NCBI GenBank assembly: GCA_003249035.1
Contig: QBMK01000004.1
Span: forward strand, 156,008 to 218,157
Reading direction: 5' to 3'
Length of the DNA: 62,150 nucleotides
Source of the DNA: Pseudanabaena sp.
Lineage (GTDB): Bacteria; Cyanobacteriota; Cyanobacteriia; Pseudanabaenales; Pseudanabaenaceae
Below are positions 1-62,150 of the stretch, in pieces. Position 1 is the first letter of the stretch, and every line of letters starts with the position of its first letter. The notes beneath the pieces were generated by a model that was not told the origin of the DNA, made no database searches, and was given only the letters and a program-made list of their open reading frames with translations. The translations under genes and the position numbers were made by a program.

Positions 1-246
1 GGCGCGGGTGTGGGATGTCAAAGGGAATCTTATTGCCGAACTAAAAGGGCATACAAGTTCTGTCAATAGTGCGAATTTCAGTGCAGACGGCAGCAAAATT
101 GTCACCGCTTCCGCTGACAAAACGGCGCGGGTGTGGGATGTCAAAGGGAATCTTATTGCCGAACTAAAAGGGCATACAGATTGGGTCATAAGTGCGAATT
201 TCAGTGCAGACGGCAGCAAAATTGTCACCGCTTCCAATGACAAAAT
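1..246. repeat. Two tandem 123-bp DNA repeats inside the WD40 gene
   Basis: Bases 1-123 and 124-246 are nearly identical at the nucleotide level and differ in about a dozen positions, mostly in the strand B-C loop and the last codons. Each unit encodes one WD40 blade. Near-identity of DNA, not just protein, points to recent duplication or gene conversion. Confidence 0.9.
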
Positions 247-388
247 GGCGCGAGTGTGGGAGATTGAAAACGACTTCGATCGCCTATTAATCGGTCTCTG
301 CAATAACCTCCACGACTATCTCTCCACCAATCCCAATGCCACCGACAGCGACAGACAGATGTGTGGCATTTCTCCAAGGCAAAAGTAA
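2..388 (+). CDS. WD40 repeat protein, C-terminal part (5' end outside window)
   Basis: The reading frame is open from base 2, so this is the 3' end of a longer gene. It encodes two complete WD40 blades of 41 residues each (G-H-T ... F-S-A-D-G-S-K-I-V-T-A-S ... A-R-V-W), then a tail with D-F-D-R-L-L-I-G-L-C-N-N-L-H-D-Y-L. That tail resembles the C-terminus of large cyanobacterial WD40 proteins, which often carry NACHT, TIR or kinase domains at the N-terminus. The propeller would act as a protein-binding scaffold. The upstream domains are not in this window, so no specific function can be given. Confidence 0.85.
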   Translation, partial: ARVWDVKGNLIAELKGHTSSVNSANFSADGSKIVTASADKTARVWDVKGNLIAELKGHTDWVISANFSADGSKIVTASNDKMARVWEIENDFDRLLIGLCNNLHDYLSTNPNATDSDRQMCGISPRQK

Positions 389-400
389 AAAGGTAAAAAG

Positions 401-763
401 CTAAATTGGCAAGCGTCTTAGTCGATATCGCTCATCAGATACGATCGCCAAAGCACCTACTTTTAGCTCCTCAGAGCAACTTTCTAGAACACCTTGCAAT
501 CTACTCAAAACAAACAGAGGTGATGTATTTTTTAACCGAAAGATAATCACACTTGGCAGATCATCCTGACTCGCAGCCATCAAATCACCAAAATCCAAAT
601 CGAAAGTTAAGATTACCCGACCTTCAATTTTTGCTTTCTCAATAATCAAAGGATCTGGCAAACATTGCAAACCCTCTTCCCTCAAGTGTTTTGCATCGTA
701 ACCCATTTCCCTCAACGACTTCACAACCGTTTGGGAAACTCCCATATCTGCCAAAAGCTTCAC
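401..763 (-). CDS. DUF5615 PIN-like toxin
   Basis: A 120-residue protein of the DUF5615 (Mut7-C/PIN-like) family. It begins M-K-L-L-A-D-M-G-V-S, with the acidic residue after the first strand, and has the internal T-F-D-L-D-F-G-D motif typical of PIN-fold nucleases. Partners of DUF433 proteins of this kind are predicted RNase toxins. It starts with GTG and overlaps the stop of the upstream DUF433 gene by 4 nt (GTGA), so the two are translationally coupled. Family assignment is from sequence pattern; toxicity is inferred from the pairing. Confidence 0.85.
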   Translation of the reverse strand: MKLLADMGVSQTVVKSLREMGYDAKHLREEGLQCLPDPLIIEKAKIEGRVILTFDLDFGDLMAASQDDLPSVIIFRLKNTSPLFVLSRLQGVLESCSEELKVGALAIVSDERYRLRRLPI

Positions 764-999
764 GCACTCATCCCCACAAAACTCCGCACCTCCTCATTCG
801 CCAAAAAAGCAGCATACAAGAGACTTGCCTTAATATCCTCCGCATCCAGATCGGGATACTCGCTCAAGATTTCCGCATTCGTTAAACCATTCGCAATCAA
901 GCTTAATACCAAAGAAACCGTAATTCGCATTCCCCGAATACAAGCCCTACCGCCCATAATTTGCGGATTGAACGTAATGCGATCGAGTGGCTTTTGCAT
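760..999 (-). CDS. DUF433 antitoxin
   Basis: A 79-residue protein with the DUF433 signature L-D-R-I-T-F-N-P-x-I-M-G-G-R-A-C-I-R-G-M-R-I-T-V, a helix-turn-helix-type family found next to DUF5615 toxins. The frame extends to a TTG at 1014, but the ATG at 999 matches the usual family N-terminus and was preferred. It is the first gene of the pair and presumably represses its own operon and neutralises the downstream PIN-like protein. Confidence 0.85.
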   Translation of the reverse strand: MQKPLDRITFNPQIMGGRACIRGMRITVSLVLSLIANGLTNAEILSEYPDLDAEDIKASLLYAAFLANEEVRSFVGMSA

Positions 1000-1411
1000 A
1001 CATTTATAATTCAAACTCGGTTTGAGATTTTTATAGCGTTAGACGAATTGTACTACTTTTTCAATAGTTGACTCGCATTGCCGAGCTAACCGCTCAACCA
1101 CTAGAGTCGGTATCTTTTGGAGATAAATTTAGCGATCGCTAAGGTTTTTGACAATGCATCAAACTTCTGCAACTTCAAGCCCATCCCAGAGTTTAGATAT
1201 GGGGTGAGTTCTACAGTTCATAGCATCATCCCATCCACACTGAAAGCATTTCACCGCATTGTCTAGCTTTTGTTCTTAGCTTGCAGCTTCTTGATGACCA
1301 CACAACTTTAGCAAAACGATATATCGAGCAACGCGATCGAGGATAATGGAGCGCAATAACTCATATTTCTTTTGATTCAGTATCAGTTTATTGAAGCATT
1401 CACATACAATT
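1000..1411. other. Intergenic region without recognised gene
   Basis: About 400 bp between the divergently transcribed TA pair and glutaminase. Short HIP1 motifs are present. I see no convincing hairpin terminator, RNA gene or coding remnant. Promoters for both flanking genes must lie here, but no clear -35/-10 pair stands out. Confidence 0.5.
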
Positions 1412-2422
1412 ATGCATGGATTAGATACATCAGTGAACGACATCAAAACAAGCCCACATTCTTTGGAATCTACTATTCAATTACCTTCAACTCAAATCGT
1501 TTCTGCATTCGTCGCTCAGGCATACGATCGCTTTAACTCCATTGATGACGGAAAGGTTGCAGACTACATTCCTGCCCTAGCCAAAGTCCCATCCGATCTG
1601 TTTGGTATATGTGTGGTTGAGACAAATGGCACTATCCATAGGGCTGGAGATGCAGACTATGAGTTTTCGATTCAAAGTGTGTCCAAGCCTTTTGTATTCG
1701 CTTTAATTTGTCATGCGATCGGGGAAAATGAGGCAAGGGATAAGCTTGGAGTCAGGAGTACTGGGCTGCCATTTAATTCGGTAATTGCCATTGATCGCAT
1801 TGATGAGGGAACAAGTAATGCAATGGTTAATGCTGGGGCGATCGCTGCAACTAGCCTAGCTCCAGGCGAAACCGCTGCAGAAAAATGGCAATTTATTCAC
1901 GATGGGCTATCCCGATTTGCAGGTCGAAAACTTACACTAAACGAAGAAGTTTATCAGTCGGAAGCGGCTACTAACCAAAGAAACCAAGGCATAGCCAAAC
2001 TACTACAAGCCTACGATCGCATCTTTTTTGACCCAATTCAGGCAACTGATATTTATACCAAGCAGTGCTCTTTAAATGTAACGGCAAGGGATCTAGCCGT
2101 CATGGCAGCAACCTTGGCAAATGGAGGCGTAAATCCGATAACCTCAGAGAAAGTTATTGATGCTATTCATTGTCAGCATGTCTTAGCCGTCATGGTAACA
2201 GCTGGTCTGTATGAAAACTCTGGAGACTGGTTATATGAAACTGGGTTACCCGGTAAGAGTGGAGTCAGCGGCGGCATGGTTGTAGCTTCTCCCAATAAAG
2301 GCGGAATGGGAAGTTTTGCACCACCCCTTGATGAAGCAGGTAATAGTGTAAAAGGTCAGCTTGTCACTAAGTTCCTTTCTCAACAATTGGGATTAAATCT
2401 ATTTGCCTCTGAGCCAAAATAG
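1412..2422 (+). CDS. glsA: Glutaminase (serine-dependent beta-lactamase fold)
   Basis: Hydrolyses L-glutamine to glutamate and ammonia in the cytoplasm. The 336-residue protein shows the GlsA landmarks: the catalytic S-V-S-K (Ser-x-x-Lys) after Y-E-F-S-I-Q, the M-V-N-A-G-A-I segment, the E-A-A-T-N-Q-R-N substrate-binding stretch, and the C-terminal P-G-K-S-G-V-S-G-G-M-V loop. The frame extends to a TTG at 1391, but the ATG at 1412 is a more usual start; neither has a strong ribosome binding site. The N-terminal 25 residues are less conserved. It stands alone, with a palindrome terminator after it. Confidence 0.93.
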   Translation: MHGLDTSVNDIKTSPHSLESTIQLPSTQIVSAFVAQAYDRFNSIDDGKVADYIPALAKVPSDLFGICVVETNGTIHRAGDADYEFSIQSVSKPFVFALICHAIGENEARDKLGVRSTGLPFNSVIAIDRIDEGTSNAMVNAGAIAATSLAPGETAAEKWQFIHDGLSRFAGRKLTLNEEVYQSEAATNQRNQGIAKLLQAYDRIFFDPIQATDIYTKQCSLNVTARDLAVMAATLANGGVNPITSEKVIDAIHCQHVLAVMVTAGLYENSGDWLYETGLPGKSGVSGGMVVASPNKGGMGSFAPPLDEAGNSVKGQLVTKFLSQQLGLNLFASEPK

Positions 2423-2456
2423 ATTCAGATTTAGGGACTTACACAAAATAATTGAT

Positions 2457-2501
2457 CCCAAAAATATGGCGACGGGCTTAGCCCGTCGCCATATTTTTGG
2501 G
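2457..2501. terminator. Perfect palindrome, 21-bp arms, TTA centre
   Basis: Arms 2457-2477 and 2481-2501 are exact reverse complements, with a GC-rich core and A/T-rich outer part. It lies 35 bp after glsA and could act as a terminator in either direction. It belongs to the palindrome family described under findings. Confidence 0.8.
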
Positions 2502-2620
2502 TTTGATATGGATCGCTTTTTCTTTGGAGTTGCCTTAATTCAAATATTACCTTTCCTCTTTTGATTTAATGTTCCCTTGTTGCCCAGATTGGAAGTTTTT
2601 TGTGAACTATTTTAAAAATA

Positions 2621-3817
2621 CTATGATGAAATTGTTGCATCTGGAATCTCTCCCATTGACTTAAGCATGGGCTGCATAGTCAGTCCTTGCACAAATACAG
2701 AAAAGGCGACTACTCCGAAGGTAACGGTAATAATTTCTGAGCGATGGGGAATCTCCATTGGTAGCCCTAGTGCCAAGGCAAGACCGAGTGCTCCTCGTAA
2801 ACCGCCCCAAAACAAAGCATGTTGATGTGTCATTTTTACACGCAAATTAGAGAAAGAAAATAGCGCACATAATGGATAGATAGCTAAAGCTCTACCGATC
2901 AGTACCACCGCGATCGCTATCAAAATTGAAACAGCAAAAAGTCCTAAATTCTCTTGAGATTCTTGAATGCCAAGCAAGATGAAAATTAGTGAATTAACCA
3001 CAAATGTCGCATAATCCCAAAAAGACTCTACTGACTCCCTACCTTTTTTGGAAATGGAACCAAGGAAACCTAAATTTCCCACCATTAGACCTGCTGTTAA
3101 CGCTGCAAGCACCCCTGAGCAATGAAAATGTTCTGCTAGAAAGAAAGAACCGTAGGCTGCAACCGTTGTAAAAGTAATCTCGACTAGGGGATCTTCTGTT
3201 TGTCCTGCTAACAAGAGTAGTCCACCTGCGACTACAGCACCACTGAGAATACCGCCACCAATGGTTGTCCCTAATAAGATAACCGTGCTAGGGAAGTCGG
3301 TGGGTTGTCCCATCGCCAAAGCAACTGCGATGCCAAATCCTACGGCAGCAGTACTATCATTAAATAGACTTTCAGCTTCTACTAATAGCCTTAACCTACC
3401 TTGCACGCCAGTCTCTTTAAATGTCGCGATTACTGCTACAGGGTCAGTTGCCGTAATTAAAATTCCGAATACCATTGCGATTTTCCACTCCCACCCCGCC
3501 AAGTAATGCATTCCCGTGGCGATAATCCCAGCGGACATCAACACTCCCACCGTAGAAAGAAGCAGAACAACTAAAAAATCTTCTTTTAACTCTTCCCAGC
3601 GAATATATAGAGCTGCTTCAAACACAAGTGCAGGCAGAAAAATCACAAAAATTAGTTCTTTAGAGAGTCCAACATCACTAGATGATGGAATAAAGGCGAT
3701 CGCAATTCCCGCGACAACTAAACCAATTGTATAGGGTATCTTGATTAGTCTTGCGACCATTGCGACGATTGCAGCTACAAATAGAAAAAACGCAATTTGC
3801 TCAATATTTAAATTCAT
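2621..3817 (-). CDS. Na+/H+ antiporter, CPA1 (NhaP-like) family
   Basis: A 398-residue integral membrane protein with about 12 hydrophobic segments. CPA1 family motifs are visible: A-T-D-P-V-A-V around residue 122 with the ion-binding aspartate, E-S-L-F-N-D around residue 149, and G-G-L-R-G-A-L near residue 338. It would exchange cytoplasmic Na+ (or K+) for H+ across the plasma or thylakoid membrane, for pH and salt homeostasis. The C-terminal cytoplasmic tail is very short, lacking the long regulatory tail of some cyanobacterial NhaP proteins. Which of the several cyanobacterial NhaS paralogs this is cannot be told from sequence alone. Confidence 0.9.
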   Translation of the reverse strand: MNLNIEQIAFFLFVAAIVAMVARLIKIPYTIGLVVAGIAIAFIPSSSDVGLSKELIFVIFLPALVFEAALYIRWEELKEDFLVVLLLSTVGVLMSAGIIATGMHYLAGWEWKIAMVFGILITATDPVAVIATFKETGVQGRLRLLVEAESLFNDSTAAVGFGIAVALAMGQPTDFPSTVILLGTTIGGGILSGAVVAGGLLLLAGQTEDPLVEITFTTVAAYGSFFLAEHFHCSGVLAALTAGLMVGNLGFLGSISKKGRESVESFWDYATFVVNSLIFILLGIQESQENLGLFAVSILIAIAVVLIGRALAIYPLCALFSFSNLRVKMTHQHALFWGGLRGALGLALALGLPMEIPHRSEIITVTFGVVAFSVFVQGLTMQPMLKSMGEIPDATISS

Positions 3818-4220
3818 TTATAGTTTTGTGGCAATACAAATTACCGCTCCTCCTATCCTTTGGTAAGCATTTTAGCAGTCATCTTCCCTTGACCTCTAAC
3901 TTTCCATTTTTTACTTTGCTAAGGTCTAATCTTTGTGGCAAAGCATTATGATACTTACCTTGATACAATAATCTCGATTATTGTCCCAGAACGCTAGTCC
4001 AAAACTATGCACTTTCAGTGCAAGGCTTTAGCTGAAACCTTTAAAGCAGTCACTATGATTTCTTTACAGAATTTTAGCGTGAGTAAAACCTGTATTGTCA
4101 TCACAGTCACATTACTAAAAACTGGAAACCTAAATAGAGTTTGGATGAAACTACAGATTTAGGTTTCCAATCCTAATGCATGGCAGCACTAGAAGCAGAG
4201 CGATGGCTATCAGCGCAAAC
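3818..4220. other. Intergenic region with small inverted repeats
   Basis: About 400 bp with no recognisable gene. It contains an 8-bp-arm dyad at 3965-3984 and a 13-bp-arm inverted repeat (4123-4135 with 4157-4169, TGGAAACCTAAAT and its complement, 21-nt spacer). The second could be an RNA hairpin or the ends of a tiny degenerate element. The promoter of the antiporter gene should lie in the left part. Confidence 0.5.
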
Positions 4221-4263
4221 CTAAAAGATAAAGGCGGCACGAAGTGCCGCCTTTATCTTTTAG
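4221..4263. terminator. Perfect palindrome, 20-bp arms, GAA centre, overlapping trpB stop
   Basis: Arms 4221-4240 and 4244-4263 are exact reverse complements, with centre C-GAA-G. The trpB stop codon (4260-4262) lies inside one arm. The A/T-rich outer ends allow termination on either strand. Confidence 0.85.
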
Positions 4264-5492
4264 AGATGTAAATGCTGAATTACAGTGTTTACATCTTTGT
4301 CACCACGACCAGAGCAATTAATGATAATGCGCTGATCGGCAGTTAATTGTGGGCAGAGAGTTTCTAGATAGGCGATCGCATGGGATGTTTCCAGCGCAGG
4401 AATGATTCCTTCTAATCGTGAGAGGCGTTGAAATGCATCGAGAGCTTCTTGATCAATGACGCTGTAATATTCAGCACGGCCCAAATCCTTGAGATAGCTA
4501 TGCTCTGGACCAACACCTGGATAATCTAATCCAGCACTGATGGAATGTGCTTCTTGGACTTGTCCATCTGAATCTTGCAATAGATAGCTCATTGCGCCAT
4601 GTAATACCCCAACGCGCCCAAGCGTTAAAGTTGCGGCATGGAACTCGGTATTTGTACCTTTACCTGCTGCTTCCACACCGATCAAGCGAACGCTTGGCTC
4701 ATCGACGAACTCATGAAATAGCCCCATCGCATTAGAGCCACCACCAACACAAGCAAGCAAAATATCTGGCAACCCGCCCCATTTCTCTCGACTCTGGCGA
4801 CGACTCTCCTTACCAATCACGGCATGAAAATCTCGCACAATCATCGGGTAGGGATGGGGGCCAGCGACGGAGCCGAGAATGTAATGGGTATCGACGACAT
4901 TAGTTACCCAGTCACGAATTGCTTCAGATGTAGCATCTTTGAGCGTACCAGTACCAGCCTTAACGGGACGCACCTCTGCACCCATGAGCTTCATCCGAAA
5001 TACATTCAGCGATTGGCGCTCCATGTCCTGTACGCCCATGTAGATCACACAATCTAGACCAAAGCGAGCGCAAACTGTTGCCGTCGCCACGCCATGCTGT
5101 CCTGCACCTGTCTCGGCAATGACGCGCTTTTTGCCCATGCGGATTGCGAGGAGGACTTGAGCTAGGGCATTATTGATTTTGTGCGCACCCGTATGGTTGA
5201 GATCTTCACGTTTTAGATAAATCTGAGCAGTTCCATAGTGCTGAGTCAATCGCTCTGCAAAGTACAAAGGGCTAGGTCTACCCACATAGTCCCGCAAATA
5301 GCCGTTTAGTTCATTGTTAAAGTCTGGATCGTTTTTGTAATGATAAAAGGCGGTTTCCAGTTCAGCAAGGGCGCTCATAAGGGTTTCGGGGACATATTTG
5401 CCTCCAAAAATGCCAAACCGTCCTAATGAGTCGGGACGATTGACGAGTGTGGGTTGTGTAGTCGTTTTGGGTGCGATCGGCGTTGTGGTCAT
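4260..5492 (-). CDS. trpB: Tryptophan synthase beta chain
   Basis: Condenses indole with L-serine to make tryptophan, in the cytoplasmic alpha2-beta2 complex with TrpA. The 410-residue protein carries the PLP-binding lysine in H-T-G-A-H-K-I-N-N, the A-E-T-G-A-G-Q-H-G motif, and the PLP phosphate loop G-G-G-S-N-A-M-G. It is of the standard TrpB1 type, with an N-terminal extension of about 20 residues (T/P-rich) before G-R-F-G-I-F-G-G. trpA is not adjacent, which is usual in cyanobacteria, where trp genes are dispersed. The gene is transcribed divergently from rnhB and ends inside a palindrome. Confidence 0.96.
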
Positions 5493-5569
5493 TGCGGTGG
5501 GTCTTGACTGATGAGTTAGCTACTATTAAAACTTGCTTGTGGTGCTTGTGACACTGTATTTAGGATAAC

Positions 5570-5608
5570 AAATTTTGAAAGTGCCGCTTCGCGGCACTTT
5601 CAAAATTT
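5570..5608. repeat. Perfect palindrome, 18-bp arms, TTC/GAA centre
   Basis: Arms 5570-5587 and 5591-5608. On the minus strand the centre reads GCGAAGC. It lies in the divergent trpB-rnhB intergenic region, where a simple terminator role is not expected for either gene. Confidence 0.85.
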
Positions 5609-5682
5609 TCACTGGTTTTTAACTCAGCGCAAAGCGCTGTAACATATAGCAAAAAAAGAGTTAGCTAGTATAAACCAAAACC

Positions 5683-5727
5683 CCAGAAGATGAGTTGCGG
5701 CGCGAAGCGCCGCAACTCATCTTCTGG
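5683..5727. repeat. Perfect palindrome, 21-bp arms, GCGAAGC centre
   Basis: Arms 5683-5703 and 5707-5727 around GAA. This is the second palindrome in the same divergent promoter region. The arms share no obvious sequence with the neighbouring palindrome apart from the centre. Confidence 0.88.
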
Positions 5728-5782
5728 TTTTATGTCCTGAGCAAGACTTGCTTTGCTAAATACCAAAAGATGAATCAGTTTC

Positions 5783-6418
5783 ATGAATCAAGAAGACATC
5801 CGATCGCTAGAAATTGTAAATTACCCTGTAGCAGGAGTTGACGAAGTTGGGAGGGGTTGTCTTTTTGGCGAAGTTGTGGCGGCAGCTCTGATTTTGCCAA
5901 TTGATAAATTTGCTTCTTTAGAAGATCTAGGTGTGACTGACAGCAAAAAGCTGTCACCCCAACGGCGCGAAAAGTTAGATCTGATCATTCGTGAAGTCGC
6001 GATCGCTTGTGAAATTGGCACAGCAACGGTTGATGAAATCGATGAAATGAATATTCTCGCAGCAAGTTTACTAGCGATGGAGAGGGCGATCGCAAAGCTA
6101 AATCCTCAACCCAAACATTGCCTAATCGATGGCAATCAACTTTTACGATTTAAACTAATTACGCCGATTCCTCAAACTACAGTAATTAAGGGAGATTCTC
6201 TATCAATTTCAATTGCGGCGGCAAGTATTGTCGCGAAAGTATGGCGCGATCGCAGGATAGTAGAACTAGCAGAAATATATACAGGCTATGATCTAGCCAC
6301 AAATAAGGGTTATGGCACAGCTAAACATCGAGAAGCGATCGCGCAACTTGGCTACAGTGAGTTACACCGCAAAACGTTTAGAATTAAAGGAGTGGCTGCG
6401 AAGCAGCCACTCCTTTAA
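5783..6418 (+). CDS. rnhB: Ribonuclease HII
   Basis: Cleaves RNA in RNA/DNA hybrids and at single ribonucleotides incorporated into DNA. The 211-residue protein has the RNase HII catalytic motif G-V-D-E-V-G-R-G near residue 18, D-S-K-K-L around residue 53, and the L-I-D-G-N segment with a further acidic residue. The last nine residues (V-A-A-K-Q-P-L-L and neighbours) are encoded by a palindrome and look like a recently captured tail rather than conserved sequence. It sits 12 bp before the sbcD-like gene, suggesting one transcript unless the palindrome terminates it. Confidence 0.95.
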   Translation: MNQEDIRSLEIVNYPVAGVDEVGRGCLFGEVVAAALILPIDKFASLEDLGVTDSKKLSPQRREKLDLIIREVAIACEIGTATVDEIDEMNILAASLLAMERAIAKLNPQPKHCLIDGNQLLRFKLITPIPQTTVIKGDSLSISIAAASIVAKVWRDRRIVELAEIYTGYDLATNKGYGTAKHREAIAQLGYSELHRKTFRIKGVAAKQPLL

Positions 6419-6419
6419 T
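6383..6419. repeat. Perfect palindrome, 17-bp arms, GAA centre, forming the 3' end of rnhB
   Basis: Arms 6383-6399 and 6403-6419 around GAA. The rnhB stop codon (6416-6418) lies in the right arm, so the palindrome encodes the C-terminal tail of RNase HII. Confidence 0.88.
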
Positions 6420-6430
6420 ACACAAAGATT

Positions 6431-7600
6431 ATGCGTTTAATCCACACCTCTGATTGGCATTTGGGTAGAAAATTAAAGGGAGTCGATCGCACTCCTGAGA
6501 TTGCCTTAGCATTAGAAGAAATCCTCAAATATGCTCAGGAATTTGAAGTTGATGCCGTACTTGTAGCTGGGGATATTTTTGATGTACCAAATCCCACAAC
6601 TGACGCAGAACGGGTTGCCTATGACTTTTTCTATAAGCTCAATCAGTTAAGTATTCCTTCAGTTGCGATCGCAGGAAATCATGACTCAGCAAATCGCATC
6701 GATAGTCTTGCGCATTTGCTATCTCTTGCAGGAGTAAGAGCTTTAGGTAGACCGAGGATTGCCGAAGAAGGGGGCGTTGTTAGTATCGATACTGCTAATG
6801 GAAAGCTTTGTGTCGGCGCGATGCCTTTTGCTTCAGAGCGGCGCTTATTAGCTGCCGAGGATGTTTGGAATAAAGATGCGGTCGAGCAGCGCAATGATTA
6901 TAAAACCTTAGTAACTTATGTTTTACAAGATCTAGCTTCTGCATTTAAAACTGATGCCGTGAATGTGATGATGGCGCATATGACAGTCGATGGCGCAAAG
7001 TTCACAGGCTCAGAGGCTGCCTTTTATAGTGGTGCTGTCTACAGCCTGTCGGGACAATCAATCCCTTCAGAATGTCAGTATGTAGGCTTAGGTCATATCC
7101 ATCGTCCTCAGCAGATTGCCAATGCCGCACCGACCTATTATGCAGGATCGTTAATTCAAGTAGATTTTGGCGAAGTGGGCGAAGAGAAGGGATTTAATTT
7201 GATTGAAGTGGAAGTGGGTAGACCTGCGAAAGTGCAATTTCAGCCCCTTGCTTGCCAAAAGCCACTTAAAAGAGTGGAATGTCATATCGATCAGCTTGAT
7301 GAGCAATTAGAAGCGCATTGCGATTATGTTGGCTATTTGAAATTTGCGATCGCTGTCGATACGCCGCCCATCGGACTAGCAGATCGGGTGCGAAAAGTTT
7401 GCCCTCAAGCAGTAATGGTGGAGCCAAAGTTAATTGTCAATGAAGCTGCCCCAGTACCTGAAGTTAAAGATTACGATCGCTTCGATGCGATCGCTGAGTT
7501 TCAAAAATTTTATAGCGATCGGGAAAAGAACTTGTCGCCTGATGTGATTGAAGCATTCAAAAATTTGTATATGGAGTTCAGCGATACATGTAGTAGATAG
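6431..7600 (+). CDS. SbcD/Mre11-type DNA repair exonuclease subunit
   Basis: A 389-residue calcineurin-like metallophosphoesterase of the SbcD family. Metal-binding motifs appear in order: D-W-H-L-G at residue 8, G-D-I-F-D at about 49, G-N-H-D near 84, then M-M-A-H-M-T around 180 and G-L-G-H-I-H-R near 218. SbcD works with the ATPase SbcC to process hairpins and double-strand ends. No sbcC is adjacent. A hairpin nuclease beside so many long palindromes is of interest, although this neighbourhood may be coincidental. Confidence 0.9.
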   Translation: MRLIHTSDWHLGRKLKGVDRTPEIALALEEILKYAQEFEVDAVLVAGDIFDVPNPTTDAERVAYDFFYKLNQLSIPSVAIAGNHDSANRIDSLAHLLSLAGVRALGRPRIAEEGGVVSIDTANGKLCVGAMPFASERRLLAAEDVWNKDAVEQRNDYKTLVTYVLQDLASAFKTDAVNVMMAHMTVDGAKFTGSEAAFYSGAVYSLSGQSIPSECQYVGLGHIHRPQQIANAAPTYYAGSLIQVDFGEVGEEKGFNLIEVEVGRPAKVQFQPLACQKPLKRVECHIDQLDEQLEAHCDYVGYLKFAIAVDTPPIGLADRVRKVCPQAVMVEPKLIVNEAAPVPEVKDYDRFDAIAEFQKFYSDREKNLSPDVIEAFKNLYMEFSDTCSR

Positions 7601-7678
7601 CCAAAAGATTATTGACGAATAGTGGCGATGCAACGCAATGCGAGCATTAGCAGTAGTACATTGCCAGCCAACTAAGCC

Positions 7679-8314
7679 TCAAGGATGAACTTGTCCTAAG
7701 ATTGCGCCGAGGCGATCGTAATCATCCTTTAATAAAATGCTGAGCTTACGTCCAGCTTGGACTAGCCAATTGCGATCGCACTTTCTCACCTGATAGACAT
7801 TTCGTAATACTGCCGCAATTAGCTCATCCACAGGTGCATTGGTCATTTGGACTAAAGTCCTTATAAAATTCAACTCTTCAGTAAAGTTCTCGATTTCTGA
7901 TTCTTCACAACCATATACGGCTTGATGGATTTGAGGAGGTTGCGCAGGCAAATGTTGATAGATATTTCCCACTGAGCTAAAACCGAGTAACACAACTTTA
8001 ATTTCAGAACGGAGCATTGAAAAAATCTGTGGTTGTTGTTCACGTAACTCCTGTAGGCTCAAGCCTAGAGCCACTGCACGATGAACAGAATCAACCGGGG
8101 CAGTCGTCGCATGATAAACCACACCATAGGCAATAACCTTGCTATTCTCATCCTGTTGAGACTTCACCCAACTGCCAAAGGCTGGCATCAATGGAAAATC
8201 TAAGTTGTCAGGTTCAAGACACTGAGCGAGAAATTCAGTTGTGGAAGTTGCCACAACTTCAGCAAGATGTTTGGGATGGCGATCGCGACTAGATTGAGAC
8301 AAAGGTAAAAACAT
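7679..8314 (-). CDS. Conserved cyanobacterial protein, HAS-barrel-like
   Basis: A 211-residue soluble protein without signal peptide or membrane segment. Its N-terminal half (S-R-D-R-H-P-K-H-L-A-E-V-V-A-T-S-T-T-E-F, then G-S-W-V-K-S and A-Y-G-V-V-Y-H-A-T-T-A-P) resembles the small beta-barrel (HAS-barrel) domain of HerA-type ATPases, as seen in conserved cyanobacterial proteins. The C-terminal half is helical. It converges on the sbcD-like gene and is followed upstream by YbjN-like genes. The assignment is from memory of the family pattern and is moderate; no reaction can be given. Confidence 0.55.
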   Translation of the reverse strand: MFLPLSQSSRDRHPKHLAEVVATSTTEFLAQCLEPDNLDFPLMPAFGSWVKSQQDENSKVIAYGVVYHATTAPVDSVHRAVALGLSLQELREQQPQIFSMLRSEIKVVLLGFSSVGNIYQHLPAQPPQIHQAVYGCEESEIENFTEELNFIRTLVQMTNAPVDELIAAVLRNVYQVRKCDRNWLVQAGRKLSILLKDDYDRLGAILGQVHP

Positions 8315-8328
8315 TAACTCGTAGTCTC

Positions 8329-8778
8329 TTAAATATCAAACAAGGCATCTGCTGCTCTTCGACCACCCCAACGCTGCACGATAAGATCGTCATAGCGATC
8401 GGCACTTTCTAAAACCTCTGTCAGGGCAAATTTAAACTCGTTTTGTTGGCAAGAAGCACCAAGCAAAGTCACATGAAATCTGATATCCCCTTCATCTTCC
8501 ATGCTAAAACCACCAAAGCGAAACTCATCATTCTGCTTGAGTAAATACAGCAATAAGTCAGAACTAACTTCTACATCAGTGGCAACATATGACCAAATAT
8601 AAATAACAGATTCTAATTCACGGAAAGCCCTAACTTCGACCAGTACAGTTGCAGAGCCGAACTGCAAACTAAAGATCGGACTATCACTAACAGGTTTGGA
8701 TATGCGATCGCAAATTTCGGGCAACCAATCAGCTACTTTTTGATAACAGTCTTGTTGTGCTTCTGTTTGAAAATTCAC
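8329..8778 (-). CDS. YbjN-like (T3SS chaperone fold) protein, copy 1
   Basis: A 149-residue protein paralogous to the next gene upstream. Both share the plan F-x-T-x-x-Q-Q-x-C-Y-x-K, P-I-F-x-L-x-x-G-S-A-T-x-x-V-E-V, W-S-Y-V-x-T, G-D-I-R-F-H and a final Y-D-D-x-I-V-x-x-W-G-G-x-R-A. The frame continues to an ATG at 8865, but that would overlap the paralog. Alignment to it places the start at a GTG at 8776-8778. The fold is that of YbjN/CesT-like peptide-binding chaperones; the client is unknown. It lies 14 bp upstream of the HAS-barrel-like gene and probably shares its transcript. Confidence 0.65.
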   Translation of the reverse strand: MNFQTEAQQDCYQKVADWLPEICDRISKPVSDSPIFSLQFGSATVLVEVRAFRELESVIYIWSYVATDVEVSSDLLLYLLKQNDEFRFGGFSMEDEGDIRFHVTLLGASCQQNEFKFALTEVLESADRYDDLIVQRWGGRRAADALFDI

Positions 8779-8828
8779 GACTGTAACTTTCCATTTACTT
8801 AAAATCTCATAGGATCTTACAGCATAAT

Positions 8829-9272
8829 TTAAAGACTTCGATCTAAAGCTCTTTCCCCACCCCAAGACTCAACGATCGCATCGTCATATTTATCAGCAGT
8901 ATGAAGGACTGAAGATACGGATGTCTGTAATTCGTCGCGATCGCAGGTAGAGCCAACTAAAGTTGTATGAAAACGAATATCGCCATCATCATCGATACTG
9001 AAAACCCCAAATGGTAGCTCAGAATTTTTTGTGAGTAAGAATTTCATGAGATCCTGTGTGATTTCCGCCCCCGTCACCACATAAGACCAAGTAGAAATGA
9101 TTGCTTCAGTATTTCCCCAAGGTAAAACTTCAACATTTGCAGTTGCTGAACCTAGAGGTAATACAAATATAGGCATATCATAGGGTGGGGAATAGACATT
9201 CTCATACAGGTCATTTAACCATGGCTGAATCTTTTCATAACAAGCTTGTTGTATGGGTGTCTCAAACTTCAT
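8829..9272 (-). CDS. YbjN-like (T3SS chaperone fold) protein, copy 2
   Basis: A 147-residue protein, the tandem paralog of the preceding entry, starting at an ATG (M-K-F-E-T-P-I-Q-Q-A-C-Y). The conserved G-D-I-R-F-H and W-G-G motifs are intact. No transmembrane or signal sequence is seen. The 50-bp gap to the next gene and the same strand suggest an operon of two YbjN-like proteins and the HAS-barrel-like protein. Function unknown; YbjN-like proteins in other bacteria are linked to stress and surface phenotypes. Confidence 0.7.
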   Translation of the reverse strand: MKFETPIQQACYEKIQPWLNDLYENVYSPPYDMPIFVLPLGSATANVEVLPWGNTEAIISTWSYVVTGAEITQDLMKFLLTKNSELPFGVFSIDDDGDIRFHTTLVGSTCDRDELQTSVSSVLHTADKYDDAIVESWGGERALDRSL

Positions 9273-9443
9273 ATCATTTCCTGCAATCTAAGATCTTGCT
9301 TTTATCTATTCCACATAGTGAAGACTTATCATCTTTGACTTCACAATTTTGGATTAATTTAATAATCCTGTTACAAAAGATTAATTTTTTCCGTATTCTC
9401 TGTTACGGGCTTTATGGTGATCGCCAGTTTTATCAGGATATAA

Positions 9444-9504
9444 AAACCATTAAAAACAAAACTATGCGAAGCAATGCATCTCATCACTTTGTTTTTAATG
9501 GTTT
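9444..9504. terminator. Inverted repeat with 17-bp arms after the NrtA/CmpA-like gene
   Basis: Arms 9444-9460 and 9488-9504, A/T-rich, with a 27-nt loop that itself contains TGCGAAGCA. It overlaps the last codons of the minus-strand gene ending at 9495 and would terminate it with a long U-run. Confidence 0.7.
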
Positions 9505-10823
9505 GTTTTTAATGATTTTTCAGGATCAAACTTTAAGCCATCGAAAAAAGTTTCTATACCGCGTGTAGTTGCGATCGGAATATTTGTGTCGGGAACTCCG
9601 ATCGCCTTAGCTGCATTTTTCCAGAGATCTTCGCGATTCACTGCGTCAATGGTTTCTTTCGTTTCAAAATCATCAGGCAGAGAATTCCATCGACGATATT
9701 CATTCAGGAACCAAAGATCGTGACTTTTATAAGGATAAGAAACTGAGATGCCGTCATTTGACCAATACTTGATAGAGTTAATAGAACTAGGATTATCGAT
9801 TTTCAGTCTTTTCTTGTTTTGCTGAGGACTATTTTTAAAAAGCTGAGAAAATATCTTAATCGGCTGCGATATAAGATTGCGACTCATAAAACTGAGAGCT
9901 AAAAGCGTATCCAATTCTTGAGCATTAGCAGGATCGTCACACCAGATCTGTGCTTCCATAGTTGCTTGGAGCAGCGCTTGAGTAGCGATCGGATATTTGT
10001 CCACCCAATCAGCCCGCATTGCCAAAATCTCCCCTGGGTAATTGTGCCAAATTTCTCCTATGGCGATCGCTGGGTCAGCAAGATTAGCTTCGACTAATTT
10101 GAGTGTGCGCCAGCTATCTAGACAGAGTATGTCAGCTTCGTTCTGTTTGATTTGAGGAATCATCTCATCAAATGGAATCTCCAAGATATCAATATCCTGT
10201 TTCGGAATCACATCCATTGATGCTAGCCAATATCTTAGCCATAGGTCGTAATTACTGCCTATTTCCGCGATCGCACCATTCATCGGCTTCCCAAATAACT
10301 TGGCAATATCTTGCCAAGGCGAGAAAGTAGCACGTCTAAGTTGAATCCCAAAGGGATTGAGGCGCTTAGAAACAACAATATATCCACCGTGAGTATGAAG
10401 CCGCATCAGCACATACATGGCTGTTTTACGCGGATGTCGTTTGACTAAGCCCTCATTTAGTAGTTCAGGCAAAGGGCTATAGAAATGTCCGCCGTCAATG
10501 CCCTCATCACTTGTGCCGAACTCCGTTCCTATGACGGTGCGATCGCAAATATCTTGCCACGATTTAAATGGAACTAGTTCCACATCAGTCATGCCATATT
10601 TAGCAAACAGTTTTTTGTTTTTGGCGACCAAGAGCGGTGCAACTTCAAGCGATGGAATAATGCCAAGGCGAACCGATTGCACTTCAGGGATATTCGACAC
10701 TTTAGCATCAGCATTAATCTGAAATGGCTGATTAGTCAAAGATTTGGACGTACAGTTATTCAGCAATACTGTACTTGCCGCTACGCCAAGTTTAGTCAAG
10801 AGCTTACGTCTAGAAAGTTGCAT
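9495..10823 (-). CDS. Orphan NrtA/CmpA-family substrate-binding lipoprotein
   Basis: A 442-residue periplasmic solute-binding protein related to nitrate (NrtA) and bicarbonate (CmpA) binding proteins: S-V-R-L-G-I-I-P, the A-P-L-L-V-A-K-x-K-x-L-F-A-K-Y-G-M segment, and F-G-T-S-D-E-G-I-D-G-G-H. The start chosen (ATG at 10823) gives S-R-R-K-L-L followed by the lipobox L-L-N-N-C, so it is a lipoprotein with a Tat-like twin-arginine. The frame extends 18 codons upstream without improving the signal. No permease or ATPase genes flank it, so it may serve a transporter encoded elsewhere or act as a sensor. Ligand not determinable from sequence alone. Confidence 0.82.
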   Translation of the reverse strand: MQLSRRKLLTKLGVAASTVLLNNCTSKSLTNQPFQINADAKVSNIPEVQSVRLGIIPSLEVAPLLVAKNKKLFAKYGMTDVELVPFKSWQDICDRTVIGTEFGTSDEGIDGGHFYSPLPELLNEGLVKRHPRKTAMYVLMRLHTHGGYIVVSKRLNPFGIQLRRATFSPWQDIAKLFGKPMNGAIAEIGSNYDLWLRYWLASMDVIPKQDIDILEIPFDEMIPQIKQNEADILCLDSWRTLKLVEANLADPAIAIGEIWHNYPGEILAMRADWVDKYPIATQALLQATMEAQIWCDDPANAQELDTLLALSFMSRNLISQPIKIFSQLFKNSPQQNKKRLKIDNPSSINSIKYWSNDGISVSYPYKSHDLWFLNEYRRWNSLPDDFETKETIDAVNREDLWKNAAKAIGVPDTNIPIATTRGIETFFDGLKFDPEKSLKTNH

Positions 10824-11007
10824 ACCAATTCTTCCGGCAATTTCCAAAAAATTATTAAAAGTGTTACTCCTCAACACTTTTGCCGCAATTTACTTTCAAG
10901 CCGACTATAAACAACAATATAAGACCCATTGAGGGGCTTCGCCTGAGACCATGCTTGCGCTGGGTGTGATCGTATACCGCTCGCAAATTTTTGTTTTTAT
11001 CTCAGAT

Positions 11008-12120
11008 TCAATCGCCTAAAAATGAATGAACTATATCTAGGATACGCTGACTGGATTTGCCATCGCCAAAGGGATTGGCAATATTCGCCATTTTTTCATA
11101 AGCAGTGCGATCGCCTAGTAATTGAGAAGCTGCCTCGACAATATCATCGGTTTCGGTCCCGACCAGCTTGCTTGTCCCTGCGTCAACAGCCTCTGGGCGC
11201 TCAGTGGTAGAACGCAATACTAATACAGGTTTACCGAGGCTTGGCGCTTCTTCCTGCAAGCCACCTGAGTCACTCATGATCAGATAGCAGCGTTGCATTG
11301 CCCCAACCAATTGTTCATAATCTAGAGGCTCAACTAAGAAAATGCGCGGATGATTGCCAAGTTTTGCCATTAACGGCTCTCGCACTACAGGATTTAGATG
11401 CAGCGGGAGTACTAGAGCCACATCAGCAAAATCTGCCAAGATCTGCAACCAAGCTTGGATAATTTGTTCTAATGGCTCTCCCCAATTTTCACGACGATGA
11501 ACTGTGGCTAAGATCACTCGATGGGCTGCCCAGTCTAAGCCTTTGATCTCACATATAGGCGATCGCCCCGAAACATATAACAAAGCATCAATTACGGTAT
11601 TACCAGTATTGTGAATACCAGTTTTCACACCAGAAACTTGGAGATTATGCACTGAGGCAAGGGTAGGCGCAAAATGTAGCTGAGCGATTTGCGAAACTAG
11701 ACGACGATTGGCTTCTTCAGGGAATGGATTAAATAGGTTGTCTGTGCGCAGTCCAGCTTCAACATGTCCAACAGGAATTTGTTGATAAAAGGCGGCTAGA
11801 GCCGCAGCAAAGGCTGTGGTGGTGTCACCTTGGACTAAAACAATATCTGGTTGGATCTCTTTGTATAACTTTTCTAACCCGATCAAGCTGTTGCAAGTAA
11901 TCTGGGTAAGAGTCTGCTTCGGCTGCATGATCCCTAAATCATAATCTGCCTTTAGCTCAAACAACTGCATCACCTGCTCCACCATTTCTCGATGTTGTCC
12001 AGTTAAAATCACCGAAGTTTTGAACTGAGGCTTATTTCTGAACAGATGAATAATAGGAGCAAGTTTAATTGCTTCTGGACGAGTTCCTAAAGTAATACAA
12101 ACGTGGAATTGAGTTGACAC
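11008..12120 (-). CDS. wecB: UDP-N-acetylglucosamine 2-epimerase (non-hydrolysing)
   Basis: Interconverts UDP-GlcNAc and UDP-ManNAc in the cytoplasm for surface polysaccharide synthesis. At 370 residues it has the expected length. Motifs: L-G-T-R-P-E-A-I-K near the start, V-Q-G-D-T-T-T around residue 95, G-H-V-E-A-G-L-R-T, F-P-E-E-A-N-R-R, H-R-R-E-N-W-G, and S-D-S-G-G-L-Q-E-E-A-P. It follows the membrane-anchored unknown gene by 8 bp and is probably co-transcribed with it. Confidence 0.94.
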   Translation of the reverse strand: MSTQFHVCITLGTRPEAIKLAPIIHLFRNKPQFKTSVILTGQHREMVEQVMQLFELKADYDLGIMQPKQTLTQITCNSLIGLEKLYKEIQPDIVLVQGDTTTAFAAALAAFYQQIPVGHVEAGLRTDNLFNPFPEEANRRLVSQIAQLHFAPTLASVHNLQVSGVKTGIHNTGNTVIDALLYVSGRSPICEIKGLDWAAHRVILATVHRRENWGEPLEQIIQAWLQILADFADVALVLPLHLNPVVREPLMAKLGNHPRIFLVEPLDYEQLVGAMQRCYLIMSDSGGLQEEAPSLGKPVLVLRSTTERPEAVDAGTSKLVGTETDDIVEAASQLLGDRTAYEKMANIANPFGDGKSSQRILDIVHSFLGD

Positions 12121-12128
12121 AATAATCC

Positions 12129-12980
12129 TTACTTAATGACCATTGGTGAAGCAATAGATGCAGCTTTAGGAGCTTTAGTACCACTAAATACAGCATGAAT
12201 TCCTCTCAATGTGAAAATAATAATCACACAAAAAACAACATATTGGGCAAGTTGCATCGTAAAAGTGGGCGTTCTAATAAAAGATTGCCAAGCAACATTA
12301 TTCGCTACGGAAGTTGTCTCCGAATGGATATCGTCAATCTCTGTGGAGTCAGGAATTGAAGGAACATCAGCTAGAAATAAAAACTCTGAATCTTGAAGTG
12401 AGCTTGTATTATCTATTTCGGAATTTAGATAATTATCCGATGTTGAATTAGTATTTGGTAAAGGCTCGGGAGCATTTATTTCTCCAAAGATTTCATCTAG
12501 ATCGGGGCTAGATGTTGGAAGATTTTCTTCGCCATTGGCGCGATCGCGCAGATCGTTTCGCTCTAGCATAGGATTTAGCGGCAATAATGGTAACGGAGGT
12601 ATTCTAGGAATTTTTGTTGACTCAATGATTCCGCCATTTTCGCTAATACTTAGATCGTCTTGCTCAACTATGTAAATCTCCTCAGTCCATGCAGGTTCGT
12701 CAAATCCTGTTTGCTGCCAAGAAACTGAGATCTTAGAAACTTCTTTAACCTCAAGGGTGACAAACAATTTCTTGAGGATTCCCATTAGTACTTGCTGATC
12801 GGGAATTCGAATCTCATCGTTTAGCGATAGCCGATCTGACTCAATCAAAATTTCCAAGCTATCGCCGACCCGTTCGACATTTGCTAACATTGCTTGAGAT
12901 CTGAGCAAACGATTCATTACAAATGCGATCACCTTAACATTTCCCTGTTTGGCTTGTTCGGCTAGCGGATTTTGTGTCAT
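12129..12980 (-). CDS. Conserved protein with acidic linker and C-terminal membrane anchor
   Basis: A 283-residue protein in three parts. Residues 1-120 form a folded domain (A-E-Q-A-K-Q-G-N-x-K-V-I-A-F-V-M-N-R-L-L, then V-R-V-G-D-S-L-E-I-L-I-E-S) of a type found in cyanobacterial proteins of unknown role. Residues 120-230 are an acidic Ser/Pro/Asn-rich linker. Residues 237-265 form one transmembrane helix, so the N-terminal domain should face the cytoplasm. It is the first gene of a two-gene operon with wecB. I do not recognise a function. Confidence 0.7.
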   Translation of the reverse strand: MTQNPLAEQAKQGNVKVIAFVMNRLLRSQAMLANVERVGDSLEILIESDRLSLNDEIRIPDQQVLMGILKKLFVTLEVKEVSKISVSWQQTGFDEPAWTEEIYIVEQDDLSISENGGIIESTKIPRIPPLPLLPLNPMLERNDLRDRANGEENLPTSSPDLDEIFGEINAPEPLPNTNSTSDNYLNSEIDNTSSLQDSEFLFLADVPSIPDSTEIDDIHSETTSVANNVAWQSFIRTPTFTMQLAQYVVFCVIIIFTLRGIHAVFSGTKAPKAASIASPMVIK

Positions 12981-13080
12981 GGCATCAACCTCGGATGCTA
13001 ATCGTAAAAATAGTTTTCAAATCAAGCCAAATGTATCAGATTTTTGTAACTATATCTGAGCTGTCGCCAAACTCAAAAAA

Positions 13081-13109
13081 TAAATGAGGGCGCGAAGCGC
13101 CCCCATTTA
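13081..13109. repeat. Palindrome, 13-bp arms with one mismatch, GAA centre
   Basis: Arms 13081-13093 and 13097-13109 around GCGC-GAA-GCGC, in the intergenic region between the wecB operon promoter and the TPR gene. Confidence 0.8.
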
Positions 13110-13151
13110 CACATAATCAAATAGATAGAGATATTTACCTGTGCAGAATTT

Positions 13152-13204
13152 CCCCAAACCTGTAAGGTCGCGCCCCGCAGGGGCGCGACCTTACAGGTTT
13201 GGGG
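13152..13204. terminator. Perfect palindrome, 25-bp arms, GCA centre
   Basis: Arms 13152-13176 and 13180-13204 are exact reverse complements around GCA, and the innermost part is C/G only. It lies 38 bp beyond the end of the TPR gene and is likely its terminator. It is among the longest perfect palindromes in the window. Confidence 0.88.
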
Positions 13205-13242
13205 GTGTAATTAATTAAGCGCATCTACTTATATATGATTAG

Positions 13243-14448
13243 CTAAAAACTACCCCGCATAACTTGATTTAGCATGGCTTCAACTTGAGAGGCAAGCTTG
13301 GTGTTACTAATGCCCAGATGATCTAAGACGCTAAGCGATAATTCCAGCGCTCGCAAAGACTTGCCTTGATATTGATATTGCAATTGCGAGCTACTACATA
13401 GTTTATACAGACAAGCTAAATCGTATAAAGATTTGGCATAGTCAGTCATCATCCCAAATTGCTCAAAAGCGCTCGAAGCATCAACTAATGAGTCTTCGGC
13501 AGTTTCGATCGCATCTTCATCAAGGCTATCTAGACCATCGAGCAAACGATGCATATAGATGCGCCCTCGAATATGTTTAGCGATCGCAATTCCCTTCAGA
13601 TATTGGTAATCCCGGAAACGCGGTAACACATTCACCCTAATGCAGATTAGGCTTGCTTCAACTTGGCGATCGCCTAGCAAAGCCTCAGCCAGATCGCAAT
13701 ATAAGTAGCCAATTTCAATCGTGTCAACAGGTTCTTTGAGCAAAGCGATCGCATCTTGGATTAATGCAATTGCAGTTTGCCACTGAGATTCAGCGATCGC
13801 AACTTTCGCCAGCCCCTTAAGCGCTTGCAACCGCAAAAAATTATCTGATTTGGCTAGAGCTATATCAAGAGTATTTTGAAAAAGGCTAGCCGCTTGATTG
13901 ATATCACCAGACGCCAAATACAATTTCCCCAAGTAGGTGTAGCTTTTGGCAATCTCGCGTTCACCCGCTATTTCTAGACGCGCTGACAGCGATCGCTCAA
14001 AGCTCATTAGAGCTGACGGGATATCATTTATTCGTAAATAATATTGACCGATGGTGTCATCGATTAAAGCTTGCCCCTCCCGATTATTGCTATAAGCTTC
14101 ATGAGCCGCTTGCAAAATATCTAAAACATCGCTCAATTCCCCAAATTCATGCGCCAGAATCGCACGTACATAGAGCAAATAAGCCTCTTGTTCGCGATCT
14201 GGATTTTGATCTAAAGTCTCCCCCGCCTGTTGGACAAGAGCTTTCGCTCTTTTCAATGATTGTGGTTGCTTTGTGGCAATTAGTTCCACGGCAAGATCGA
14301 GTAAGACCCTAGAGGTCGTGCTGAGATCTTCTGCCTCGTTTTCGCCAGTGGTTGTATTTTGAAGACATTGTTCAAAATAGGCGATCGCTAGGGTGCGATT
14401 CTGCTGCCGCAGTTGCTGCCCTTGGATCAGAAATTCAGCTAATTTCAT
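13243..14448 (-). CDS. Tetratricopeptide repeat protein
   Basis: A 401-residue cytoplasmic protein made almost wholly of TPR-like helical pairs, for example the blocks around I-G-Q-Y-Y-L-R-I-N-D-I-P-S-A-L-M-S-F-E and S-Y-T-Y-L-G-K-L-Y-L-A-S-G-D-I-N-Q. TPRs mediate protein-protein contacts. There is no enzymatic domain. The frame opens at a TTG (14460), but a GGAG six bases ahead of the ATG at 14448 decides the start. Partner unknown. Confidence 0.8.
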   Translation of the reverse strand: MKLAEFLIQGQQLRQQNRTLAIAYFEQCLQNTTTGENEAEDLSTTSRVLLDLAVELIATKQPQSLKRAKALVQQAGETLDQNPDREQEAYLLYVRAILAHEFGELSDVLDILQAAHEAYSNNREGQALIDDTIGQYYLRINDIPSALMSFERSLSARLEIAGEREIAKSYTYLGKLYLASGDINQAASLFQNTLDIALAKSDNFLRLQALKGLAKVAIAESQWQTAIALIQDAIALLKEPVDTIEIGYLYCDLAEALLGDRQVEASLICIRVNVLPRFRDYQYLKGIAIAKHIRGRIYMHRLLDGLDSLDEDAIETAEDSLVDASSAFEQFGMMTDYAKSLYDLACLYKLCSSSQLQYQYQGKSLRALELSLSVLDHLGISNTKLASQVEAMLNQVMRGSF

Positions 14449-14661
14449 GAGAAACTCCAAAATTATGCGTGCAAGTAGCTTATTTTTAGGCTACTTACAC
14501 TTCATAAATAGTATCGTACCCAAAAAATCTATACCAAAACTCACCCTTTAGGACTATCAAATCCTAACTTTTAGACGTGCCGCGCCGCCGACACAGTCAC
14601 TGATCGCTAAAATAAGCGATCGCATTAAGCGCCTACGGCGCTCTAATCTCAAACCCGAAAC

Positions 14662-14710
14662 GCAAACAATTTTAAAAGGGGCGCAAAGCAACCCTTTTAA
14701 AATTGTTTGC
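14662..14710. repeat. Inverted repeat, 19-bp arms, imperfect GC centre
   Basis: Arms 14662-14680 and 14692-14710 are exact, with an 11-nt centre containing GC-AAA-GC. The flanks read CTCAAACCCGAAA, resembling the flank of the palindrome at 16681. The region 14449-15090 otherwise holds no gene; a spurious open frame on the minus strand is created by the palindrome. Confidence 0.75.
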
Positions 14711-14786
14711 AGTATTTTATCGGAAATTGACATAAGTTGCATGAAACCCTTATGACAAAAGGATTTACAAAAAAATAAATTATTGG

Positions 14787-14807
14787 GAACAAATCTAGTC
14801 TTTGTTT
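14787..14807. promoter_or_regulatory. Dyad repeat copy 1 (GAACAAA-N7-TTTGTTT)
   Basis: First of three copies of a 21-bp dyad around the exported-protein gene at 15091. The copies also share the flanking bases GTCT. The spacing between half sites suits a dimeric DNA-binding protein, but the regulator is unknown. Confidence 0.5.
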
Positions 14808-14878
14808 TGTCTTTAAGCTAGAGAGTTTTGACAAAGAAGGAGTGACTTAATAAAACACAAATACCTATATTTTTTACG

Positions 14879-14899
14879 GAACAAATTTAGTCTTTGTTC
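14879..14899. promoter_or_regulatory. Dyad repeat copy 2 (GAACAAA-N7-TTTGTTC)
   Basis: Second copy, 92 bp after the first and about 190 bp upstream of the start at 15091. Copies 1 and 2 agree over a direct repeat of about 27 bp including the trailing TGTCT. Confidence 0.5.
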
Positions 14900-15090
14900 T
14901 GTCTAATTACAAAAGGGTATTCGTTGAAAAAATTTTGAACTCCTTTTGTTAAAGGATTTCATTACTTAAAAGCCTCTTGTACAAATCTCGTGTCAGATTT
15001 TCATGTAGTAAGAGAATTTAGGTAATTTAATTTTTAATTTGCAAATACTCTCCAGTTCTAACACTTCTTGAAATTCGGAGCATTTACTAG

Positions 15091-15420
15091 ATGAATTCAC
15101 TAAAAACGATCGTTGCTGCTTTAGTAGCTGGAACCACTGTCGCTATCTCTATGCCTATGATGGCTAATGCTGACACTGCTGTTGTCCAACAAAACACACA
15201 AACCTCTGTGGTTACTGGTAACAACAACGCAGTAAAGAGTACTAGTGTGCAAACAAACAGAACAGTGACTACTGGCAGATCCAATCGTTCATCAGGTGAC
15301 ATTGGAGTAGTTCAAATCAACGATCAGCTTACAGATGTTATGGGTGACAACAACTCTGTCACTACCAAAAACACTCAACAGAACGTAATTCGCACCAATC
15401 GCGCTAAGGTCAAATATTAG
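15091..15420 (+). CDS. Small exported Asn/Gln/Thr-rich protein
   Basis: A 109-residue protein with a clear Sec signal peptide: M-N-S-L-K, hydrophobic core, and cleavage after A-N-A about residue 27. The mature part is rich in N, Q, T, V and contains two related blocks, V-V-Q-Q-N-T-Q-T-S-V-V-T-G-N-N-N-A-V and V-V-Q-I-N-D-Q-L-T-D-V-M-G-D-N-N-S-V. The spacing Q-x3-Q-x5-G-x-N-N recalls curlin-type amyloid repeats, but only two units are present. No cysteines. Possibly a secreted fibre subunit; this is inference. The first of three exported-protein genes. Confidence 0.75.
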   Translation: MNSLKTIVAALVAGTTVAISMPMMANADTAVVQQNTQTSVVTGNNNAVKSTSVQTNRTVTTGRSNRSSGDIGVVQINDQLTDVMGDNNSVTTKNTQQNVIRTNRAKVKY

Positions 15421-15494
15421 AGACTGCTAAGCTAATGTTGGTTTTTCTAGTCTTAACCAACTAATTTGAACCGCTCTCGACCTAATTAAGGCTC

Positions 15495-15537
15495 ATCGAT
15501 AGATAGAACAAACTAGTTCTTTGTTCTGTCTATCGAT
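15495..15537. promoter_or_regulatory. Dyad repeat copy 3, embedded in an 18-bp-arm inverted repeat
   Basis: The core GAACAAA-N7-TTTGTTC (15506-15526) is extended outward by ATCGATAGA/TCTATCGAT, giving arms 15495-15512 and 15520-15537 with one mismatch. It lies 75 bp after the first exported-protein gene and could be an operator for the next genes or an RNA hairpin between them. No T-run follows immediately, so a terminator is less likely. The rest of 15421-15758 shows nothing else I can name. Confidence 0.5.
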
Positions 15538-15758
15538 ATACTATAGCATTTTTTTAGATGGGTAAAGATCTCGACCTAATTACTTATATGTAGATCCTTG
15601 AGACAAAACCCAGAAATCTCTACAGCCCTCTTCAAGCGACAGTATCAGCGATCTTAATTGCTGTTAACTAGATCGCCTACCCAAGATTATTGCCTATCAG
15701 CAATGGTCGAATATTTGTTATGCAAAAAATTATGGAATCTACAGAGAAGATTAATACC

Positions 15759-16136
15759 ATGAAGAACTCCTTACATCCATTCAAGAGCTTATCGATTGTA
15801 GGCGTAGGAGCATTTTTGTGGATACTGCCTTGCATTTCGTCAGTCAATGCCCAATACCAACCGCGTACTCAACGAAATAGTGCGGATGTTTCGGGTAACT
15901 CCACAACACATACCAACGTTCAAGTGGACACTTCTGGTCGTGATAATGTCAATCAAAGATATAGAAGTGAAATTGAAGGTACTGGTGTGCAAAGCTCCAC
16001 GAGCGTACAACTAAACTTTAGTGGCTGTAAAGATCAAAATTCTACTCAAACCGTTTCGCAATCGAAAACTGGGATTGGAGCAAATGCTAATGCATCAGTT
16101 TCAGTATGTAACCCAGCCCGCAAATTGAGGAATTGA
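15759..16136 (+). CDS. Small exported Ser/Thr/Asn-rich protein
   Basis: A 125-residue protein with a signal peptide (M-K-N-S-L-H, then G-V-G-A-F-L-W-I-L-P, cleavage after V-N-A about residue 30). The open frame extends 23 codons upstream, but the ATG at 15759 places the signal peptide at the N-terminus. The mature part is rich in S, T, N, V, with alternating polar/hydrophobic strands (T-N-V-Q-V-D-T-S-G-R-D-N-V-N-Q) and two cysteines (about positions 91 and 118) that could form a disulfide. Only 3 bp separate it from the next gene, so they are co-transcribed. No family recognised. Confidence 0.7.
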   Translation: MKNSLHPFKSLSIVGVGAFLWILPCISSVNAQYQPRTQRNSADVSGNSTTHTNVQVDTSGRDNVNQRYRSEIEGTGVQSSTSVQLNFSGCKDQNSTQTVSQSKTGIGANANASVSVCNPARKLRN

Positions 16137-16139
16137 GAA

Positions 16140-16622
16140 ATGGACATAAGCTTTTCTAACTACTTACCTCATCTGCGATTGAATTCTTCACGTATTGGTT
16201 TGGGAGTCAGATTATCCATCCTCACTTGCCTTATTTCTTCTTTGCATATGTTTCCAGCCTTTGCATCCGATTTGTCTACTTCTCAGAGTAGTAACTATCA
16301 GGAAAGCACTTTAAGTATTGATCCCAATGATTTGAAGAGCAATGTCACTTTAATGATTTCTGGACAAAGTGCTAATACTACTCTTGACCTTCAAGTCCGA
16401 CTCAATGGCAAGTTAGTGAATTTGGCTAAGCATAGTAAACGTGCCGAAATTTCTCTTAATAAATGCTTCGTCAATCATAGTTGTGTGATTGATATTACTG
16501 GTAACTATGCTCCATCTGGTTCTGGGATCATCACCCAAGTAGTCTCAGCCAGTAGTAATTCTCGTCAAGAGTTAGGTGGTAGCGGTGGCGTATCGCAACA
16601 AATTCGGCTTTTCTCTAGATAA
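16140..16622 (+). CDS. Exported beta-rich protein with one disulfide pair
   Basis: A 160-residue protein. Residues 1-42 form a long signal peptide (hydrophobic core L-S-I-L-T-C-L-I-S-S-L-H-M, cleavage after A-F-A). The mature domain alternates strands (L-D-L-Q-V-R-L-N-G-K-L-V-N-L-A) with two cysteines nine residues apart (C-F-V-N-H-S-C region). Size and strand pattern resemble small Ig-like accessory proteins such as CsgC/CsgH of curli systems, but no diagnostic motif is visible. The start lies 3 bp after the previous stop. It ends in a Gly/Ser-rich segment. Confidence 0.65.
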   Translation: MDISFSNYLPHLRLNSSRIGLGVRLSILTCLISSLHMFPAFASDLSTSQSSNYQESTLSIDPNDLKSNVTLMISGQSANTTLDLQVRLNGKLVNLAKHSKRAEISLNKCFVNHSCVIDITGNYAPSGSGIITQVVSASSNSRQELGGSGGVSQQIRLFSR

Positions 16623-16680
16623 AAAATATGCGTGAAAATCGACAATACTATACATAGCTGACTTTTAGAAATGTATCTCA

Positions 16681-16728
16681 AACCCAAAGAACTGATTTGC
16701 GGCGCGCCGCAAATCAGTTCTTTGGGTT
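16681..16728. terminator. Perfect palindrome, 24-bp arms, no spacer
   Basis: A 48-bp exact palindrome (16681-16704 with 16705-16728) centred on GGCGCGCC. It stands 58 bp after the last exported-protein gene and likely ends that transcript. Confidence 0.85.
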
Positions 16729-16827
16729 CTAGTTGAGGCTGCTGATATTGATAGCGATCGCCATCAGCATTTATATGATTTCAAGGTATGCAGTAGAATA
16801 AATTATAGATTTTTATTAATTGCGACC

Positions 16828-17187
16828 ATGAGTCAACCCGATAACCTTGAAGAGCGCTTTCGTGAGCTAGAGCGCGAAGTAATGGGCAACAAGCAACAAG
16901 TAAGTAGCCAAACTCACGATCCTAATAAACGAGCTGAGCCTGAATTTGTTGCGGTTAGTCAGAGTGTTGATGCAGCGAAGACTGGTTTAGGTAGTCTCAT
17001 TACGTGGGTTAACAGCCTAACTGGTGCAACCAAAGTCGCAGCGATCGTGGTGATCGGTCTAGTTTCATTTACGATTCTGAGTTTTATATTTAAATTAGTA
17101 ACAGCCGCGATTTCGATTGGCATTATGGCGTTAGTCGGGTTTATTTTGTATAAGGTATTTTTCGAGCCTAGCCCAACTCAATCATAA
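16828..17187 (+). CDS. Small membrane protein with two C-terminal helices
   Basis: A 119-residue protein: a charged N-terminal region (L-E-E-R-F-R-E-L-E-R-E-V) that may form a coiled coil, a linker, then two hydrophobic segments at about residues 69-90 and 93-112, ending in K-V-F-F-E-P-S-P-T. Proteins of this plan are common in cyanobacteria and sit in plasma or thylakoid membranes. No function known to me. It is flanked by palindromes on both sides, suggesting a monocistronic unit. Confidence 0.7.
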   Translation: MSQPDNLEERFRELEREVMGNKQQVSSQTHDPNKRAEPEFVAVSQSVDAAKTGLGSLITWVNSLTGATKVAAIVVIGLVSFTILSFIFKLVTAAISIGIMALVGFILYKVFFEPSPTQS

Positions 17188-17216
17188 GAATTTACTGTAT
17201 AAACTTTCCTATACCC

Positions 17217-17291
17217 AAAAACCAATAAAAACTCAAAACAAGTGTTTAGGGATTCGCACTAAACACTTGTTTTGAGTTTTTATTGGTTTTT
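17217..17291. terminator. Inverted repeat with 32-bp perfect arms
   Basis: Arms 17217-17248 and 17260-17291 are exact over 32 bp, A/T-rich, with an 11-nt loop containing ATTCGC. It is the longest inverted repeat in the window, lying between the small membrane protein gene and ndhD. It should terminate the first and is a possible cruciform. Confidence 0.88.
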
Positions 17292-17487
17292 ATCTCTCAA
17301 TTAAATTTAGGTATGACGTGGCGATGAAAGTACTTAATGGAGACAATCTAATCACTATATAATTAATTCGAATTACAAAAGTGCTTCTAATACTAATGAT
17401 GACCATTGAAAAGAATAATGCTTAAAAATTTATAAAGTTTAGTACAATGCTTAATATTCTCCTAGGTAAGTATTTATTCTCATTGAC

Positions 17488-19191
17488 ATGACATTAGACC
17501 AATTTCCTTGGCTTACCGCGATCGTCCTACTGCCCCTCGTAGCTTCCTTCCTCATACCCATATTACCGGACAAAGAAGGCAAAACTGTCCGCTGGTATGC
17601 ATTAGGTGTAGGCATCGCCGATTTTATTTTGATGTGCTATGCCTTCTGGAAAAACTACGACCCAAGCAGCTCGACATTTCAACTCGCGGAAAAGTACACT
17701 TGGATACCTCAACTAGGACTTAGTTGGGCGGTCTCTGTCGATGGAATCTCCGCACCTTTAGTAATCCTTGCGGGACTTGTCACAACGCTGTCGATTTTTG
17801 CAGCATGGCAAGTTAATATCAAGCCGCGCTTGTTTTACTTCTTGATGCTCGTCCTTTACTCTGCTCAGATCGGGGTATTCGTTTCCCAAGACTTATTGAT
17901 GTTCTTCATCATGTGGGAAGTTGAACTTATTCCTGTTTATCTGCTCGTTTCGATCTGGGGAGGTCAAAAGCGCCAGTACGCAGCAACAAAATTCTTACTT
18001 TATACTGCCGGAGCTTCGATTTTTATCTTAGTTGCAGGCTTAGCTATGGCTCTGTATGGCAGCAACATGACCTTTGATATGGCAGAGCTAGCCCTGAAGG
18101 ATTTCCCACTTGCTCTAGAGTTGCCGCTTTATGCAGGTTTGTTAATTGCTTTTGGTGTCAAACTAGCGATTTTCCCCCTACATACTTGGTTGCCTGATGC
18201 TCATGGAGAAGCTTCTTCACCTGTATCCATGATTTTGGCTGGAGTATTGCTGAAAATGGGTGGTTATGGTCTGATTCGCTTGAATATGGGCTTATTAGAC
18301 CATGCTCATGTTTATTTTGCTCCAGTTTTAGCCATGCTAGGTGTGATTAATATTGTTTATGGTGCGATAAATTCCTTTGCCCAAACTAATATGAAGCGCC
18401 GACTAGCGTTTTCATCGGTTTCGCATATGGGATTTGTCTTAATCGGTCTTGCTGCCTATACAGACTTGGGAATCAGTGGCGCCATGTTGCAGATGCTTTC
18501 GCATGGTCTCATTGCTTCTGTCTTGTTCTTCCTTGCTGGTGTTACCTACGATCGCACCCACACGATGCTAATGACCGAAATGGGTTATATAGGTAAAGTT
18601 ATGCCCAAGGTATTCGCTTTATTCACCGTTGGCGCGTTGGCTTCTCTCGCATTACCAGGTATGAGTGGTTTTGCTAGTGAAATTTCGATCTTTGTGGGTA
18701 TGACTTCTAGTGATATCTATAGTTCCACATTCCGTACAGTGACTGTATTTTTAGCTGCAGTTGGGGTGATTCTCACACCGATCTATCTGCTGTCGATGTT
18801 GCGTCAGATTTTCTATGCTTCTGATGCCAACCCCACCTGTGATATCAATCCTTCCTGCGATATTTCGGACATTAGTCTTAAGTCACAAGGTAATCAAGAG
18901 GTGGTTTGTTTTGGTACAAATTGCGTTTTGCCTAGTGAAGCAGACTTTAGCGATGCTAGACCTCGCGAAGTATTTATTGCTGTTTGCTTTTTAGTTCCAA
19001 TTATTGCGATCGGTGCATATCCAAAAATGGCAACCAATCTTTACGATGCGACCACAACAGCTATTAATTCTCAGATGCTACTTGCCCATGAACAAGTTGC
19101 TTTGATCAAGAATCCTGAAATTTTTGCCGAACAACCTTCATTCCCTGCACTTTCCGAAGTTAAGGTCAATGCAGTTTTAGCAAACAAGTAG
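17488..19191 (+). CDS. ndhD: NAD(P)H-quinone oxidoreductase subunit 4 (NdhD1/D2 type)
   Basis: A proton-pumping membrane subunit of the NDH-1 complex. The 567-residue protein has about 14 transmembrane segments and the antiporter-like core: [13 protein letters not shown] with the conserved glutamate, and [11 protein letters not shown]-type sequence ([14 protein letters not shown]) with the key lysine nearby. A cysteine-containing insertion after residue 445 ([18 protein letters not shown]) is, as I recall, typical of the respiratory/cyclic NdhD1 type rather than the CO2-uptake NdhD3/D4 type. No other ndh gene is adjacent. Confidence 0.93.
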
Positions 19192-19272
19192 CAGTTGATT
19201 TTTGCTCGGTTGCTATTTGAGCTCAATCTCAAACCAAAAAATTTAGGATCATTGTCTCGGAATGGACTATGC

Positions 19273-19319
19273 CCCTCAAAAAAGATGCCGGCGCGCAGCG
19301 CCGGCATCTTTTTTGAGGG
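19273..19319. terminator. Perfect palindrome, 22-bp arms, GCA centre
   Basis: Arms 19273-19294 and 19298-19319 around GCGC-GCA-GCGC. It lies between the convergent ndhD and prmA genes. The A-rich/T-rich outer ends make it a bidirectional terminator. Confidence 0.9.
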
Positions 19320-19343
19320 TTTGATTTTCCCAAAGACAAAGGT

Positions 19344-20267
19344 TTAATATTCTGACCGTCTAATTGTTAAACAAGCCCATTCTTGACGCTTCCAGAATGT
19401 TGCGATCGTCCATTTATGGACATCAAGAGCCTCGGCAACTTTTTGTACTTGCTCGACCAAAATTCCGCTTAAAATACCCCAGCCATTTTCGTCAACGAGC
19501 TGATCGAAATATGGAACCATATCGACAATGATGTCCGCAAGAATATTGCAGGTAAATCCATTGGCACGCGCAGGCATATTGGCAATTAGATCTTGGATAC
19601 TGCCCTCTTGAACCCAGATTTTATCTTCAGGAATGCCATTGAGCTGGCGGTTGTGATTAGTTGCCTTAATCGCCAAAATGTCGTTGTCGATCGCATAAGT
19701 TTGACTTGCACCAATTAGCAAAGCACCGATACTGAGAATGCCTGAACCACAACCTACATCGGCAACCACGATATTATCTTCAGGCTTTGCCCCCCATAGG
19801 CGCATTTCTAACGCTTCTAAACAAAGTTGTGTAGTAGCATGGGAGCCCGTACCGAAAGCACTGCCGGGATCGAGACGCAGAATTTTGCGATCGCTGTCAG
19901 TCGGTGGATCAATCCAAGCAGGATAAATCACCAACATATCGCCAATTTCCTGCGGGCTCCAGTGTTGTTTCCAACTAGATGACCAATCCTCATCGTTAAT
20001 TACTGTTAATCGAGTTGTTGGGGCTTCGTAATTAGCTGCGATCGCATCTTGCTTTAGCCATAGCGCCAGAGCCGCCAGATCTAAAACACTAGCCTTCTCA
20101 ACTGGCAGATAGCTACTTACGCGAATCTGCCCATATTCTTTTTGGCTTGCCATTCCTTGACAACCAAAATTTTGTAATCGCCAAAAAATCTGCTCTTCTA
20201 GAGACTGTTCGGCTATAACTTGGATTTCCCACCAACTGTTGTTTGAGGTGATGATCGAAGGAGACAT
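19344..20267 (-). CDS. prmA: Ribosomal protein L11 methyltransferase
   Basis: SAM-dependent trimethylation of ribosomal protein L11. The 307-residue protein carries an N-terminal L11-binding domain and a C-terminal class I methyltransferase domain with L-D-P-G-S-A-F-G-T-G-S-H-A-T-T, V-A-D-V-G-C-G-S-G-I-L-S-I-G (motif I), and C-N-I-L-A-D-I-I (motif IV, N-I-L). All key positions look intact. A 22-bp-arm palindrome follows it. Confidence 0.94.
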   Translation of the reverse strand: MSPSIITSNNSWWEIQVIAEQSLEEQIFWRLQNFGCQGMASQKEYGQIRVSSYLPVEKASVLDLAALALWLKQDAIAANYEAPTTRLTVINDEDWSSSWKQHWSPQEIGDMLVIYPAWIDPPTDSDRKILRLDPGSAFGTGSHATTQLCLEALEMRLWGAKPEDNIVVADVGCGSGILSIGALLIGASQTYAIDNDILAIKATNHNRQLNGIPEDKIWVQEGSIQDLIANMPARANGFTCNILADIIVDMVPYFDQLVDENGWGILSGILVEQVQKVAEALDVHKWTIATFWKRQEWACLTIRRSEY

Positions 20268-20347
20268 CTGGCGCTTATGACTATGGTATGAATGATTATA
20301 TTTTGAGAGATTGCGAACGCGAGAGTCGATGAATATCGAAACAATTA

Positions 20348-20749
20348 CTAATCTTGGATATATTCTTGTTGCTTTAACAGTGCTACTTCTGCTCGCTGTG
20401 CTTCTCGACCTAGATATGCAGCATGGTCAAATAGAGTAACAGGACAGGGTTGAGCTTTTTCAAAGATTTCCACACAGAGTTCTTTTGCGGTTCGACCCAC
20501 AAATAGTTGCATTGCTTGACGGTCAACTTTTCCTCTCGCGGGAATTGGTTTGCCAGTCTCAGGATCAACTGCTAAGCCTTTGTCATTAATTGTGTTGCTA
20601 TAGTATTTAGCACAAATTAAATTTTGTTGGCGATCAACATAAATAATAAAGTAACCACTGGGATCAAGAGCGATCGATCGCTTGGATAATTGATCGTCAA
20701 GGATTTGGAGTTGTTGTGTAAGCGAGTTTAGTTCAGCAGTCAAATTCAT
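20348..20749 (-). CDS. DUF4346 cyanobacterial protein
   Basis: A 133-residue soluble protein matching the DUF4346 pattern: L-D-P-S-G-Y-F-I-I-Y-V-D-R, I-C-A-K-Y-Y-S-N-x-I-N-D-K-G-L-A, D-P-E-T-G-K-P-I-P, F-x-G-R-T-A-K-E-L-C, and the C-terminal D-H-A-A-Y-L-G-R-E-A-Q-R-A-E-x-A-L. The family is widespread in cyanobacteria, in some cases fused to tetrahydromethanopterin-type methyltransferase-like regions, with unknown role. It starts with a predicted short coiled coil. Upstream of prmA on the same strand, 80 bp away. Confidence 0.8.
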   Translation of the reverse strand: MNLTAELNSLTQQLQILDDQLSKRSIALDPSGYFIIYVDRQQNLICAKYYSNTINDKGLAVDPETGKPIPARGKVDRQAMQLFVGRTAKELCVEIFEKAQPCPVTLFDHAAYLGREAQRAEVALLKQQEYIQD

Positions 20750-21020
20750 TAACTTTGAGGCAAGAGAATAATATTGTTTCTAGTTACCTATGATACGACT
20801 TAATATTATGGTTTTCACATTTTTGAACTGTAGAAACTATAGCTGCTAACAAAACAGCAAAAAAGAGAGCCGGCACAATTTCTGTCTCCTTTTTTGGAGA
20901 GTGAGAAGCACTGCTTATTTTAATTGTTGGGATGAAGTTTTAGGGAAGTAGCTGATTCCTATACAATTAAAGCTAGTGGATAGTGAATATTCTGATCCAA
21001 TAACTAGAGGGGTGATAGCC

Positions 21021-22745
21021 ATGCCAGCCAAAGTACTAGATGGACGCTACAAACTGATTAAACAGATCGGTGCAGGTGGATTTGGACATACATTTATTGC
21101 TAGAGATATGCGCCGCCCTGGCTCACCAGCCTGTGTCGTCAAACAACTTAAACCTGCTAGCGATGACCCCAGCTTTATTCGCGAGGCAAGACGGCTATTT
21201 AACACTGAGGCAGAAACCCTCGAAAAATTGGGTAGGCACGACCAGATCCCGCAATTGCTTGCTTATTTTGAAGAAGACAAGCAGTTCTTTTTGGTGCAAG
21301 AGTTTGTGGAAGGACAATCGCTTTATGACGAACTGAGAGTGCCATTACCTGAGGTAGCAGATTTAGATAACGAGTCTCAAGATCGTATTCTTGAATCGCT
21401 GGTAAATATTGATGCACCAGCAAGAGACAAACAACTAAGCGAAGTTGAAGTACTCAAGATATTGAAAGATGTCCTTGAAGTTTTGGAGTTTGTTCATTCA
21501 GAAGGGGTGATTCACCGGGATATTAAGCCAGACAACTTAATTCGTCGCAAGAAAGATCAAAAAATAGTCTTAATCGATTTTGGCGCAGTCAAGGCAATGC
21601 AAGATGCTAATGCGCAAATAATTGCTAATGAAAAAGGAGAATCAAGATTTACCGTCACCATCGGTACTCCTGGTTATATGCCTAGTGAGCAATGTGCAGG
21701 AAGACCAACTTACAACAGTGATATTTACGCTTTGGGGATGGTGGCAATTAAGGCACTCACAGGATATGGACCCACCGATCTACCTACCGATCCCGCAACA
21801 GGTGAACTAATTTGGCGTGACAAAGCGCAGGTTAGTAATGGTTTAGCCATGGTCTTGACAAGGATGGTTCGCTATCACTATACACAGCGCTATCAGTCAG
21901 TGCGTGAGGTCAATCAAGGTATTACCACCTTTGCGACGATGACTGAAGTGGAACGTCAAGCGACTACGAGCAAGATCGTCAGGTCGACCATTTTAACTGG
22001 TCCAGTGCGTTCAATTGTCTCTAATGCTGAGGCTGCATCCAAAAGTTCTCAAACTCGTAGGTCAGTTCCTGTCTCGTCGCCTCCTAGTTCTAATTCAGGA
22101 GTTCTATTTCTATTTGGTGGACTATTGGCGGTAGTAGCAGTAATAGCTGCTTTTGCTTTGCCAGCGATGGTGCGAAATAATCAGCCATCAGTTATTGTGA
22201 ATAATCCACCAATTCCTGCAACTAAACCGATCGCAACTGAAGCTAGTCCTAACTCAACATCGGCTAATGCTCCAGTCAATCAAGTTGTAACTTTAGAAGC
22301 TAACAAAGACTCCTTCTTTCCTAATAAAATGGTTGGAGAGGCAACTCATACTTATACAGTTCAAGCTAAGTCTGGTCAATTGCTGAGTACAGCAATTACA
22401 GGTAGTGGATTATTACTTACCGTGCTGAATCCTCAAGGCATTCCCCAGTCCAATGCTGTTAATGTCTTGAATGCTGAAGTACCAATTACTGTTGATGGAG
22501 CCTATGTAGTTCAACTAAAGGGAATTGGAGGTACTACCGAAATACCCTATCAATTAAAACTTAGTCTTAAAGATGCAGCGATCGCACAACCAACTGCTAT
22601 TCCCACAGCACCTCCTTTAACTTCTCCATTAATGTCCCCAACTCCGACATCGGGGACACCTGTTCCTAGTCCTGCAACGCCAGCACCTGTGGCAACGCCA
22701 ACACAAGCACCACCACAAATAGAGATCAAAATTAGAAATAGATAA
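21021..22745 (+). CDS. Membrane-anchored Ser/Thr protein kinase with PPC-like sensor domain
   Basis: A 574-residue Hanks-type kinase. The frame opens at a GTG (20976), but GAGGGG placed ahead of the ATG at 21021 marks the start M-P-A-K-V-L-D-G-R-Y. Kinase motifs: I-G-A-G-G-F-G-H-T-F, catalytic lysine in C-V-V-K-Q-L, H-R-D-I-K-P-D-N, D-F-G-A-V-K, and G-T-P-G-Y-M-P-S-E-Q. One transmembrane helix follows (about residues 357-380). The extracytoplasmic part has a pre-peptidase C-terminal-like beta domain and a Pro/Thr-rich tail. This plan is common in cyanobacterial sensor kinases; the signal is unknown. Confidence 0.9.
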   Translation: MPAKVLDGRYKLIKQIGAGGFGHTFIARDMRRPGSPACVVKQLKPASDDPSFIREARRLFNTEAETLEKLGRHDQIPQLLAYFEEDKQFFLVQEFVEGQSLYDELRVPLPEVADLDNESQDRILESLVNIDAPARDKQLSEVEVLKILKDVLEVLEFVHSEGVIHRDIKPDNLIRRKKDQKIVLIDFGAVKAMQDANAQIIANEKGESRFTVTIGTPGYMPSEQCAGRPTYNSDIYALGMVAIKALTGYGPTDLPTDPATGELIWRDKAQVSNGLAMVLTRMVRYHYTQRYQSVREVNQGITTFATMTEVERQATTSKIVRSTILTGPVRSIVSNAEAASKSSQTRRSVPVSSPPSSNSGVLFLFGGLLAVVAVIAAFALPAMVRNNQPSVIVNNPPIPATKPIATEASPNSTSANAPVNQVVTLEANKDSFFPNKMVGEATHTYTVQAKSGQLLSTAITGSGLLLTVLNPQGIPQSNAVNVLNAEVPITVDGAYVVQLKGIGGTTEIPYQLKLSLKDAAIAQPTAIPTAPPLTSPLMSPTPTSGTPVPSPATPAPVATPTQAPPQIEIKIRNR

Positions 22746-22778
22746 AAAAGAAATGATGCTTTGGATCATTTCTTTTTT
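22744..22778 (+). terminator. Rho-independent terminator of the kinase gene
   Basis: Arms 22744-22757 and 22765-22778 (14 bp, AAAAAAGAAATGAT and complement) with a 7-nt loop and a terminal T-run. It begins at the kinase stop codon. Confidence 0.85.
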
Positions 22779-22787
22779 GAGAACAGA

Positions 22788-23597
22788 ATGAAAATATATG
22801 GAATTGACTTTACCAGTTCACCTAGCAAAAAAAAGACGATCGCTTGTGCAGAAGCTTTCCTAAAAACAGATATTTTGCACATTCAGAAGTTCCATCGTTT
22901 TATAGATTTTCCTTCATTGATGGACTTTCTGACGATTTCATCTGTTTGGATTGCAGGAGTAGATTTTCCTCTGGGACAGCCGCGCAAATTAATCGAGAAT
23001 CTAGGGTGGGGAGAAACTTGGGAGGAATATGTCAATCTTGTTGGGCAGATGACCAAACAGGAGTTTGTAGAAATCTTAAATCAATATCGTCAGAATCGGG
23101 CTGATGGCGATCGCGAACATTTGCGCAAAACTGATAAGTTTGCAGGAGCAATTAGCCCGATGAAGGTCTATGGTGTACCCGTAGGGAAAATGTTTTTTGA
23201 AGGTGCGCCGCGAATGCTCAAGGCAGGATTTAGCATTTTGCCTTGTCATCCAACTAACGATCCACGAATTGTAATTGAGATTTATCCTGCACTCATCGCA
23301 AGACTCACCATCGGAAAACAGCGCTATAAATCTGATGACAAGCGGAAACAAAACTCGGAAATGCAAATTTCTAGGCAAGAAATAATTAATCAGGTGCGAT
23401 CGCCCATATCCAAAACTAAATTTGGCTTTGTTGTCGCAATTAATGACCAGCTTGTCTTGGAATGTACTAGCGATCCTTCAGGAGATACGCTTGATGCAGT
23501 ACTTGCCGCAATTCAGGCAGCATGGGCTTCTCGCCAACCCAATTATGGAATCCCTAAAAAATGCGATCGGCTTGAAGGATGGATTTGTTCTTTATAA
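22788..23597 (+). CDS. DUF429 domain protein
   Basis: A 269-residue protein with the DUF429 signature: Y-G-I-D-F-T-S-S-P at the N-terminus, W-I-A-G-V-D-F-P-L-G-Q-P around residue 55, and a C-terminal D-A-V-L-A-A-I-Q-A-A-W. DUF429 has an RNase H-like (actin/Holliday-resolvase-like) fold with predicted nuclease activity and no firm role. The open frame starts at 22761, inside the upstream terminator, so the ATG at 22788 was chosen. Confidence 0.8.
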   Translation: MKIYGIDFTSSPSKKKTIACAEAFLKTDILHIQKFHRFIDFPSLMDFLTISSVWIAGVDFPLGQPRKLIENLGWGETWEEYVNLVGQMTKQEFVEILNQYRQNRADGDREHLRKTDKFAGAISPMKVYGVPVGKMFFEGAPRMLKAGFSILPCHPTNDPRIVIEIYPALIARLTIGKQRYKSDDKRKQNSEMQISRQEIINQVRSPISKTKFGFVVAINDQLVLECTSDPSGDTLDAVLAAIQAAWASRQPNYGIPKKCDRLEGWICSL

Positions 23598-24231
23598 CTT
23601 CAGGACTTACGCAAAGTGGTTATATGAAGTAAGTCAAAGAGCATTTATGATGATTTACCAGTACATTGATTCAAAACTTGATCGGCGTGTTTTGTGCAGT
23701 GACCACATTGAGTCCCCAGCATAGTTAATTCCGATAGTCTTGCGATCGAACTTACTCCCTTTCCAACTGCCTGTTGGATATCCTTTTCGGTTATGGCATG
23801 ACAGATACAAACGTACATTTGCGTATTGGCTCTCTTGAAGATTAATTTTATTGCAAGTAATTGTCATTATTGATGATGGTAGTAAATTTGTCAAGTATGA
23901 TATTTTGACATCCAAGTGCATAAAAATTTAGAGATCGTCCGAGGTCACTCTAAGTAGTTAGATCTAGGTTCTAACATCTGTATCATTCGCTGTATAGAAT
24001 GGATAGGGTGTTTGTGAGTTTTATTTAATAGAGCCTACTTATATCCAGTACTCGAAAGTGTATTTACACCTCCTATGGTTAACTAACAAGCCACAGCAAG
24101 GTTTTTGGATTTCAAAATTGAGTCCCTATTTTGAGAATTGTTATTACTTAAGTATAATTTCAATAATTGGAATTACTATTGAAAATGCTATAAATAATCT
24201 CATATCACTAGATAAGTTAGGATATTATGCA
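23598..24231. other. Intergenic region with an IS-end-like motif
   Basis: About 630 bp. AGGACTTACGCAA occurs at 23602-23614, a 13-mer found again at 62057-62069 and resembling the ends of several cyanobacterial insertion sequences. A minus-strand open frame (23655-23921) shows no recognisable domain and may be degraded mobile DNA. The promoter of the bacterioferritin pair must lie near 24150-24220. Confidence 0.5.
23602..23614. repeat. AGGACTTACGCAA motif, copy 1
   Basis: Thirteen bases identical to 62057-62069; a variant GGACTTACACAAA is at 2435-2447. All three lie just after the end of a gene. Similar motifs form the ends of cyanobacterial IS elements and MITEs, but no partner end is evident here. 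Confidence 0.45.
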
Positions 24232-24696
24232 ATGCAAGGAAATTTAGATATAAAGCGTCAGCTAAACGAGGCACTTAAAGCTCAACTGACAGCAATTAAC
24301 CAATTTTTTCTCCATGCACGGATGTGCAAAAACTGGGGATTGAATCAGCTTAACGATCGCGAATATAAGTATTCGATCAAGGCGATGAAGCAAGCAGATT
24401 ATCTGATCGAACGAGTACTTTTTTTGGAAGGACTTCCCAATTTACAACAATTAGGGAATCTCCTAATCGGCGAAAATGTCCCTGAATTATTGCAAAACGA
24501 TCTAACCATATGTACGGAGATATGTAATGGGCTGAAATCTGCTGTAGTGATTTGTGAGACTCAACAAGATTTTGTTAGCCGCGATTTGTTTGCCAAATTG
24601 TTGGAGGAGACCGAGGAACAAATCGATTGGCTAGAATCTCAAACTTGGCTGATTGAGAATGCGGGATTGCCCAATTTCTTGCAGTCGATGATTTAG
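24232..24696 (+). CDS. Bacterioferritin, heme-binding type lacking ferroxidase site (BfrA-like)
   Basis: A 154-residue ferritin-like subunit. The open frame is longer upstream, but the ATG at 24232 with AGGA ahead of it matches the family N-terminus. Aligned to E. coli Bfr, the heme ligand Met52 is kept, whereas the six ferroxidase ligands are replaced: E18 to Q, E51 to A, H54 to Q, E94 to C, E127 to T, H130 to Q. This matches the heme-only member of the cyanobacterial split bacterioferritin pair, which must assemble with a ferroxidase-competent partner encoded next to it. Confidence 0.9.
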   Translation: MQGNLDIKRQLNEALKAQLTAINQFFLHARMCKNWGLNQLNDREYKYSIKAMKQADYLIERVLFLEGLPNLQQLGNLLIGENVPELLQNDLTICTEICNGLKSAVVICETQQDFVSRDLFAKLLEETEEQIDWLESQTWLIENAGLPNFLQSMI

Positions 24697-24768
24697 CCGT
24701 TTGGCGAATTGATGCAGCATGCGATCGATTATGGAAATAGATACTTTAGAAATCAATATAGGAAAATT

Positions 24769-25236
24769 ATGAAAGGTAGTGAGAAAGTTCTACAACAATT
24801 ATCGAAGTTGTTGAGTGGAGAATTAGCGGCGCGAGATCAGTACTTTACTCACTCACGGATGTATTTGGACTGGGGACTGAATAAGCTTTACGAGCGTATC
24901 GATCACGAGATGCAGGATGAAACCCAACATGCAGCTTTATTGATTGAGAGAATTCTCTTTCTAGAGGGTACACCCGATCTATCACAGCAAGATGGAATCA
25001 ATATCGGTAAAACTGTGCCTGAGATGTTGCAGAATGATTTGGACTATGAATATAAGGTGATTGGAGATTTGAAAGAAGCGATCGCTATCTGTGAAAGCGA
25101 ACAGGACTATCAAAGTCGCAAGATTTTGCTAGGCATTCTCACGGATACTGAAGAAGATCATGCCTATTGGCTAGAGAAGCAACTCAAGTTGATCGAGCAA
25201 CTGGGCTTGCCAAATTATTTACAATCACAAGCATAA
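24769..25236 (+). CDS. Bacterioferritin, ferroxidase type lacking heme ligand (BfrB-like)
   Basis: A 155-residue subunit starting M-K-G-S-E-K-V-L at an ATG preceded by AGGA. Ferroxidase ligands E18, E51, H54 and E94 are present, and an E-E-D-H motif with one inserted residue supplies the last two. The heme-ligand position 52 is Thr, so this subunit cannot bind the interfacial heme in the usual way. It complements the upstream heme-only subunit; together they should form a mixed 24-mer storing iron. The two genes are 72 bp apart and end at a shared terminator. Confidence 0.9.
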
Positions 25237-25241
25237 GATTT

Positions 25242-25274
25242 AAATGAGGGCAGCACCAAGTGCTGCCCTCATTT
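25242..25274 (+). terminator. Perfect palindrome, 15-bp arms, CAA centre
   Basis: Arms 25242-25256 and 25260-25274 followed by a T-run, 5 bp after the second bacterioferritin gene. Confidence 0.9.
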
Positions 25275-25374
25275 TTGTTTACTATTTCTTGTTCGGGCGC
25301 GAAAGGAAATTTAATATGATAAGTTGCGATCGCTAAACTTGCTTATCCCCTCAAATCTAGAAGAGCCACTTGAG

Positions 25375-26913
25375 TTACTTCGTAAACCTATGCTTAGCAT
25401 AGATGGCAATGCTGGTAATACAAAGCAACAGTGTAAACCAATCACCCCATAAGACATATAGGGTCTTGGTATCGCGTAAATAAACTGTTTCTAAATGAGT
25501 TTCATAGGTATTCACATTGGAAAGCCAAACTGTGCGTCCGTTGGGATCGACAAAGCCTGAATAGCCAGTATTAGTTGCTCGCACTGCCCAGCGATCGCTC
25601 TCGATTGCTCTTGCCACGTCTTGAGCATGATGTTGCGCTGACATATAGGATGCGAAGTGCGCATTATTAGACGCAGAGAGAATTAACTTTCCGCCTGCGG
25701 CAGTTTGGAAACGGAAAGTTGCGGGATATGCAGACTCATAGCAAATCCCAACTATAAAGCGCCCCCAAGGTGTATCAACAAGTTGTTCGCTCGAACCTGC
25801 ATCGACTTCACCTCTGAGCGGCGATAAACGCTTAATCAAACTTCCTAATATTGGTTTAAAGGGAATGTATTCTCCTACGGGCACAAGCCTTACTTTGTCA
25901 TATTGACCGAGAATCTTGTCAGAACCATCAATCAGAAACAGGCTATTGGTGTAATTATTTGGGTCTTCAGCGTTAGGGTTTCGAGTTGTGCCAAAGCCAC
26001 CTAGCCAGACGGGCACGCGATATTTCTCTACAGCCCGATCAAATAGTTCTCGACGCGCATCGTAATTAGGATAGAGAAAAGAAATTGCGGTTTCAGGAGT
26101 TACAATCATTTCCGCACCTGACTGCGCTAATTTTTCATAGCCCTTGGTGTAATTATTAACGGCTATTTCCCATCCCTTTGGCTTAACAGTCAGAGCATTT
26201 GGGAAGTTCCCCTGAATGATTCCTGCTTTGATGGCTTGTCCATTACCACTTGCCATGCGATCACCTTGCATTTCCCAAGCGCCATAACCCGCGATCGCAA
26301 TTAGCAAAGAAATCGCTGCGATCGCATAGCGCTGTCTTTCGCGCCAAGTTTTGTGTAATAAAATTTCTGCTAATAATCCATTAATTGCCACAATTGCGGA
26401 AGTCACGGTTTGCTGTCCAGATAGACGGCTAATTTGTAATAGCAATAAATTATGAGGACTCTGCGTATAGCCTAGTGCTGTCCAATAAAGTGGTCCCCAG
26501 CTCCAGACAATTTCTAATCCGCTAAATATTGCACAAGCAATAATTATCCGACTAGTTACATTGAGATTCTGCGTGAAAAATGACATTCCCCCTGCCCACA
26601 AGCCCGATAATACTGCTCCCCAAGCCGTAATTAACAACCAGACCAATGTGGCGATCCAAAAACTTGTCCACCAAGGCACACCCATCCATTCCATCGGATG
26701 CACGCTTGTAATCCAAAATAACGCCATACCGTGATAGCAAAATCCCCATATCGCCCCCATTGCGATCGCCTCTTTGACTTTCAGCTTTTGAGTCAGCATC
26801 CACAGAGGAATCATGGCGATCCATGCTAGCCACCATTGACTAAATGGGTCAGGTGTGAGTCCCATTAGTACACCCCCAAGGGCGGCAAACAGGAGATTTT
26901 GCAAATTTCGCAT
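25375..26913 (-). CDS. lnt: Apolipoprotein N-acyltransferase
   Basis: Transfers an acyl chain to the N-terminal cysteine of lipoproteins in the plasma membrane. The 512-residue protein has about six N-terminal membrane helices and a periplasmic nitrilase-like domain. The catalytic triad is visible: Glu in V-T-P-E-T-A-I-S-F, Lys in Y-D-K-V-R-L-V-P-V-G-E-Y, and Cys in G-I-C-Y-E-S-A-Y-P. The final membrane helix is at the C-terminus. It is transcribed divergently from the RelB gene. Confidence 0.94.
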   Translation of the reverse strand: MRNLQNLLFAALGGVLMGLTPDPFSQWWLAWIAMIPLWMLTQKLKVKEAIAMGAIWGFCYHGMALFWITSVHPMEWMGVPWWTSFWIATLVWLLITAWGAVLSGLWAGGMSFFTQNLNVTSRIIIACAIFSGLEIVWSWGPLYWTALGYTQSPHNLLLLQISRLSGQQTVTSAIVAINGLLAEILLHKTWRERQRYAIAAISLLIAIAGYGAWEMQGDRMASGNGQAIKAGIIQGNFPNALTVKPKGWEIAVNNYTKGYEKLAQSGAEMIVTPETAISFLYPNYDARRELFDRAVEKYRVPVWLGGFGTTRNPNAEDPNNYTNSLFLIDGSDKILGQYDKVRLVPVGEYIPFKPILGSLIKRLSPLRGEVDAGSSEQLVDTPWGRFIVGICYESAYPATFRFQTAAGGKLILSASNNAHFASYMSAQHHAQDVARAIESDRWAVRATNTGYSGFVDPNGRTVWLSNVNTYETHLETVYLRDTKTLYVLWGDWFTLLLCITSIAIYAKHRFTK

Positions 26914-26974
26914 AAATAAATTAGCTCGCCTATGTCGGAAAAACTATCTGAAAGATCGCCTTTTGAGCGGTCAA

Positions 26975-27017
26975 CTATGATCAATCTGAGCTACAATGTG
27001 GCTCAGATTGATCATAG
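26975..27017. promoter_or_regulatory. 17-bp-arm inverted repeat upstream of relB-like gene
   Basis: Arms 26975-26991 (CTATGATCAATCTGAGC) and 27001-27017 are exact, with a 9-nt spacer TACAATGTG that contains a -10-like TACAAT. It ends 15 bp before the antitoxin start in a divergent promoter region. It most likely is the autoregulatory operator of the TA locus rather than a terminator. Confidence 0.6.
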
Positions 27018-27032
27018 AGTTAAAGAGTACAC

Positions 27033-27296
27033 ATGATTAATGATTCTACTGTTCGCGCTCGAATTAATGGAAAAATCAAAGAGGAAGCAACAGCCGTACT
27101 TGCTGCGATCGGGCTGACTCCTTCTGATGCTTTTCGTCTGTTGATGATTCGGGTAGCGCAGGAACAAGCACTTCCGTTTAGTTTGTTGATACCAAACGAA
27201 GAGACAGTTACTGCCATTAAGTCTGCTAGGGCTGGACAGGTTAAATCTTTCTCTAATTTGCAAGAACTAATGGGCGATCTCCATGCGGACGATTAG
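27033..27296 (+). CDS. RelB/DinJ-family antitoxin
   Basis: An 87-residue protein with the RelB/DinJ N-terminal ribbon-helix-helix (T-V-R-A-R-I-N-G-K-I-K-E-E-A, L-A-A-I-G-L-T-P-S-D-A-F-R-L-L-M) and a C-terminal toxin-binding tail. It would bind the palindrome ahead of the gene. Its toxin partner is broken (next entry), so the antitoxin may survive as a stand-alone regulator or as protection against a related toxin elsewhere. The two frames overlap by 14 nt. Confidence 0.85.
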   Translation: MINDSTVRARINGKIKEEATAVLAAIGLTPSDAFRLLMIRVAQEQALPFSLLIPNEETVTAIKSARAGQVKSFSNLQELMGDLHADD

Positions 27297-27495
27297 TCGA
27301 ATCAACCAGTTTAAGCGAGATTACAAGAGAGCGGTTCGCGGAAAACATCGTGCAATTCTAGATGAACTCTTGATTGCACAACAAAACAAGGTACGATCGC
27401 TACCAATTACAGATATCGAGAATCTAGCTGAGGCTTTGCTAGATTTTAAGGGAATGGATGATTTGGAGATTTGGTTGCGAGAAAATGTTGTCTAG
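27283..27495 (+). pseudogene. Chimeric relic: YafQ toxin N-terminus joined to DUF4351 C-terminus
   Basis: A 70-codon frame. Residues 1-30 (I-N-Q-F-K-R-D-Y-K-R-A-V-R-G-K) match the start of YafQ/RelE-type toxins. The remaining YafQ body, including its catalytic histidines and C-terminal H-x-x-L/F, is absent. From about residue 40, L-P-I-T-D-I-E-N-L-A-E-A-L-L-D-F-K-G-M-D-D-L matches the C-terminal end of DUF4351, a domain at the tail of Rpn-type transposase-like proteins. An in-frame deletion apparently fused two genes. Not expected to be toxic. Confidence 0.7.
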
Positions 27496-27573
27496 TTGGT
27501 TTTAGAATGGCGATCGCCCTTTTAATCTTCAAGATAACTATGTAGTCTATGAGTATAGCAAGGAGGAAAACTA

Positions 27574-28035
27574 ATGATTGCTGAAATGAAATCTACCACT
27601 AATACTCTTTATGAAGCAGATTATTCGCTTTGGGTTCAGGAGACTGCTAAGCAATTACAAAATCGAGATTTTGACGCTCTTGATATAGAAAATTTAATTG
27701 AAGAGGTTTTAGGTTTGAGTCGGCGCGATCGGAAGAAACTAAAAAGCTTGTTGAAAAGATTATTTGAGCATTTACTTAAACTTAAGTATTGGCAGTCAGA
27801 ACTGGTCAGAAATGAAGCTCATTGGAAAAGTGAAGTTCTCAATTTTCGTCAGCAAATTAGAGATGAATTAAAAGATAGTCCCAGTTTAAAACCTTATTTA
27901 AGGGAGATATTTGAAGAATGCTACCAAGATGCACGTCAACTTGTCGCGATCGCTTCAAATTTGCCTCTAAGCATTTTTCCTGAAACTCCTATAGCTGATT
28001 TCGATCGGATTCTAGACATGGATTGGTTGGCTTAA
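27574..28035 (+). CDS. DUF29 family protein
   Basis: A 153-residue protein of the DUF29 family, abundant in cyanobacteria: L-Y-E-A-D-Y-S-L-W-V-Q-E-T-A, D-I-E-N-L-I-E-E-V-L-G-L-S-R-R-D-R-K, a helical L-L-K-L-K-Y-W core, and the end P-I-A-D-F-D-R-I-L-D-M-D-W. A strong AAGGAGG lies 7 nt before the ATG. DUF29 is thought to be a small helical, possibly TA- or mobile-element-associated domain of unknown function. A second DUF29 tail follows 47 bp later. Confidence 0.85.
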   Translation: MIAEMKSTTNTLYEADYSLWVQETAKQLQNRDFDALDIENLIEEVLGLSRRDRKKLKSLLKRLFEHLLKLKYWQSELVRNEAHWKSEVLNFRQQIRDELKDSPSLKPYLREIFEECYQDARQLVAIASNLPLSIFPETPIADFDRILDMDWLA

Positions 28036-28082
28036 TGAGTTTTATTTGAGCTGATAGCGATCGCTAATCAAGTGCAGGGGCG

Positions 28083-28127
28083 ATCGCCGATCTTGAGCAG
28101 GTTTTGGATGAAGACTGGTTTGGTTGA
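28083..28127 (+). pseudogene. C-terminal remnant of a second DUF29 gene
   Basis: Fifteen codons reading I-A-D-L-E-Q-V-L-D-E-D-W-F-G and stop, closely matching the tail of the intact DUF29 gene just upstream. No start or body is present. It is what is left of a deleted or recombined tandem copy. Confidence 0.65.
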
Positions 28128-28259
28128 TAAATTGGTCTAATCGGCTGCTTTTTAGCAAGTCAAAGGCGATTTCTTTGCCCCTTGATTTTGAATTATTATA
28201 TTCAACAATGATACATCCATTCTAATATCACTTATGATCTACAGCTTGAATTTAAAATT

Positions 28260-29846
28260 ATGGAATTAGTCTCTGCTTGTAGCGACATATATCTTGAATA
28301 TATGTTTAGTCAATACCCTGATATCGATGCAAACATTTTATCATCGGTCGAAGCTATCTTTGAAACCAGTAATTGGGATAGTCCTGAGACTTCTCTAGAT
28401 TGGAATAACTTAGCTGTTATTGATTTAATTGAATCTGAACAATCCGCAGATTTAGAGGCAAAAACAAGCCTAATCCAGTCTGCAATGAAAAAGCTAGAAA
28501 GAGGGTTTAGTCTAGACAAAAATCCTCATTGTGCTGCTCATTATGTGATCATTCAAAGTATGTTAGCAGAGGATAGCAAGGCAGTTAATCTAGCACTAAA
28601 CACTGTTATTAATTCATCTCAGGTTGCATATTCATCTACTGATAGTATTCCCAAAGGTTTAGTCTATTTCCCCTTAGCAGCTAGAACTTGCATAGAGTTT
28701 GAATTGCTCGTCAATGCAGAGAATGGCTATGCTCAATCCTTCATGCTCTTAGCAGAAGCTTTAAGACGATCGCAGTTTATATTTTATAACTCGTCTGGAC
28801 TTCGATTCTTGAGGCTGGCTAATCAGCTTTTTGCTGATAGCCCTACTGTTTGTTTGATGATAGGTATTGCGGAACTGATGAGTGGTCAAGTTGAAGGAAT
28901 TATCCATCTACATCATGCTAGGAAATTAGCTCCATATCATGCTCCGATTTTACAAGCGCTTTATCTTGGCTATCGCGGTATTGGAGATATCAATACTGCT
29001 GGATACTGGCTAAAAACAGCAAATGATATTTGTCTAACCCAGAATGATGACACTGCTGATTGGCAATGGACAAAGTTGTCTGTGGACAATGCAAGCACCT
29101 ATGTTGCTTTTGATGAAGATTTAGTCTTAGCGGTTGAGCCGAGCTTTCGCAGTATTGTCACGAGCGTTTTGGTTGGTCAAGGTGACTGGTTTGAAAGAGA
29201 GCTTGAGTTTTGGCGTAACGGTATTCAATCAGGAATGACGGTGATTGATGTGGGGGCAAATGCTGGGGTATATACATTCAGCGCTGCTCAGAGGGTAGGA
29301 GCTACTGGTTTAGTACTGGCAATTGAGCCATTTTCTCAATGTGTGGGCTATCTTAATGAGACTTGCCAAATCAACAATCTTGAATGGGTCAAAGTTTGTG
29401 GAGGAGCCGCAAGCGATCGCAATGGCAAGGCAAAATTATCCCTTAGCGCGGCAAGTGAGCTTAATGAGCTTATTTCTGAAGAAGATGGACAAACTAGAGA
29501 TGCTAGTAGTTTTGAAGAAGTGGAGTGCTTTACTTTAGATAGTCTGATCGAACAACATGGAGTAAGCAGGGTTGATTTTCTGAAGATTGATGCTGAGGGG
29601 CATGAACTGCAAGTTTTGAAAGGTAGCGATCGCCTTCTCACCGAATTTGCACCAATTATCATCTATGAAAACATTGCAGGATCTCAGGGTAGTAATATAC
29701 CCGTTGCCAATTTTTTGAGGAATATTGGTTATCAACTATTTCGCTATCAGCCATATTTACAGAGGCTGGTTTCTGTTGATGTTAACACTGATTTTCAGGA
29801 TAGTCTGAATGTGATTGCTTTACCCCAGAACAGGTTTACTCAATAA
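28260..29846 (+). CDS. FkbM-family methyltransferase with helical N-terminal region
   Basis: A 528-residue protein. Residues 1-300 are helical and TPR-like (repeated A-x-x-L-x-x-A patterns, H-H-A-R-K-L-A-P-Y-H-A-P). The C-terminal part is an FkbM-type SAM-dependent methyltransferase with motif I V-I-D-V-G-A-N-A-G-V-Y-T and the F-L-K-I-D-A-E-G-H-E-L-Q-V-L motif. FkbM enzymes O-methylate sugars or small molecules. Lying next to a second FkbM protein and glycosyltransferases, it probably decorates a surface glycan. Confidence 0.85.
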   Translation: MELVSACSDIYLEYMFSQYPDIDANILSSVEAIFETSNWDSPETSLDWNNLAVIDLIESEQSADLEAKTSLIQSAMKKLERGFSLDKNPHCAAHYVIIQSMLAEDSKAVNLALNTVINSSQVAYSSTDSIPKGLVYFPLAARTCIEFELLVNAENGYAQSFMLLAEALRRSQFIFYNSSGLRFLRLANQLFADSPTVCLMIGIAELMSGQVEGIIHLHHARKLAPYHAPILQALYLGYRGIGDINTAGYWLKTANDICLTQNDDTADWQWTKLSVDNASTYVAFDEDLVLAVEPSFRSIVTSVLVGQGDWFERELEFWRNGIQSGMTVIDVGANAGVYTFSAAQRVGATGLVLAIEPFSQCVGYLNETCQINNLEWVKVCGGAASDRNGKAKLSLSAASELNELISEEDGQTRDASSFEEVECFTLDSLIEQHGVSRVDFLKIDAEGHELQVLKGSDRLLTEFAPIIIYENIAGSQGSNIPVANFLRNIGYQLFRYQPYLQRLVSVDVNTDFQDSLNVIALPQNRFTQ

Positions 29847-29888
29847 TGGTATTGTTTTAACAATTTATAAAATCCAAGAAATTTTTGT

Positions 29889-31583
29889 ATGTCAGTATTT
29901 CTCCCAATTTTAAAGAAAAATGGTTTTTTAGATCTCATTCATATGACCGTTTGCAACGTAGGGTCACGCAAACTAGGGGATTATGACGATTATGCTAGCC
30001 AAGGATGGGGATTATTTGCCCCAGAACTAACTATTTATGGCTTTGATGCTGATGAAGAGGCTTGTGAAGTTGCCAACGCTGATCTAGAAACGAGACAAAT
30101 TGACTGGAAAGAGGTACATATTCCATTAGCTCTGGGTAAGGCTGAAGAAGAAAGAACGCTTTATGTTACTAAAGCCCCAATGTGCAGCTCTCTTTATTCA
30201 CCCAATGAAGCCTATTTAAGCCGCTTTTCAGGTTTACCAGAACTAGTAAATTTAGACTTTAGTTGCCAAGTTGAAACAAACACTTTAGACGATTTCTGTG
30301 AATTGGAAGAAATAAACGAAATTAACTTTCTCCAGATTGATGTTCAAGGGGCTGATCTAGATGTTCTAGAAGGATCAAGTAAAATCTTAGATAGTATTTC
30401 CGCAATACAAATTGAAGTCGAGTTCTCTCACTTGTACATTGATCAACCTTTATTTGCAGATGTTGATACCTTTTTGAGAAAACAAGGTTTTACCCTATTT
30501 GACATCTCGACTTCTTACCGTGTGAGATCGAGTTCACCAATTCGCTCTAATGTGCGTCTTGGGCAATTGCTATGGGGGGATGCTTTTTATTTCCGAGATC
30601 CAATTCAATCGAAAAGCCAGAATCCTGAGCAAATATTGAAACTCGCATGTATAGCTGATGTCCTGAGTTTTCCCGATTATGCTTTAGAATTACTCGAATA
30701 TTTGACCCTGAATTATGGCAAAGATCCCAAGTATAACTTATCCAAAGTCATTATTGAAGGCTTATCTCAATTTCCTGAATTAGTTAATCAAGGATTAAGC
30801 TCTTTACCCATTGTCTCAAGAATCCAAGAATTCCTTGTTGATTTAGATGAACTTTCTTCTTTGACAAGCCAATTGCCTATCCAAAATAATACGTTGCCTC
30901 CATTATCTGTTTTTCATTCTGAAGATTATTTGCGTCATAATCATAGAAGGTTGGAACATCTAGTTAGCTTGAACATAAATATAAGTAGATCTCATGTACT
31001 TGAAGTTGGGGCTGGGATCGGTGATCACTCAGAATTTTTTATAGATCGTGACTGCTCGATAGTCATAACTGAAGGAAGACCTGAGAATGTTGAAGTGCTG
31101 CGCTCTCGTTATCCTAGACTTGATGTTAGACATCTAGACATGGAGAACCCGCTTCTAGATCCAAATGAATTATTTGATATCGTTTACTGCTATGGACTTT
31201 TATATCATCTTAATAAGCCTCTAGAAGCCATAGAGTTTATGTCAAAGCATACCAAGAATTTGCTTTTGCTAGAGACTTGTGTTTCTTTTGGCGACGAGGA
31301 AGCCATAAATTTTGTGAAAGAGAATGAAAACTATCCATCTCAAGCAACATCAGGATATGGTTGCCGGCCTACAAGATCTTGGATTTATAACCAATTGAAG
31401 CAACATTTTGAGTTTGTATATATGCCAATTACTCAACCGAATCATGAACAATTTCCTCTGGATTGGCAATTAGGAAACATCCATGAAGCAATATTCGCAA
31501 GATCGGTGTTTATTGCTTCTAGAGACAAGATTGAGAATGCTATTTTAATTGAAGGTATTCCCATGAAACAAACAAGACATTAA
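29889..31583 (+). CDS. Bifunctional methyltransferase: FkbM domain plus class I methyltransferase
   Basis: A 564-residue protein with two methyltransferase modules. Residues 1-215 are FkbM-like, with F-L-Q-I-D-V-Q-G-A-D-L-D-V-L-E-G. After a helical linker, residues 340-560 hold a second Rossmann domain with motif I V-L-E-V-G-A-G-I-G-D-H and the acidic F-D-I-V-Y-C-Y-G-L-L-Y-H-L motif IV. Two successive methylations of one glycan would fit the arrangement. It follows the first FkbM gene by 42 bp on the same strand and converges on the GT41 genes. Confidence 0.85.
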   Translation: MSVFLPILKKNGFLDLIHMTVCNVGSRKLGDYDDYASQGWGLFAPELTIYGFDADEEACEVANADLETRQIDWKEVHIPLALGKAEEERTLYVTKAPMCSSLYSPNEAYLSRFSGLPELVNLDFSCQVETNTLDDFCELEEINEINFLQIDVQGADLDVLEGSSKILDSISAIQIEVEFSHLYIDQPLFADVDTFLRKQGFTLFDISTSYRVRSSSPIRSNVRLGQLLWGDAFYFRDPIQSKSQNPEQILKLACIADVLSFPDYALELLEYLTLNYGKDPKYNLSKVIIEGLSQFPELVNQGLSSLPIVSRIQEFLVDLDELSSLTSQLPIQNNTLPPLSVFHSEDYLRHNHRRLEHLVSLNINISRSHVLEVGAGIGDHSEFFIDRDCSIVITEGRPENVEVLRSRYPRLDVRHLDMENPLLDPNELFDIVYCYGLLYHLNKPLEAIEFMSKHTKNLLLLETCVSFGDEEAINFVKENENYPSQATSGYGCRPTRSWIYNQLKQHFEFVYMPITQPNHEQFPLDWQLGNIHEAIFARSVFIASRDKIENAILIEGIPMKQTRH

Positions 31584-31597
31584 GGAATTAGAATTAT

Positions 31598-33430
31598 TCA
31601 TTGCTGCAAGTAGAGTTCCCACATCTGCTTATATGCTTTTTCCATATCTCTGGTGAACTGCTTAGCATTCCAAAGGGGAGCAGTTCTCTTAGATTCTTTT
31701 AGCTTCCAAAATACTTGCTTACGCAGATTTTCATCAGTGCCTAATCGAATTCCCCAGTCTACATACTCTTGATCGCTCCAAGCTATTCCTTCGGTGATAC
31801 CAGCATTCATCATCATCGTGTAGCTGTTGCGAGCGGCAAACTGTTGACCTACCTTAGTTACCATCGGAATACACATCCATAGGGTTTCCATAGTGGTCGT
31901 AGCACCGTTGTAGGGATAGGTATCTAAAACAACATCTGCAATATCTATATTAGCTCGATGCTCTGCTTCTGTTGGTGCCATAGGCAGAAACCTGAGGCGA
32001 TCTCCACTTACTCCTTCCGATTCAGCAATTTGCCTAAAAAACAATTGAATCTCTTCTTGGTCAGCATCCCCTTTAATCAAAAAATAACTGTTGGGTACTG
32101 CTTTGAGAATTTGCATTTGGAGCCGCACAGTCTCTGGATGCCTCTTGCATCCTCCCTGTGAGCTAAAATAAACTACTGCGTCACTAGGGATACTTAACTG
32201 ATCGCGGTGTCGAGTCGGAAACAGTACTTCAAATCCATCTACGGAAATATAGGTGTTTGGCAGTCGCCAAATCTTCTCTGAATAATACTCTTGAGCATTG
32301 TCAGGTAAAACATAGGGATCAGCAATAAAGTAATCGATAGTAGGTAACCCTGAAGCGTCTAATCCTAGCCAACTCACTTGAATTGGTGCTAGCTTCATTG
32401 ACATGATGTCACAACACACATCTGATGTAATACTATCGAGATCAACTAAAATATCGATTTGATCTTTACGAATTGCTTCCGCAATCTCGGCTGCATCATA
32501 ACCAAAGCTATAAAATTTATCACTATAACCAGCGATAAAGCTTTTAACTGAATCAAAAGAATTAGGTTTATCTAAAAAAGAATAACCATAAATTTGAAAT
32601 TGATCGTGATCATGATGTTTAAAGATCCACCTAGATAGCCATCCTACCGAATGTTTGCCCAAACAATGAGAAATATAGCCAATTCTTAGAGGTCTATTTC
32701 CCTTTTGCAGGTTAGCAAAAGAAAGTTGATGATATCCCAAATTATCGTGACAAATTTTGAGGAGTTTATTTTGAAGAGTACGATTTGCTTGGGGACAGTC
32801 TTCAATGTAAGGAAAATGGAATCCAGAGCTAAATAAGCGATTTACTTCTTTATGGCTTAAGTTTTTAGGACTTTCTGCTATTAGTAACTTAATTAATGTA
32901 GATTGTTGAGATGCCAGTTCTAGGATTTCTTCCCATTGAGTGCCGCATTGTAGAAGTACATGGAGTAATAAATAGTTAGCGAAAATTTTATCTGGCAAGT
33001 CTTTGGCTGACTGAACATAGGATTTTGCAGCATTCATAGCTTCGTTAAATCGAAATGCTGCTCTATAAAATCGTGCTAAATCTCTTAGCACATCTAACTT
33101 TGAAGCCAAACTGATATCGTGAGGTGCAGTATTTTGTAAAGCCTCCAAAATGATTATGGAGTTATCATAGTGATTAAACTTATGTCCAAATTCAGTCGCA
33201 ATGTTACGCAAAAAAATAAATAGTTCGTCAAGAGAAGTATCTTGATCAATGCTTAACAACCAACTAGCTTGAGCGTTTGCAGATTGCCCTTGAAATAATT
33301 GACATAATCCTATATACCGATAGATCGAACGAATAGAAGCGATATCGTCTGTAATAGCTATCAGGTTTTGGAAAACAGCTTCAGCTTCTATATACTTGAA
33401 CTGCCAAAAAAGCTCATAAGCCTCATCCAT
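31598..33430 (-). CDS. TPR / O-GlcNAc-transferase-like (GT41) protein, copy 1
   Basis: A 610-residue protein: TPR-like helices in the N-terminal 230 residues and a GT41 (OGT/SPINDLY-like) catalytic region after it (L-R-I-G-Y-I-S-H-C-L-G-K-H-S-V-G-W-L, Q-V-S-W-L-G-L-D-A-S-G-L-P-T-I-D-Y, and D-V-V-L-D-T-Y-P-Y-N-G-A-T-T-T-M). It would transfer a sugar to Ser/Thr of protein targets. The frame extends to 33490, but the ATG at 33430 overlaps the upstream stop by 8 bp and starts directly in the helical domain, suggesting coupled translation with copy 2. Confidence 0.87.
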   Translation of the reverse strand: MDEAYELFWQFKYIEAEAVFQNLIAITDDIASIRSIYRYIGLCQLFQGQSANAQASWLLSIDQDTSLDELFIFLRNIATEFGHKFNHYDNSIIILEALQNTAPHDISLASKLDVLRDLARFYRAAFRFNEAMNAAKSYVQSAKDLPDKIFANYLLLHVLLQCGTQWEEILELASQQSTLIKLLIAESPKNLSHKEVNRLFSSGFHFPYIEDCPQANRTLQNKLLKICHDNLGYHQLSFANLQKGNRPLRIGYISHCLGKHSVGWLSRWIFKHHDHDQFQIYGYSFLDKPNSFDSVKSFIAGYSDKFYSFGYDAAEIAEAIRKDQIDILVDLDSITSDVCCDIMSMKLAPIQVSWLGLDASGLPTIDYFIADPYVLPDNAQEYYSEKIWRLPNTYISVDGFEVLFPTRHRDQLSIPSDAVVYFSSQGGCKRHPETVRLQMQILKAVPNSYFLIKGDADQEEIQLFFRQIAESEGVSGDRLRFLPMAPTEAEHRANIDIADVVLDTYPYNGATTTMETLWMCIPMVTKVGQQFAARNSYTMMMNAGITEGIAWSDQEYVDWGIRLGTDENLRKQVFWKLKESKRTAPLWNAKQFTRDMEKAYKQMWELYLQQ

Positions 33431-35588
33431 TGTAAATCTCCCACATCTGTGTATATGCTTTTTCCATTTCTTTTGCAAATTGCCTGCCATTCCAGAGTGG
33501 AGAAGTTTGGCGCGATCGCCTTAGCTTCCAAGACACCTCTTGCCTTAGTAATGGCTCTTTCCCAAATCTAACTCCCCACTCTACATATTCAGATGCATTC
33601 CAAGCAATTCCTTCAGTGATACCTGCATTCATCATCATCGTATATCCATTCCGAGATACAAATTGCTCTCCTACCCTAGTCACCATGGGAATACCCATCC
33701 ACAAGACTTCCATAGTTGTGGTTGCGCCATTGTAGGGATAAGTATCCAACACGACATCTGCGATCGCTAAGTTAGCTCTATGTTCAGCCTCAGAGTTAGT
33801 GGTTGGTAAAAATCTTAATCTATCAAACTCCACACCTTCAGCCTCAGCATGGGAATAAAACAAGTCTTGGACGTTATTATTGCCTGCTAAACCCTTGATT
33901 AAAAAATAGCTGTTGGGGACTTGCTTAATGATTTTCATTTGAGATCGCACTGTTTCAGGGTGTCTCTTTCGGCTTTGTTGTGAACTAAAATAAATAATTG
34001 CATCATTTGGAATTCCCAATTCACTGCGCTCTATATTTGCCAGAGAAGACTCAAATCCATCTATGCCAAGATAAGTGTTAGGTAGCCGCCAGATCTTCTC
34101 TGAATAATATTCTTGGGCATCTTCTGGCAACACATAGGGATCTGCTATGTAATAGTCTATGGCAGGCAAACCAGAGGCATCCCACCCTAGCCAAGTGACT
34201 TGGACTGGAGCGGGCTTTAGAGACATTAAACTACAGGTATTGGAAACAGTCAGGCTGTCTAGATCGATTAATATATCTATCTCATCCTTATATATTTCGT
34301 CAGCCATAATAGTGTGGTCGCCCCAATAATCGATATCACCCCGAAAAGACTTATGCATCTGGGAGGCATACCACTGCTGCAAGAAATCATTTTGTTGAAA
34401 CCAAGGGAAATAGCCATAAATTTCAAAAGAATCGCGATCATGGTGTTGAATTAGAGATCTAGCTAACCAACCTACAGAATGCTTTCGTAAGCAATTAGAA
34501 ATATATCCAATCTTGAGCTGTTTATGATTGTGCTTGGATTGGAGATTAGGCTGAAACTTCTCAACTAGTTCAGGCTTAGAATAGCAAATATTTTCTTGAA
34601 ATAGCTTTAGAGCTTGATTTTGCTTTGGATGCGCAACTTTGGGAATATCGTTTAAATAGGCCGAGAAGAAATAAGAGCAACATAAAAACGATTGAGTAAG
34701 GCTTGGCAGATCTTTGGGAGATTCTGCGACTAGTTTGTCCAAGACTAGCTGGTACTCAGCATAAATTGACTCTATTTCTTGCCACGGTTCTGCAGCTTGC
34801 ATGATTGTCCCTAGTAAGAGCTGATAGGAAACAACTTGATCTGATAAATTATCAGATTTAGGTAAGCTCCGAGCAAGTTGGATTGCTTCTTGATGATAGC
34901 CATTCTCCGACAGCATTTGAGTTAAGCATCCTTTAGCTGTTAGGCTCTGGGGAGAGATTACTAGGCATAGTTGATTAATAATTTGCTGAGCTCTTTCAAA
35001 ATTTGAGCGTTCTGCAACATAGATTAAGGTTTCTAGACAGACTTGGATGTCTTTTATGTATGGTATTAACCTAGATGTAAATTCAATACTTTCATCAAAA
35101 GGTATCTCAGACGTAAGTACATTCTGCGATAACTGTAAAATAATATTGTCATTAATCTCTAGCTTAGATTCAGTTTCTAATAATCCCAAAAAATCTAATT
35201 CAGATAGAGTCTCGCTAGTCAACAATTTTAGATGCAAAGAGAGATAGACAATCTGTACTAAATTATTAAAGTCAAGTGGGCATACTTGGCGTAAATGGTG
35301 GCGAATTATCCAAGCTGAAAAATGATTGTTAAGCTTTTCTTGATAATTAGCTTCATCTTCAAGAATTTTACCTAGTTTTTGATCGTATGATTTGTCAGGA
35401 GTGGCATTTTCTAGTCCTAATAGCCATACCATTTGAGCTTCTTCTTCTTGCTCGGACAATAATAAAGCTAACCCCAAATAGTGATAATTCTCTACAATAT
35501 TTTCATTACTCTCTATAGCAGTCTCATAAAACTCTATTGCCTTTTTTAGGTCATTTCTAAGGTTCAAAGACTGCCAACTATCTAACAT
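33423..35588 (-). CDS. TPR / O-GlcNAc-transferase-like (GT41) protein, copy 2
   Basis: A 721-residue paralog of the downstream gene, with a longer helical N-terminal region (about 330 residues) and the same GT41 catalytic region: L-K-I-G-Y-I-S-N-C-L-R-K-H-S-V-G-W-L, Q-V-T-W-L-G-W-D-A-S-G-L-P-A-I-D-Y, and V-V-L-D-T-Y-P-Y-N-G-A-T-T-T-M. The catalytic halves are far more alike than the TPR parts, as expected if they share donor chemistry but differ in targets. First gene of a two-gene operon located just downstream of the pilin gene. Confidence 0.87.
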   Translation of the reverse strand: MLDSWQSLNLRNDLKKAIEFYETAIESNENIVENYHYLGLALLLSEQEEEAQMVWLLGLENATPDKSYDQKLGKILEDEANYQEKLNNHFSAWIIRHHLRQVCPLDFNNLVQIVYLSLHLKLLTSETLSELDFLGLLETESKLEINDNIILQLSQNVLTSEIPFDESIEFTSRLIPYIKDIQVCLETLIYVAERSNFERAQQIINQLCLVISPQSLTAKGCLTQMLSENGYHQEAIQLARSLPKSDNLSDQVVSYQLLLGTIMQAAEPWQEIESIYAEYQLVLDKLVAESPKDLPSLTQSFLCCSYFFSAYLNDIPKVAHPKQNQALKLFQENICYSKPELVEKFQPNLQSKHNHKQLKIGYISNCLRKHSVGWLARSLIQHHDRDSFEIYGYFPWFQQNDFLQQWYASQMHKSFRGDIDYWGDHTIMADEIYKDEIDILIDLDSLTVSNTCSLMSLKPAPVQVTWLGWDASGLPAIDYYIADPYVLPEDAQEYYSEKIWRLPNTYLGIDGFESSLANIERSELGIPNDAIIYFSSQQSRKRHPETVRSQMKIIKQVPNSYFLIKGLAGNNNVQDLFYSHAEAEGVEFDRLRFLPTTNSEAEHRANLAIADVVLDTYPYNGATTTMEVLWMGIPMVTRVGEQFVSRNGYTMMMNAGITEGIAWNASEYVEWGVRFGKEPLLRQEVSWKLRRSRQTSPLWNGRQFAKEMEKAYTQMWEIYNG

Positions 35589-35697
35589 AATTACCTAAGG
35601 TCTAAATTTTTAATTCATTTAATAATATTATGATTCTGCCCTTCACTAATTTGATTGAGAAAAGCAGATAAAAAATCTCTCCTCAGAAGTAAATAAC

Positions 35698-35749
35698 AAA
35701 AATCCCTCACTCGATATTTCAAGCAGAAATTTAAAAGTGAGGGATTTTT
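35698..35749 (-). terminator. Terminator of the pilin gene
   Basis: Arms 35698-35711 and 35736-35749 (14 bp, AGTGAGGGATTTTT and complement), 26 bp past the pilin stop on the minus strand, ending in a U-run. Confidence 0.8.
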
Positions 35750-35775
35750 TGAGTAATGTCGTTAAAACTTAGAGA

Positions 35776-36432
35776 CTATTGAATAGGAACAAATCCAAGA
35801 AGAGTAGTACCGATAGTGGTGTTACAGGTAGGAGCAGCATTAGTAGAAAAAGTTACAAATCTATTAGTCCCAACCGCAGAGTCGGTCGTGTTACCACCAT
35901 TAACAGGAGGTAGGGCAGCTTCGCATAGAACCGCAAGTGTGGTAGCTTCATTGGAACCAGCAGGGGTAGCCACGTTAACGCCACCTGTATAGCCCTTGAC
36001 TGATGCAGCATCACCGCCAACTATGGTGTCAGAGACAGTTCCAGCACCAGGAGTAGCGGTAGCTAGGGGAGCTCCAAAAACATTAACACTTTGGGTGACA
36101 CCGGATGCAGTTCTACCACCGTTGCGGGCAACGCCATAAGCATAGTTCTGAGTTGTTTGAGCAACACCCAGAGCAAGAGTTACCAAGTTAGGCGCAAACT
36201 CTTGCTTTTCTAGGAAATAAGCTTGCTGAGTACGGTTCATTGAGCCAGTGTAGGTTTTGGCTTCAGACTGACGTGCTTTTGCAGCTTGGTTAAGGAAAGA
36301 AGGAAGCGCGATCGCAGCCAGAATACCGATGATGATGATAACAACGAGAAGCTCGATCAATGTAAAGCCCTTTTCGTCATTCTTCTTGTTGAGGATGTGT
36401 TGAATGAGCTTGGTCTTGAATTCAGATTTCAT
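35776..36432 (-). CDS. Type IV pilin (PilA-like)
   Basis: A 218-residue prepilin. A 22-residue leader ends in G-F-T-L-I-E-L-L, the type III signal cut by PilD before Phe, with Glu at +5. The hydrophobic helix V-V-I-I-I-I-G-I-L-A-A-I-A-L-P follows. The C-terminal globular part is Ala/Gly/Thr/Asn-rich with two cysteines (L-C-E-A and P-T-C-N) that likely form the D-loop disulfide. High Ser/Thr content offers glycosylation sites. It is monocistronic by its terminator. In cyanobacteria such pilins form pili used in motility and DNA uptake. Confidence 0.93.
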   Translation of the reverse strand: MKSEFKTKLIQHILNKKNDEKGFTLIELLVVIIIIGILAAIALPSFLNQAAKARQSEAKTYTGSMNRTQQAYFLEKQEFAPNLVTLALGVAQTTQNYAYGVARNGGRTASGVTQSVNVFGAPLATATPGAGTVSDTIVGGDAASVKGYTGGVNVATPAGSNEATTLAVLCEAALPPVNGGNTTDSAVGTNRFVTFSTNAAPTCNTTIGTTLLGFVPIQ

Positions 36433-36663
36433 AATTCTTTATTCCCGTGGATGCCGAGTAAGTTAACTTGTTGGGTTGTGAAAGTAACTTACCCACAAAA
36501 AAACTGGATGATATCACCCTAAGAAAAAATATTTTTTGACAGTTAATAAAATAAAAAAATCGTTCAGCCGCAATACACTAACAATAAATTCTAAATTTCT
36601 TAAGTCCACTGTCCCATGTCTGCAAATAACTTGGGCTAAAGTTTTTTAGCTCATGCCGCCAAA

Positions 36664-37233
36664 TTATCCTAAAAAATTCACGTCTTCATAGATTGCGGCG
36701 ATCGCGCATTCAAAATTAATACTAGCAAGCTGCACTAAGTCACCTTCGCCATAAGATGTTAACTCCCACTTACCACGCTCATTTAGTCGAAAAGCTTCGA
36801 CATCAACTTGTTCAGAGCTAACTAACATATATTCACACAAGCTGGTTAACTGATGATAACGCGCAAACTTACCACCTCGATTGTACGCCTCTGTACTAGG
36901 TGACAACACCTCAATGATTAGAGTTGGATAAAACACAGCCTTTGCCGAATTGCGATCGCGATCGTCACAAGTCACCAATAGATCCGGATAGAAAAACTCA
37001 CCGTTCTTAGAAATTCCCACCTTCGCGTCCGAACCTAATACCAGACAATTGCGCCCTCAAACATGTGGGCGCAATAAAGCAATCAAGTTAGCAGCGATCG
37101 TACTATGGTCGACTGTCCCGCCCGCCATCTCAAATACATCACCATTGATGTACTCATACCTGATTTCTTGTCTTGCTTCCCATTCAAAATATTCTTCAGG
37201 GGAAATTCTTGGGTTATTAGGTACAGCAATCAT
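36664..37233 (-). pseudogene. Uma2 nuclease-like gene interrupted by one in-frame stop
   Basis: The frame from ATG 37233 reads M-I-A-V-P-N-N-P-R-I-S-P-E-E-Y-F-E-W-E for 58 codons, meets a TGA at 37059-37057, then continues in the same frame through G-R-N-C-L-V-L-G-S-D-A-K-V to a stop at 36664. Total 189 codons, the normal Uma2 (DUF820, PD-(D/E)XK) length. Catalytic-site features F-Y-P-D-L-L-V and L-I-I-E-V-L-S-P-S-T are intact. A single CGA-to-TGA change would explain it. Probably a recent pseudogene, or a sequencing error. Confidence 0.85.
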
Positions 37234-37236
37234 GGT

Positions 37237-37875
37237 TCACCCCCAAGCCAACGGCTGAAACTTGTCGTCATTGGCAATTTCCACCGATTCGCCATTAGTC
37301 CGAATTACGAAAAAGCCTTTGCGATAAGCATAAACATCTACACCTTCATTAATTTCAATCCCTGCCACCGCGCCATAGAGGGTGTATTGAGCATACTCAG
37401 GAAACGCGGCTTTGAATTTAGTGAGGCGATCGCACATTTCATCGACATCATCTTTAGACAGGCGCGACTTGCATTCTACCGCCACCACCTTCATCCCATT
37501 TACCCCCAAAATATCAATTTCCATCGGAGCGCCCGATGCAAGAGGCGATCGCACTCTTTCCATGGTACGAGTGATTAAGATGCCGCGATCGCGAAACATC
37601 CGCACCACCGCAGGGCGGACTAACTCCTCCACAAATCGCCCCCAGCGAGTAGTGAGTCCATCCACCGCCTTACTGGTGCGTTCAACTGTTTTTTCTAGCT
37701 TGGCTAGACTAAGGGCTGCTTCGGCAGCACGGCGATCCGCTTCGGCAGCACGGCGATCCGCTTCGGCGCGGGATTGGGCAATGCTGCGATCAAATTCAGC
37801 ACGAGATTGCTCTAGTGCAACATTAGTCTGTTCAAACAATTTATAAATATCCGCGATCGTAATTGCTTCTGACAT
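37237..37875 (-). CDS. DUF3782-like PD-(D/E)XK nuclease-fold protein
   Basis: A 212-residue protein. Residues 10-75 form a coiled coil with repeats of E-A-D-R-R-A-A. The C-terminal part has the nuclease-fold pattern M-E-I-D-I-L-G-V-N-G followed by V-V-A-V-E-C-K-S (D...E-x-K). Such proteins are common in cyanobacteria with no proven function. It ends 3 bp before the broken Uma2 gene, so the two were co-transcribed. Confidence 0.75.
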   Translation of the reverse strand: MSEAITIADIYKLFEQTNVALEQSRAEFDRSIAQSRAEADRRAAEADRRAAEAALSLAKLEKTVERTSKAVDGLTTRWGRFVEELVRPAVVRMFRDRGILITRTMERVRSPLASGAPMEIDILGVNGMKVVAVECKSRLSKDDVDEMCDRLTKFKAAFPEYAQYTLYGAVAGIEINEGVDVYAYRKGFFVIRTNGESVEIANDDKFQPLAWG

Positions 37876-37928
37876 GGTTAATTGCCAATAAGTCTAGTTA
37901 TCCTAATTTTATCGCGCTCAAACTAAAG

Positions 37929-38504
37929 TCAAGCAAATTCTTTTAAAATTTTGCTAATTCTCACGTCAAGGGCAATCGCCTCCCGTGCGTTACAAAACAC
38001 TTTTGCCTTAAGCCGAGAATCACTACATAACCCAATGACTAAAATATTAATATGCTCAATATAGGCGACATTAAGCGCAGCTTTGCCCTCTTCATATACG
38101 AGAGGTATCCCAGGTTGGATAATTGCCAGATTTTGAAAAAACTGATTGGTGCTGGCAAAACAGCGATCTATATATTGATTGAGTAAGTCAAATTCCACCT
38201 CCGTTTTGCCTTGGATGTCACCGAGTGTGTAGGCAATCATGTCAATGGGAGTGCGATCGCTAACAAATGGTACTGCTGAATTTTGCCAAACCTGCTCAGC
38301 AGCATCCAAAACATGATTCTGCACAAACAACCTTGTTATAAAGTCCATCGGCTCCGCTGGATCTAAGCCCAAATCCGCAAAAACCTGACTAGTCGTGGTG
38401 CGGATAAAGGGGATATTTAGATGAGAAGAGAGGGCGATCGCTAATGTGGTTTTGCCAGTGCGATGTGCGCCACAGAGACCCAGATTGCCATTAAGTTTAA
38501 ACAT
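37929..38504 (-). CDS. P-loop NTPase, AAA_28/NadR-like kinase
   Basis: A 191-residue protein with Walker A G-A-H-R-T-G-K-T at residue 11 and a later F-V-S-D-R-T-P-I-D-M segment typical of nucleoside-kinase-like P-loop proteins. The open frame extends upstream to 38618, but the ATG at 38504 overlaps the stop of the Uma2 gene by 8 bp and starts just before the Walker A. Substrate unknown; small-molecule phosphorylation is inferred. Confidence 0.72.
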   Translation of the reverse strand: MFKLNGNLGLCGAHRTGKTTLAIALSSHLNIPFIRTTTSQVFADLGLDPAEPMDFITRLFVQNHVLDAAEQVWQNSAVPFVSDRTPIDMIAYTLGDIQGKTEVEFDLLNQYIDRCFASTNQFFQNLAIIQPGIPLVYEEGKAALNVAYIEHINILVIGLCSDSRLKAKVFCNAREAIALDVRISKILKEFA

Positions 38505-39276
38505 CGTCTGGCTCGATACCCAAAGCTCGTAACCGCTCCGCAAGGCGATTAGCACGTATGCTTTCTTGTTCAGCACGGATGCTTTCCTGCTCAGCGCGTT
38601 GCTTCTGTGCCTCGGCACGTCTACGCTCTTGAGCAGTGCGCTGCTGTTCTTGCCACACTTGGATTTCTGATTGCTGTAGACGTTGGCTTATTTCCACAGG
38701 CGACAAAAATCTTTGACCATCGGGACGCGAGATGATTAACTCCTGTCCGAATGCCCAATCAAATCTAATTCCTAGCAATGGACTGACCCAATTGAGCATT
38801 GATGGAATTTGGACTAGGCGATCACCTACTCTCTGCCAGCCTTCTAAAATCAAATCATCGGGATCGTAAATGTAATATTCCTGAATGCCATAAGTTTGGT
38901 AAAAATCAAACTTATCTTCAAGGGAATCTTGCCCGCGCCGATCTTTATTGCTGGGCGAGAGGATCTCAAAAACTACCTGTGGCGTAATGTTATCTTCTAA
39001 CCATTGCTTATAGGATACCCTTCGTCCTTTGGGACGACCTAGTGCCACCATCACATCAGGCGCAACCCGTTTTTGAGTGCGCCGGACTGGATACCAAAGC
39101 AAATCCCCTGCAATGAATACGTTAGGATCATCGGCAAACATGATCTCCAAGTTTTCTTTGATCATGACGATCCACTGATACTGCTCGGTATTGTCAGCCA
39201 TAGGATTACCGTCACTGTCAGGATAATCGATCTCTGGAGTGATCGCTTCATCAGATGTTAGAGATTGCAGAGTCAT
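38497..39276 (-). CDS. Uma2 family PD-(D/E)XK endonuclease-like protein
   Basis: A 259-residue protein of the Uma2 (DUF820) family, with the domain in residues 20-190: P-D-V-M-V-A-L-G-R-P, V-V-F-E-I-L-S-P-S-N-K, and F-Y-Q-T-Y-G-I-Q-E-Y-Y-I-Y-D-P. The C-terminus is a charged coiled coil (A-Q-E-R-R-R-A-E-A-Q-K-Q-R-A-E-Q and repeats of E-S-I-R-A). Uma2 genes are highly expanded in cyanobacteria and often linked to mobile DNA. It begins the operon that continues with the P-loop kinase. Confidence 0.88.
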   Translation of the reverse strand: MTLQSLTSDEAITPEIDYPDSDGNPMADNTEQYQWIVMIKENLEIMFADDPNVFIAGDLLWYPVRRTQKRVAPDVMVALGRPKGRRVSYKQWLEDNITPQVVFEILSPSNKDRRGQDSLEDKFDFYQTYGIQEYYIYDPDDLILEGWQRVGDRLVQIPSMLNWVSPLLGIRFDWAFGQELIISRPDGQRFLSPVEISQRLQQSEIQVWQEQQRTAQERRRAEAQKQRAEQESIRAEQESIRANRLAERLRALGIEPDDV

Positions 39277-39330
39277 GGATTTGCCCTCGCCAAAACCTAT
39301 GCATAATTCATCAATTAAAACATAATCGTT

Positions 39331-39369
39331 AAAGATGAAAGCTGGCGCTAAACGCCGGCTTTCATCTTT
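39331..39369 (-). terminator. Palindrome, 17-bp arms with one wobble, after the GH19 gene
   Basis: Arms 39331-39347 and 39353-39369 around CTAAA, immediately after the GH19 stop on the minus strand. Confidence 0.8.
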
Positions 39370-39373
39370 GCAG

Positions 39374-40639
39374 TTAAGCTCTCAACACTCGCTTGGCTCT
39401 TGCGAGATAAGATTGGCGATCGGCTAAACCATTTGTGCCGCCATTGATGATTTTTGTAATTGTGAGGATATCATCGCGATCGGCATGATTATTGAGTTTG
39501 CGAGTGTCCCAATACCAACCTGCACTAAGGCAAGCGAGATCGAAATCTGCTAAACGTCTGGGATTGCTAATTAAGTCCACACCTAATGCTCGACCACAAT
39601 CAGCATAGTTTGTTCGTCCAGTAACTTGGATCAAGCCACGTCCCTTAAAGCGCACACCATCTCCAGCTTGAGTATTACCGAGATCTCGTCGTCCCTCATA
39701 GGCTGCGCCAGAGGCATATTCCTCGTTAGTGTTAAATCCATCGCTTTCATGACCCAACTGAGCTAGGAAATGGGCTTTCCGCAATGGCGTGGTAATCGCA
39801 TAGCGCTGCATTGTGGTATTCAGGTGAGGTAGTAATTTTGCAAGGCGATCGCGTTGGGCATAAGGAGCGATCGCGATCAGTTGCTCCTGCGTAATCAAAC
39901 CAGATGTGTTATCTTGATTAACTTGAGCAGTGGGAGGATATAAGCCTTCATAGGGCTCTTGATCTGGGCGCCGTGGCGACAAATTATTGAGGACTCGAAT
40001 CGTGCTATCAACTAGTACATCTTTAGGGTTGAAATCATCTTTGAGTCCGGTAATTAATTGCTCCAATCGTCGCGCTGCTAATTTACGATGTTCAGTCAGA
40101 TTGGGTGCTTGGTAAAGCCCTTCATAGGGTTTGCGTAAAATTGGACGCAAAGTCAATCCACTCATCACCCTGATCAAGTCATCAATTCTGCCATCAGCAC
40201 TATTGGTTTTCGGATCGGTAATATTCGCGATCGCCGCAACTAAAGTCTGCGCAGCTTGTTTGCGCCATGTTGTCAAATTCGCCGCAGGAAAAAGTCCTGA
40301 ATAAGGCGATCTCCCTGTTGTTCGGGGCGGCAAATTACGCAAAAAGCGAATCAAATCATCGATCGCCCCATCAAAAATGCTACCTTCAACATCAGGAATC
40401 TTTGGCACGGAAGCCTGAAGAGTTAAGGCTGCTCGACTGCGCCAAGTTGGTAAATCGGCAGCAGGAAGAATACCGGCATAGGGCTGTCGATCTTCTGGAC
40501 GTGCTGGCAAGTTGTTTAGCGCACGCACTAGATCGTCCACCAGTCCATCTTTTTCATTGATCGTACTTCCGGCTATCTTGGGAACCAGAAATGCAAGGGT
40601 TGCGGCAGCTTGCGATCGCCAAATCTCAACTTGTTTCAT
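39374..40639 (-). CDS. GH19 (chitinase/endolysin-like) hydrolase with four N-terminal repeats
   Basis: A 421-residue protein. Residues 1-240 consist of four repeats of about 59 residues, each with a W/H-R-x-x-A-A-x-x-L start, a D-x-x-I/V-D-D-L-I-R-x-L core and an R-x-P-Y-x-G-L/I-x-P-A end. The C-terminal GH19 domain shows H-E-S-D-G-F with the acid glutamate, Y-E-G-R-R-D-L-G-N-T, and F-K-G-R-G-L-I-Q-V-T-G-R. It should cut peptidoglycan or chitin-like beta-1,4-linked amino sugars. No signal peptide is visible, so export would need a phage-like or contractile route, or it acts on lysed cells. The repeats may bind cell wall. Confidence 0.85.
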   Translation of the reverse strand: MKQVEIWRSQAAATLAFLVPKIAGSTINEKDGLVDDLVRALNNLPARPEDRQPYAGILPAADLPTWRSRAALTLQASVPKIPDVEGSIFDGAIDDLIRFLRNLPPRTTGRSPYSGLFPAANLTTWRKQAAQTLVAAIANITDPKTNSADGRIDDLIRVMSGLTLRPILRKPYEGLYQAPNLTEHRKLAARRLEQLITGLKDDFNPKDVLVDSTIRVLNNLSPRRPDQEPYEGLYPPTAQVNQDNTSGLITQEQLIAIAPYAQRDRLAKLLPHLNTTMQRYAITTPLRKAHFLAQLGHESDGFNTNEEYASGAAYEGRRDLGNTQAGDGVRFKGRGLIQVTGRTNYADCGRALGVDLISNPRRLADFDLACLSAGWYWDTRKLNNHADRDDILTITKIINGGTNGLADRQSYLARAKRVLRA

Positions 40640-40699
40640 TGCCTTGATCGGGTAATTTCCACTTTGCGTAAGTAGCTCAACATAACTAAATATAAAAGC

Positions 40700-40742
40700 C
40701 CAAGATCTGTACCGCCCGCGTAGCGGGCGGTACAGATCTTGG
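40700..40742. terminator. Perfect palindrome, 20-bp arms, GTA centre
   Basis: Arms 40700-40719 and 40723-40742 around CCGC-GTA-GCGG, between the GH19 gene and the unknown membrane gene. It should terminate the latter. Confidence 0.88.
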
Positions 40743-40779
40743 CTTTGTTTTTTTAATTATGCAGAGGTAATCAACACCA

Positions 40780-41709
40780 TCATCTTATGAAACGCCCAAA
40801 AATCAATTTAACAAAGAAGGGATAGCGGAAAAAGATTTTGCCCAAAGCACCAACTATCCATTGACGCAAGCTAATAATTGCCACAGGTAAATATGGCTCT
40901 AGATAAGACTCTAGCGCCCTAATCAATGTGCCAGAGATACCTATTGGATTAGTAAATTTGAGTGCTATCCAACAAAAAATTAAGATTACGATCGCGACAA
41001 TAGCTATCAATCGGGAAATCGGTCTTTCTAAAAGATGAAGTAAATACGCAAATAACTTCTTTGCCAGCTTTGGCATGTTGGGCAATGTCAAATTCAGTTT
41101 GGAATAAATCCACCAAATCATTAGAACCACAATTGGAGCAGCGATCGCGATGTGCCAACATTGCCTGGTGAAAACTGAACTAAAACTTTCTGGCAAATTA
41201 AGGCGTTTACCAAGATTTTGCAGCGGTTCACACCATGTAATCGTCGAGGCAAAAGATAAAGTAGCGATCGCAAATGGACGTAATTTTTCTTCGACATAAT
41301 CAGCGATCGCCGTCATAAATTGTCGCGAAATTTGACTGACCAAAAAACTATGTGCCTTTAAAATGCGATCGGCTTGTGGATGATTCAAAATATCTTGACA
41401 AACCTTTTGAGAAAGATCTCCATCAATATTCATTATCGTTCGCAATATCGGTGAAGGCTTTGCCTCGGACTCATTCACTGCCCGATCATTGTAATAAGTC
41501 CAAATTGCGATCGTGCCTTGCCGTTGGGCAGCCATACCGACACTAGAAGCTAATACTTGCAATAATTCTTGACTGTTAACTCTATAAATAATCTCGTTAT
41601 CAACAGCTACGCACTGAATAGCCAGATCGATCTGGTCAAGAACGCTGGGGTTAAGCCATAAACTAATTTCATCATCGACAATAGCCAACCAATCAGGCGC
41701 AGCCACCAT
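40780..41709 (-). CDS. Unknown membrane protein carrying a DGD...D...H domain
   Basis: A 309-residue protein I do not recognise. Residues 1-155 hold a soluble domain with I-A-I-W-T-Y-Y-N-D, then N-I-D-G-D-L-S-Q-K-V-C-Q-D-I and a later A-H-S-F-L-V-S-Q, matching motifs in the next two upstream genes. Hydrophobic helices lie at about residues 190-205 and 235-255, with a further amphipathic hydrophobic stretch near the C-terminus. The first domain probably faces the cytoplasm. Gene ends at a 20-bp-arm palindrome and is preceded by another, so it may have its own transcript. Confidence 0.65.
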   Translation of the reverse strand: MVAAPDWLAIVDDEISLWLNPSVLDQIDLAIQCVAVDNEIIYRVNSQELLQVLASSVGMAAQRQGTIAIWTYYNDRAVNESEAKPSPILRTIMNIDGDLSQKVCQDILNHPQADRILKAHSFLVSQISRQFMTAIADYVEEKLRPFAIATLSFASTITWCEPLQNLGKRLNLPESFSSVFTRQCWHIAIAAPIVVLMIWWIYSKLNLTLPNMPKLAKKLFAYLLHLLERPISRLIAIVAIVILIFCWIALKFTNPIGISGTLIRALESYLEPYLPVAIISLRQWIVGALGKIFFRYPFFVKLIFGRFIR

Positions 41710-41742
41710 AACTCCGTATTTTGATCATGTATGCCTTATCCC

Positions 41743-41775
41743 AAAGCACAAAATGGCGTAGCCATTTTGTGCTTT
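41743..41775. terminator. Perfect palindrome, 15-bp arms, GTA centre
   Basis: Arms 41743-41757 and 41761-41775 around TGGC-GTA-GCCA, between two genes of the DGD-H cluster on the minus strand. Confidence 0.88.
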
Positions 41776-41883
41776 TAAAACCCTTACTAGGTTTGCTTTT
41801 TAATTCACAAAAGTTTGACGACACCTTTGTGAATTGGTATTACTTTTCAGTAAAGAAGACTCTTTATATCTTCATCGACTGAA

Positions 41884-42762
41884 TTATTTAGCTCGGAATG
41901 GCATCAAATCTTTAACTAGATTTACACAAGTCATAATCAATCCCGTCCATTGTTGCTGGGCATTTTCTACCGCTTGACTATGTAAATCAAAAACCAGCTT
42001 TGCCATCTTCGGATCAATTTTGCTTTTAGTTGAGACAAACAAATCATCTAGAAATTTATTGCTCAGATCTCCATCAAGCTGAAATTTTGTTTGAGCATAA
42101 ATGCGTTCACCATTTAAAACTGATTGCTCCAACTCCCACAACTTGCGAAAATAGCGAATCATCGGCGCATCAGTAATCACTCGACCGTTAGCATCTTTCA
42201 GAATATTTAACGACAGTACTTTCTGAGCTAGCTCTTCATAACAAGCTTGTTCGATCTCAAATTGTTCTTTCTGTCTTGGATCGGTCAGATTTTGGCGATT
42301 GCTAAATGTGTTTTCCGCTTTCTTATAAATTTCTAAATCTTGATTGTATCGATCAAGCTCAGCTTGAGTAACTGCTGAACCTTTTTTTTGAAGCTCTTTA
42401 CTGCGATCGAGGAGAGATTTTTTGAGGTCTTGCAAACCATCCTTAGTCTTATACATAATACTTTCGAGAAGATTAGCATAAAACTCTTTTGCATCAAATC
42501 TGGTGATCGGAATATAGCTAACGATAAATGTACTCACTTCCAGCTCCGTAATTTCTTCTAAAACATCTTTGATTGCTTCTCGAAATTCATGGAGGCTAGT
42601 ACTCTCTCCAGCACCGTCTTTTTTTTTAGTTGGCGCTGTTAGGGTAGAAGCGGTAGGTGTCAACTGTGTAAATTGACTATTTACGGGCTTTTTTCCATCA
42701 TACTTAACCAGCTTGGTATTATCTTCGGCATTACTTGTATTGCTTGTAGCTCGATCTTGCAT
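41884..42762 (-). CDS. Unknown soluble protein with DGD...D...H domain and coiled coil
   Basis: A 292-residue protein with no recognisable family. It has a low-complexity T/K-rich N-terminus (1-55), then F-R-E-A-I-K-D-V-L-E-E-I-T-E-L-E-V-S-T-F-, a charged helical stretch at 90-180 that may be coiled coil, and near residue 225 K-F-Q-L-D-G-D-L-S-N-K-F-L-D-D-L followed by L-H-S-Q-A-V-E-N-A. The same order is found in the two flanking genes. No signal peptide or membrane segment. It starts 39 bp after the stop of the 144-residue gene, suggesting an operon. Confidence 0.65.
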   Translation of the reverse strand: MQDRATSNTSNAEDNTKLVKYDGKKPVNSQFTQLTPTASTLTAPTKKKDGAGESTSLHEFREAIKDVLEEITELEVSTFIVSYIPITRFDAKEFYANLLESIMYKTKDGLQDLKKSLLDRSKELQKKGSAVTQAELDRYNQDLEIYKKAENTFSNRQNLTDPRQKEQFEIEQACYEELAQKVLSLNILKDANGRVITDAPMIRYFRKLWELEQSVLNGERIYAQTKFQLDGDLSNKFLDDLFVSTKSKIDPKMAKLVFDLHSQAVENAQQQWTGLIMTCVNLVKDLMPFRAK

Positions 42763-42801
42763 ACAAATTCCTCAGCGACAGGTCGCATAAACTAGACGCA
42801 A

Positions 42802-43236
42802 CTAGACACGACTGAAGATGCGATCGCTACTGAAGTCAACAGAGTCTTCTGGCTCTGGAGTACTTCCACCATTTAGAAGCCCTGTAACCTTCTCACCAAT
42901 ATTGACTAGAGTTTTGAGATTATTAGCGATCGTCTCTGAGCCTTTCTCAACTTGCATTTCATGGAAGCCGCGTAGTTCCGCATAGGGAGAACCTGGCAAG
43001 AAATCTGAGCCCAGCTCATTTTCGATATCACCATCGATCAGGTTGATCGTTGTCTTTAAGCGATTACCTGCTCTGTGGGTAGTATCACCTTCATGAGCGA
43101 CCCAAGTCACTATTTCTAGCTGCACAAGGTCAGAGAACACCTCAACCAAAGCGTCGCCAAAGTTTTTGGTTTCTTTAAGCTTGCTTTGAAAACGCGCTGA
43201 CGCTGTTACTGATACAGAAGAATTTGCATACGTCAT
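42802..43236 (-). CDS. Unknown small soluble protein with DGD...D...H domain
   Basis: A 144-residue protein, the shortest version of the domain shared with the two following genes: F-G-D-A-L-V-E-V-F-S-D-L-V-Q-L-E-I-V-T-W-V, T-I-N-L-I-D-G-D-I-E-N-E-L-G-S-D-F, F-H-E-M-Q-V-E-K-G, then an L-V-N-I helix. It could be the minimal, self-contained form. The ATG at 43236 was taken in place of an adjacent GTG. No known family recognised. Confidence 0.65.
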   Translation of the reverse strand: MTYANSSVSVTASARFQSKLKETKNFGDALVEVFSDLVQLEIVTWVAHEGDTTHRAGNRLKTTINLIDGDIENELGSDFLPGSPYAELRGFHEMQVEKGSETIANNLKTLVNIGEKVTGLLNGGSTPEPEDSVDFSSDRIFSRV

Positions 43237-43415
43237 CACTTGAACCTATATCTAAAAAATGACAATTTCTGATTAATGCAGCTACCGAGATAAAATCTTT
43301 ATCACTTAAAATATAGACTTTTTAAAAATAAAAGAGCTTGTATAAATCGATTTTTTATAAATCTTTTATAAATTAGTTTGGACTAAAGTAACTTAAGCGA
43401 TTTCATTAAACAATT

Positions 43416-43679
43416 TTAATGATAGTCAGATAACTCAATTAATTCCATCGGCACAAAGCTTTCTTGTGGTAGCAGGATCAGTTGAGAGTAAATAAGTTTG
43501 CCAGTCATATCTATGCGATTGATCGCTATTCCCATCGGACGAGGTAGTTGGGCTGCATAGGAATCAGCATAATAGCGGTAGATCTGCTTAGCTGCTCTAA
43601 TGATCATCGGATCGACTTTTTTGGCTACAGGTTCTGACTGGCGCTCTGGATATTCGATGCGTTGGGCGGCATATGACAC
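43416..43679 (-). CDS. Unknown 87-residue protein
   Basis: A small protein starting with GTG, supported by AAGGGG eight bases ahead. It has a charged N-terminus (E-Y-P-E-R-Q-S-E-P-V-A-K-K), a helix A-A-K-Q-I-Y-R-Y-Y-A-D-S-Y-A-A-Q and a strand pair I-A-I-N-R-I-D-M-T-G-K-L-I-Y-S-Q. No match to a family I know. Its position between the DGD-H genes and another unknown gene on the same strand suggests a shared pathway. Confidence 0.6.
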   Translation of the reverse strand: MSYAAQRIEYPERQSEPVAKKVDPMIIRAAKQIYRYYADSYAAQLPRPMGIAINRIDMTGKLIYSQLILLPQESFVPMELIELSDYH

Positions 43680-43841
43680 AATGTAAACCCCTTAAGTTTG
43701 ACTATTCTTTTGCCTTATAAAAAGCTGCATCAGGACTTTAGCTGACTTTGTTTTTTTTAGCAAGATTTGAGCTTAGGATTATACATTAGTTGATGTTTTT
43801 GGGGTTATTTGTCAGCAAAAAATGGCAAATAAATCTAATTG

Positions 43842-44228
43842 CTATAAGCTAGCAGCAAGTTTAATCCGAAATAACTTGCTATAAAAGGTTTGTGGGAAGT
43901 CGACATAGCCCTTATCCCGAATATTCGAGACGACATCAATTAAATAGCCGACAAATTCTGTATTGTCCAACGTTATTTCATAGCTCATGTCAGCATCGCC
44001 TTCAAAGGTGACGCGGCATAATGATATATCCATCGGTAAGTTGGCAACACGCCATACTGCCATAAACGAAACAGGAGTACTTCCTTCAATGTGTCGTTCG
44101 CCAGTGATTTCACCTTGTTTATACAGGGAAAATGCGTAGGGGAGAGCTTGACGCCTGTTTGGCTCTCGGTAGTAGGGCATGTAGATTGAAACTTCCTGAG
44201 GAGAAGCTGCTTTGAGGTCGATCGCCAT
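43842..44228 (-). CDS. Unknown 128-residue protein
   Basis: A small, probably all-beta soluble protein starting M-A-I-D-L-K-A-A-S-P-Q-E-V. It contains strands such as S-L-C-R-V-T-F-E-G-D-A-D-M-S-Y-E-I-T-L and a C-terminal F-Y-S-K-L-F-R-I-K. A single cysteine. No signal peptide. First gene of the minus-strand run of unknown genes 44228-40780. Family not recognised. Confidence 0.6.
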   Translation of the reverse strand: MAIDLKAASPQEVSIYMPYYREPNRRQALPYAFSLYKQGEITGERHIEGSTPVSFMAVWRVANLPMDISLCRVTFEGDADMSYEITLDNTEFVGYLIDVVSNIRDKGYVDFPQTFYSKLFRIKLAASL

Positions 44229-44305
44229 AGATATTGCGTCTCTATATTGTTAGGTTAGGTATATGCCAGATTTTTATAGAAAGATTAGCAGGTTTTTTGT
44301 CTAAA

Positions 44306-44338
44306 TTTAGAGAGGGAGCGAAGCTCCCTCTCTAAATC
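44306..44338. terminator. Perfect palindrome, 15-bp arms, GAA centre
   Basis: Arms 44306-44320 and 44324-44338 around GAGC-GAA-GCTC, 14 bp beyond the ABC binding-protein gene stop on the minus strand. Confidence 0.9.
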
Positions 44339-44352
44339 ATTAACTCGATAGT

Positions 44353-45675
44353 TTAAGGAGAAACGCGATCGATTACAGTAATTTTGCCGTCTGGTTGCAC
44401 TTGCCAAACGTCGTAGCTACCTTTGACATCTCCATATTCATCCAGATCAACGTTACCGCTTGCGCCTTGATAGTTAATTTCTGTACCGGCTTTGACTAGT
44501 TTGATTGCTTCGCAAACATCGCTGACTTCTTGCCCAGGTGGATTTGCCACGGCACGGATTTTGCTCTTGATGCCATCGCCAGTGCCATCTTTAGCAGCTT
44601 CAGCAGCGATCGCAACTAGAGCAGCCGCGTCATAGGAATGGGGCACAAAAGCACCCAAATCCTGACCAGTCTTTTCTTTATAGTTCTTGGTAAATTCTGC
44701 AAGAGACTTACCATCAGCACCAGGGACAGTACCGATCGCACCCGCCAAAATCAATTTACCATCGGGGGTAGTACCAATCAGCTTAGGAAAGTCTTCGGTC
44801 TTAACACCATCAGTGAGCAAAATTTTGACATCTTTGGTTAAGCCTTGCTCAAAGGCTGCTTTAATCACTGCACCGCCAGAGTCAGGATAGAGAACTGCGA
44901 CAACAGCATCAGGCTTACTGCCAAATGCGCCCTTAGCCTCTGCCTCAAAAGTTGTGGCTTTAGGATCGTAGCGAGTTGGGTTGCTCTTGTTAACAATTGT
45001 GCCACCGAGTTTTTCAAAGGCTTCTACAAAGGCTTTCTCAAAGCCCACACCATAGTCATTGTTAATTACTAAGGTGGCAACTTTTCTCGCACCTTTTTTA
45101 TAGGCAAGGTTTGCCAAAGCTAAGGCTTGATATGTATCAGGTGGGGCAGTGCGATACCAGTAGCCATTAAATTCTCCTTTTTTGGCTCGTTCGGTAAAGA
45201 CCGGGCTGGTGCTACCAGGAGATATCATCACAACTTTGTTCGGCACAGCGATCGCAAGAGCGGCGGTAGAAACGCTGCTGGCAAATGCGCCAACAACCGC
45301 ACCGACGTTATCAACCTTTACCAATTTGGTCATGGCTTCTGCGCCTGCAGGCGGATCGGTGCGATCATCTTCCTTAAAGAATGCGATTGGTTTATCGAGT
45401 ACACCACCGCATTTATTGACGGTTTCCACGAGAAAATCAATAGATTTGATCATTGGTGCGCCTATCGAAGATAGGTCGCCCGTGGCGGGGAGAACTGCAC
45501 CTAAACGGAGAGTGTCTTTAACACCACCACTACCTGATGAGCTTGTTGCGGGTGATGTGGCAGAGGGGTTTTTAGAGTCAGTAACTGTAGTATTAGGCTG
45601 ACAAGCCACAATCCAAATTGTGGTCACTGTTGCCAGCAGGGCTAGACAGAGTGTAGAGAAAAACCTTTTAGTCAT
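44353..45675 (-). CDS. ABC transporter substrate-binding lipoprotein, branched-chain/neutral amino acid (Leu/Ile/Val) family
   Basis: A 440-residue periplasmic binding protein. The signal peptide ends in the lipobox W-I-V-A-C, followed by a Ser/Thr-rich linker. The mature part has the type I fold: L-R-L-G-A-V-L-P-A-T-G-D-L-S-S-I-G, V-G-A-F-A-S-S-V-S-T-A-A-L, and M-I-S-P-G-S-T-S-P-V-F. It resembles NatB-like neutral amino-acid binding proteins of cyanobacteria, but ligand identity is not certain. The membrane and ATPase subunits are not adjacent. Confidence 0.88.
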   Translation of the reverse strand: MTKRFFSTLCLALLATVTTIWIVACQPNTTVTDSKNPSATSPATSSSGSGGVKDTLRLGAVLPATGDLSSIGAPMIKSIDFLVETVNKCGGVLDKPIAFFKEDDRTDPPAGAEAMTKLVKVDNVGAVVGAFASSVSTAALAIAVPNKVVMISPGSTSPVFTERAKKGEFNGYWYRTAPPDTYQALALANLAYKKGARKVATLVINNDYGVGFEKAFVEAFEKLGGTIVNKSNPTRYDPKATTFEAEAKGAFGSKPDAVVAVLYPDSGGAVIKAAFEQGLTKDVKILLTDGVKTEDFPKLIGTTPDGKLILAGAIGTVPGADGKSLAEFTKNYKEKTGQDLGAFVPHSYDAAALVAIAAEAAKDGTGDGIKSKIRAVANPPGQEVSDVCEAIKLVKAGTEINYQGASGNVDLDEYGDVKGSYDVWQVQPDGKITVIDRVSP

Positions 45676-45734
45676 GGTTACGATGGACTACGATCATATT
45701 TACGAAGTTGCTGTAATTGTATCTGCAAAGTCTC

Positions 45735-46466
45735 ATGACATCTACCATTGATCCACGCCGCCAAAGAGAATTAGTCCGCTTATTAGAGCGGATGGGGCTA
45801 GAGCTATCAACTCTAGAGCGAGCCAATTCCGCTGGATTCGATTGGCTATTAATCGATCAAGCTTTGGTACATCCCAGTTTCTCAAATACTTACAACAACG
45901 ATCAATTAGAATTTGTGGGCGATAGCGTTCTGCGCTTGTCGGTAAGTTTGTTCTTACAAGAACGATATGGAGATCGCAAAGTGGGAGACTTAGCCGCTCT
46001 GCGATCGCATCTTGTCAGTGACAAAACCCTAGCCGAAATAGCAAGTATTTATGATTTGCAAAAATATGTTGTGGTCTCTAATGCAGCGCGGAATGATTCT
46101 CAAGCTTTGCGATCGCTCCTAGCGGATGCACTTGAGGCATTAATGGCAGCACTATATATTGCGACTCGCGACCTAGCCTATATTCGCAAATGGCTTGACC
46201 CACATATGCAACATTTCACTGAATCATTATTGGCGATTCCTGCTTTGGGAAATTACAAAGTTGCTCTGCAAGAATTAACTCAAGGTCGCTGGAAACGCTT
46301 GCCTGAGTATCGCAATGTTGATGAATCTTCAAATAATCAAAGTAATCTTTTTTGTGTAGAAGTTTGGTTTGATGATCGCTGCTGGGGCAAAGGTCAAGGC
46401 AAAAGTATTAAAGCTGCTCAACAAGAGGCTGCAGCGATCGCGCTGCAACAAATGGCTCAGTTGTAA
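45735..46466 (+). CDS. rnc: Ribonuclease III
   Basis: Cleaves double-stranded RNA in rRNA and mRNA processing. The 243-residue protein has the catalytic signature L-E-F-V-G-D-S-V-L-R-L near residue 50, the later L-L-A-D-A-L-E-A-L-M-A-A motif with the second metal-binding acids, and a C-terminal dsRNA-binding domain (Y-K-V-A-L-Q-E-L-T-Q-G, K-S-I-K-A-A-Q-Q-E-A-A). The frame runs from TTG 45717, but the ATG at 45735 was chosen. It is transcribed divergently from the ABC binding protein. Confidence 0.93.
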   Translation: MTSTIDPRRQRELVRLLERMGLELSTLERANSAGFDWLLIDQALVHPSFSNTYNNDQLEFVGDSVLRLSVSLFLQERYGDRKVGDLAALRSHLVSDKTLAEIASIYDLQKYVVVSNAARNDSQALRSLLADALEALMAALYIATRDLAYIRKWLDPHMQHFTESLLAIPALGNYKVALQELTQGRWKRLPEYRNVDESSNNQSNLFCVEVWFDDRCWGKGQGKSIKAAQQEAAAIALQQMAQL

Positions 46467-46469
46467 GTA

Positions 46470-46498
46470 AAAAATGGGGCGATAAGTACTCCATTTTT
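46470..46498 (+). terminator. Weak terminator after rnc
   Basis: Arms 46470-46477 and 46491-46498 (AAAAATGG / CCATTTTT) with a 13-nt loop and a T-run, directly following rnc. Confidence 0.6.
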
Positions 46499-46650
46499 GT
46501 TTTTTATTAAGATTTACGGTATTAAATGTATAAATACTTAGCGTCAAATCGTAAATTTCTCTGCAAATACATGACAAGCATCGTAATATTTCTTAGTGTG
46601 CTAATTTCACTGGTCTGATCATTTTTTAGATTAGTGCTTCGTGTGGTAAG

Positions 46651-46668
46651 AAGGAGTCAAGAGTCATT
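46651..46668 (+). promoter_or_regulatory. Strong ribosome binding site with no ATG/GTG/TTG start after it
   Basis: AAGGAG at 46651-46656 is followed at 9 nt by ATT (46666-46668), in frame with the glycosyltransferase. No ATG, GTG or TTG occurs in this frame between the upstream stop (46627) and the GTG at 46705. Translation may start at ATT (or the next CTG), adding about 13 hydrophobic residues to the first membrane helix. Confidence 0.5.
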
Positions 46669-46704
46669 CTGATACTAATATTAATCCTAGCCGCCATAAA
46701 TGCT

Positions 46705-48336
46705 GTGGCAGCAATGTGGCTACTACTTTATGGGCTTAATGCTTATTGGCTCACTGCTGTCCATAAGCCTAAGCTCTCTCTAAAAAAACAGCTGGTTTTC
46801 TCGAGACTTAATCCTGAAAGAGAATACCAAACAGTTCAAGCGGCAACATCGCCATCGTCAAGTTCAGGCGCGATCGCTGTCAATAATTTTGATAACTTTG
46901 AGAAATTTCGCCTCGACAAGCCTCTCGCTAATAGCTTCTCTAGTTATGTTTTGGCAGTAGATCCGCATGAAAATCATGCGATCGCCTTAGAAGATTTACC
47001 AATTGTCACCGTCCAGCTACCAATATTTAATGAGCGCTATGTTTCGCGCCGCTTGGTAGATGCAGTTTGTCAGATGGACTATCCGCGCGATCGGATGCAA
47101 ATTCAAGTACTTGATGACTCCATTGATGATACTCAAGCTATTCTTAGCGAAACTGTTCAAGAATACCAAAATCGGGGTTTCTGGATTGAATATGTCCATC
47201 GCACTAATCGGACTGGATTCAAGGCAGGAGCTTTGCAAGATGCTATGCCCCTTGTACAAGGAAATTATATTGCGATTTTTGATGCTGATTTCATTCCCTC
47301 AGCAAACTGGCTCAAGGATACGATTCGCCATTATGTCGAATCTCCTGATGCTAAAGTAGCGGTCGTTCAGACTCGTTGGGGACACATCAATTCTGAATAC
47401 TCTTTACTTACCAAGTTGCAATCAACTGGAATTGATGGACATTTCGCGATCGAGCAGCAGGCGCGATGCAATAACGATTATTTCCTTAATTTCAATGGTA
47501 CTGCTGGGATTTGGAACCGTCAGGCAATCATTGATGCTGGCGGTTGGCACGCTGATACCCTTGCCGAAGATATGGATTTGAGCTATCGCGCTCAGCTCAA
47601 AGGCTGGAAAGTTATGTATGACAACAATATTGTCGCTCCAGCGGAATTACCTGTAGCCATGCTTGCCTTCAAATTGCAGCAATTTCGATGGGCTAAGGGT
47701 AGCATTCAATGTGCGAAAAAGTTAATTGTCCCCATCTGGAAAGCGGACCTTAGTTTGCCAGTAAAATTCCAAGCCACAATGCATTTGACAGGATATTTCG
47801 CACATCCTTTGATGCTGATCTTGATATTGCTTTCAATTCCCCTAATGCTGATTACGCCTGATAGTGCGATCGCCTTGAGGAGTTCCTTTGAGGGGATCTG
47901 GGCAATTTTTATGCTACCTGCAACTTTTGGACCACCATTTTTGTATTTTCATGCTCAAAGAGAGTTGTACCCCAAATCTTGGCATCGCCGCATCGGTCGG
48001 ATTTTCCTACTAGCAGTTCTTGGTACTGGTATTTCTTGGAGCAATAGCCGCGCCGTGTTTGCCGGTTTATCTAATACAGGTGCAAATTTTCGTCGCACAC
48101 CTAAGTTTGATATTAAGCACAAGAGCGATCGCTGGGAAAATAAAGCATACAAAATCCCCCTTGATGCCACTGCAGGAATAGAGATTTGCCTCTGCGTTTA
48201 CAGTGCGATCGCCGCAATGTTGACAATTAGTAAAGGGCTATACATAACCTTGCCATTTATGGTGCTGTATTCGCTGAGCTATGGCTATGTTGGTGGACTT
48301 ACCCTCTGGCAATCTTGGCAACAATCGCGCAATTAG
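46705..48336 (+). CDS. Processive-type family 2 glycosyltransferase (CslA/CesA-like), membrane
   Basis: A 543-residue (from the first standard start, GTG) inverting beta-glycosyltransferase. It carries D-D (V-L-D-D-S-I-D-D), D-x-D (F-D-A-D-F), the T-E-D-like L-A-E-D-M-D-L motif and the Q-x-x-R-W motif (Q-Q-F-R-W-A-K-G). These are the hallmarks of cellulose/mannan synthase-like enzymes; the middle region most resembles plant CslA/CslC proteins. About five membrane helices flank the catalytic domain. It may polymerise a beta-glucan or mannan for the cell envelope. An upstream noncanonical start is likely (see the entry at 46651). Confidence 0.9.
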   Translation: MAAMWLLLYGLNAYWLTAVHKPKLSLKKQLVFSRLNPEREYQTVQAATSPSSSSGAIAVNNFDNFEKFRLDKPLANSFSSYVLAVDPHENHAIALEDLPIVTVQLPIFNERYVSRRLVDAVCQMDYPRDRMQIQVLDDSIDDTQAILSETVQEYQNRGFWIEYVHRTNRTGFKAGALQDAMPLVQGNYIAIFDADFIPSANWLKDTIRHYVESPDAKVAVVQTRWGHINSEYSLLTKLQSTGIDGHFAIEQQARCNNDYFLNFNGTAGIWNRQAIIDAGGWHADTLAEDMDLSYRAQLKGWKVMYDNNIVAPAELPVAMLAFKLQQFRWAKGSIQCAKKLIVPIWKADLSLPVKFQATMHLTGYFAHPLMLILILLSIPLMLITPDSAIALRSSFEGIWAIFMLPATFGPPFLYFHAQRELYPKSWHRRIGRIFLLAVLGTGISWSNSRAVFAGLSNTGANFRRTPKFDIKHKSDRWENKAYKIPLDATAGIEICLCVYSAIAAMLTISKGLYITLPFMVLYSLSYGYVGGLTLWQSWQQSRN

Positions 48337-48370
48337 AAGAAAAGGGTGCTAAGCGCCCTCTAATTTTATA

Positions 48371-49285
48371 ATGGTCAATATGTGGTCAATTGTTATCCCA
48401 ACTTATAATCGCTTGCCCATTTTACAAAAATGTTTGCAAGCATTAGAAACACAGAACTTTACGCAACCCTATGAGGTTGTGGTTGTTGATGATGGCTCTA
48501 CAGATGGCACAGTGGAATTTTTGCAAAGCCATGCTGACGAATTTCCTCATGTCCGTTTATTTCTGCAAAATCATGAAGGTGCAGCGATCGCAAGAAATAC
48601 TGGAATCGATGTGGCTCTAGGCGAAACGATTGTCTTTATTGATAGTGACCTCGTCGTTACACCAGTATTTTTGTCAGCCCATGCTAAGGCTCTTGCCAAG
48701 AGCGATCGCGCCTTTACGTATGGCTTGGTAATTAATACTAATAATTTTGAAAATCCGACCTCTGAAAAAATTAAAATCCAAGATATTTCCACTGCTTTCT
48801 TTGCGACTGGTAATGTGGCGATCGCCAAGCATTGGTTAATTGAAGCAGGGAAGTTTGATACTAGTTTCCGTCAATATGGCTGGGAAGATCTAGAGCTAGG
48901 TGTGCGCCTCAAAGATTTAGGATTGAAATTAATTAAATGTCCCGATGCTGTTGGCTACCATTGGCATCCTGCCTTTACGATTGACCAACTACCGCGACTT
49001 GTCGATGTCGAAGCTCAACGCGGACGTATGGGTGTAGTTTTTTACAAAAAACATCCAACATGGACGGTCAGACTTATGATTCAGATGACATGGCTGCATA
49101 TGATTCTTTGGGGAGTATTGTCATTGGGTGGGTTGCTGAATGAGCGATCGCTACGTCCGCTTTTAAAATGGCTAATTGATCAAGGCAAACCCCAATTAGC
49201 TCTAGAAATCGCTAGAATTTTCTTAAATTGGTACAACGTCAAGGGCGTATACGCCGCCTATCGAGATTCACAGCAGAGCCTATGA
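48371..49285 (+). CDS. GT2-family glycosyltransferase
   Basis: A 304-residue GT-A glycosyltransferase: I-P-T-Y-N-R-L, V-V-V-D-D-G-S-T-D-G-T, F-I-D-S-D-L-V-V as the D-x-D-like motif, and a G-W-E-D-L-E-L-G motif at about residue 172. A hydrophobic C-terminal helix (M-I-L-W-G-V-L-S-L-G-G-L-L) may tether it to the membrane. It follows the CslA-like gene by 34 bp and overlaps the next gene by 4 nt, so the three form an operon. Confidence 0.9.
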   Translation: MVNMWSIVIPTYNRLPILQKCLQALETQNFTQPYEVVVVDDGSTDGTVEFLQSHADEFPHVRLFLQNHEGAAIARNTGIDVALGETIVFIDSDLVVTPVFLSAHAKALAKSDRAFTYGLVINTNNFENPTSEKIKIQDISTAFFATGNVAIAKHWLIEAGKFDTSFRQYGWEDLELGVRLKDLGLKLIKCPDAVGYHWHPAFTIDQLPRLVDVEAQRGRMGVVFYKKHPTWTVRLMIQMTWLHMILWGVLSLGGLLNERSLRPLLKWLIDQGKPQLALEIARIFLNWYNVKGVYAAYRDSQQSL

Positions 49286-49485
49286 AAGTTTCTCTCGAAT
49301 TTCTTTATCACTTTCATTGCGATCGCTGCCGTAAATGGTGGAGTCGTGCCGACATCGAGCCACAAATTGGCGAAGAGGTTTACTGCCCATACTGTGGTCA
49401 TGTTAATACTGTTGAAGCGGTACAAACTTTTCGCAATGCTGCACGCGGTGGTAGTTGCCTCAGCCAACGGCCTGACGAAATTTAG
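49282..49485 (+). CDS. Small zinc-ribbon protein
   Basis: A 67-residue protein with two C-x-x-C pairs (C-D-R-C and C-P-Y-C) separated by about 20 residues, a zinc ribbon, and aromatic residues between (K-W-W-S-R). The ATG overlaps the upstream stop (ATGA at 49282-49285). Its frame is open further upstream, but that would only overlap the glycosyltransferase. Function unknown; perhaps a small accessory or regulator of the glycosyltransferase operon. Confidence 0.75.
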   Translation: MKVSLEFLYHFHCDRCRKWWSRADIEPQIGEEVYCPYCGHVNTVEAVQTFRNAARGGSCLSQRPDEI

Positions 49486-49511
49486 CGCTTTGCACTTTTA
49501 AAGTAGAGAGT

Positions 49512-49548
49512 AAAGTAGAGAGGTCGCTTTGCGAGCTGTCTACTTTTT
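49512..49548 (+). terminator. Imperfect hairpin after the zinc-ribbon gene
   Basis: AAAGTAGA ... TCTACTTT arms with GTCGC-TTT-GCGAG in the core (two mismatches), followed by T-run. Likely ends the glycosyltransferase operon. Confidence 0.55.
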
Positions 49549-49562
49549 TATGGTGATTTATT

Positions 49563-50237
49563 ATGTCCACTCCAAATATTATTCTGGCGGGATATCTTGC
49601 GGGGGCAAAAGATTACATACCGATCGCACAAAAATTAAAAAATCAAAACTTATCGGCAACGGTCGTCCCTTTGAAATGGTGGGACTGGGTTCCGACTGTG
49701 GGCGGGCGATCAATTGCACCAATCCTAGAAAAGCTCGATCAAACAGTGAATCTGGAACTAGAAAAAACAGGCGCATCGAAAGTCAATATCATTGCTCATT
49801 CCGCAGGCGGATGGTTATCGCGTATTTATCTAGGCGATCGCCCTTATTACGACAAAGTTTGGGATGCAAGACCTAAAGTTGCCAAGCTGATCTGTCTAGG
49901 CACACCACAACGTAGCCTTGAACCTTGGTCACTGCCAAACTTAGGATTTGTCAATGATAATTACCCTGATGCTTTTTATGACGACATTGAATATATCTGC
50001 ATCGCAGGGAAATCTGTACAGGGAAAAAAATCTACGCCCAAAAGATGGCTAGCCTATAGCAGCTATGAACTAACTTCTGGTCAGGGGGATGCCTGGGGGG
50101 ATGGAATTATCCCTATTGAGGCTGCATATTTAGATGGCGCTACGAATATTGCGATCGATGGGGTCTATCATTCGCCGAGATCGGGTAAATGGTATGGCTC
50201 TCAAGAAGTAGTTGATATCTGGGCAAAATATCTGTAA
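49563..50237 (+). CDS. Alpha/beta-hydrolase (lipase-like)
   Basis: A 224-residue protein. A nucleophile elbow A-H-S-A-G-G (G-x-S-x-G-type) lies near residue 78, after N-I-I-L-A-G-Y-L and a T-V-V-P-L-K-W-W-D-W segment. An acidic residue and the C-terminal H-S (V-Y-H-S-P-R-S-G) could complete the triad. Short relatives in cyanobacteria are annotated as lipases or PGAP1-like. Substrate unknown. No signal peptide. Confidence 0.78.
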   Translation: MSTPNIILAGYLAGAKDYIPIAQKLKNQNLSATVVPLKWWDWVPTVGGRSIAPILEKLDQTVNLELEKTGASKVNIIAHSAGGWLSRIYLGDRPYYDKVWDARPKVAKLICLGTPQRSLEPWSLPNLGFVNDNYPDAFYDDIEYICIAGKSVQGKKSTPKRWLAYSSYELTSGQGDAWGDGIIPIEAAYLDGATNIAIDGVYHSPRSGKWYGSQEVVDIWAKYL

Positions 50238-50358
50238 CCCAAATGGGGAAGTCAATACGACTCCTCTGAATGGGTGGATATAGCTATAAAAAATAAATAT
50301 AAGTGCAAATATCAGCCAAAAGACTTACGAAAATCCTCTATATTGCTCGACAAACTAG

Positions 50359-50387
50359 TAGACATTTTAGAAAGAGGGATGTATAGT
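50359..50387 (+). promoter_or_regulatory. Sigma-70-type promoter of the small RNA
   Basis: TAGACA (50359-50364) and TATAGT (50382-50387), each one base off consensus, separated by 17 bp. Transcription would begin near 50394. It serves no downstream protein-coding gene on this strand. Confidence 0.65.
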
Positions 50388-50393
50388 ATAGAA

Positions 50394-50463
50394 GTGTGAG
50401 GAGCGAACAAAAGAAAAAGCCTAGGAACGAAACAGGGAAAGTAACCTAGGCTTTTTCTTTTGG
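50394..50463 (+). ncRNA. Small RNA candidate, about 70 nt
   Basis: A well-formed promoter leads into GTGTGAGGAGCGAAC and then a stem with perfect 17-bp arms (50409-50425 and 50445-50461) ending in a T-rich run, with a 19-nt purine-rich loop AACGAAACAGGGAAAGTAA. No open frame of useful length lies inside. The purine-rich GGAA/AAACA-like loop recalls the Yfr2/Cyano-1 RNA family, but I cannot verify the match. The GGAG near the 5' end might pair with pyrimidine-rich targets. Lies between convergent genes. Confidence 0.6.
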
Positions 50464-50474
50464 TTACTGTTAAT

Positions 50475-50511
50475 AAAAAAAGAGACCAGCTACTAGCTGG
50501 TCTCTTTTTTT
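50475..50511. terminator. Bidirectional terminator
   Basis: Arms 50475-50492 and 50494-50511 (18 bp) with A-run on one side and T-run on the other. Second of three adjacent hairpins. Confidence 0.85.
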
Positions 50512-50515
50512 TTGT

Positions 50516-50548
50516 AAGAAAAAACCGCTCTGAAAGCGGCTTTTTCTT
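50516..50548 (-). terminator. Terminator of the DUF2288 gene
   Basis: Arms 50516-50529 and 50535-50548 with one mismatch, U-run on the minus strand; it begins at the DUF2288 stop codon. Confidence 0.8.
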
Positions 50549-50837
50549 ATGCATCAATTCGTACGAGCACAAAGGGCGGTACAACAAGACTGATAAATTC
50601 TTTTTCTTTGTTTGCATTCCATGCGCTAAGCTCCTCGGCAGTCGGATGGCGCAACCAACTATCTTCGATCCATGACTGTACTAACTGTGTATTGTCCTCA
50701 GTCAGAGCAATTCCAACATCAACCAGATCTAGTCTTGCCCCAACCAAAATCACTCTAGCCCTTGCTGCATGGGGAGATAGCCATTCCCACAGTGCGACAT
50801 CAACCATTTCCTCTAATTCATTTCTTGAATTACTCAC
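50547..50837 (-). CDS. DUF2288 protein
   Basis: A 96-residue protein matching DUF2288: W-E-W-L-S-P-H-A-A-R-A-R-V-I-L-V, L-D-L-V-D-V-G-I-A-L-T-E-D, V-Q-S-W-I-E-D-S-W-L-R-x-P-T, and the end V-V-P-P-F-V-L-V. It starts with GTG, overlapping the stop of the uracil-DNA glycosylase gene by one base (TAGTG), so the two are translationally coupled. The family is widespread in proteobacteria and cyanobacteria with unknown function. The coupling hints at a role near DNA repair, but that is only inference. Confidence 0.85.
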   Translation of the reverse strand: MSNSRNELEEMVDVALWEWLSPHAARARVILVGARLDLVDVGIALTEDNTQLVQSWIEDSWLRHPTAEELSAWNANKEKEFISLVVPPFVLVRIDA

Positions 50838-51619
50838 TAAAACTCCTCGTCATCATCAATTACGCTATCAGCATCGATAATTTCTAGATACTTTGCTTTG
50901 ATAGCTTTAACGTCTTGCCATGTTAGCCACTTCGGACTGCCCTGCTCACGACTTTGATTTCGTAGTAGATACGAAGGATGGAAAATTGGCATGACTAAGC
51001 GTCCTTCCCACTCATACCATTGCCCACGCACTTTACTAATCCCTAGCTTTTCTCCCAATATTGACTTGAGTGATGTCGCGCCAGTTAACAAAATGATTTT
51101 AGGATCGACGAGGCGAATTTGTTCCAGCAAATAGGGCTTGCATGTGGTCGTTTCTATTTCGGTGGGGACTCGATTGTTTGGCGGACGACATTTGACGGTA
51201 TTACAAACATAGATATCTTTGTTAGTGTCAAATCCCACTGATTCTAAAATCTTGTCTAAAAGTTGACCCGATTTACCGACAAATGGTAATCCTGATAGAT
51301 CTTCTTGTTCTCCAGGAGCTTCTCCAATGATTAAGATTTTTGCCTTGCGATCGCCTCTCTCGACAACAACATTAGTACGAGTTGGCGCAAGTGGGCATTT
51401 CTGACAATTGTAAGCTGCTTCACGCAAAGTGTCTAGGTTAGCAAATTGCTCACTTACTGGCACTTTGGCAACAGGTGCGGGGCTATTATTTTTAGTGGAA
51501 CGCGAAGTTTTTTTCGCAGGTGGCACCTCAGTAGTAGATCCCTCTGCATGGGGAAGTTCGACCAAAGGAACCTCCGATGGAGTCAGATCAAACAGGCTCA
51601 TTTGTTCTTTGTCAGTCAT
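50837..51619 (-). CDS. Uracil-DNA glycosylase, family 4/5 with [4Fe-4S] cluster
   Basis: Removes uracil from DNA. In the 260-residue protein the catalytic domain covers about 60-250: motif A G-E-A-P-G-E-Q-E-D, C-x-x-C (C-Q-K-C-P-L-A) plus further cysteines in V-C-N-T-V-K-C-R-P-P for the Fe-S cluster, and motif B H-P-S-Y-L-L-R near the end. The N-terminal 55 residues are a Pro/Thr/Lys-rich extension of the sort seen in some cyanobacterial members. Cytoplasmic. It is followed by the coupled DUF2288 gene. Confidence 0.93.
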   Translation of the reverse strand: MTDKEQMSLFDLTPSEVPLVELPHAEGSTTEVPPAKKTSRSTKNNSPAPVAKVPVSEQFANLDTLREAAYNCQKCPLAPTRTNVVVERGDRKAKILIIGEAPGEQEDLSGLPFVGKSGQLLDKILESVGFDTNKDIYVCNTVKCRPPNNRVPTEIETTTCKPYLLEQIRLVDPKIILLTGATSLKSILGEKLGISKVRGQWYEWEGRLVMPIFHPSYLLRNQSREQGSPKWLTWQDVKAIKAKYLEIIDADSVIDDDEEF

Positions 51620-51802
51620 AGACAGGATATGCGCCCCAAATCAATATTGCTAATATCTTACCTGTGTCAGCAATGTATTTGCATTGAATCAAGAAATTAC
51701 AGCATTTTTAGCAAATAATCGTAAATCTAAAAAATGCTTCCCACCTAATCTGATATGCTTTTGTCTTAACCATCAACATGAGTATTATTTCCAAGATTTG
51801 AA

Positions 51803-53992
51803 CTAACGCGTAATCATTGCTGCTGAACTTACCCAATCTACAATCTTATTCAATAGCCTATTCGTCAGCAATTGTTTCGCGATCGCTATTTCATTATCTG
51901 TGAGAAGCTTGGCTAGATAATTAGCATAGGATGGCTTTGCCTGAGACTTGCTAAACCACCGGTTTAATAGACCAGTAGAAATTTGCATGGGCGTAGTAAC
52001 TCGTTCTACTTCTATTTCAACATTTAAACCAACTTTCTCAAAAGCCGATCGCAAATTATCAATATCCCAATTTGTCATCGAGTCATCAGGATTGGTATAG
52101 ATTGCTTCTTCGGCAAGTATCCAGCGATCGCCAAATTCATCAGGTAAATCGATTAATTGATATATTCGTTGCGTATGTTTGGGAATTGATTCATAGAGAG
52201 CAATTTTGCCATGAGGTTGCAAGAGATTTGCTAATTGCTGAATGCAAGCTAATTTGTCAGGCTCACGCATCAGAGTGTTATAGCCAACAATCGACTCAAA
52301 CTGCATAGAGGAGATCGCTTCAGGAAGTTCTATTAAAGAACCATGCATAACAATTGGGCGTAACAGTTCGGGTAAACTTGCTGCTTGTTCTTGTAACGCG
52401 ATCGCTTCAGATTCTTGATAAGTCAGTGCATATACTCCTCCTTCTGGAACCGATCGCAATGCTTCCCATGTCAGCAAACCTGTTGCGGCATTTAAGTTGA
52501 GAACTACATGATGACGCTGCAGCGATAATTTTGAGAATAGGCGATCGCGTATTTTGGCTAGTCTCTCACCCGCCTGTCCGATTGTGCGTTGCAGCCAGCG
52601 ATCGCTTTTGGTGTCAGTAGGACTAAAGGTAAGGATTTCAGGCAATTCTATGACTATACCGCTTACCATTGCTGCCAATTGCGCTTCTCGGCGACGTTCC
52701 ACTTGTAATTTAATCGCGGCTTCTGCGCCTTGATCTGATGGTTGATAGAATACTTGTCCTTGCAAACTGCTGGGTAAATATTGCTGCTCGATCCAATGGT
52801 CGCGATAGGCGTGGGGATAGAGATATCCTGCACCATGACCGAATCTTTTTTTGTCACGATTGCTATCCTTGAGAGGATTGGGAACATCGGATTGACGTTC
52901 CTGCTCTACGGCTGCGATCGCATCGAAGAATCCCATGAGACTATTCGATTTTGGAGCATTGGCAAGATAGAGCGTGGCTTGGGCTAAATGATAGCGACCT
53001 TCAGGTAAGCCAATGCGGTCGAAGGCTTCAGCGCAGGCATTCACGACTACCACTGCTTGCGGGTCAGCAAGTCCGATATCTTCGCTCGCTAAAATAAGTA
53101 ATCGTCGCAAAATAAAACGGGAATCTTCGCCTGCATAGACCATTTTGGCTAACCAATAGAGCGCAGCATCAGGGTCGGAACCGCGCACGCTTTTGATGAA
53201 GGCGCTAATCGTATCAAAGTGAGCGTCTCCTTCTTTGTCGTAAAGAACTGCTCTTTGTTGAATCGATTCTTCAGCTACGGCTAAACTAATTGCGATCGCG
53301 CTATCTTGATCTGGTTCTGTTGTTTCTACTGCTAGTTCCAATGCATTCAGCAATGACCTTGCATCACCGTTAGCGACATTGGCTAAATGGGCGATCGCTT
53401 CTTCACTAACATTTACTTTGAGGTTGCCGTAACCTCTTTGGCGATCGCTAACAGCTTGTTCTAATACTCGACGCAAATCCTCTTCGGTTAACGGCTTTAA
53501 TTGGAATAATCGCGATCGGCTGACTAATGCTTTATTCACTTCAAAGAAGGGATTTTCGGTAGTTGCACCGATGAGAATGATTGTGCCATTTTCTACCCAA
53601 GGCAGTAATGCGTCCTGTTGGGATTTGTTGAAGCGATGCACTTCATCGACAAAGAGGATCGTGCGTTGATTGTGATAGCCGCGTTGGGTTTGGGCGGTTT
53701 CAATCGCTTCACGAATTTCTTTTACACCTGCGAGGACGGCATTGATGGCGATGAAGTGGGCGTTAGTGGTGTTGGCGATAATCCTTGCTAGGGTGGTTTT
53801 GCCTGTACCAGGGGGACCATAAAAGATGAGAGATGATAGGCGATCTGCTTGGATGGCACGGCGTAGCAGTCTTCCTTGTCCGAGGATATGTTCTTGTCCG
53901 ATGAATTCATCAAGGTTGCGCGGACGTAGGCGATCGGCGAGGGGGGCTTCTGTTGCGGTGATTTGCTGGCGATGGTTCTCGAATAGGTTCAT
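51803..53992 (-). CDS. RarA/MgsA AAA+ ATPase fused to a methyltransferase-like domain
   Basis: A 729-residue protein starting M-N-L-F-E-N-H (the frame opens further upstream, but this start matches the family). Residues 1-440 are a clamp-loader-like RarA: Walker A G-P-P-G-T-G-K-T, Walker B F-V-D-E-V-H-R-F, sensor G-A-T-T-E-N-P-F-F, and the conserved H-G-A-G-Y-L-Y-P-H region. Residues 480-729 resemble a class I SAM-dependent methyltransferase (V-V-L-N-L-N-A-A-T-G-L-L motif I region), in which the glycine motif is weak. RarA acts at stalled replication forks. Fusions of this kind are known in cyanobacteria. Confidence 0.9.
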   Translation of the reverse strand: MNLFENHRQQITATEAPLADRLRPRNLDEFIGQEHILGQGRLLRRAIQADRLSSLIFYGPPGTGKTTLARIIANTTNAHFIAINAVLAGVKEIREAIETAQTQRGYHNQRTILFVDEVHRFNKSQQDALLPWVENGTIILIGATTENPFFEVNKALVSRSRLFQLKPLTEEDLRRVLEQAVSDRQRGYGNLKVNVSEEAIAHLANVANGDARSLLNALELAVETTEPDQDSAIAISLAVAEESIQQRAVLYDKEGDAHFDTISAFIKSVRGSDPDAALYWLAKMVYAGEDSRFILRRLLILASEDIGLADPQAVVVVNACAEAFDRIGLPEGRYHLAQATLYLANAPKSNSLMGFFDAIAAVEQERQSDVPNPLKDSNRDKKRFGHGAGYLYPHAYRDHWIEQQYLPSSLQGQVFYQPSDQGAEAAIKLQVERRREAQLAAMVSGIVIELPEILTFSPTDTKSDRWLQRTIGQAGERLAKIRDRLFSKLSLQRHHVVLNLNAATGLLTWEALRSVPEGGVYALTYQESEAIALQEQAASLPELLRPIVMHGSLIELPEAISSMQFESIVGYNTLMREPDKLACIQQLANLLQPHGKIALYESIPKHTQRIYQLIDLPDEFGDRWILAEEAIYTNPDDSMTNWDIDNLRSAFEKVGLNVEIEVERVTTPMQISTGLLNRWFSKSQAKPSYANYLAKLLTDNEIAIAKQLLTNRLLNKIVDWVSSAAMITR

Positions 53993-54112
53993 GTTGGCGT
54001 GGCGATCGCGCTTTTTAAAAGATATTTGGATAATATTCGGATAGCGACTTGTTACGAATTGAGAGCTAGAGATTAGAATTATGGTATTGAAAACCAACTC
54101 AAAGTATTCACT

Positions 54113-54733
54113 ATGCAAACATTAGCTGTTACTGAAGCTATCACAACGATCGCAGAAGCAGAGAGAAAATTTGGCTTGAGTCGTAGTGAATCGAGGGATT
54201 TTTTTACGGAATGGTCTGACCAGTTACCAGTGATTAATCCTAGCGATCGCGCCAATTTAGAGATTCTCTGGCGGCGTTATATTTATCATCGTTCTGGTGG
54301 ACATTTGCTAGAAAGTACGGTGATGCTCTTACTAGTTTCGCCATTGCTAACGATTGCTGGTTTATACGATCCTCCTTTTCGGATTAAGGCGGAAGAGTCG
54401 ATTGCGATCGATGTATCTGATAGTGAAGAAACTTTACAGGGGCGAATTGATGTGTTGGTATTGCGCGATCGCCTGTGGATTATTGTTTTAGAGTCAAAGA
54501 AAACGATGCTTTCGGTTTGGTTGGCTTTGCCGCAAACTCTTGCTTATTTGATGGCTAGTCCAAATGGCGATCTCCGGACTTTTGCGATGTTGACGAATGG
54601 TGATGATATTGTGTTTGTGAAGCTAGAGGGTAAACAATATGCGATGTCGCAGGTTTTGGCTCCTCTGGTTAATCGGTGTGAGTTAGAGGTGGCATGGCAA
54701 GTTTTACGCAAGATTGCAGAAATAGAAGTTTGA
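54113..54733 (+). CDS. PD-(D/E)XK nuclease-like protein (type I restriction R-like fold)
   Basis: A 206-residue protein with the pattern G-R-I-D-V-L-V-L followed by I-V-L-E-S-K-K, the D...E-x-K core of restriction-endonuclease-like folds. The first 60 residues are helical. Similar small proteins occur in cyanobacteria, annotated as type I restriction R-subunit N-terminal-like. No methylase or helicase subunit is adjacent. It is divergently transcribed from the rarA fusion. Confidence 0.78.
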   Translation: MQTLAVTEAITTIAEAERKFGLSRSESRDFFTEWSDQLPVINPSDRANLEILWRRYIYHRSGGHLLESTVMLLLVSPLLTIAGLYDPPFRIKAEESIAIDVSDSEETLQGRIDVLVLRDRLWIIVLESKKTMLSVWLALPQTLAYLMASPNGDLRTFAMLTNGDDIVFVKLEGKQYAMSQVLAPLVNRCELEVAWQVLRKIAEIEV

Positions 54734-54746
54734 TTTTTGGATGTTG

Positions 54747-55052
54747 TTAAGCAGGTTGTTTTTCTTGAACAGTTACCGAGAGTTTTAGCCCTAATTGGTT
54801 TAGTAGTTTAGCAATTGTCATTAACTCACTGGGCTGTTGGTTTGGAAATAGTTGAGAGTTGAGATCTAAATTCAGATTATTGTTTTTTGAATTGCTAGTA
54901 ATATTTTGTTGAGCTTCTGCGACGTTTTTCAAAGCCAATAAAATATGTTCAAAGTCACCACCTTCTAGGACTGCATCTAAATAAGCGGCGGCTTCTAAGG
55001 GGTCTTTTAAGGATTCAATTAGGTAGGAATGATAGCTTTTATAGGTTGGCAT
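54747..55052 (-). CDS. HigA-like antitoxin (addiction module antidote protein)
   Basis: A 101-residue protein starting with K-D-P-L-E-A-A-A-Y-L-D-A-V-L-E-G-G-D, the N-terminal pattern of probable addiction-module antidote proteins (TIGR02684-like). The middle looks altered: where an HTH (A-R-x-T-G-L-S-R-E-x-L-Y-K-A-L) would be expected there is an Asn-rich stretch, and the end (L-N-Q-L-G-L-K-L-S-V) is typical again. The DNA-binding region is therefore weakened. It overlaps the toxin gene by 14 nt in toxin-first order. Confidence 0.7.
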   Translation of the reverse strand: MPTYKSYHSYLIESLKDPLEAAAYLDAVLEGGDFEHILLALKNVAEAQQNITSNSKNNNLNLDLNSQLFPNQQPSELMTIAKLLNQLGLKLSVTVQEKQPA

Positions 55053-55383
55053 TTTCTCTCCTCTGAAAGTCTACCCAGTAATGCTTTGCTCTGATGATAT
55101 CTTTATTTTGGGTGTTTTTATCACCGCCACATAGCAAAAGAACTATGGTTTCTCCTGCTTGAGCAAAATATATTCGATAACCTTGTCCATAGTCAATCCT
55201 GAGTTCCATGACTCCTGAGCCAACAGGTTTGTAGTCTCCAAAGTTTCCATTTTCAACTCGATCGAGCCGTGCTTTAATTCTAGCTCTTGCTTGGCGATCG
55301 CGTAGTGACTCTAACCAAAGTTCAAAGGGACGATCATCCTCTTGGGTTGTGTAAAAGATCACCTCTTGCGGACGTGCTTCCAT
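55039..55383 (-). CDS. RelE/ParE-superfamily toxin (HigB-like)
   Basis: A 114-residue protein: F-E-L-W-L-E-S-L-R-D-R-Q-A-R-A-R-I-K-A-R, N-F-G-D-Y-K-P-V-G-S-G-V-M-E-L-R-I-D-Y-G-Q-G-Y-R-I-Y-F, L-L-L-C-G-G-D-K. This is the TIGR02683-type toxin, an mRNA interferase or ribosome-associated endonuclease. First gene of its pair. Confidence 0.88.
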   Translation of the reverse strand: MEARPQEVIFYTTQEDDRPFELWLESLRDRQARARIKARLDRVENGNFGDYKPVGSGVMELRIDYGQGYRIYFAQAGETIVLLLCGGDKNTQNKDIIRAKHYWVDFQRRENANL

Positions 55384-55396
55384 GAACCTATATTAC

Positions 55397-55528
55397 TTAT
55401 AAAATAAAACTTTTTAATTTTGTCATGGAACTGGAGAGTTTTTGTGTTTTGTTACGCGATGCTCCTGCCGCGATCGCTAAGCGTTGGTACAATGCCTCTG
55501 GTATTTGTAAAGTAACGGTTTCAGCCAT
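55397..55528 (-). pseudogene. Truncated ribbon-helix-helix antitoxin-like gene
   Basis: Forty-three codons starting M-A-E-T-V-T-L-Q-I-P-E-A-L-Y-Q-R-L-A-I-A-A-G-, the typical beginning of a cyanobacterial small RHH-type protein, then an unrelated Ser/Lys tail and stop. The usual C-terminal half (about 50 residues) is missing. It lies just upstream of the HigB toxin, on the same strand. Confidence 0.6.
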
Positions 55529-55578
55529 ATTGTTATAAATTTATAAACGGGTTCTTTTCAGTAATTCTGGCATTTGAT

Positions 55579-55950
55579 TTAGTTCAAGTTGAGAGTATAT
55601 TTCAAGGCTGTATCAAGGTTTTGTGATGGAATCGAACCGATTAATCGATAAATTGCTGATGTGGCGATCGTTGCTAAGTTATCAGTCATGATTACAGAAT
55701 CAACGAGTAGTCCTGACTGTTGTCCTTCTGGCGAGTTCCGCAAAATGGTAACGCGGCTAGGGTGTCCTGCTCGAAACATCTGACTGGGAATCATGGCGAC
55801 AATAATTTGGGGTAAGCCTGTTTGTAAATTGTCGGCTTGCACAATTATCGCGGGGCGAGTTTTGGCGGTTGTCAAGTCAGAATTTGGGAATAATACCAGA
55901 ACCACATCACCTCGTTTAAAGTTTGGCTTTGGCTGCGTCATAGTCATCAT
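55579..55950 (-). CDS. MazF/PemK-type toxin, copy 1
   Basis: A 123-residue mRNA interferase: R-G-D-V-V-L-V-L-F-P-N-S-D, K-T-R-P-A-I-I-V-Q, and L-L-V-D-S-V-I-M-T-D. The start at 55950 overlaps the antitoxin by 35 nt; later in-frame ATGs (55947, 55941) are possible. Coupled with the DUF104-type antitoxin just upstream. Confidence 0.88.
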   Translation of the reverse strand: MMTMTQPKPNFKRGDVVLVLFPNSDLTTAKTRPAIIVQADNLQTGLPQIIVAMIPSQMFRAGHPSRVTILRNSPEGQQSGLLVDSVIMTDNLATIATSAIYRLIGSIPSQNLDTALKYTLNLN

Positions 55951-56167
55951 AAATGCTCATTTCAGGGCTATTCCAATCTTCGGCAAAGGTGGCTAGACTT
56001 GTTCTCAAAGTTTCTGCTTGGGCTTTGTCGATGCCTTGGGAGGCTAGTTCAATTGTTTTAGTTTCTAGGAAAGTAACAATTACTCTCGTTCCTTCAAGTA
56101 GATTGTTTGGGTTTTCCACAAGTTCTACTTGTCCGTTGCGATAAATTCCTTCAACAGTAGTTAACAT
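55916..56167 (-). CDS. DUF104-like antitoxin
   Basis: An 83-residue protein starting V-E-G-I-Y-R-N-G-Q-V-E-L-V-E-N-P, the small beta-barrel pattern of DUF104/AF2212-type antitoxins, then G-T-R-V-I-V-T-F-L. The C-terminal 35 residues are helical and acidic, to bind the MazF toxin encoded next. Confidence 0.82.
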   Translation of the reverse strand: MLTTVEGIYRNGQVELVENPNNLLEGTRVIVTFLETKTIELASQGIDKAQAETLRTSLATFAEDWNSPEMSIYDDYDAAKAKL

Positions 56168-56283
56168 TTTTCACCTCTTTATAAATTTAATTTTTTAACG
56201 TTCTAGCGATCGCATCATGTTGATGAGCGATTCAAAATGTAGAGATAAATTTATGGTTACTTAGTTTGTCTTCATAGAAAACC

Positions 56284-58293
56284 TCATTTTAAAATGTGTA
56301 CAAAATCAGAGAAATTTTCAGCTAATCCTAGTAATTGATTTCTTAATATTCCAGATGATGGCAGTTGGATCCTCATTCTACTTTTGGCACGGGTAAACGG
56401 AATTAAGAACCACGATGGCAGATATCTAAAATCTTCTGCGTCTACTTTTTGATTAAGGTATTCAGACTCAAATAAGTTAATATCCTCTTTATTACTTAAT
56501 AGCGCACGATTACGATTAATACAAAAACGGAACCAATAATCAATATCAAGGATTAAGGTTGCCCATCCCTCAAGACCACGACAACTTTCAAGAGAAACAC
56601 AACGTACCTGATTAAATTCAGGTATTTTGTTGCGGTCTTCTTCTCTGATTCCATCCCAATAATCAAACTGCATTTTTGAGAGTTGTTGAAAAGGCAGTCT
56701 CTTAGACTGTGCTGCTGCCATAATCAAATAGTCTATTGGTGCATATTTAGGCTTCTTTTCTATTATTTCTCTAAGAAAAACTTGAAGAACATGTTCGTTG
56801 ACGTTATCAAAAAGATATATATCTCCCCCAAGTAACTCAGTATTTGGTTTGACTTCCCAATCTAATTCGAGGTTACTAGCCAGAGAATTATTAAAGTAAC
56901 TAAGATTACTTGTTAAGCGAAGTGATACGTTAGACTTTATAATTTCGGTTTCACATTTGCGGCGATTTGCATCTCCTTTCCAGTTAGCTATCATAGCTGC
57001 ACGAAGACATTGATCAGTCCCTGCGGCTAATATGACATGGTTTGGATCAAAGATGTCCAATACTATGTCTCTCTCCGATTGAAACCAGTCTTGTCCTTCG
57101 TCTACAGCAACATAAGTAAATTCTCGTAAGAGTACTTTCTTAACTTTTGCAATTACATTGGGATCCTGAAGCTGCTCTCTAACTAGATCTCTGACTGCTT
57201 CATATCGGTCTGCTTTGTTTTCAGTGACGAATTGATCAAAGTCGTCGTACATTTTAAACCAATGAGCAAGTTTAAAAAGAAATTGATCGATAGTCCAAAC
57301 TGTTATGCGTCCACCCGAACTCAGTCTTTGAAGTTGCATGAGTCTTTCAAGATCTCGTGCAAGCGCCCTATTAAATGTCAGGAATAGGGTTGGATCCATG
57401 TCTTCTTCAAGAAGATCATTACATGTACGGATCAGTTTTAAGGTTTTACCTGTTCCTGCAACTCCTGTAAACGCAATAAGTTTTTTTCCCAGATATTCAA
57501 CCCATTTTTTACGTTCTCTATCTACAAATTTTTTCCCCAGTACTTCTAACTTCTCTTGCTCTAAGTATCCTGGTATAAGTCCCTGATAGTAATTTTTGAG
57601 AGACTTTCTACATTCATCTATCTGAAAAGATGGTTGACCAAGGACAGAATAACTTTTGTCTTTATATCCAAAAGCAGATTGATGATAGAGAATGTGATCT
57701 ATGCAATCATCTAATGACGAGTCTGCGAATAAAAGACAGTGTTTAATATTTTTCCCACCGAGTTTTGGCAACAGTTCTTGTTTACTTACGTTTGGCAAAT
57801 AAACCAAAGGGATGACATTATGTACTTGAATAGATATTTGCTCATTTAAGAACTGTTTAGCAGTTGTAGACTGACTGATAAGCTTGCTGGTAACAGGCGA
57901 CCATTTATCTCCGTAGCGAACAAATAGATCATCTCCCTCAATAGTAATATTTTCCGATGAATGTTGCTTGATTTCAACTGATGTTACTAATGTTTCGATG
58001 TAGATCTTTTGTCTTGCAGGAATATCACAATGTGTATAGGCACCAGATTCTTCCTTGATTTTTCGCTGATTCTTTCTAGAATAATCAAAGCTTACTACTC
58101 GATGAGAAGATTTTTTGTCAAATTGAAAAATCATCAGAAGATCTATTTCATTACTTCTTCTTGTATATGGCTGAATTCCACAGATATTTAGAACATCGTA
58201 TTCAGAGCTAGTTATGCCGTCAAACAACTGGTCAACAAGACGCTTAATTAATGGTGCTTCATCTTTACCGCGTATTCCGAAATTATCAATCAT
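56284..58293 (-). CDS. NERD-like nuclease fused to UvrD/Rep-type SF1 helicase
   Basis: A 669-residue protein. The N-terminal domain has N-E-I-D-L-L-M (48-54) and V-E-I-K-Q-H (106-111), the D...E-x-K of a NERD-like nuclease. The helicase part shows Walker A G-V-A-G-T-G-K-T (277-284), Walker B V-A-V-D-E-G-Q-D (395-402), a motif S-C-R-G-L-E-G and a final F-T-R-A-K-S-R-M-R. Nuclease-helicase fusions of this plan include antiphage proteins. It lies within a TA-rich island. Confidence 0.82.
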   Translation of the reverse strand: MIDNFGIRGKDEAPLIKRLVDQLFDGITSSEYDVLNICGIQPYTRRSNEIDLLMIFQFDKKSSHRVVSFDYSRKNQRKIKEESGAYTHCDIPARQKIYIETLVTSVEIKQHSSENITIEGDDLFVRYGDKWSPVTSKLISQSTTAKQFLNEQISIQVHNVIPLVYLPNVSKQELLPKLGGKNIKHCLLFADSSLDDCIDHILYHQSAFGYKDKSYSVLGQPSFQIDECRKSLKNYYQGLIPGYLEQEKLEVLGKKFVDRERKKWVEYLGKKLIAFTGVAGTGKTLKLIRTCNDLLEEDMDPTLFLTFNRALARDLERLMQLQRLSSGGRITVWTIDQFLFKLAHWFKMYDDFDQFVTENKADRYEAVRDLVREQLQDPNVIAKVKKVLLREFTYVAVDEGQDWFQSERDIVLDIFDPNHVILAAGTDQCLRAAMIANWKGDANRRKCETEIIKSNVSLRLTSNLSYFNNSLASNLELDWEVKPNTELLGGDIYLFDNVNEHVLQVFLREIIEKKPKYAPIDYLIMAAAQSKRLPFQQLSKMQFDYWDGIREEDRNKIPEFNQVRCVSLESCRGLEGWATLILDIDYWFRFCINRNRALLSNKEDINLFESEYLNQKVDAEDFRYLPSWFLIPFTRAKSRMRIQLPSSGILRNQLLGLAENFSDFVHILK

Positions 58294-58352
58294 TGAGTTC
58301 TATCCTTATCTTCATTTCGTTAACTACAGATTAAACATAGTAATTTATAAAG

Positions 58353-58541
58353 TTAAATTTGGTATTCATACGCAAGCGTCCAATAATCCTTCTCAAATTT
58401 TCTCTTCTTCTGGCTTAGGCTCTCATGTGGCATAACGTAAACTGGAAAGAATGTATTGTTTGATGTATCAAGAAACACAAAGAGGTGACTAGCACCTTTA
58501 TTTTTACCTTCGTTCAACCAAATCGCAAGATTTTCTGTCAT
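58353..58541 (-). CDS. Small conserved hypothetical protein
   Basis: A 62-residue protein: W-L-N-E-G-K-N-K-G-A-S-H-L-F-V-F-L-D-T, then F-F-P-V-Y-V-M-P-H-E. This pattern (G-A-T/S-H-x-x-V-x-x-D-T ... Y-P-V-Y-V) resembles a small family I have seen in diverse bacteria, with no known role. It is 59 bp upstream of the NERD-helicase gene on the same strand and could be co-expressed. Confidence 0.55.
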   Translation of the reverse strand: MTENLAIWLNEGKNKGASHLFVFLDTSNNTFFPVYVMPHESLSQKKRKFEKDYWTLAYEYQI

Positions 58542-58641
58542 TAGCTTCTCACAAGTTAGTTTCTTACTTTACTTACTCGTCAAATTTATGCGATTTAGAG
58601 ATCCTAAGCAACTAATCGCTGGAGGATATCTTCGCAGGAAT

Positions 58642-58815
58642 CTATGATAATGTCACTGAATCCAGTAACTGACGCACAGTAAAAGTCTTTTTAGGCTCAG
58701 GCAAAAGAGAAAGCGAAACTACTACGTCAACCTGTTGCCCTTGAAAAACAGGCAGATCACTTAGATAAATTTCACTATCTTTTTTTATAGTCTGTTGTAC
58801 CCGAATTGCCTGCAT
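58642..58815 (-). CDS. Antitoxin-like 57-residue protein
   Basis: A frame of 57 codons starting M-Q-A-I-R-V-Q-Q-T-I-K-K-D-S-E-I-Y-L-S-D-, then L-P-V-F-Q-G-Q-Q-V-D-V-V-V-S-L. This resembles the small beta-strand antitoxins often paired with PIN toxins in cyanobacteria. It ends F-T-V-R-Q-L-L-D-S-V-T-L-S. No intact toxin lies downstream; the remainder of 58542-58994 shows no gene. It may be an orphaned or shortened antitoxin. Confidence 0.5.
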   Translation of the reverse strand: MQAIRVQQTIKKDSEIYLSDLPVFQGQQVDVVVSLSLLPEPKKTFTVRQLLDSVTLS

Positions 58816-58994
58816 GGCTTTATATTTGCTGCTTTTGCATACATTCTAAACTAAATCTAACGATCTAGCTCCGCCAAAGTAATTTAGCCGCTAGCCTTAT
58901 CAAGCTTTTCCCGCGATCGCTGTTTTATCTACAAGGCTCTGTAGCGATCGCGCTTGATGATTGTAAAAGGCGAGCGCCCCTAGACGAGTAAAAC

Positions 58995-59354
58995 TTATAA
59001 GCTGGGATCGTAATCAACACAAACAACTAAACCAGCAAGCAACTCTTGTAAAACCTCATCAGACACTCGACCTAACTGCTTTACAAATCGCTCTGTTGAA
59101 ATACTACGAACTTGTAAAATATTTCCCGCCGAATCTCGGCTGAGTTGATTTTCTGGACTAGCCTCAATTTTCACCATAAAAAGGCGATCGCCAAATTTTT
59201 CTTGCCAACTTGTAATCGGAATTACAATTCTTAAAGGAATAGGATTAAATATTTCAGCGCTGATAATCACAACAGGACGAGTCTTCTGGATTTCTTGCCC
59301 TCTTGTAGGATTGAGATCGACTAACCAAATTTCACCACGATTAGGACTAATCAT
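58995..59354 (-). CDS. MazF/PemK-type toxin, copy 2
   Basis: A 119-residue mRNA interferase of the PemK/MazF type: P-N-R-G-E-I-W-L-V-D-L-N-P-T-R-G-Q-E, K-T-R-P-V-V-I-I-S, and the C-terminal L-Q-V-R-S-I-S-T-E-R. It starts at ATG 59354, 8 bp inside the antitoxin frame. Not closely related to copy 1. Confidence 0.92.
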   Translation of the reverse strand: MISPNRGEIWLVDLNPTRGQEIQKTRPVVIISAEIFNPIPLRIVIPITSWQEKFGDRLFMVKIEASPENQLSRDSAGNILQVRSISTERFVKQLGRVSDEVLQELLAGLVVCVDYDPSL

Positions 59355-59637
59355 CTTCAGATTCCCAATCTTCCGTACCTAAAACAGAAAACTCTGTAAG
59401 CTCAGGTTCATTTAGAAAATCATTAGCAGTTTTCGCAATGAATGGAGAAATATACTGATGTCTCTCAGTTAGAGGCATTGCTGCAATTTCGCGAAGCGAT
59501 CGCTTAGATGTTGAGAATTCTGTCGTAAAGTTTTGTCGAAGCCGCTCTGTAAATTCAAGAACTTCTTGCAGTTGGTCAATTGGAAGCGATCGCAAATTTT
59601 TTAAGATGATTTGCTCAATGTTGGCTGTACTTTGCAT
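59347..59637 (-). CDS. MazE-like (DUF2281-type) antitoxin
   Basis: A 96-residue protein: I-L-K-N-L-R-S-L-P-I-D-Q-L-Q-E-V-L-E-F-T-E-R-L (N-terminal helix as in DUF2281 proteins), S-L-R-E-I-A-A-M-P-L-x-E-R-H, and an acidic end G-T-E-D-W-E-S-E-D-D. Its position and overlap with the MazF gene identify it as the antidote. Confidence 0.75.
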   Translation of the reverse strand: MQSTANIEQIILKNLRSLPIDQLQEVLEFTERLRQNFTTEFSTSKRSLREIAAMPLTERHQYISPFIAKTANDFLNEPELTEFSVLGTEDWESEDD

Positions 59638-59707
59638 AGTTTTTTATTTTGCTGATACATACTATCTACTTATAGCCTATTCTATGCGATCGCCTATCCC
59701 AGCCTTC

Positions 59708-59845
59708 GGCACTGGTTCCGCACTATGAGATTGTTAGGCTATAATCCTTGCTTGACAAGGAGTTTAGCCAATTCAAGAACAAATCGTCGGAATCTAGATG
59801 CCAAAAGGGTTTCAGAGCTTTTTCCCACAATGCGGAACCAGTGCC
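59708..59845. mobile_element. MITE-like element, 138 bp, 15-bp inverted ends
   Basis: Ends 59708-59722 (GGCACTGGTTCCGCA) and 59831-59845 are exact inverted repeats. The inside has no gene. It lies between a TA pair and a large membrane gene, overlapping the spurious upstream extension of the latter's open frame. Non-autonomous IS derivative is the likely origin; a regulator operator is an alternative. Confidence 0.5.
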
Positions 59846-59896
59846 TTGCCTAACCAATCCATAATAAACTGCAATACAAATCGAGCTGGTGAAACT

Positions 59897-62044
59897 ATGT
59901 TTATAAAAGAGCGATCGCAGGTTTTACAGCCCTACTTAATTACCAAAGCCGAGCGTGGAGTTATTGGGAAGAGCCGATATGCGAAACGGCTACGCCATGA
60001 AATTAAACAGGCAAGTGAAGATCGTGAGCCAGTATTAGTTCTTGGGGAACCGGGACTGGACAAGGATAATATTGCTGCGTTGATTCATTTTAACTCCGCT
60101 TATCGACGGGAAGCGATCGCTAAGGTCAATTGCAATTTATTGCAGGCAAGTGGAGCTGATTTATTTGGAAGATCAGGGGGGAATGCGGGCTTATTGACCT
60201 ACTTAGGAACAGGAACTCTCGTTTTAAATAATATTCAAGAACTACCTGTGGAGTTGATGCCTAAGATTGTAAAACTTTTAGAAACGCGAACCTATAAACC
60301 TGTTGGCAGTGATGAACAAGAGACGCCTTTAATCTGTGAAACACGCATCATCATGGTCACAGAGAAATCTCAACCTACTTGTGAATCCCATGTTAAACAT
60401 TCCATCAAAGTACCTGCTTTGAGAGTCCGTAAAGCTGACATCAGACCCTATGTGGAGTATTACATTAGTTTATTCTGTCGCGATCGCAGTATTCCTAAAC
60501 CCACAATCACTGCTGAAGCTTTACGCAGTTTACAAGGCTATGACTTCCCAGAGAACTTAAAGGAGTTACAATTCTTGGTAGAAAGGGCGATCGTTCAGTC
60601 ATTGAATGCACCATTCTTAACAGAAGCAGTATTTTGGTCAACCCAACCCCAAGGGAAGAAATTTCGGCTTAATCTGCTCAATGCTTATCCTAGCTTGCGC
60701 CGGTTCTTACGCAGCGAATGGTTTACCGATCGCATTAACTACGGATTTACGCTCACATTTTTTGCGATCGTTGTCGCAACGTTATTTTTAGCACCCCAAA
60801 CCCGCGATCGCAATGTTGCTCTTAACATGTTTTGGGCATGGTGGTGGCCATTGATTTTGATCGGATTTCCATTTGTGGGACGACTGTGGTGTGCAATCTG
60901 TCCATTTATGATTTATGGAGAAGTCACGCAAAAAATTTCGCTGTGGCTATTCCCCCGACAGCTAAAACATTGGAATCGCGATGTTTCCGAACGATGGGGA
61001 GGTTGGTTTCTCTTCGGTCTATTTGTATTGATTTATCTATGGGAAGAACTTTGGGATTTACAAAATACTGCCTATCTTTCGGCTTATTTACTGCTGTTGA
61101 TTACTGCGGGAGCAATGATTTGTTCGTTAATTTTTGAGCGGCGATATTGGTGTCGCTATCTCTGTCCAATCGGAGGGATGAATGGACTATTTGCGAAGCT
61201 ATCGATGACCGAATTACGTGCTCAGCAAGGGACTTGTTCCGCAGAATGCACTACCTATCAATGCTATAAGGGGGGAGCGAAGAAAAACGAAGGTTTAGAA
61301 ACTAATGGCTGTCCATTGTATTCCCATCCTGCGCAGTTGCAAGATAATCGTGACTGTGTGCTATGTATGACTTGTCTTAAGGCATGTCCCCATCGATCTG
61401 TAGAGTTTAATCTCCGTCCACCTGCGATCGAGTTATGGACGACCCATGTGCCACGCACCTATGAAGTTGCATTGTTATTGCTATTGCTGGGTGGTGCATT
61501 TCTCCATCGATTGCCAGAGATTCAAACAGCGATCGCATGGCAGATTAATGGAGATGAATTCTTACCGCATTTAGCACTATCGGTGCTAATTTTGCTATTT
61601 GTAGCAGCAGTTCCCATAGCTGCCTATGGAATTATGCGATCACTTCATTTTATCATGGTTAACTGGAAGAAGAATTGCCAAGACAATCAGTTACCCTATG
61701 GTCTTAACCCCTGTAAACCCAAATCATTTATCCAGCTTGCCTACGGATATTTACCCTTAGCTCTGGGAGCAAATCTTGCCCATTACTTATATCTCTTCCT
61801 TCAAGAAGCGGGTCGAATCTTACCCGTTACTTGGGCGACTTTGGGAATGGATGGCTCAAGTCTGCCAATTTTGATCGCCCATCCTGCGGTAATAGCATTT
61901 TTGCAAGGAATGGTGTTGATTTTTTCAGTGCTATTGACATGGGCTTTAACCCAAAAGATTGCGCGTCAGTCTTGGCAATCGCTCTTGCCTCAACATATGA
62001 GTACGATGTTATTAGCGATCGCATTGTGGGCAATCATCCTGTAA
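59897..62044 (+). CDS. Degenerate NtrC-type AAA+ domain fused to NosR/NapH-like membrane [Fe-S] protein
   Basis: A 715-residue protein starting M-F-I-K-E-R-S (the longer open frame includes the inverted-repeat element). Residues 15-250 resemble a sigma-54-activator AAA+ domain, yet the Walker A is G-E-P-G-L-D-K-D, the GAFTGA loop is missing and Walker B is L-V-L-N-N-I, with both acids lost. Residues 275-715 hold about eight membrane helices with cysteine motifs C-A-I-C-P, C-R-Y-L-C-P and C-V-L-C-M-T-C-L-K-A-C-P. This is a NapH/NosR-like electron-transfer module. Role unknown; cyanobacteria have no sigma-54. Confidence 0.85.
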   Translation: MFIKERSQVLQPYLITKAERGVIGKSRYAKRLRHEIKQASEDREPVLVLGEPGLDKDNIAALIHFNSAYRREAIAKVNCNLLQASGADLFGRSGGNAGLLTYLGTGTLVLNNIQELPVELMPKIVKLLETRTYKPVGSDEQETPLICETRIIMVTEKSQPTCESHVKHSIKVPALRVRKADIRPYVEYYISLFCRDRSIPKPTITAEALRSLQGYDFPENLKELQFLVERAIVQSLNAPFLTEAVFWSTQPQGKKFRLNLLNAYPSLRRFLRSEWFTDRINYGFTLTFFAIVVATLFLAPQTRDRNVALNMFWAWWWPLILIGFPFVGRLWCAICPFMIYGEVTQKISLWLFPRQLKHWNRDVSERWGGWFLFGLFVLIYLWEELWDLQNTAYLSAYLLLLITAGAMICSLIFERRYWCRYLCPIGGMNGLFAKLSMTELRAQQGTCSAECTTYQCYKGGAKKNEGLETNGCPLYSHPAQLQDNRDCVLCMTCLKACPHRSVEFNLRPPAIELWTTHVPRTYEVALLLLLLGGAFLHRLPEIQTAIAWQINGDEFLPHLALSVLILLFVAAVPIAAYGIMRSLHFIMVNWKKNCQDNQLPYGLNPCKPKSFIQLAYGYLPLALGANLAHYLYLFLQEAGRILPVTWATLGMDGSSLPILIAHPAVIAFLQGMVLIFSVLLTWALTQKIARQSWQSLLPQHMSTMLLAIALWAIIL

Positions 62045-62056
62045 TCACTTATCAAT

Positions 62057-62069
62057 AGGACTTACGCAA
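62057..62069. repeat. AGGACTTACGCAA motif, copy 2
   Basis: Identical to 23602-23614. It lies 13 bp after the AAA+/Fe-S gene and may mark the edge of an insertion sequence continuing beyond the window. Confidence 0.45.
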
Positions 62070-62150
62070 GAGCCATAGGGATAGAAGGATGCTTGAGTTG
62101 GGATTTTAAATAATCAGACAAAAGTCCAAATTTAAGTTGGTAGATAGTGT

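Follow-up and report, generated by a model that had tools for sequence, protein, structure and literature searches.

Three adjacent genes in the window, the 62,150-nucleotide stretch of Pseudanabaena sp. DNA analysed here, encode proteins that share one domain, and the relatives of these genes in other cyanobacteria stand in an order that does not change. We named the genes C, B and A after the order of transcription, and D an extra gene of other lineages in which a second C-type domain is fused to a long acidic tail. The ancestry of the domain, the fixed gene order, the co-occurrence of the genes, the near confinement of predicted membrane segments to A and the repeats of a short motif in the D tails were computed directly. 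The products of A, B and C probably belong to a common complex. What is new is a protein family and a gene module, nameless in the libraries searched; no new mechanism is claimed.

Table 1. Features of the module and its neighbours, in window positions.
Feature	Position	Strand	Basis
C gene, minimal soluble domain, 145 aa	42802..43239	-	ORF; GTG start at 43239, ATG at 43236
C: common alpha-beta-beta-beta-alpha domain, residues 27-123	42871..43161	-	AlphaFold2 model, mean pLDDT 80
B gene, 292 aa, same domain with helical insert	41884..42762	-	ORF
B: first helix and strand 1 of the domain, residues 55-80	42523..42600	-	Model, mean pLDDT 82
B: helical insert, residues 91-217, mainly helices	42112..42492	-	Model
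B: strands 2-3 with D-G-D turn and histidine helix, residues 220-291	41890..42105	-	Model; hhalign alignment to A, E 4e-7
A gene, 309 aa, domain and membrane segments	40780..41709	-	ORF
A: common domain, residues ~62-140	41290..41526	-	Profile alignment only
A: predicted membrane segment 1, residues 184-202	41104..41160	-	Hydropathy scan
A: predicted membrane segment 2, residues 234-252	40954..41010	-	Hydropathy scan
EbsA, type IV pilus biogenesis protein (the 128-residue gene of the initial annotation)	43842-44228	-	NF045587, 1.6e-47
87-residue gene	43416-43679	-	No family match (Pfam, NCBIfam, PHROGs)
GH19-type hydrolase	39374-40639	-	PF00182; repeats in N-terminal half (by eye)

The initial annotation had proposed that a hydrophobic strand, a D-G-D motif and a histidine-bearing helix recur in this order in three neighbouring proteins that share one domain, and the order is indeed present in each of the three ORFs. 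When the domains alone were aligned with hhalign, the scores (C-B 25.8, C-A 26.5, B-A 39.9) exceeded every column-permuted control (60 per pair; maxima 19.4, 14.3 and 18.7), and the domain of A, B and C almost certainly shares a common ancestry. Reversed profiles scored 22.0, 19.3 and 12.8 for the same pairs; C-B is the weakest case because its reversed profile reaches 22.0 as compared to the real 25.8. This domain-only comparison came after weak full-length scores from the larger alignments, in which the hhalign probability was 3.8 for C-B, 14.4 for C-A and 71.8 for B-A, as compared to 46.6, 81.5 and 91.2 with the first alignments. The annotation's expectation that profiles should recover the three proteins from one another was borne out in part. 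The A protein of the window was recovered by the B profile both from a set of 4282 ORFs (E 2.3e-5) and from the whole genome (E 1.9e-4), while neither C nor B of the window was matched by another family's profile at E<=0.01 among the 4282 ORFs; C and B are cross-matched through other members, the best being the B protein of L048 found by the C profile (2.1e-4), which also reaches the A protein of L040 (E 0.0027). Judged by these profiles C is the most distant of the three families, with cross-matches limited to some members. In the assembly that holds the window, the C profile has a single match, and the B profile matches B once and, as its second match, A.

AlphaFold2 models of C (H6-24 H27-38 E40-46 E60-66 E72-76 H87-123; pTM 0.63) and B (H55-70 E73-80, helices within 91-217, E220-228 E233-237 H251-291; pTM 0.65) predict the same helix-strand-strand-strand-helix order rather than unrelated folds, with additional helices in B between strands 1 and 2. 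The initial annotation had distinguished a minimal, a membrane-anchored and a coiled-coil version of the domain; C and A fit the first two descriptions, and what had been taken for a coiled coil is a helical insert within the domain of B. Residue counts come from alignments of C/D (73 sequences), B (51) and A (57). The turn glycine is present in 178/181 sequences (C/D 72/73, B 49/51, A 57/57) and the last-helix histidine in 179/181 (C/D 73/73, B 50/51, A 56/57), and strand 1 carries a threonine in all 73 C/D and all 51 B sequences, and a threonine or serine in 49/57 A. The aspartates flanking the glycine vary, the first being kept in 37/73 C/D, 47/51 B and 28/57 A sequences and the second in 43/73, 42/51 and 48/57, respectively. 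D-G-D thus loses the defining status it had been given; since the aspartates are variable and the threonine, glycine and histidine conserved, the signature is T...G...H. D-G-D itself is a frequent variant of a beta turn, not a catalytic motif, and it was rejected as an active site because its aspartates vary. The near-invariant helix histidine of C, B and A could equally well serve a ligand or metal site.

A, B and C are genuine ORFs under purifying selection. When compared with one relative of the same genus and with two named loci of Pseudanabaena, C has a dN/dS of 0.09-0.12 and A of 0.22-0.27; B has 0.10-0.17 in two pairs, the remaining pair being saturated. The gaps between the genes in the window are 39 nt for C-B and 174 nt for B-A. 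Predicted membrane segments are almost confined to A: a simple hydropathy scan, duplicate loci included, found at least two hydrophobic segments in 61/77 A proteins and fewer in the other 16, and none at all in 88/89 C, 83/84 B and 44/48 D proteins.

A profile search found C in 39/386 genomes of the phylum and B in 31/386, and all 31 genomes with B also have C. Within the genus Pseudanabaena, C occurs in 24/26 genomes, with exactly one C-type match in each of the 24, and A in 25/26; one genome of this genus (G400, 99% completeness) has neither C nor A. The profile search of the genome contigs gave 72 loci. We gathered a total of 93 loci, five of which repeat others by identical protein, leaving 88 non-redundant loci, a set that still includes near-identical strains and some loci cut by contig ends. 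In all 88, the members lie on one strand and always in the order C-(D)-B-A, with members missing in some. C, B and A occur together in 69 of the 88; the arrangements are C-B-A (39), C-D-B-A (30), C-D (6), C-D-B (5), D-B-A (4) and others (4), where the short second C of L049 and L050 was entered as D. Where there is room on both sides, 54/65 loci have a complete C-B-A or C-D-B-A. The median spacing between B and A is 9 nt (77 pairs with mechanically assigned start codons, the five duplicate loci included). The full set is not always needed, because 8 of the 39 genomes with C have no B match at E<=0.001 and some loci have C and D only (L047, L183-L186). At these five loci we saw only C and D, and by eye their turn motif is degenerate. 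In a quick and poorly resolved tree of C and D domains, D falls mostly apart from C, and among named sequences those closest to C of the window are from Pseudanabaena.

The tails of the D proteins (n = 48) have a median length of 420 aa, ranging from 114 to 1809, a median pI of 4.05 and 28% Asp+Glu. The motif [DE]W..[WFLIVM] occurs 145 times in 49 distinct D tails, as compared to 27.6 expected and a maximum of 44 in 200 shuffles, and is present in 40 of the 49; typical repeat forms are EDWGDLVE and DEDWDDWVV. The five D tails of L047 and L183-L186 all end in a motif of the IDW-x-[ED]-x-[DN]-W type. Ten D-type proteins had no family match in Pfam. Among the loci gathered, no D was seen in those of Pseudanabaena type or of Nostocaceae.

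We propose that the paralogues A, B and C are subunits of a single heteromeric complex, in which the shared alpha-beta-beta-beta-alpha domain joins them and which the C-terminal segments of A would fix to the membrane. B and C, accompanied in other lineages by D, would sit on A from the cytoplasmic side. The varying D-G-D aspartates disfavour a catalytic role for them, and the complex may act as a non-enzymatic scaffold or adaptor; we put this role forward tentatively, as we do the whole reading of a membrane-tethered B/C(/D) complex with such a function. In species with D, the acidic, tryptophan-punctuated tail would offer a partner many copies of a short binding motif, and in Pseudanabaena the minimal C-B-A version would do the job without D. 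That the genes work together, as the initial annotation had it for soluble and membrane-bound versions, is supported circumstantially by the unbroken order in 88 loci, by the presence of C in every genome with B and by the joint absence of C and A from G400. Gene order by itself does not demonstrate a complex. The account is weakened by the near-invariant histidine, by the genomes and loci with an incomplete set, by the 16 A proteins with fewer than two segments and by the third protein of Azospirillum, described below, which has no significant A match. Wider still, and rather doubtful, is the idea of an undescribed family that has relatives in an alphaproteobacterium and forms, in cyanobacteria, a membrane-docked heteromeric platform on which a D tail of up to ~1800 residues gathers copies of a partner; if true, the complex would organise something at the thylakoid or plasma membrane. 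The family went unnamed in every library searched, yet is near-universal in one genus and present in about a tenth of the genomes of the phylum searched. The defined set of C, B, A and optional D also occurs in relatives of Nostoc, and the D tail motif could be used as bait.

Neighbouring genes were surveyed at 86 loci (the duplicates were left out, as were L033 and L035), loci cut by contig ends counting as misses. The surroundings vary and the module is constant, lying downstream of PsbP-Maf, petC-petA or EbsA, or divergent from an FtsH/pabC cluster. Of the 45 loci with D, 26 are preceded by a Maf gene in the same orientation and 18 by PsbP, a divergent FtsH gene is found at 21/41 loci without D, and petC-petA precedes the module at two loci. 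At the Nostocaceae loci (L038-L041) a gene of ~261 residues without a Pfam match lies divergent from C (24/41 loci without D). EbsA and the 87-residue gene lie upstream at 9/9 loci of Pseudanabaena type (the window, L031 and seven others), the 87-residue gene standing between EbsA and C in all nine and being 76-94% identical in the other eight; the GH19 gene lies downstream of A in eight of them, and the ninth (L148) ends at a contig edge.

Outside the cyanobacteria, a tblastn search of plasmid records with one D domain matched seven records, all Azospirillum, and a second query, a cyanobacterial C, found the same seven records; a cyanobacterial B query gave no match in the plasmid records. 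The Azospirillum genes stand one after another and encode hypothetical proteins of 157, 283 and 189 aa. The 157-aa protein matches the C profile (66 bits, E 1.4e-21) and the 283-aa protein the B profile (24 bits, E about 1e-8), both E values being for a set of only ten sequences. The third has a D-G-D and, by hydropathy scan, one hydrophobic segment; its match to the A profile is not significant and the helix after its turn has no histidine. All three genes directly follow parA-parB in the three records examined, and in one of these stretches (L195:9718-14818) parA-parB, the C and B relatives and the third D-G-D protein are followed by a reductase gene.

The closest likeness among known proteins is to YbaB/EbfC (PF02575, which includes the plant relative STIC2). 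Fold searches with the C and B models (Foldseek, VIA-align) gave no significant match. The best four VIA-align matches for C were 3f42, 1ybx, 1j8b and 1pug (Z 5.1-5.4, 77-80 residues aligned; a Z below 8 may, by the tool's own note, reflect merely a common arrangement), and the next, unrelated match had a Z of 4.2. All four are sequence relatives of the genome's own EbfC (phmmer 2.6e-22 to 0.0033), and ranks 2-4 of Foldseek for C were 1j8b and 1ybx, with E about 1. The predicted order of a helix, three strands and a long helix is that of YbaB/EbfC, and the C fold may therefore be a YbaB-like arrangement. Unlike YbaB/EbfC, the clusters described here contain three or four paralogues, with membrane segments, a helical insert or a long acidic tail, and the sequences show neither a PF02575 match nor a profile similarity above controls. 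PF02575 was not found in the three window proteins (Pfam, E<=1), among the best 25 of 29 families for 73 C/D members (E<=0.1), or among the matches listed for B (51 members) and A (57 members), both at E<=0.01. A profile of 30 cyanobacterial EbfC sequences, a narrow set that makes a weak test, scored no family above its permuted maximum (C 21.0, in the wrong register, as compared to 25.3; B 10.1 to 16.9; A 14.1 to 14.8).

These results bear on several other explanations. In the first, the domains would form YbaB-type dimers whose targets could be ribosomes, nascent chains or a membrane insertase, as is reported for STIC2, and A would hold these dimers at the membrane; we consider this explanation by analogy unlikely. 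For it speak the four top matches for C, the Foldseek ranks and the several neighbours that are photosynthetic membrane genes (PsbP, petC-petA) or FtsH; STIC2 is described with the topology alpha1/beta1/beta2/beta3/alpha'/alpha2, which resembles the element order of C (PMC11480477). The low Z and high E values count against it, however, as do the EbfC scores within the permuted controls, the lack of YbaB among the listed structure matches of B, which are dominated by the helical insert, and the ordinary EbfC that 36/38 relatives also carry. To our knowledge Azospirillum has no thylakoids, which also argues against this explanation. Equally, the genes could be tandem duplicates, co-located yet acting independently. 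Paralogues often stay in tandem, and C and D are found without B and A at L047 and L183-L186, but order and strand persist across differing surroundings, those of C and B across two phyla, which makes independent action improbable.

The remaining explanations start from neighbours or distribution. The neighbours in Pseudanabaena would fit an accessory role of the module in type IV pili or the cell envelope, tied to EbsA and the GH19 hydrolase. This is quite improbable, as BLAST found none of EbsA, the 87-residue gene and GH19 within the gathered stretches of the other 79/88 non-redundant loci, and other clades have different neighbours. EbsA belongs to a different protein family, and pilus-gene linkage, as judged by EbsA, extends to 9/88 loci, all of Pseudanabaena type; the wider co-occurrence with GH19 and the 87- and 128-residue genes raised by the initial annotation is likewise confined to these loci among the stretches searched. 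The position directly behind parA-parB in three Azospirillum records would suit a function in a ParA/ParB-type system, as its cargo or as a positioning factor. However, of 146 plasmid records with a ParA relative (E<=1e-30), 54 of which are Azospirillum, seven carry C and B relatives and most have no match to either, so the ParA link is most readily interpreted as the partition locus of one replicon type; the association was found in Azospirillum records only, and no ParA was noticed on reading the listed cyanobacterial neighbours, leaving this role very improbable. An anti-phage defence system would agree with the patchy distribution (39/386 genomes) and the plasmid-borne relatives, but it is hardly credible for a module that is near-universal in one genus (24/26), has no match in phage records or viral contigs, and for which PADLOC gave no convincing match in seven proteins (best 0.0057, to part of the Azospirillum C protein; window A 0.071).

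Searches of Pfam, NCBIfam, PHROGs, PADLOC and PDB sequences returned no convincing match, only weak and scattered ones, such as Peptidase_S49 in 3/73 C/D members (best 0.0031) and a best PHROGs match of 0.0069 for C; in these libraries the family has no name, as the initial annotation had said. A literature search, made without the locus tags of homologues, returned nothing pointing to the module in the portions of text it covered. A phage or viral origin was rejected, there being no match in phage records or viral contigs and none at E<=0.001 among predicted viral structures. A link to PHA granules, prompted by the reductase gene downstream in Azospirillum, was also rejected (PhaE in 5/39 C carriers and 18/347 other genomes, Fisher p 0.07). 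As for gas vesicles, GvpA had no match in 23 of the 39 C carriers, the window's genome included, and was found in the other 16, as compared to 39/347 genomes without C (p 1e-5, uncorrected for kinship).
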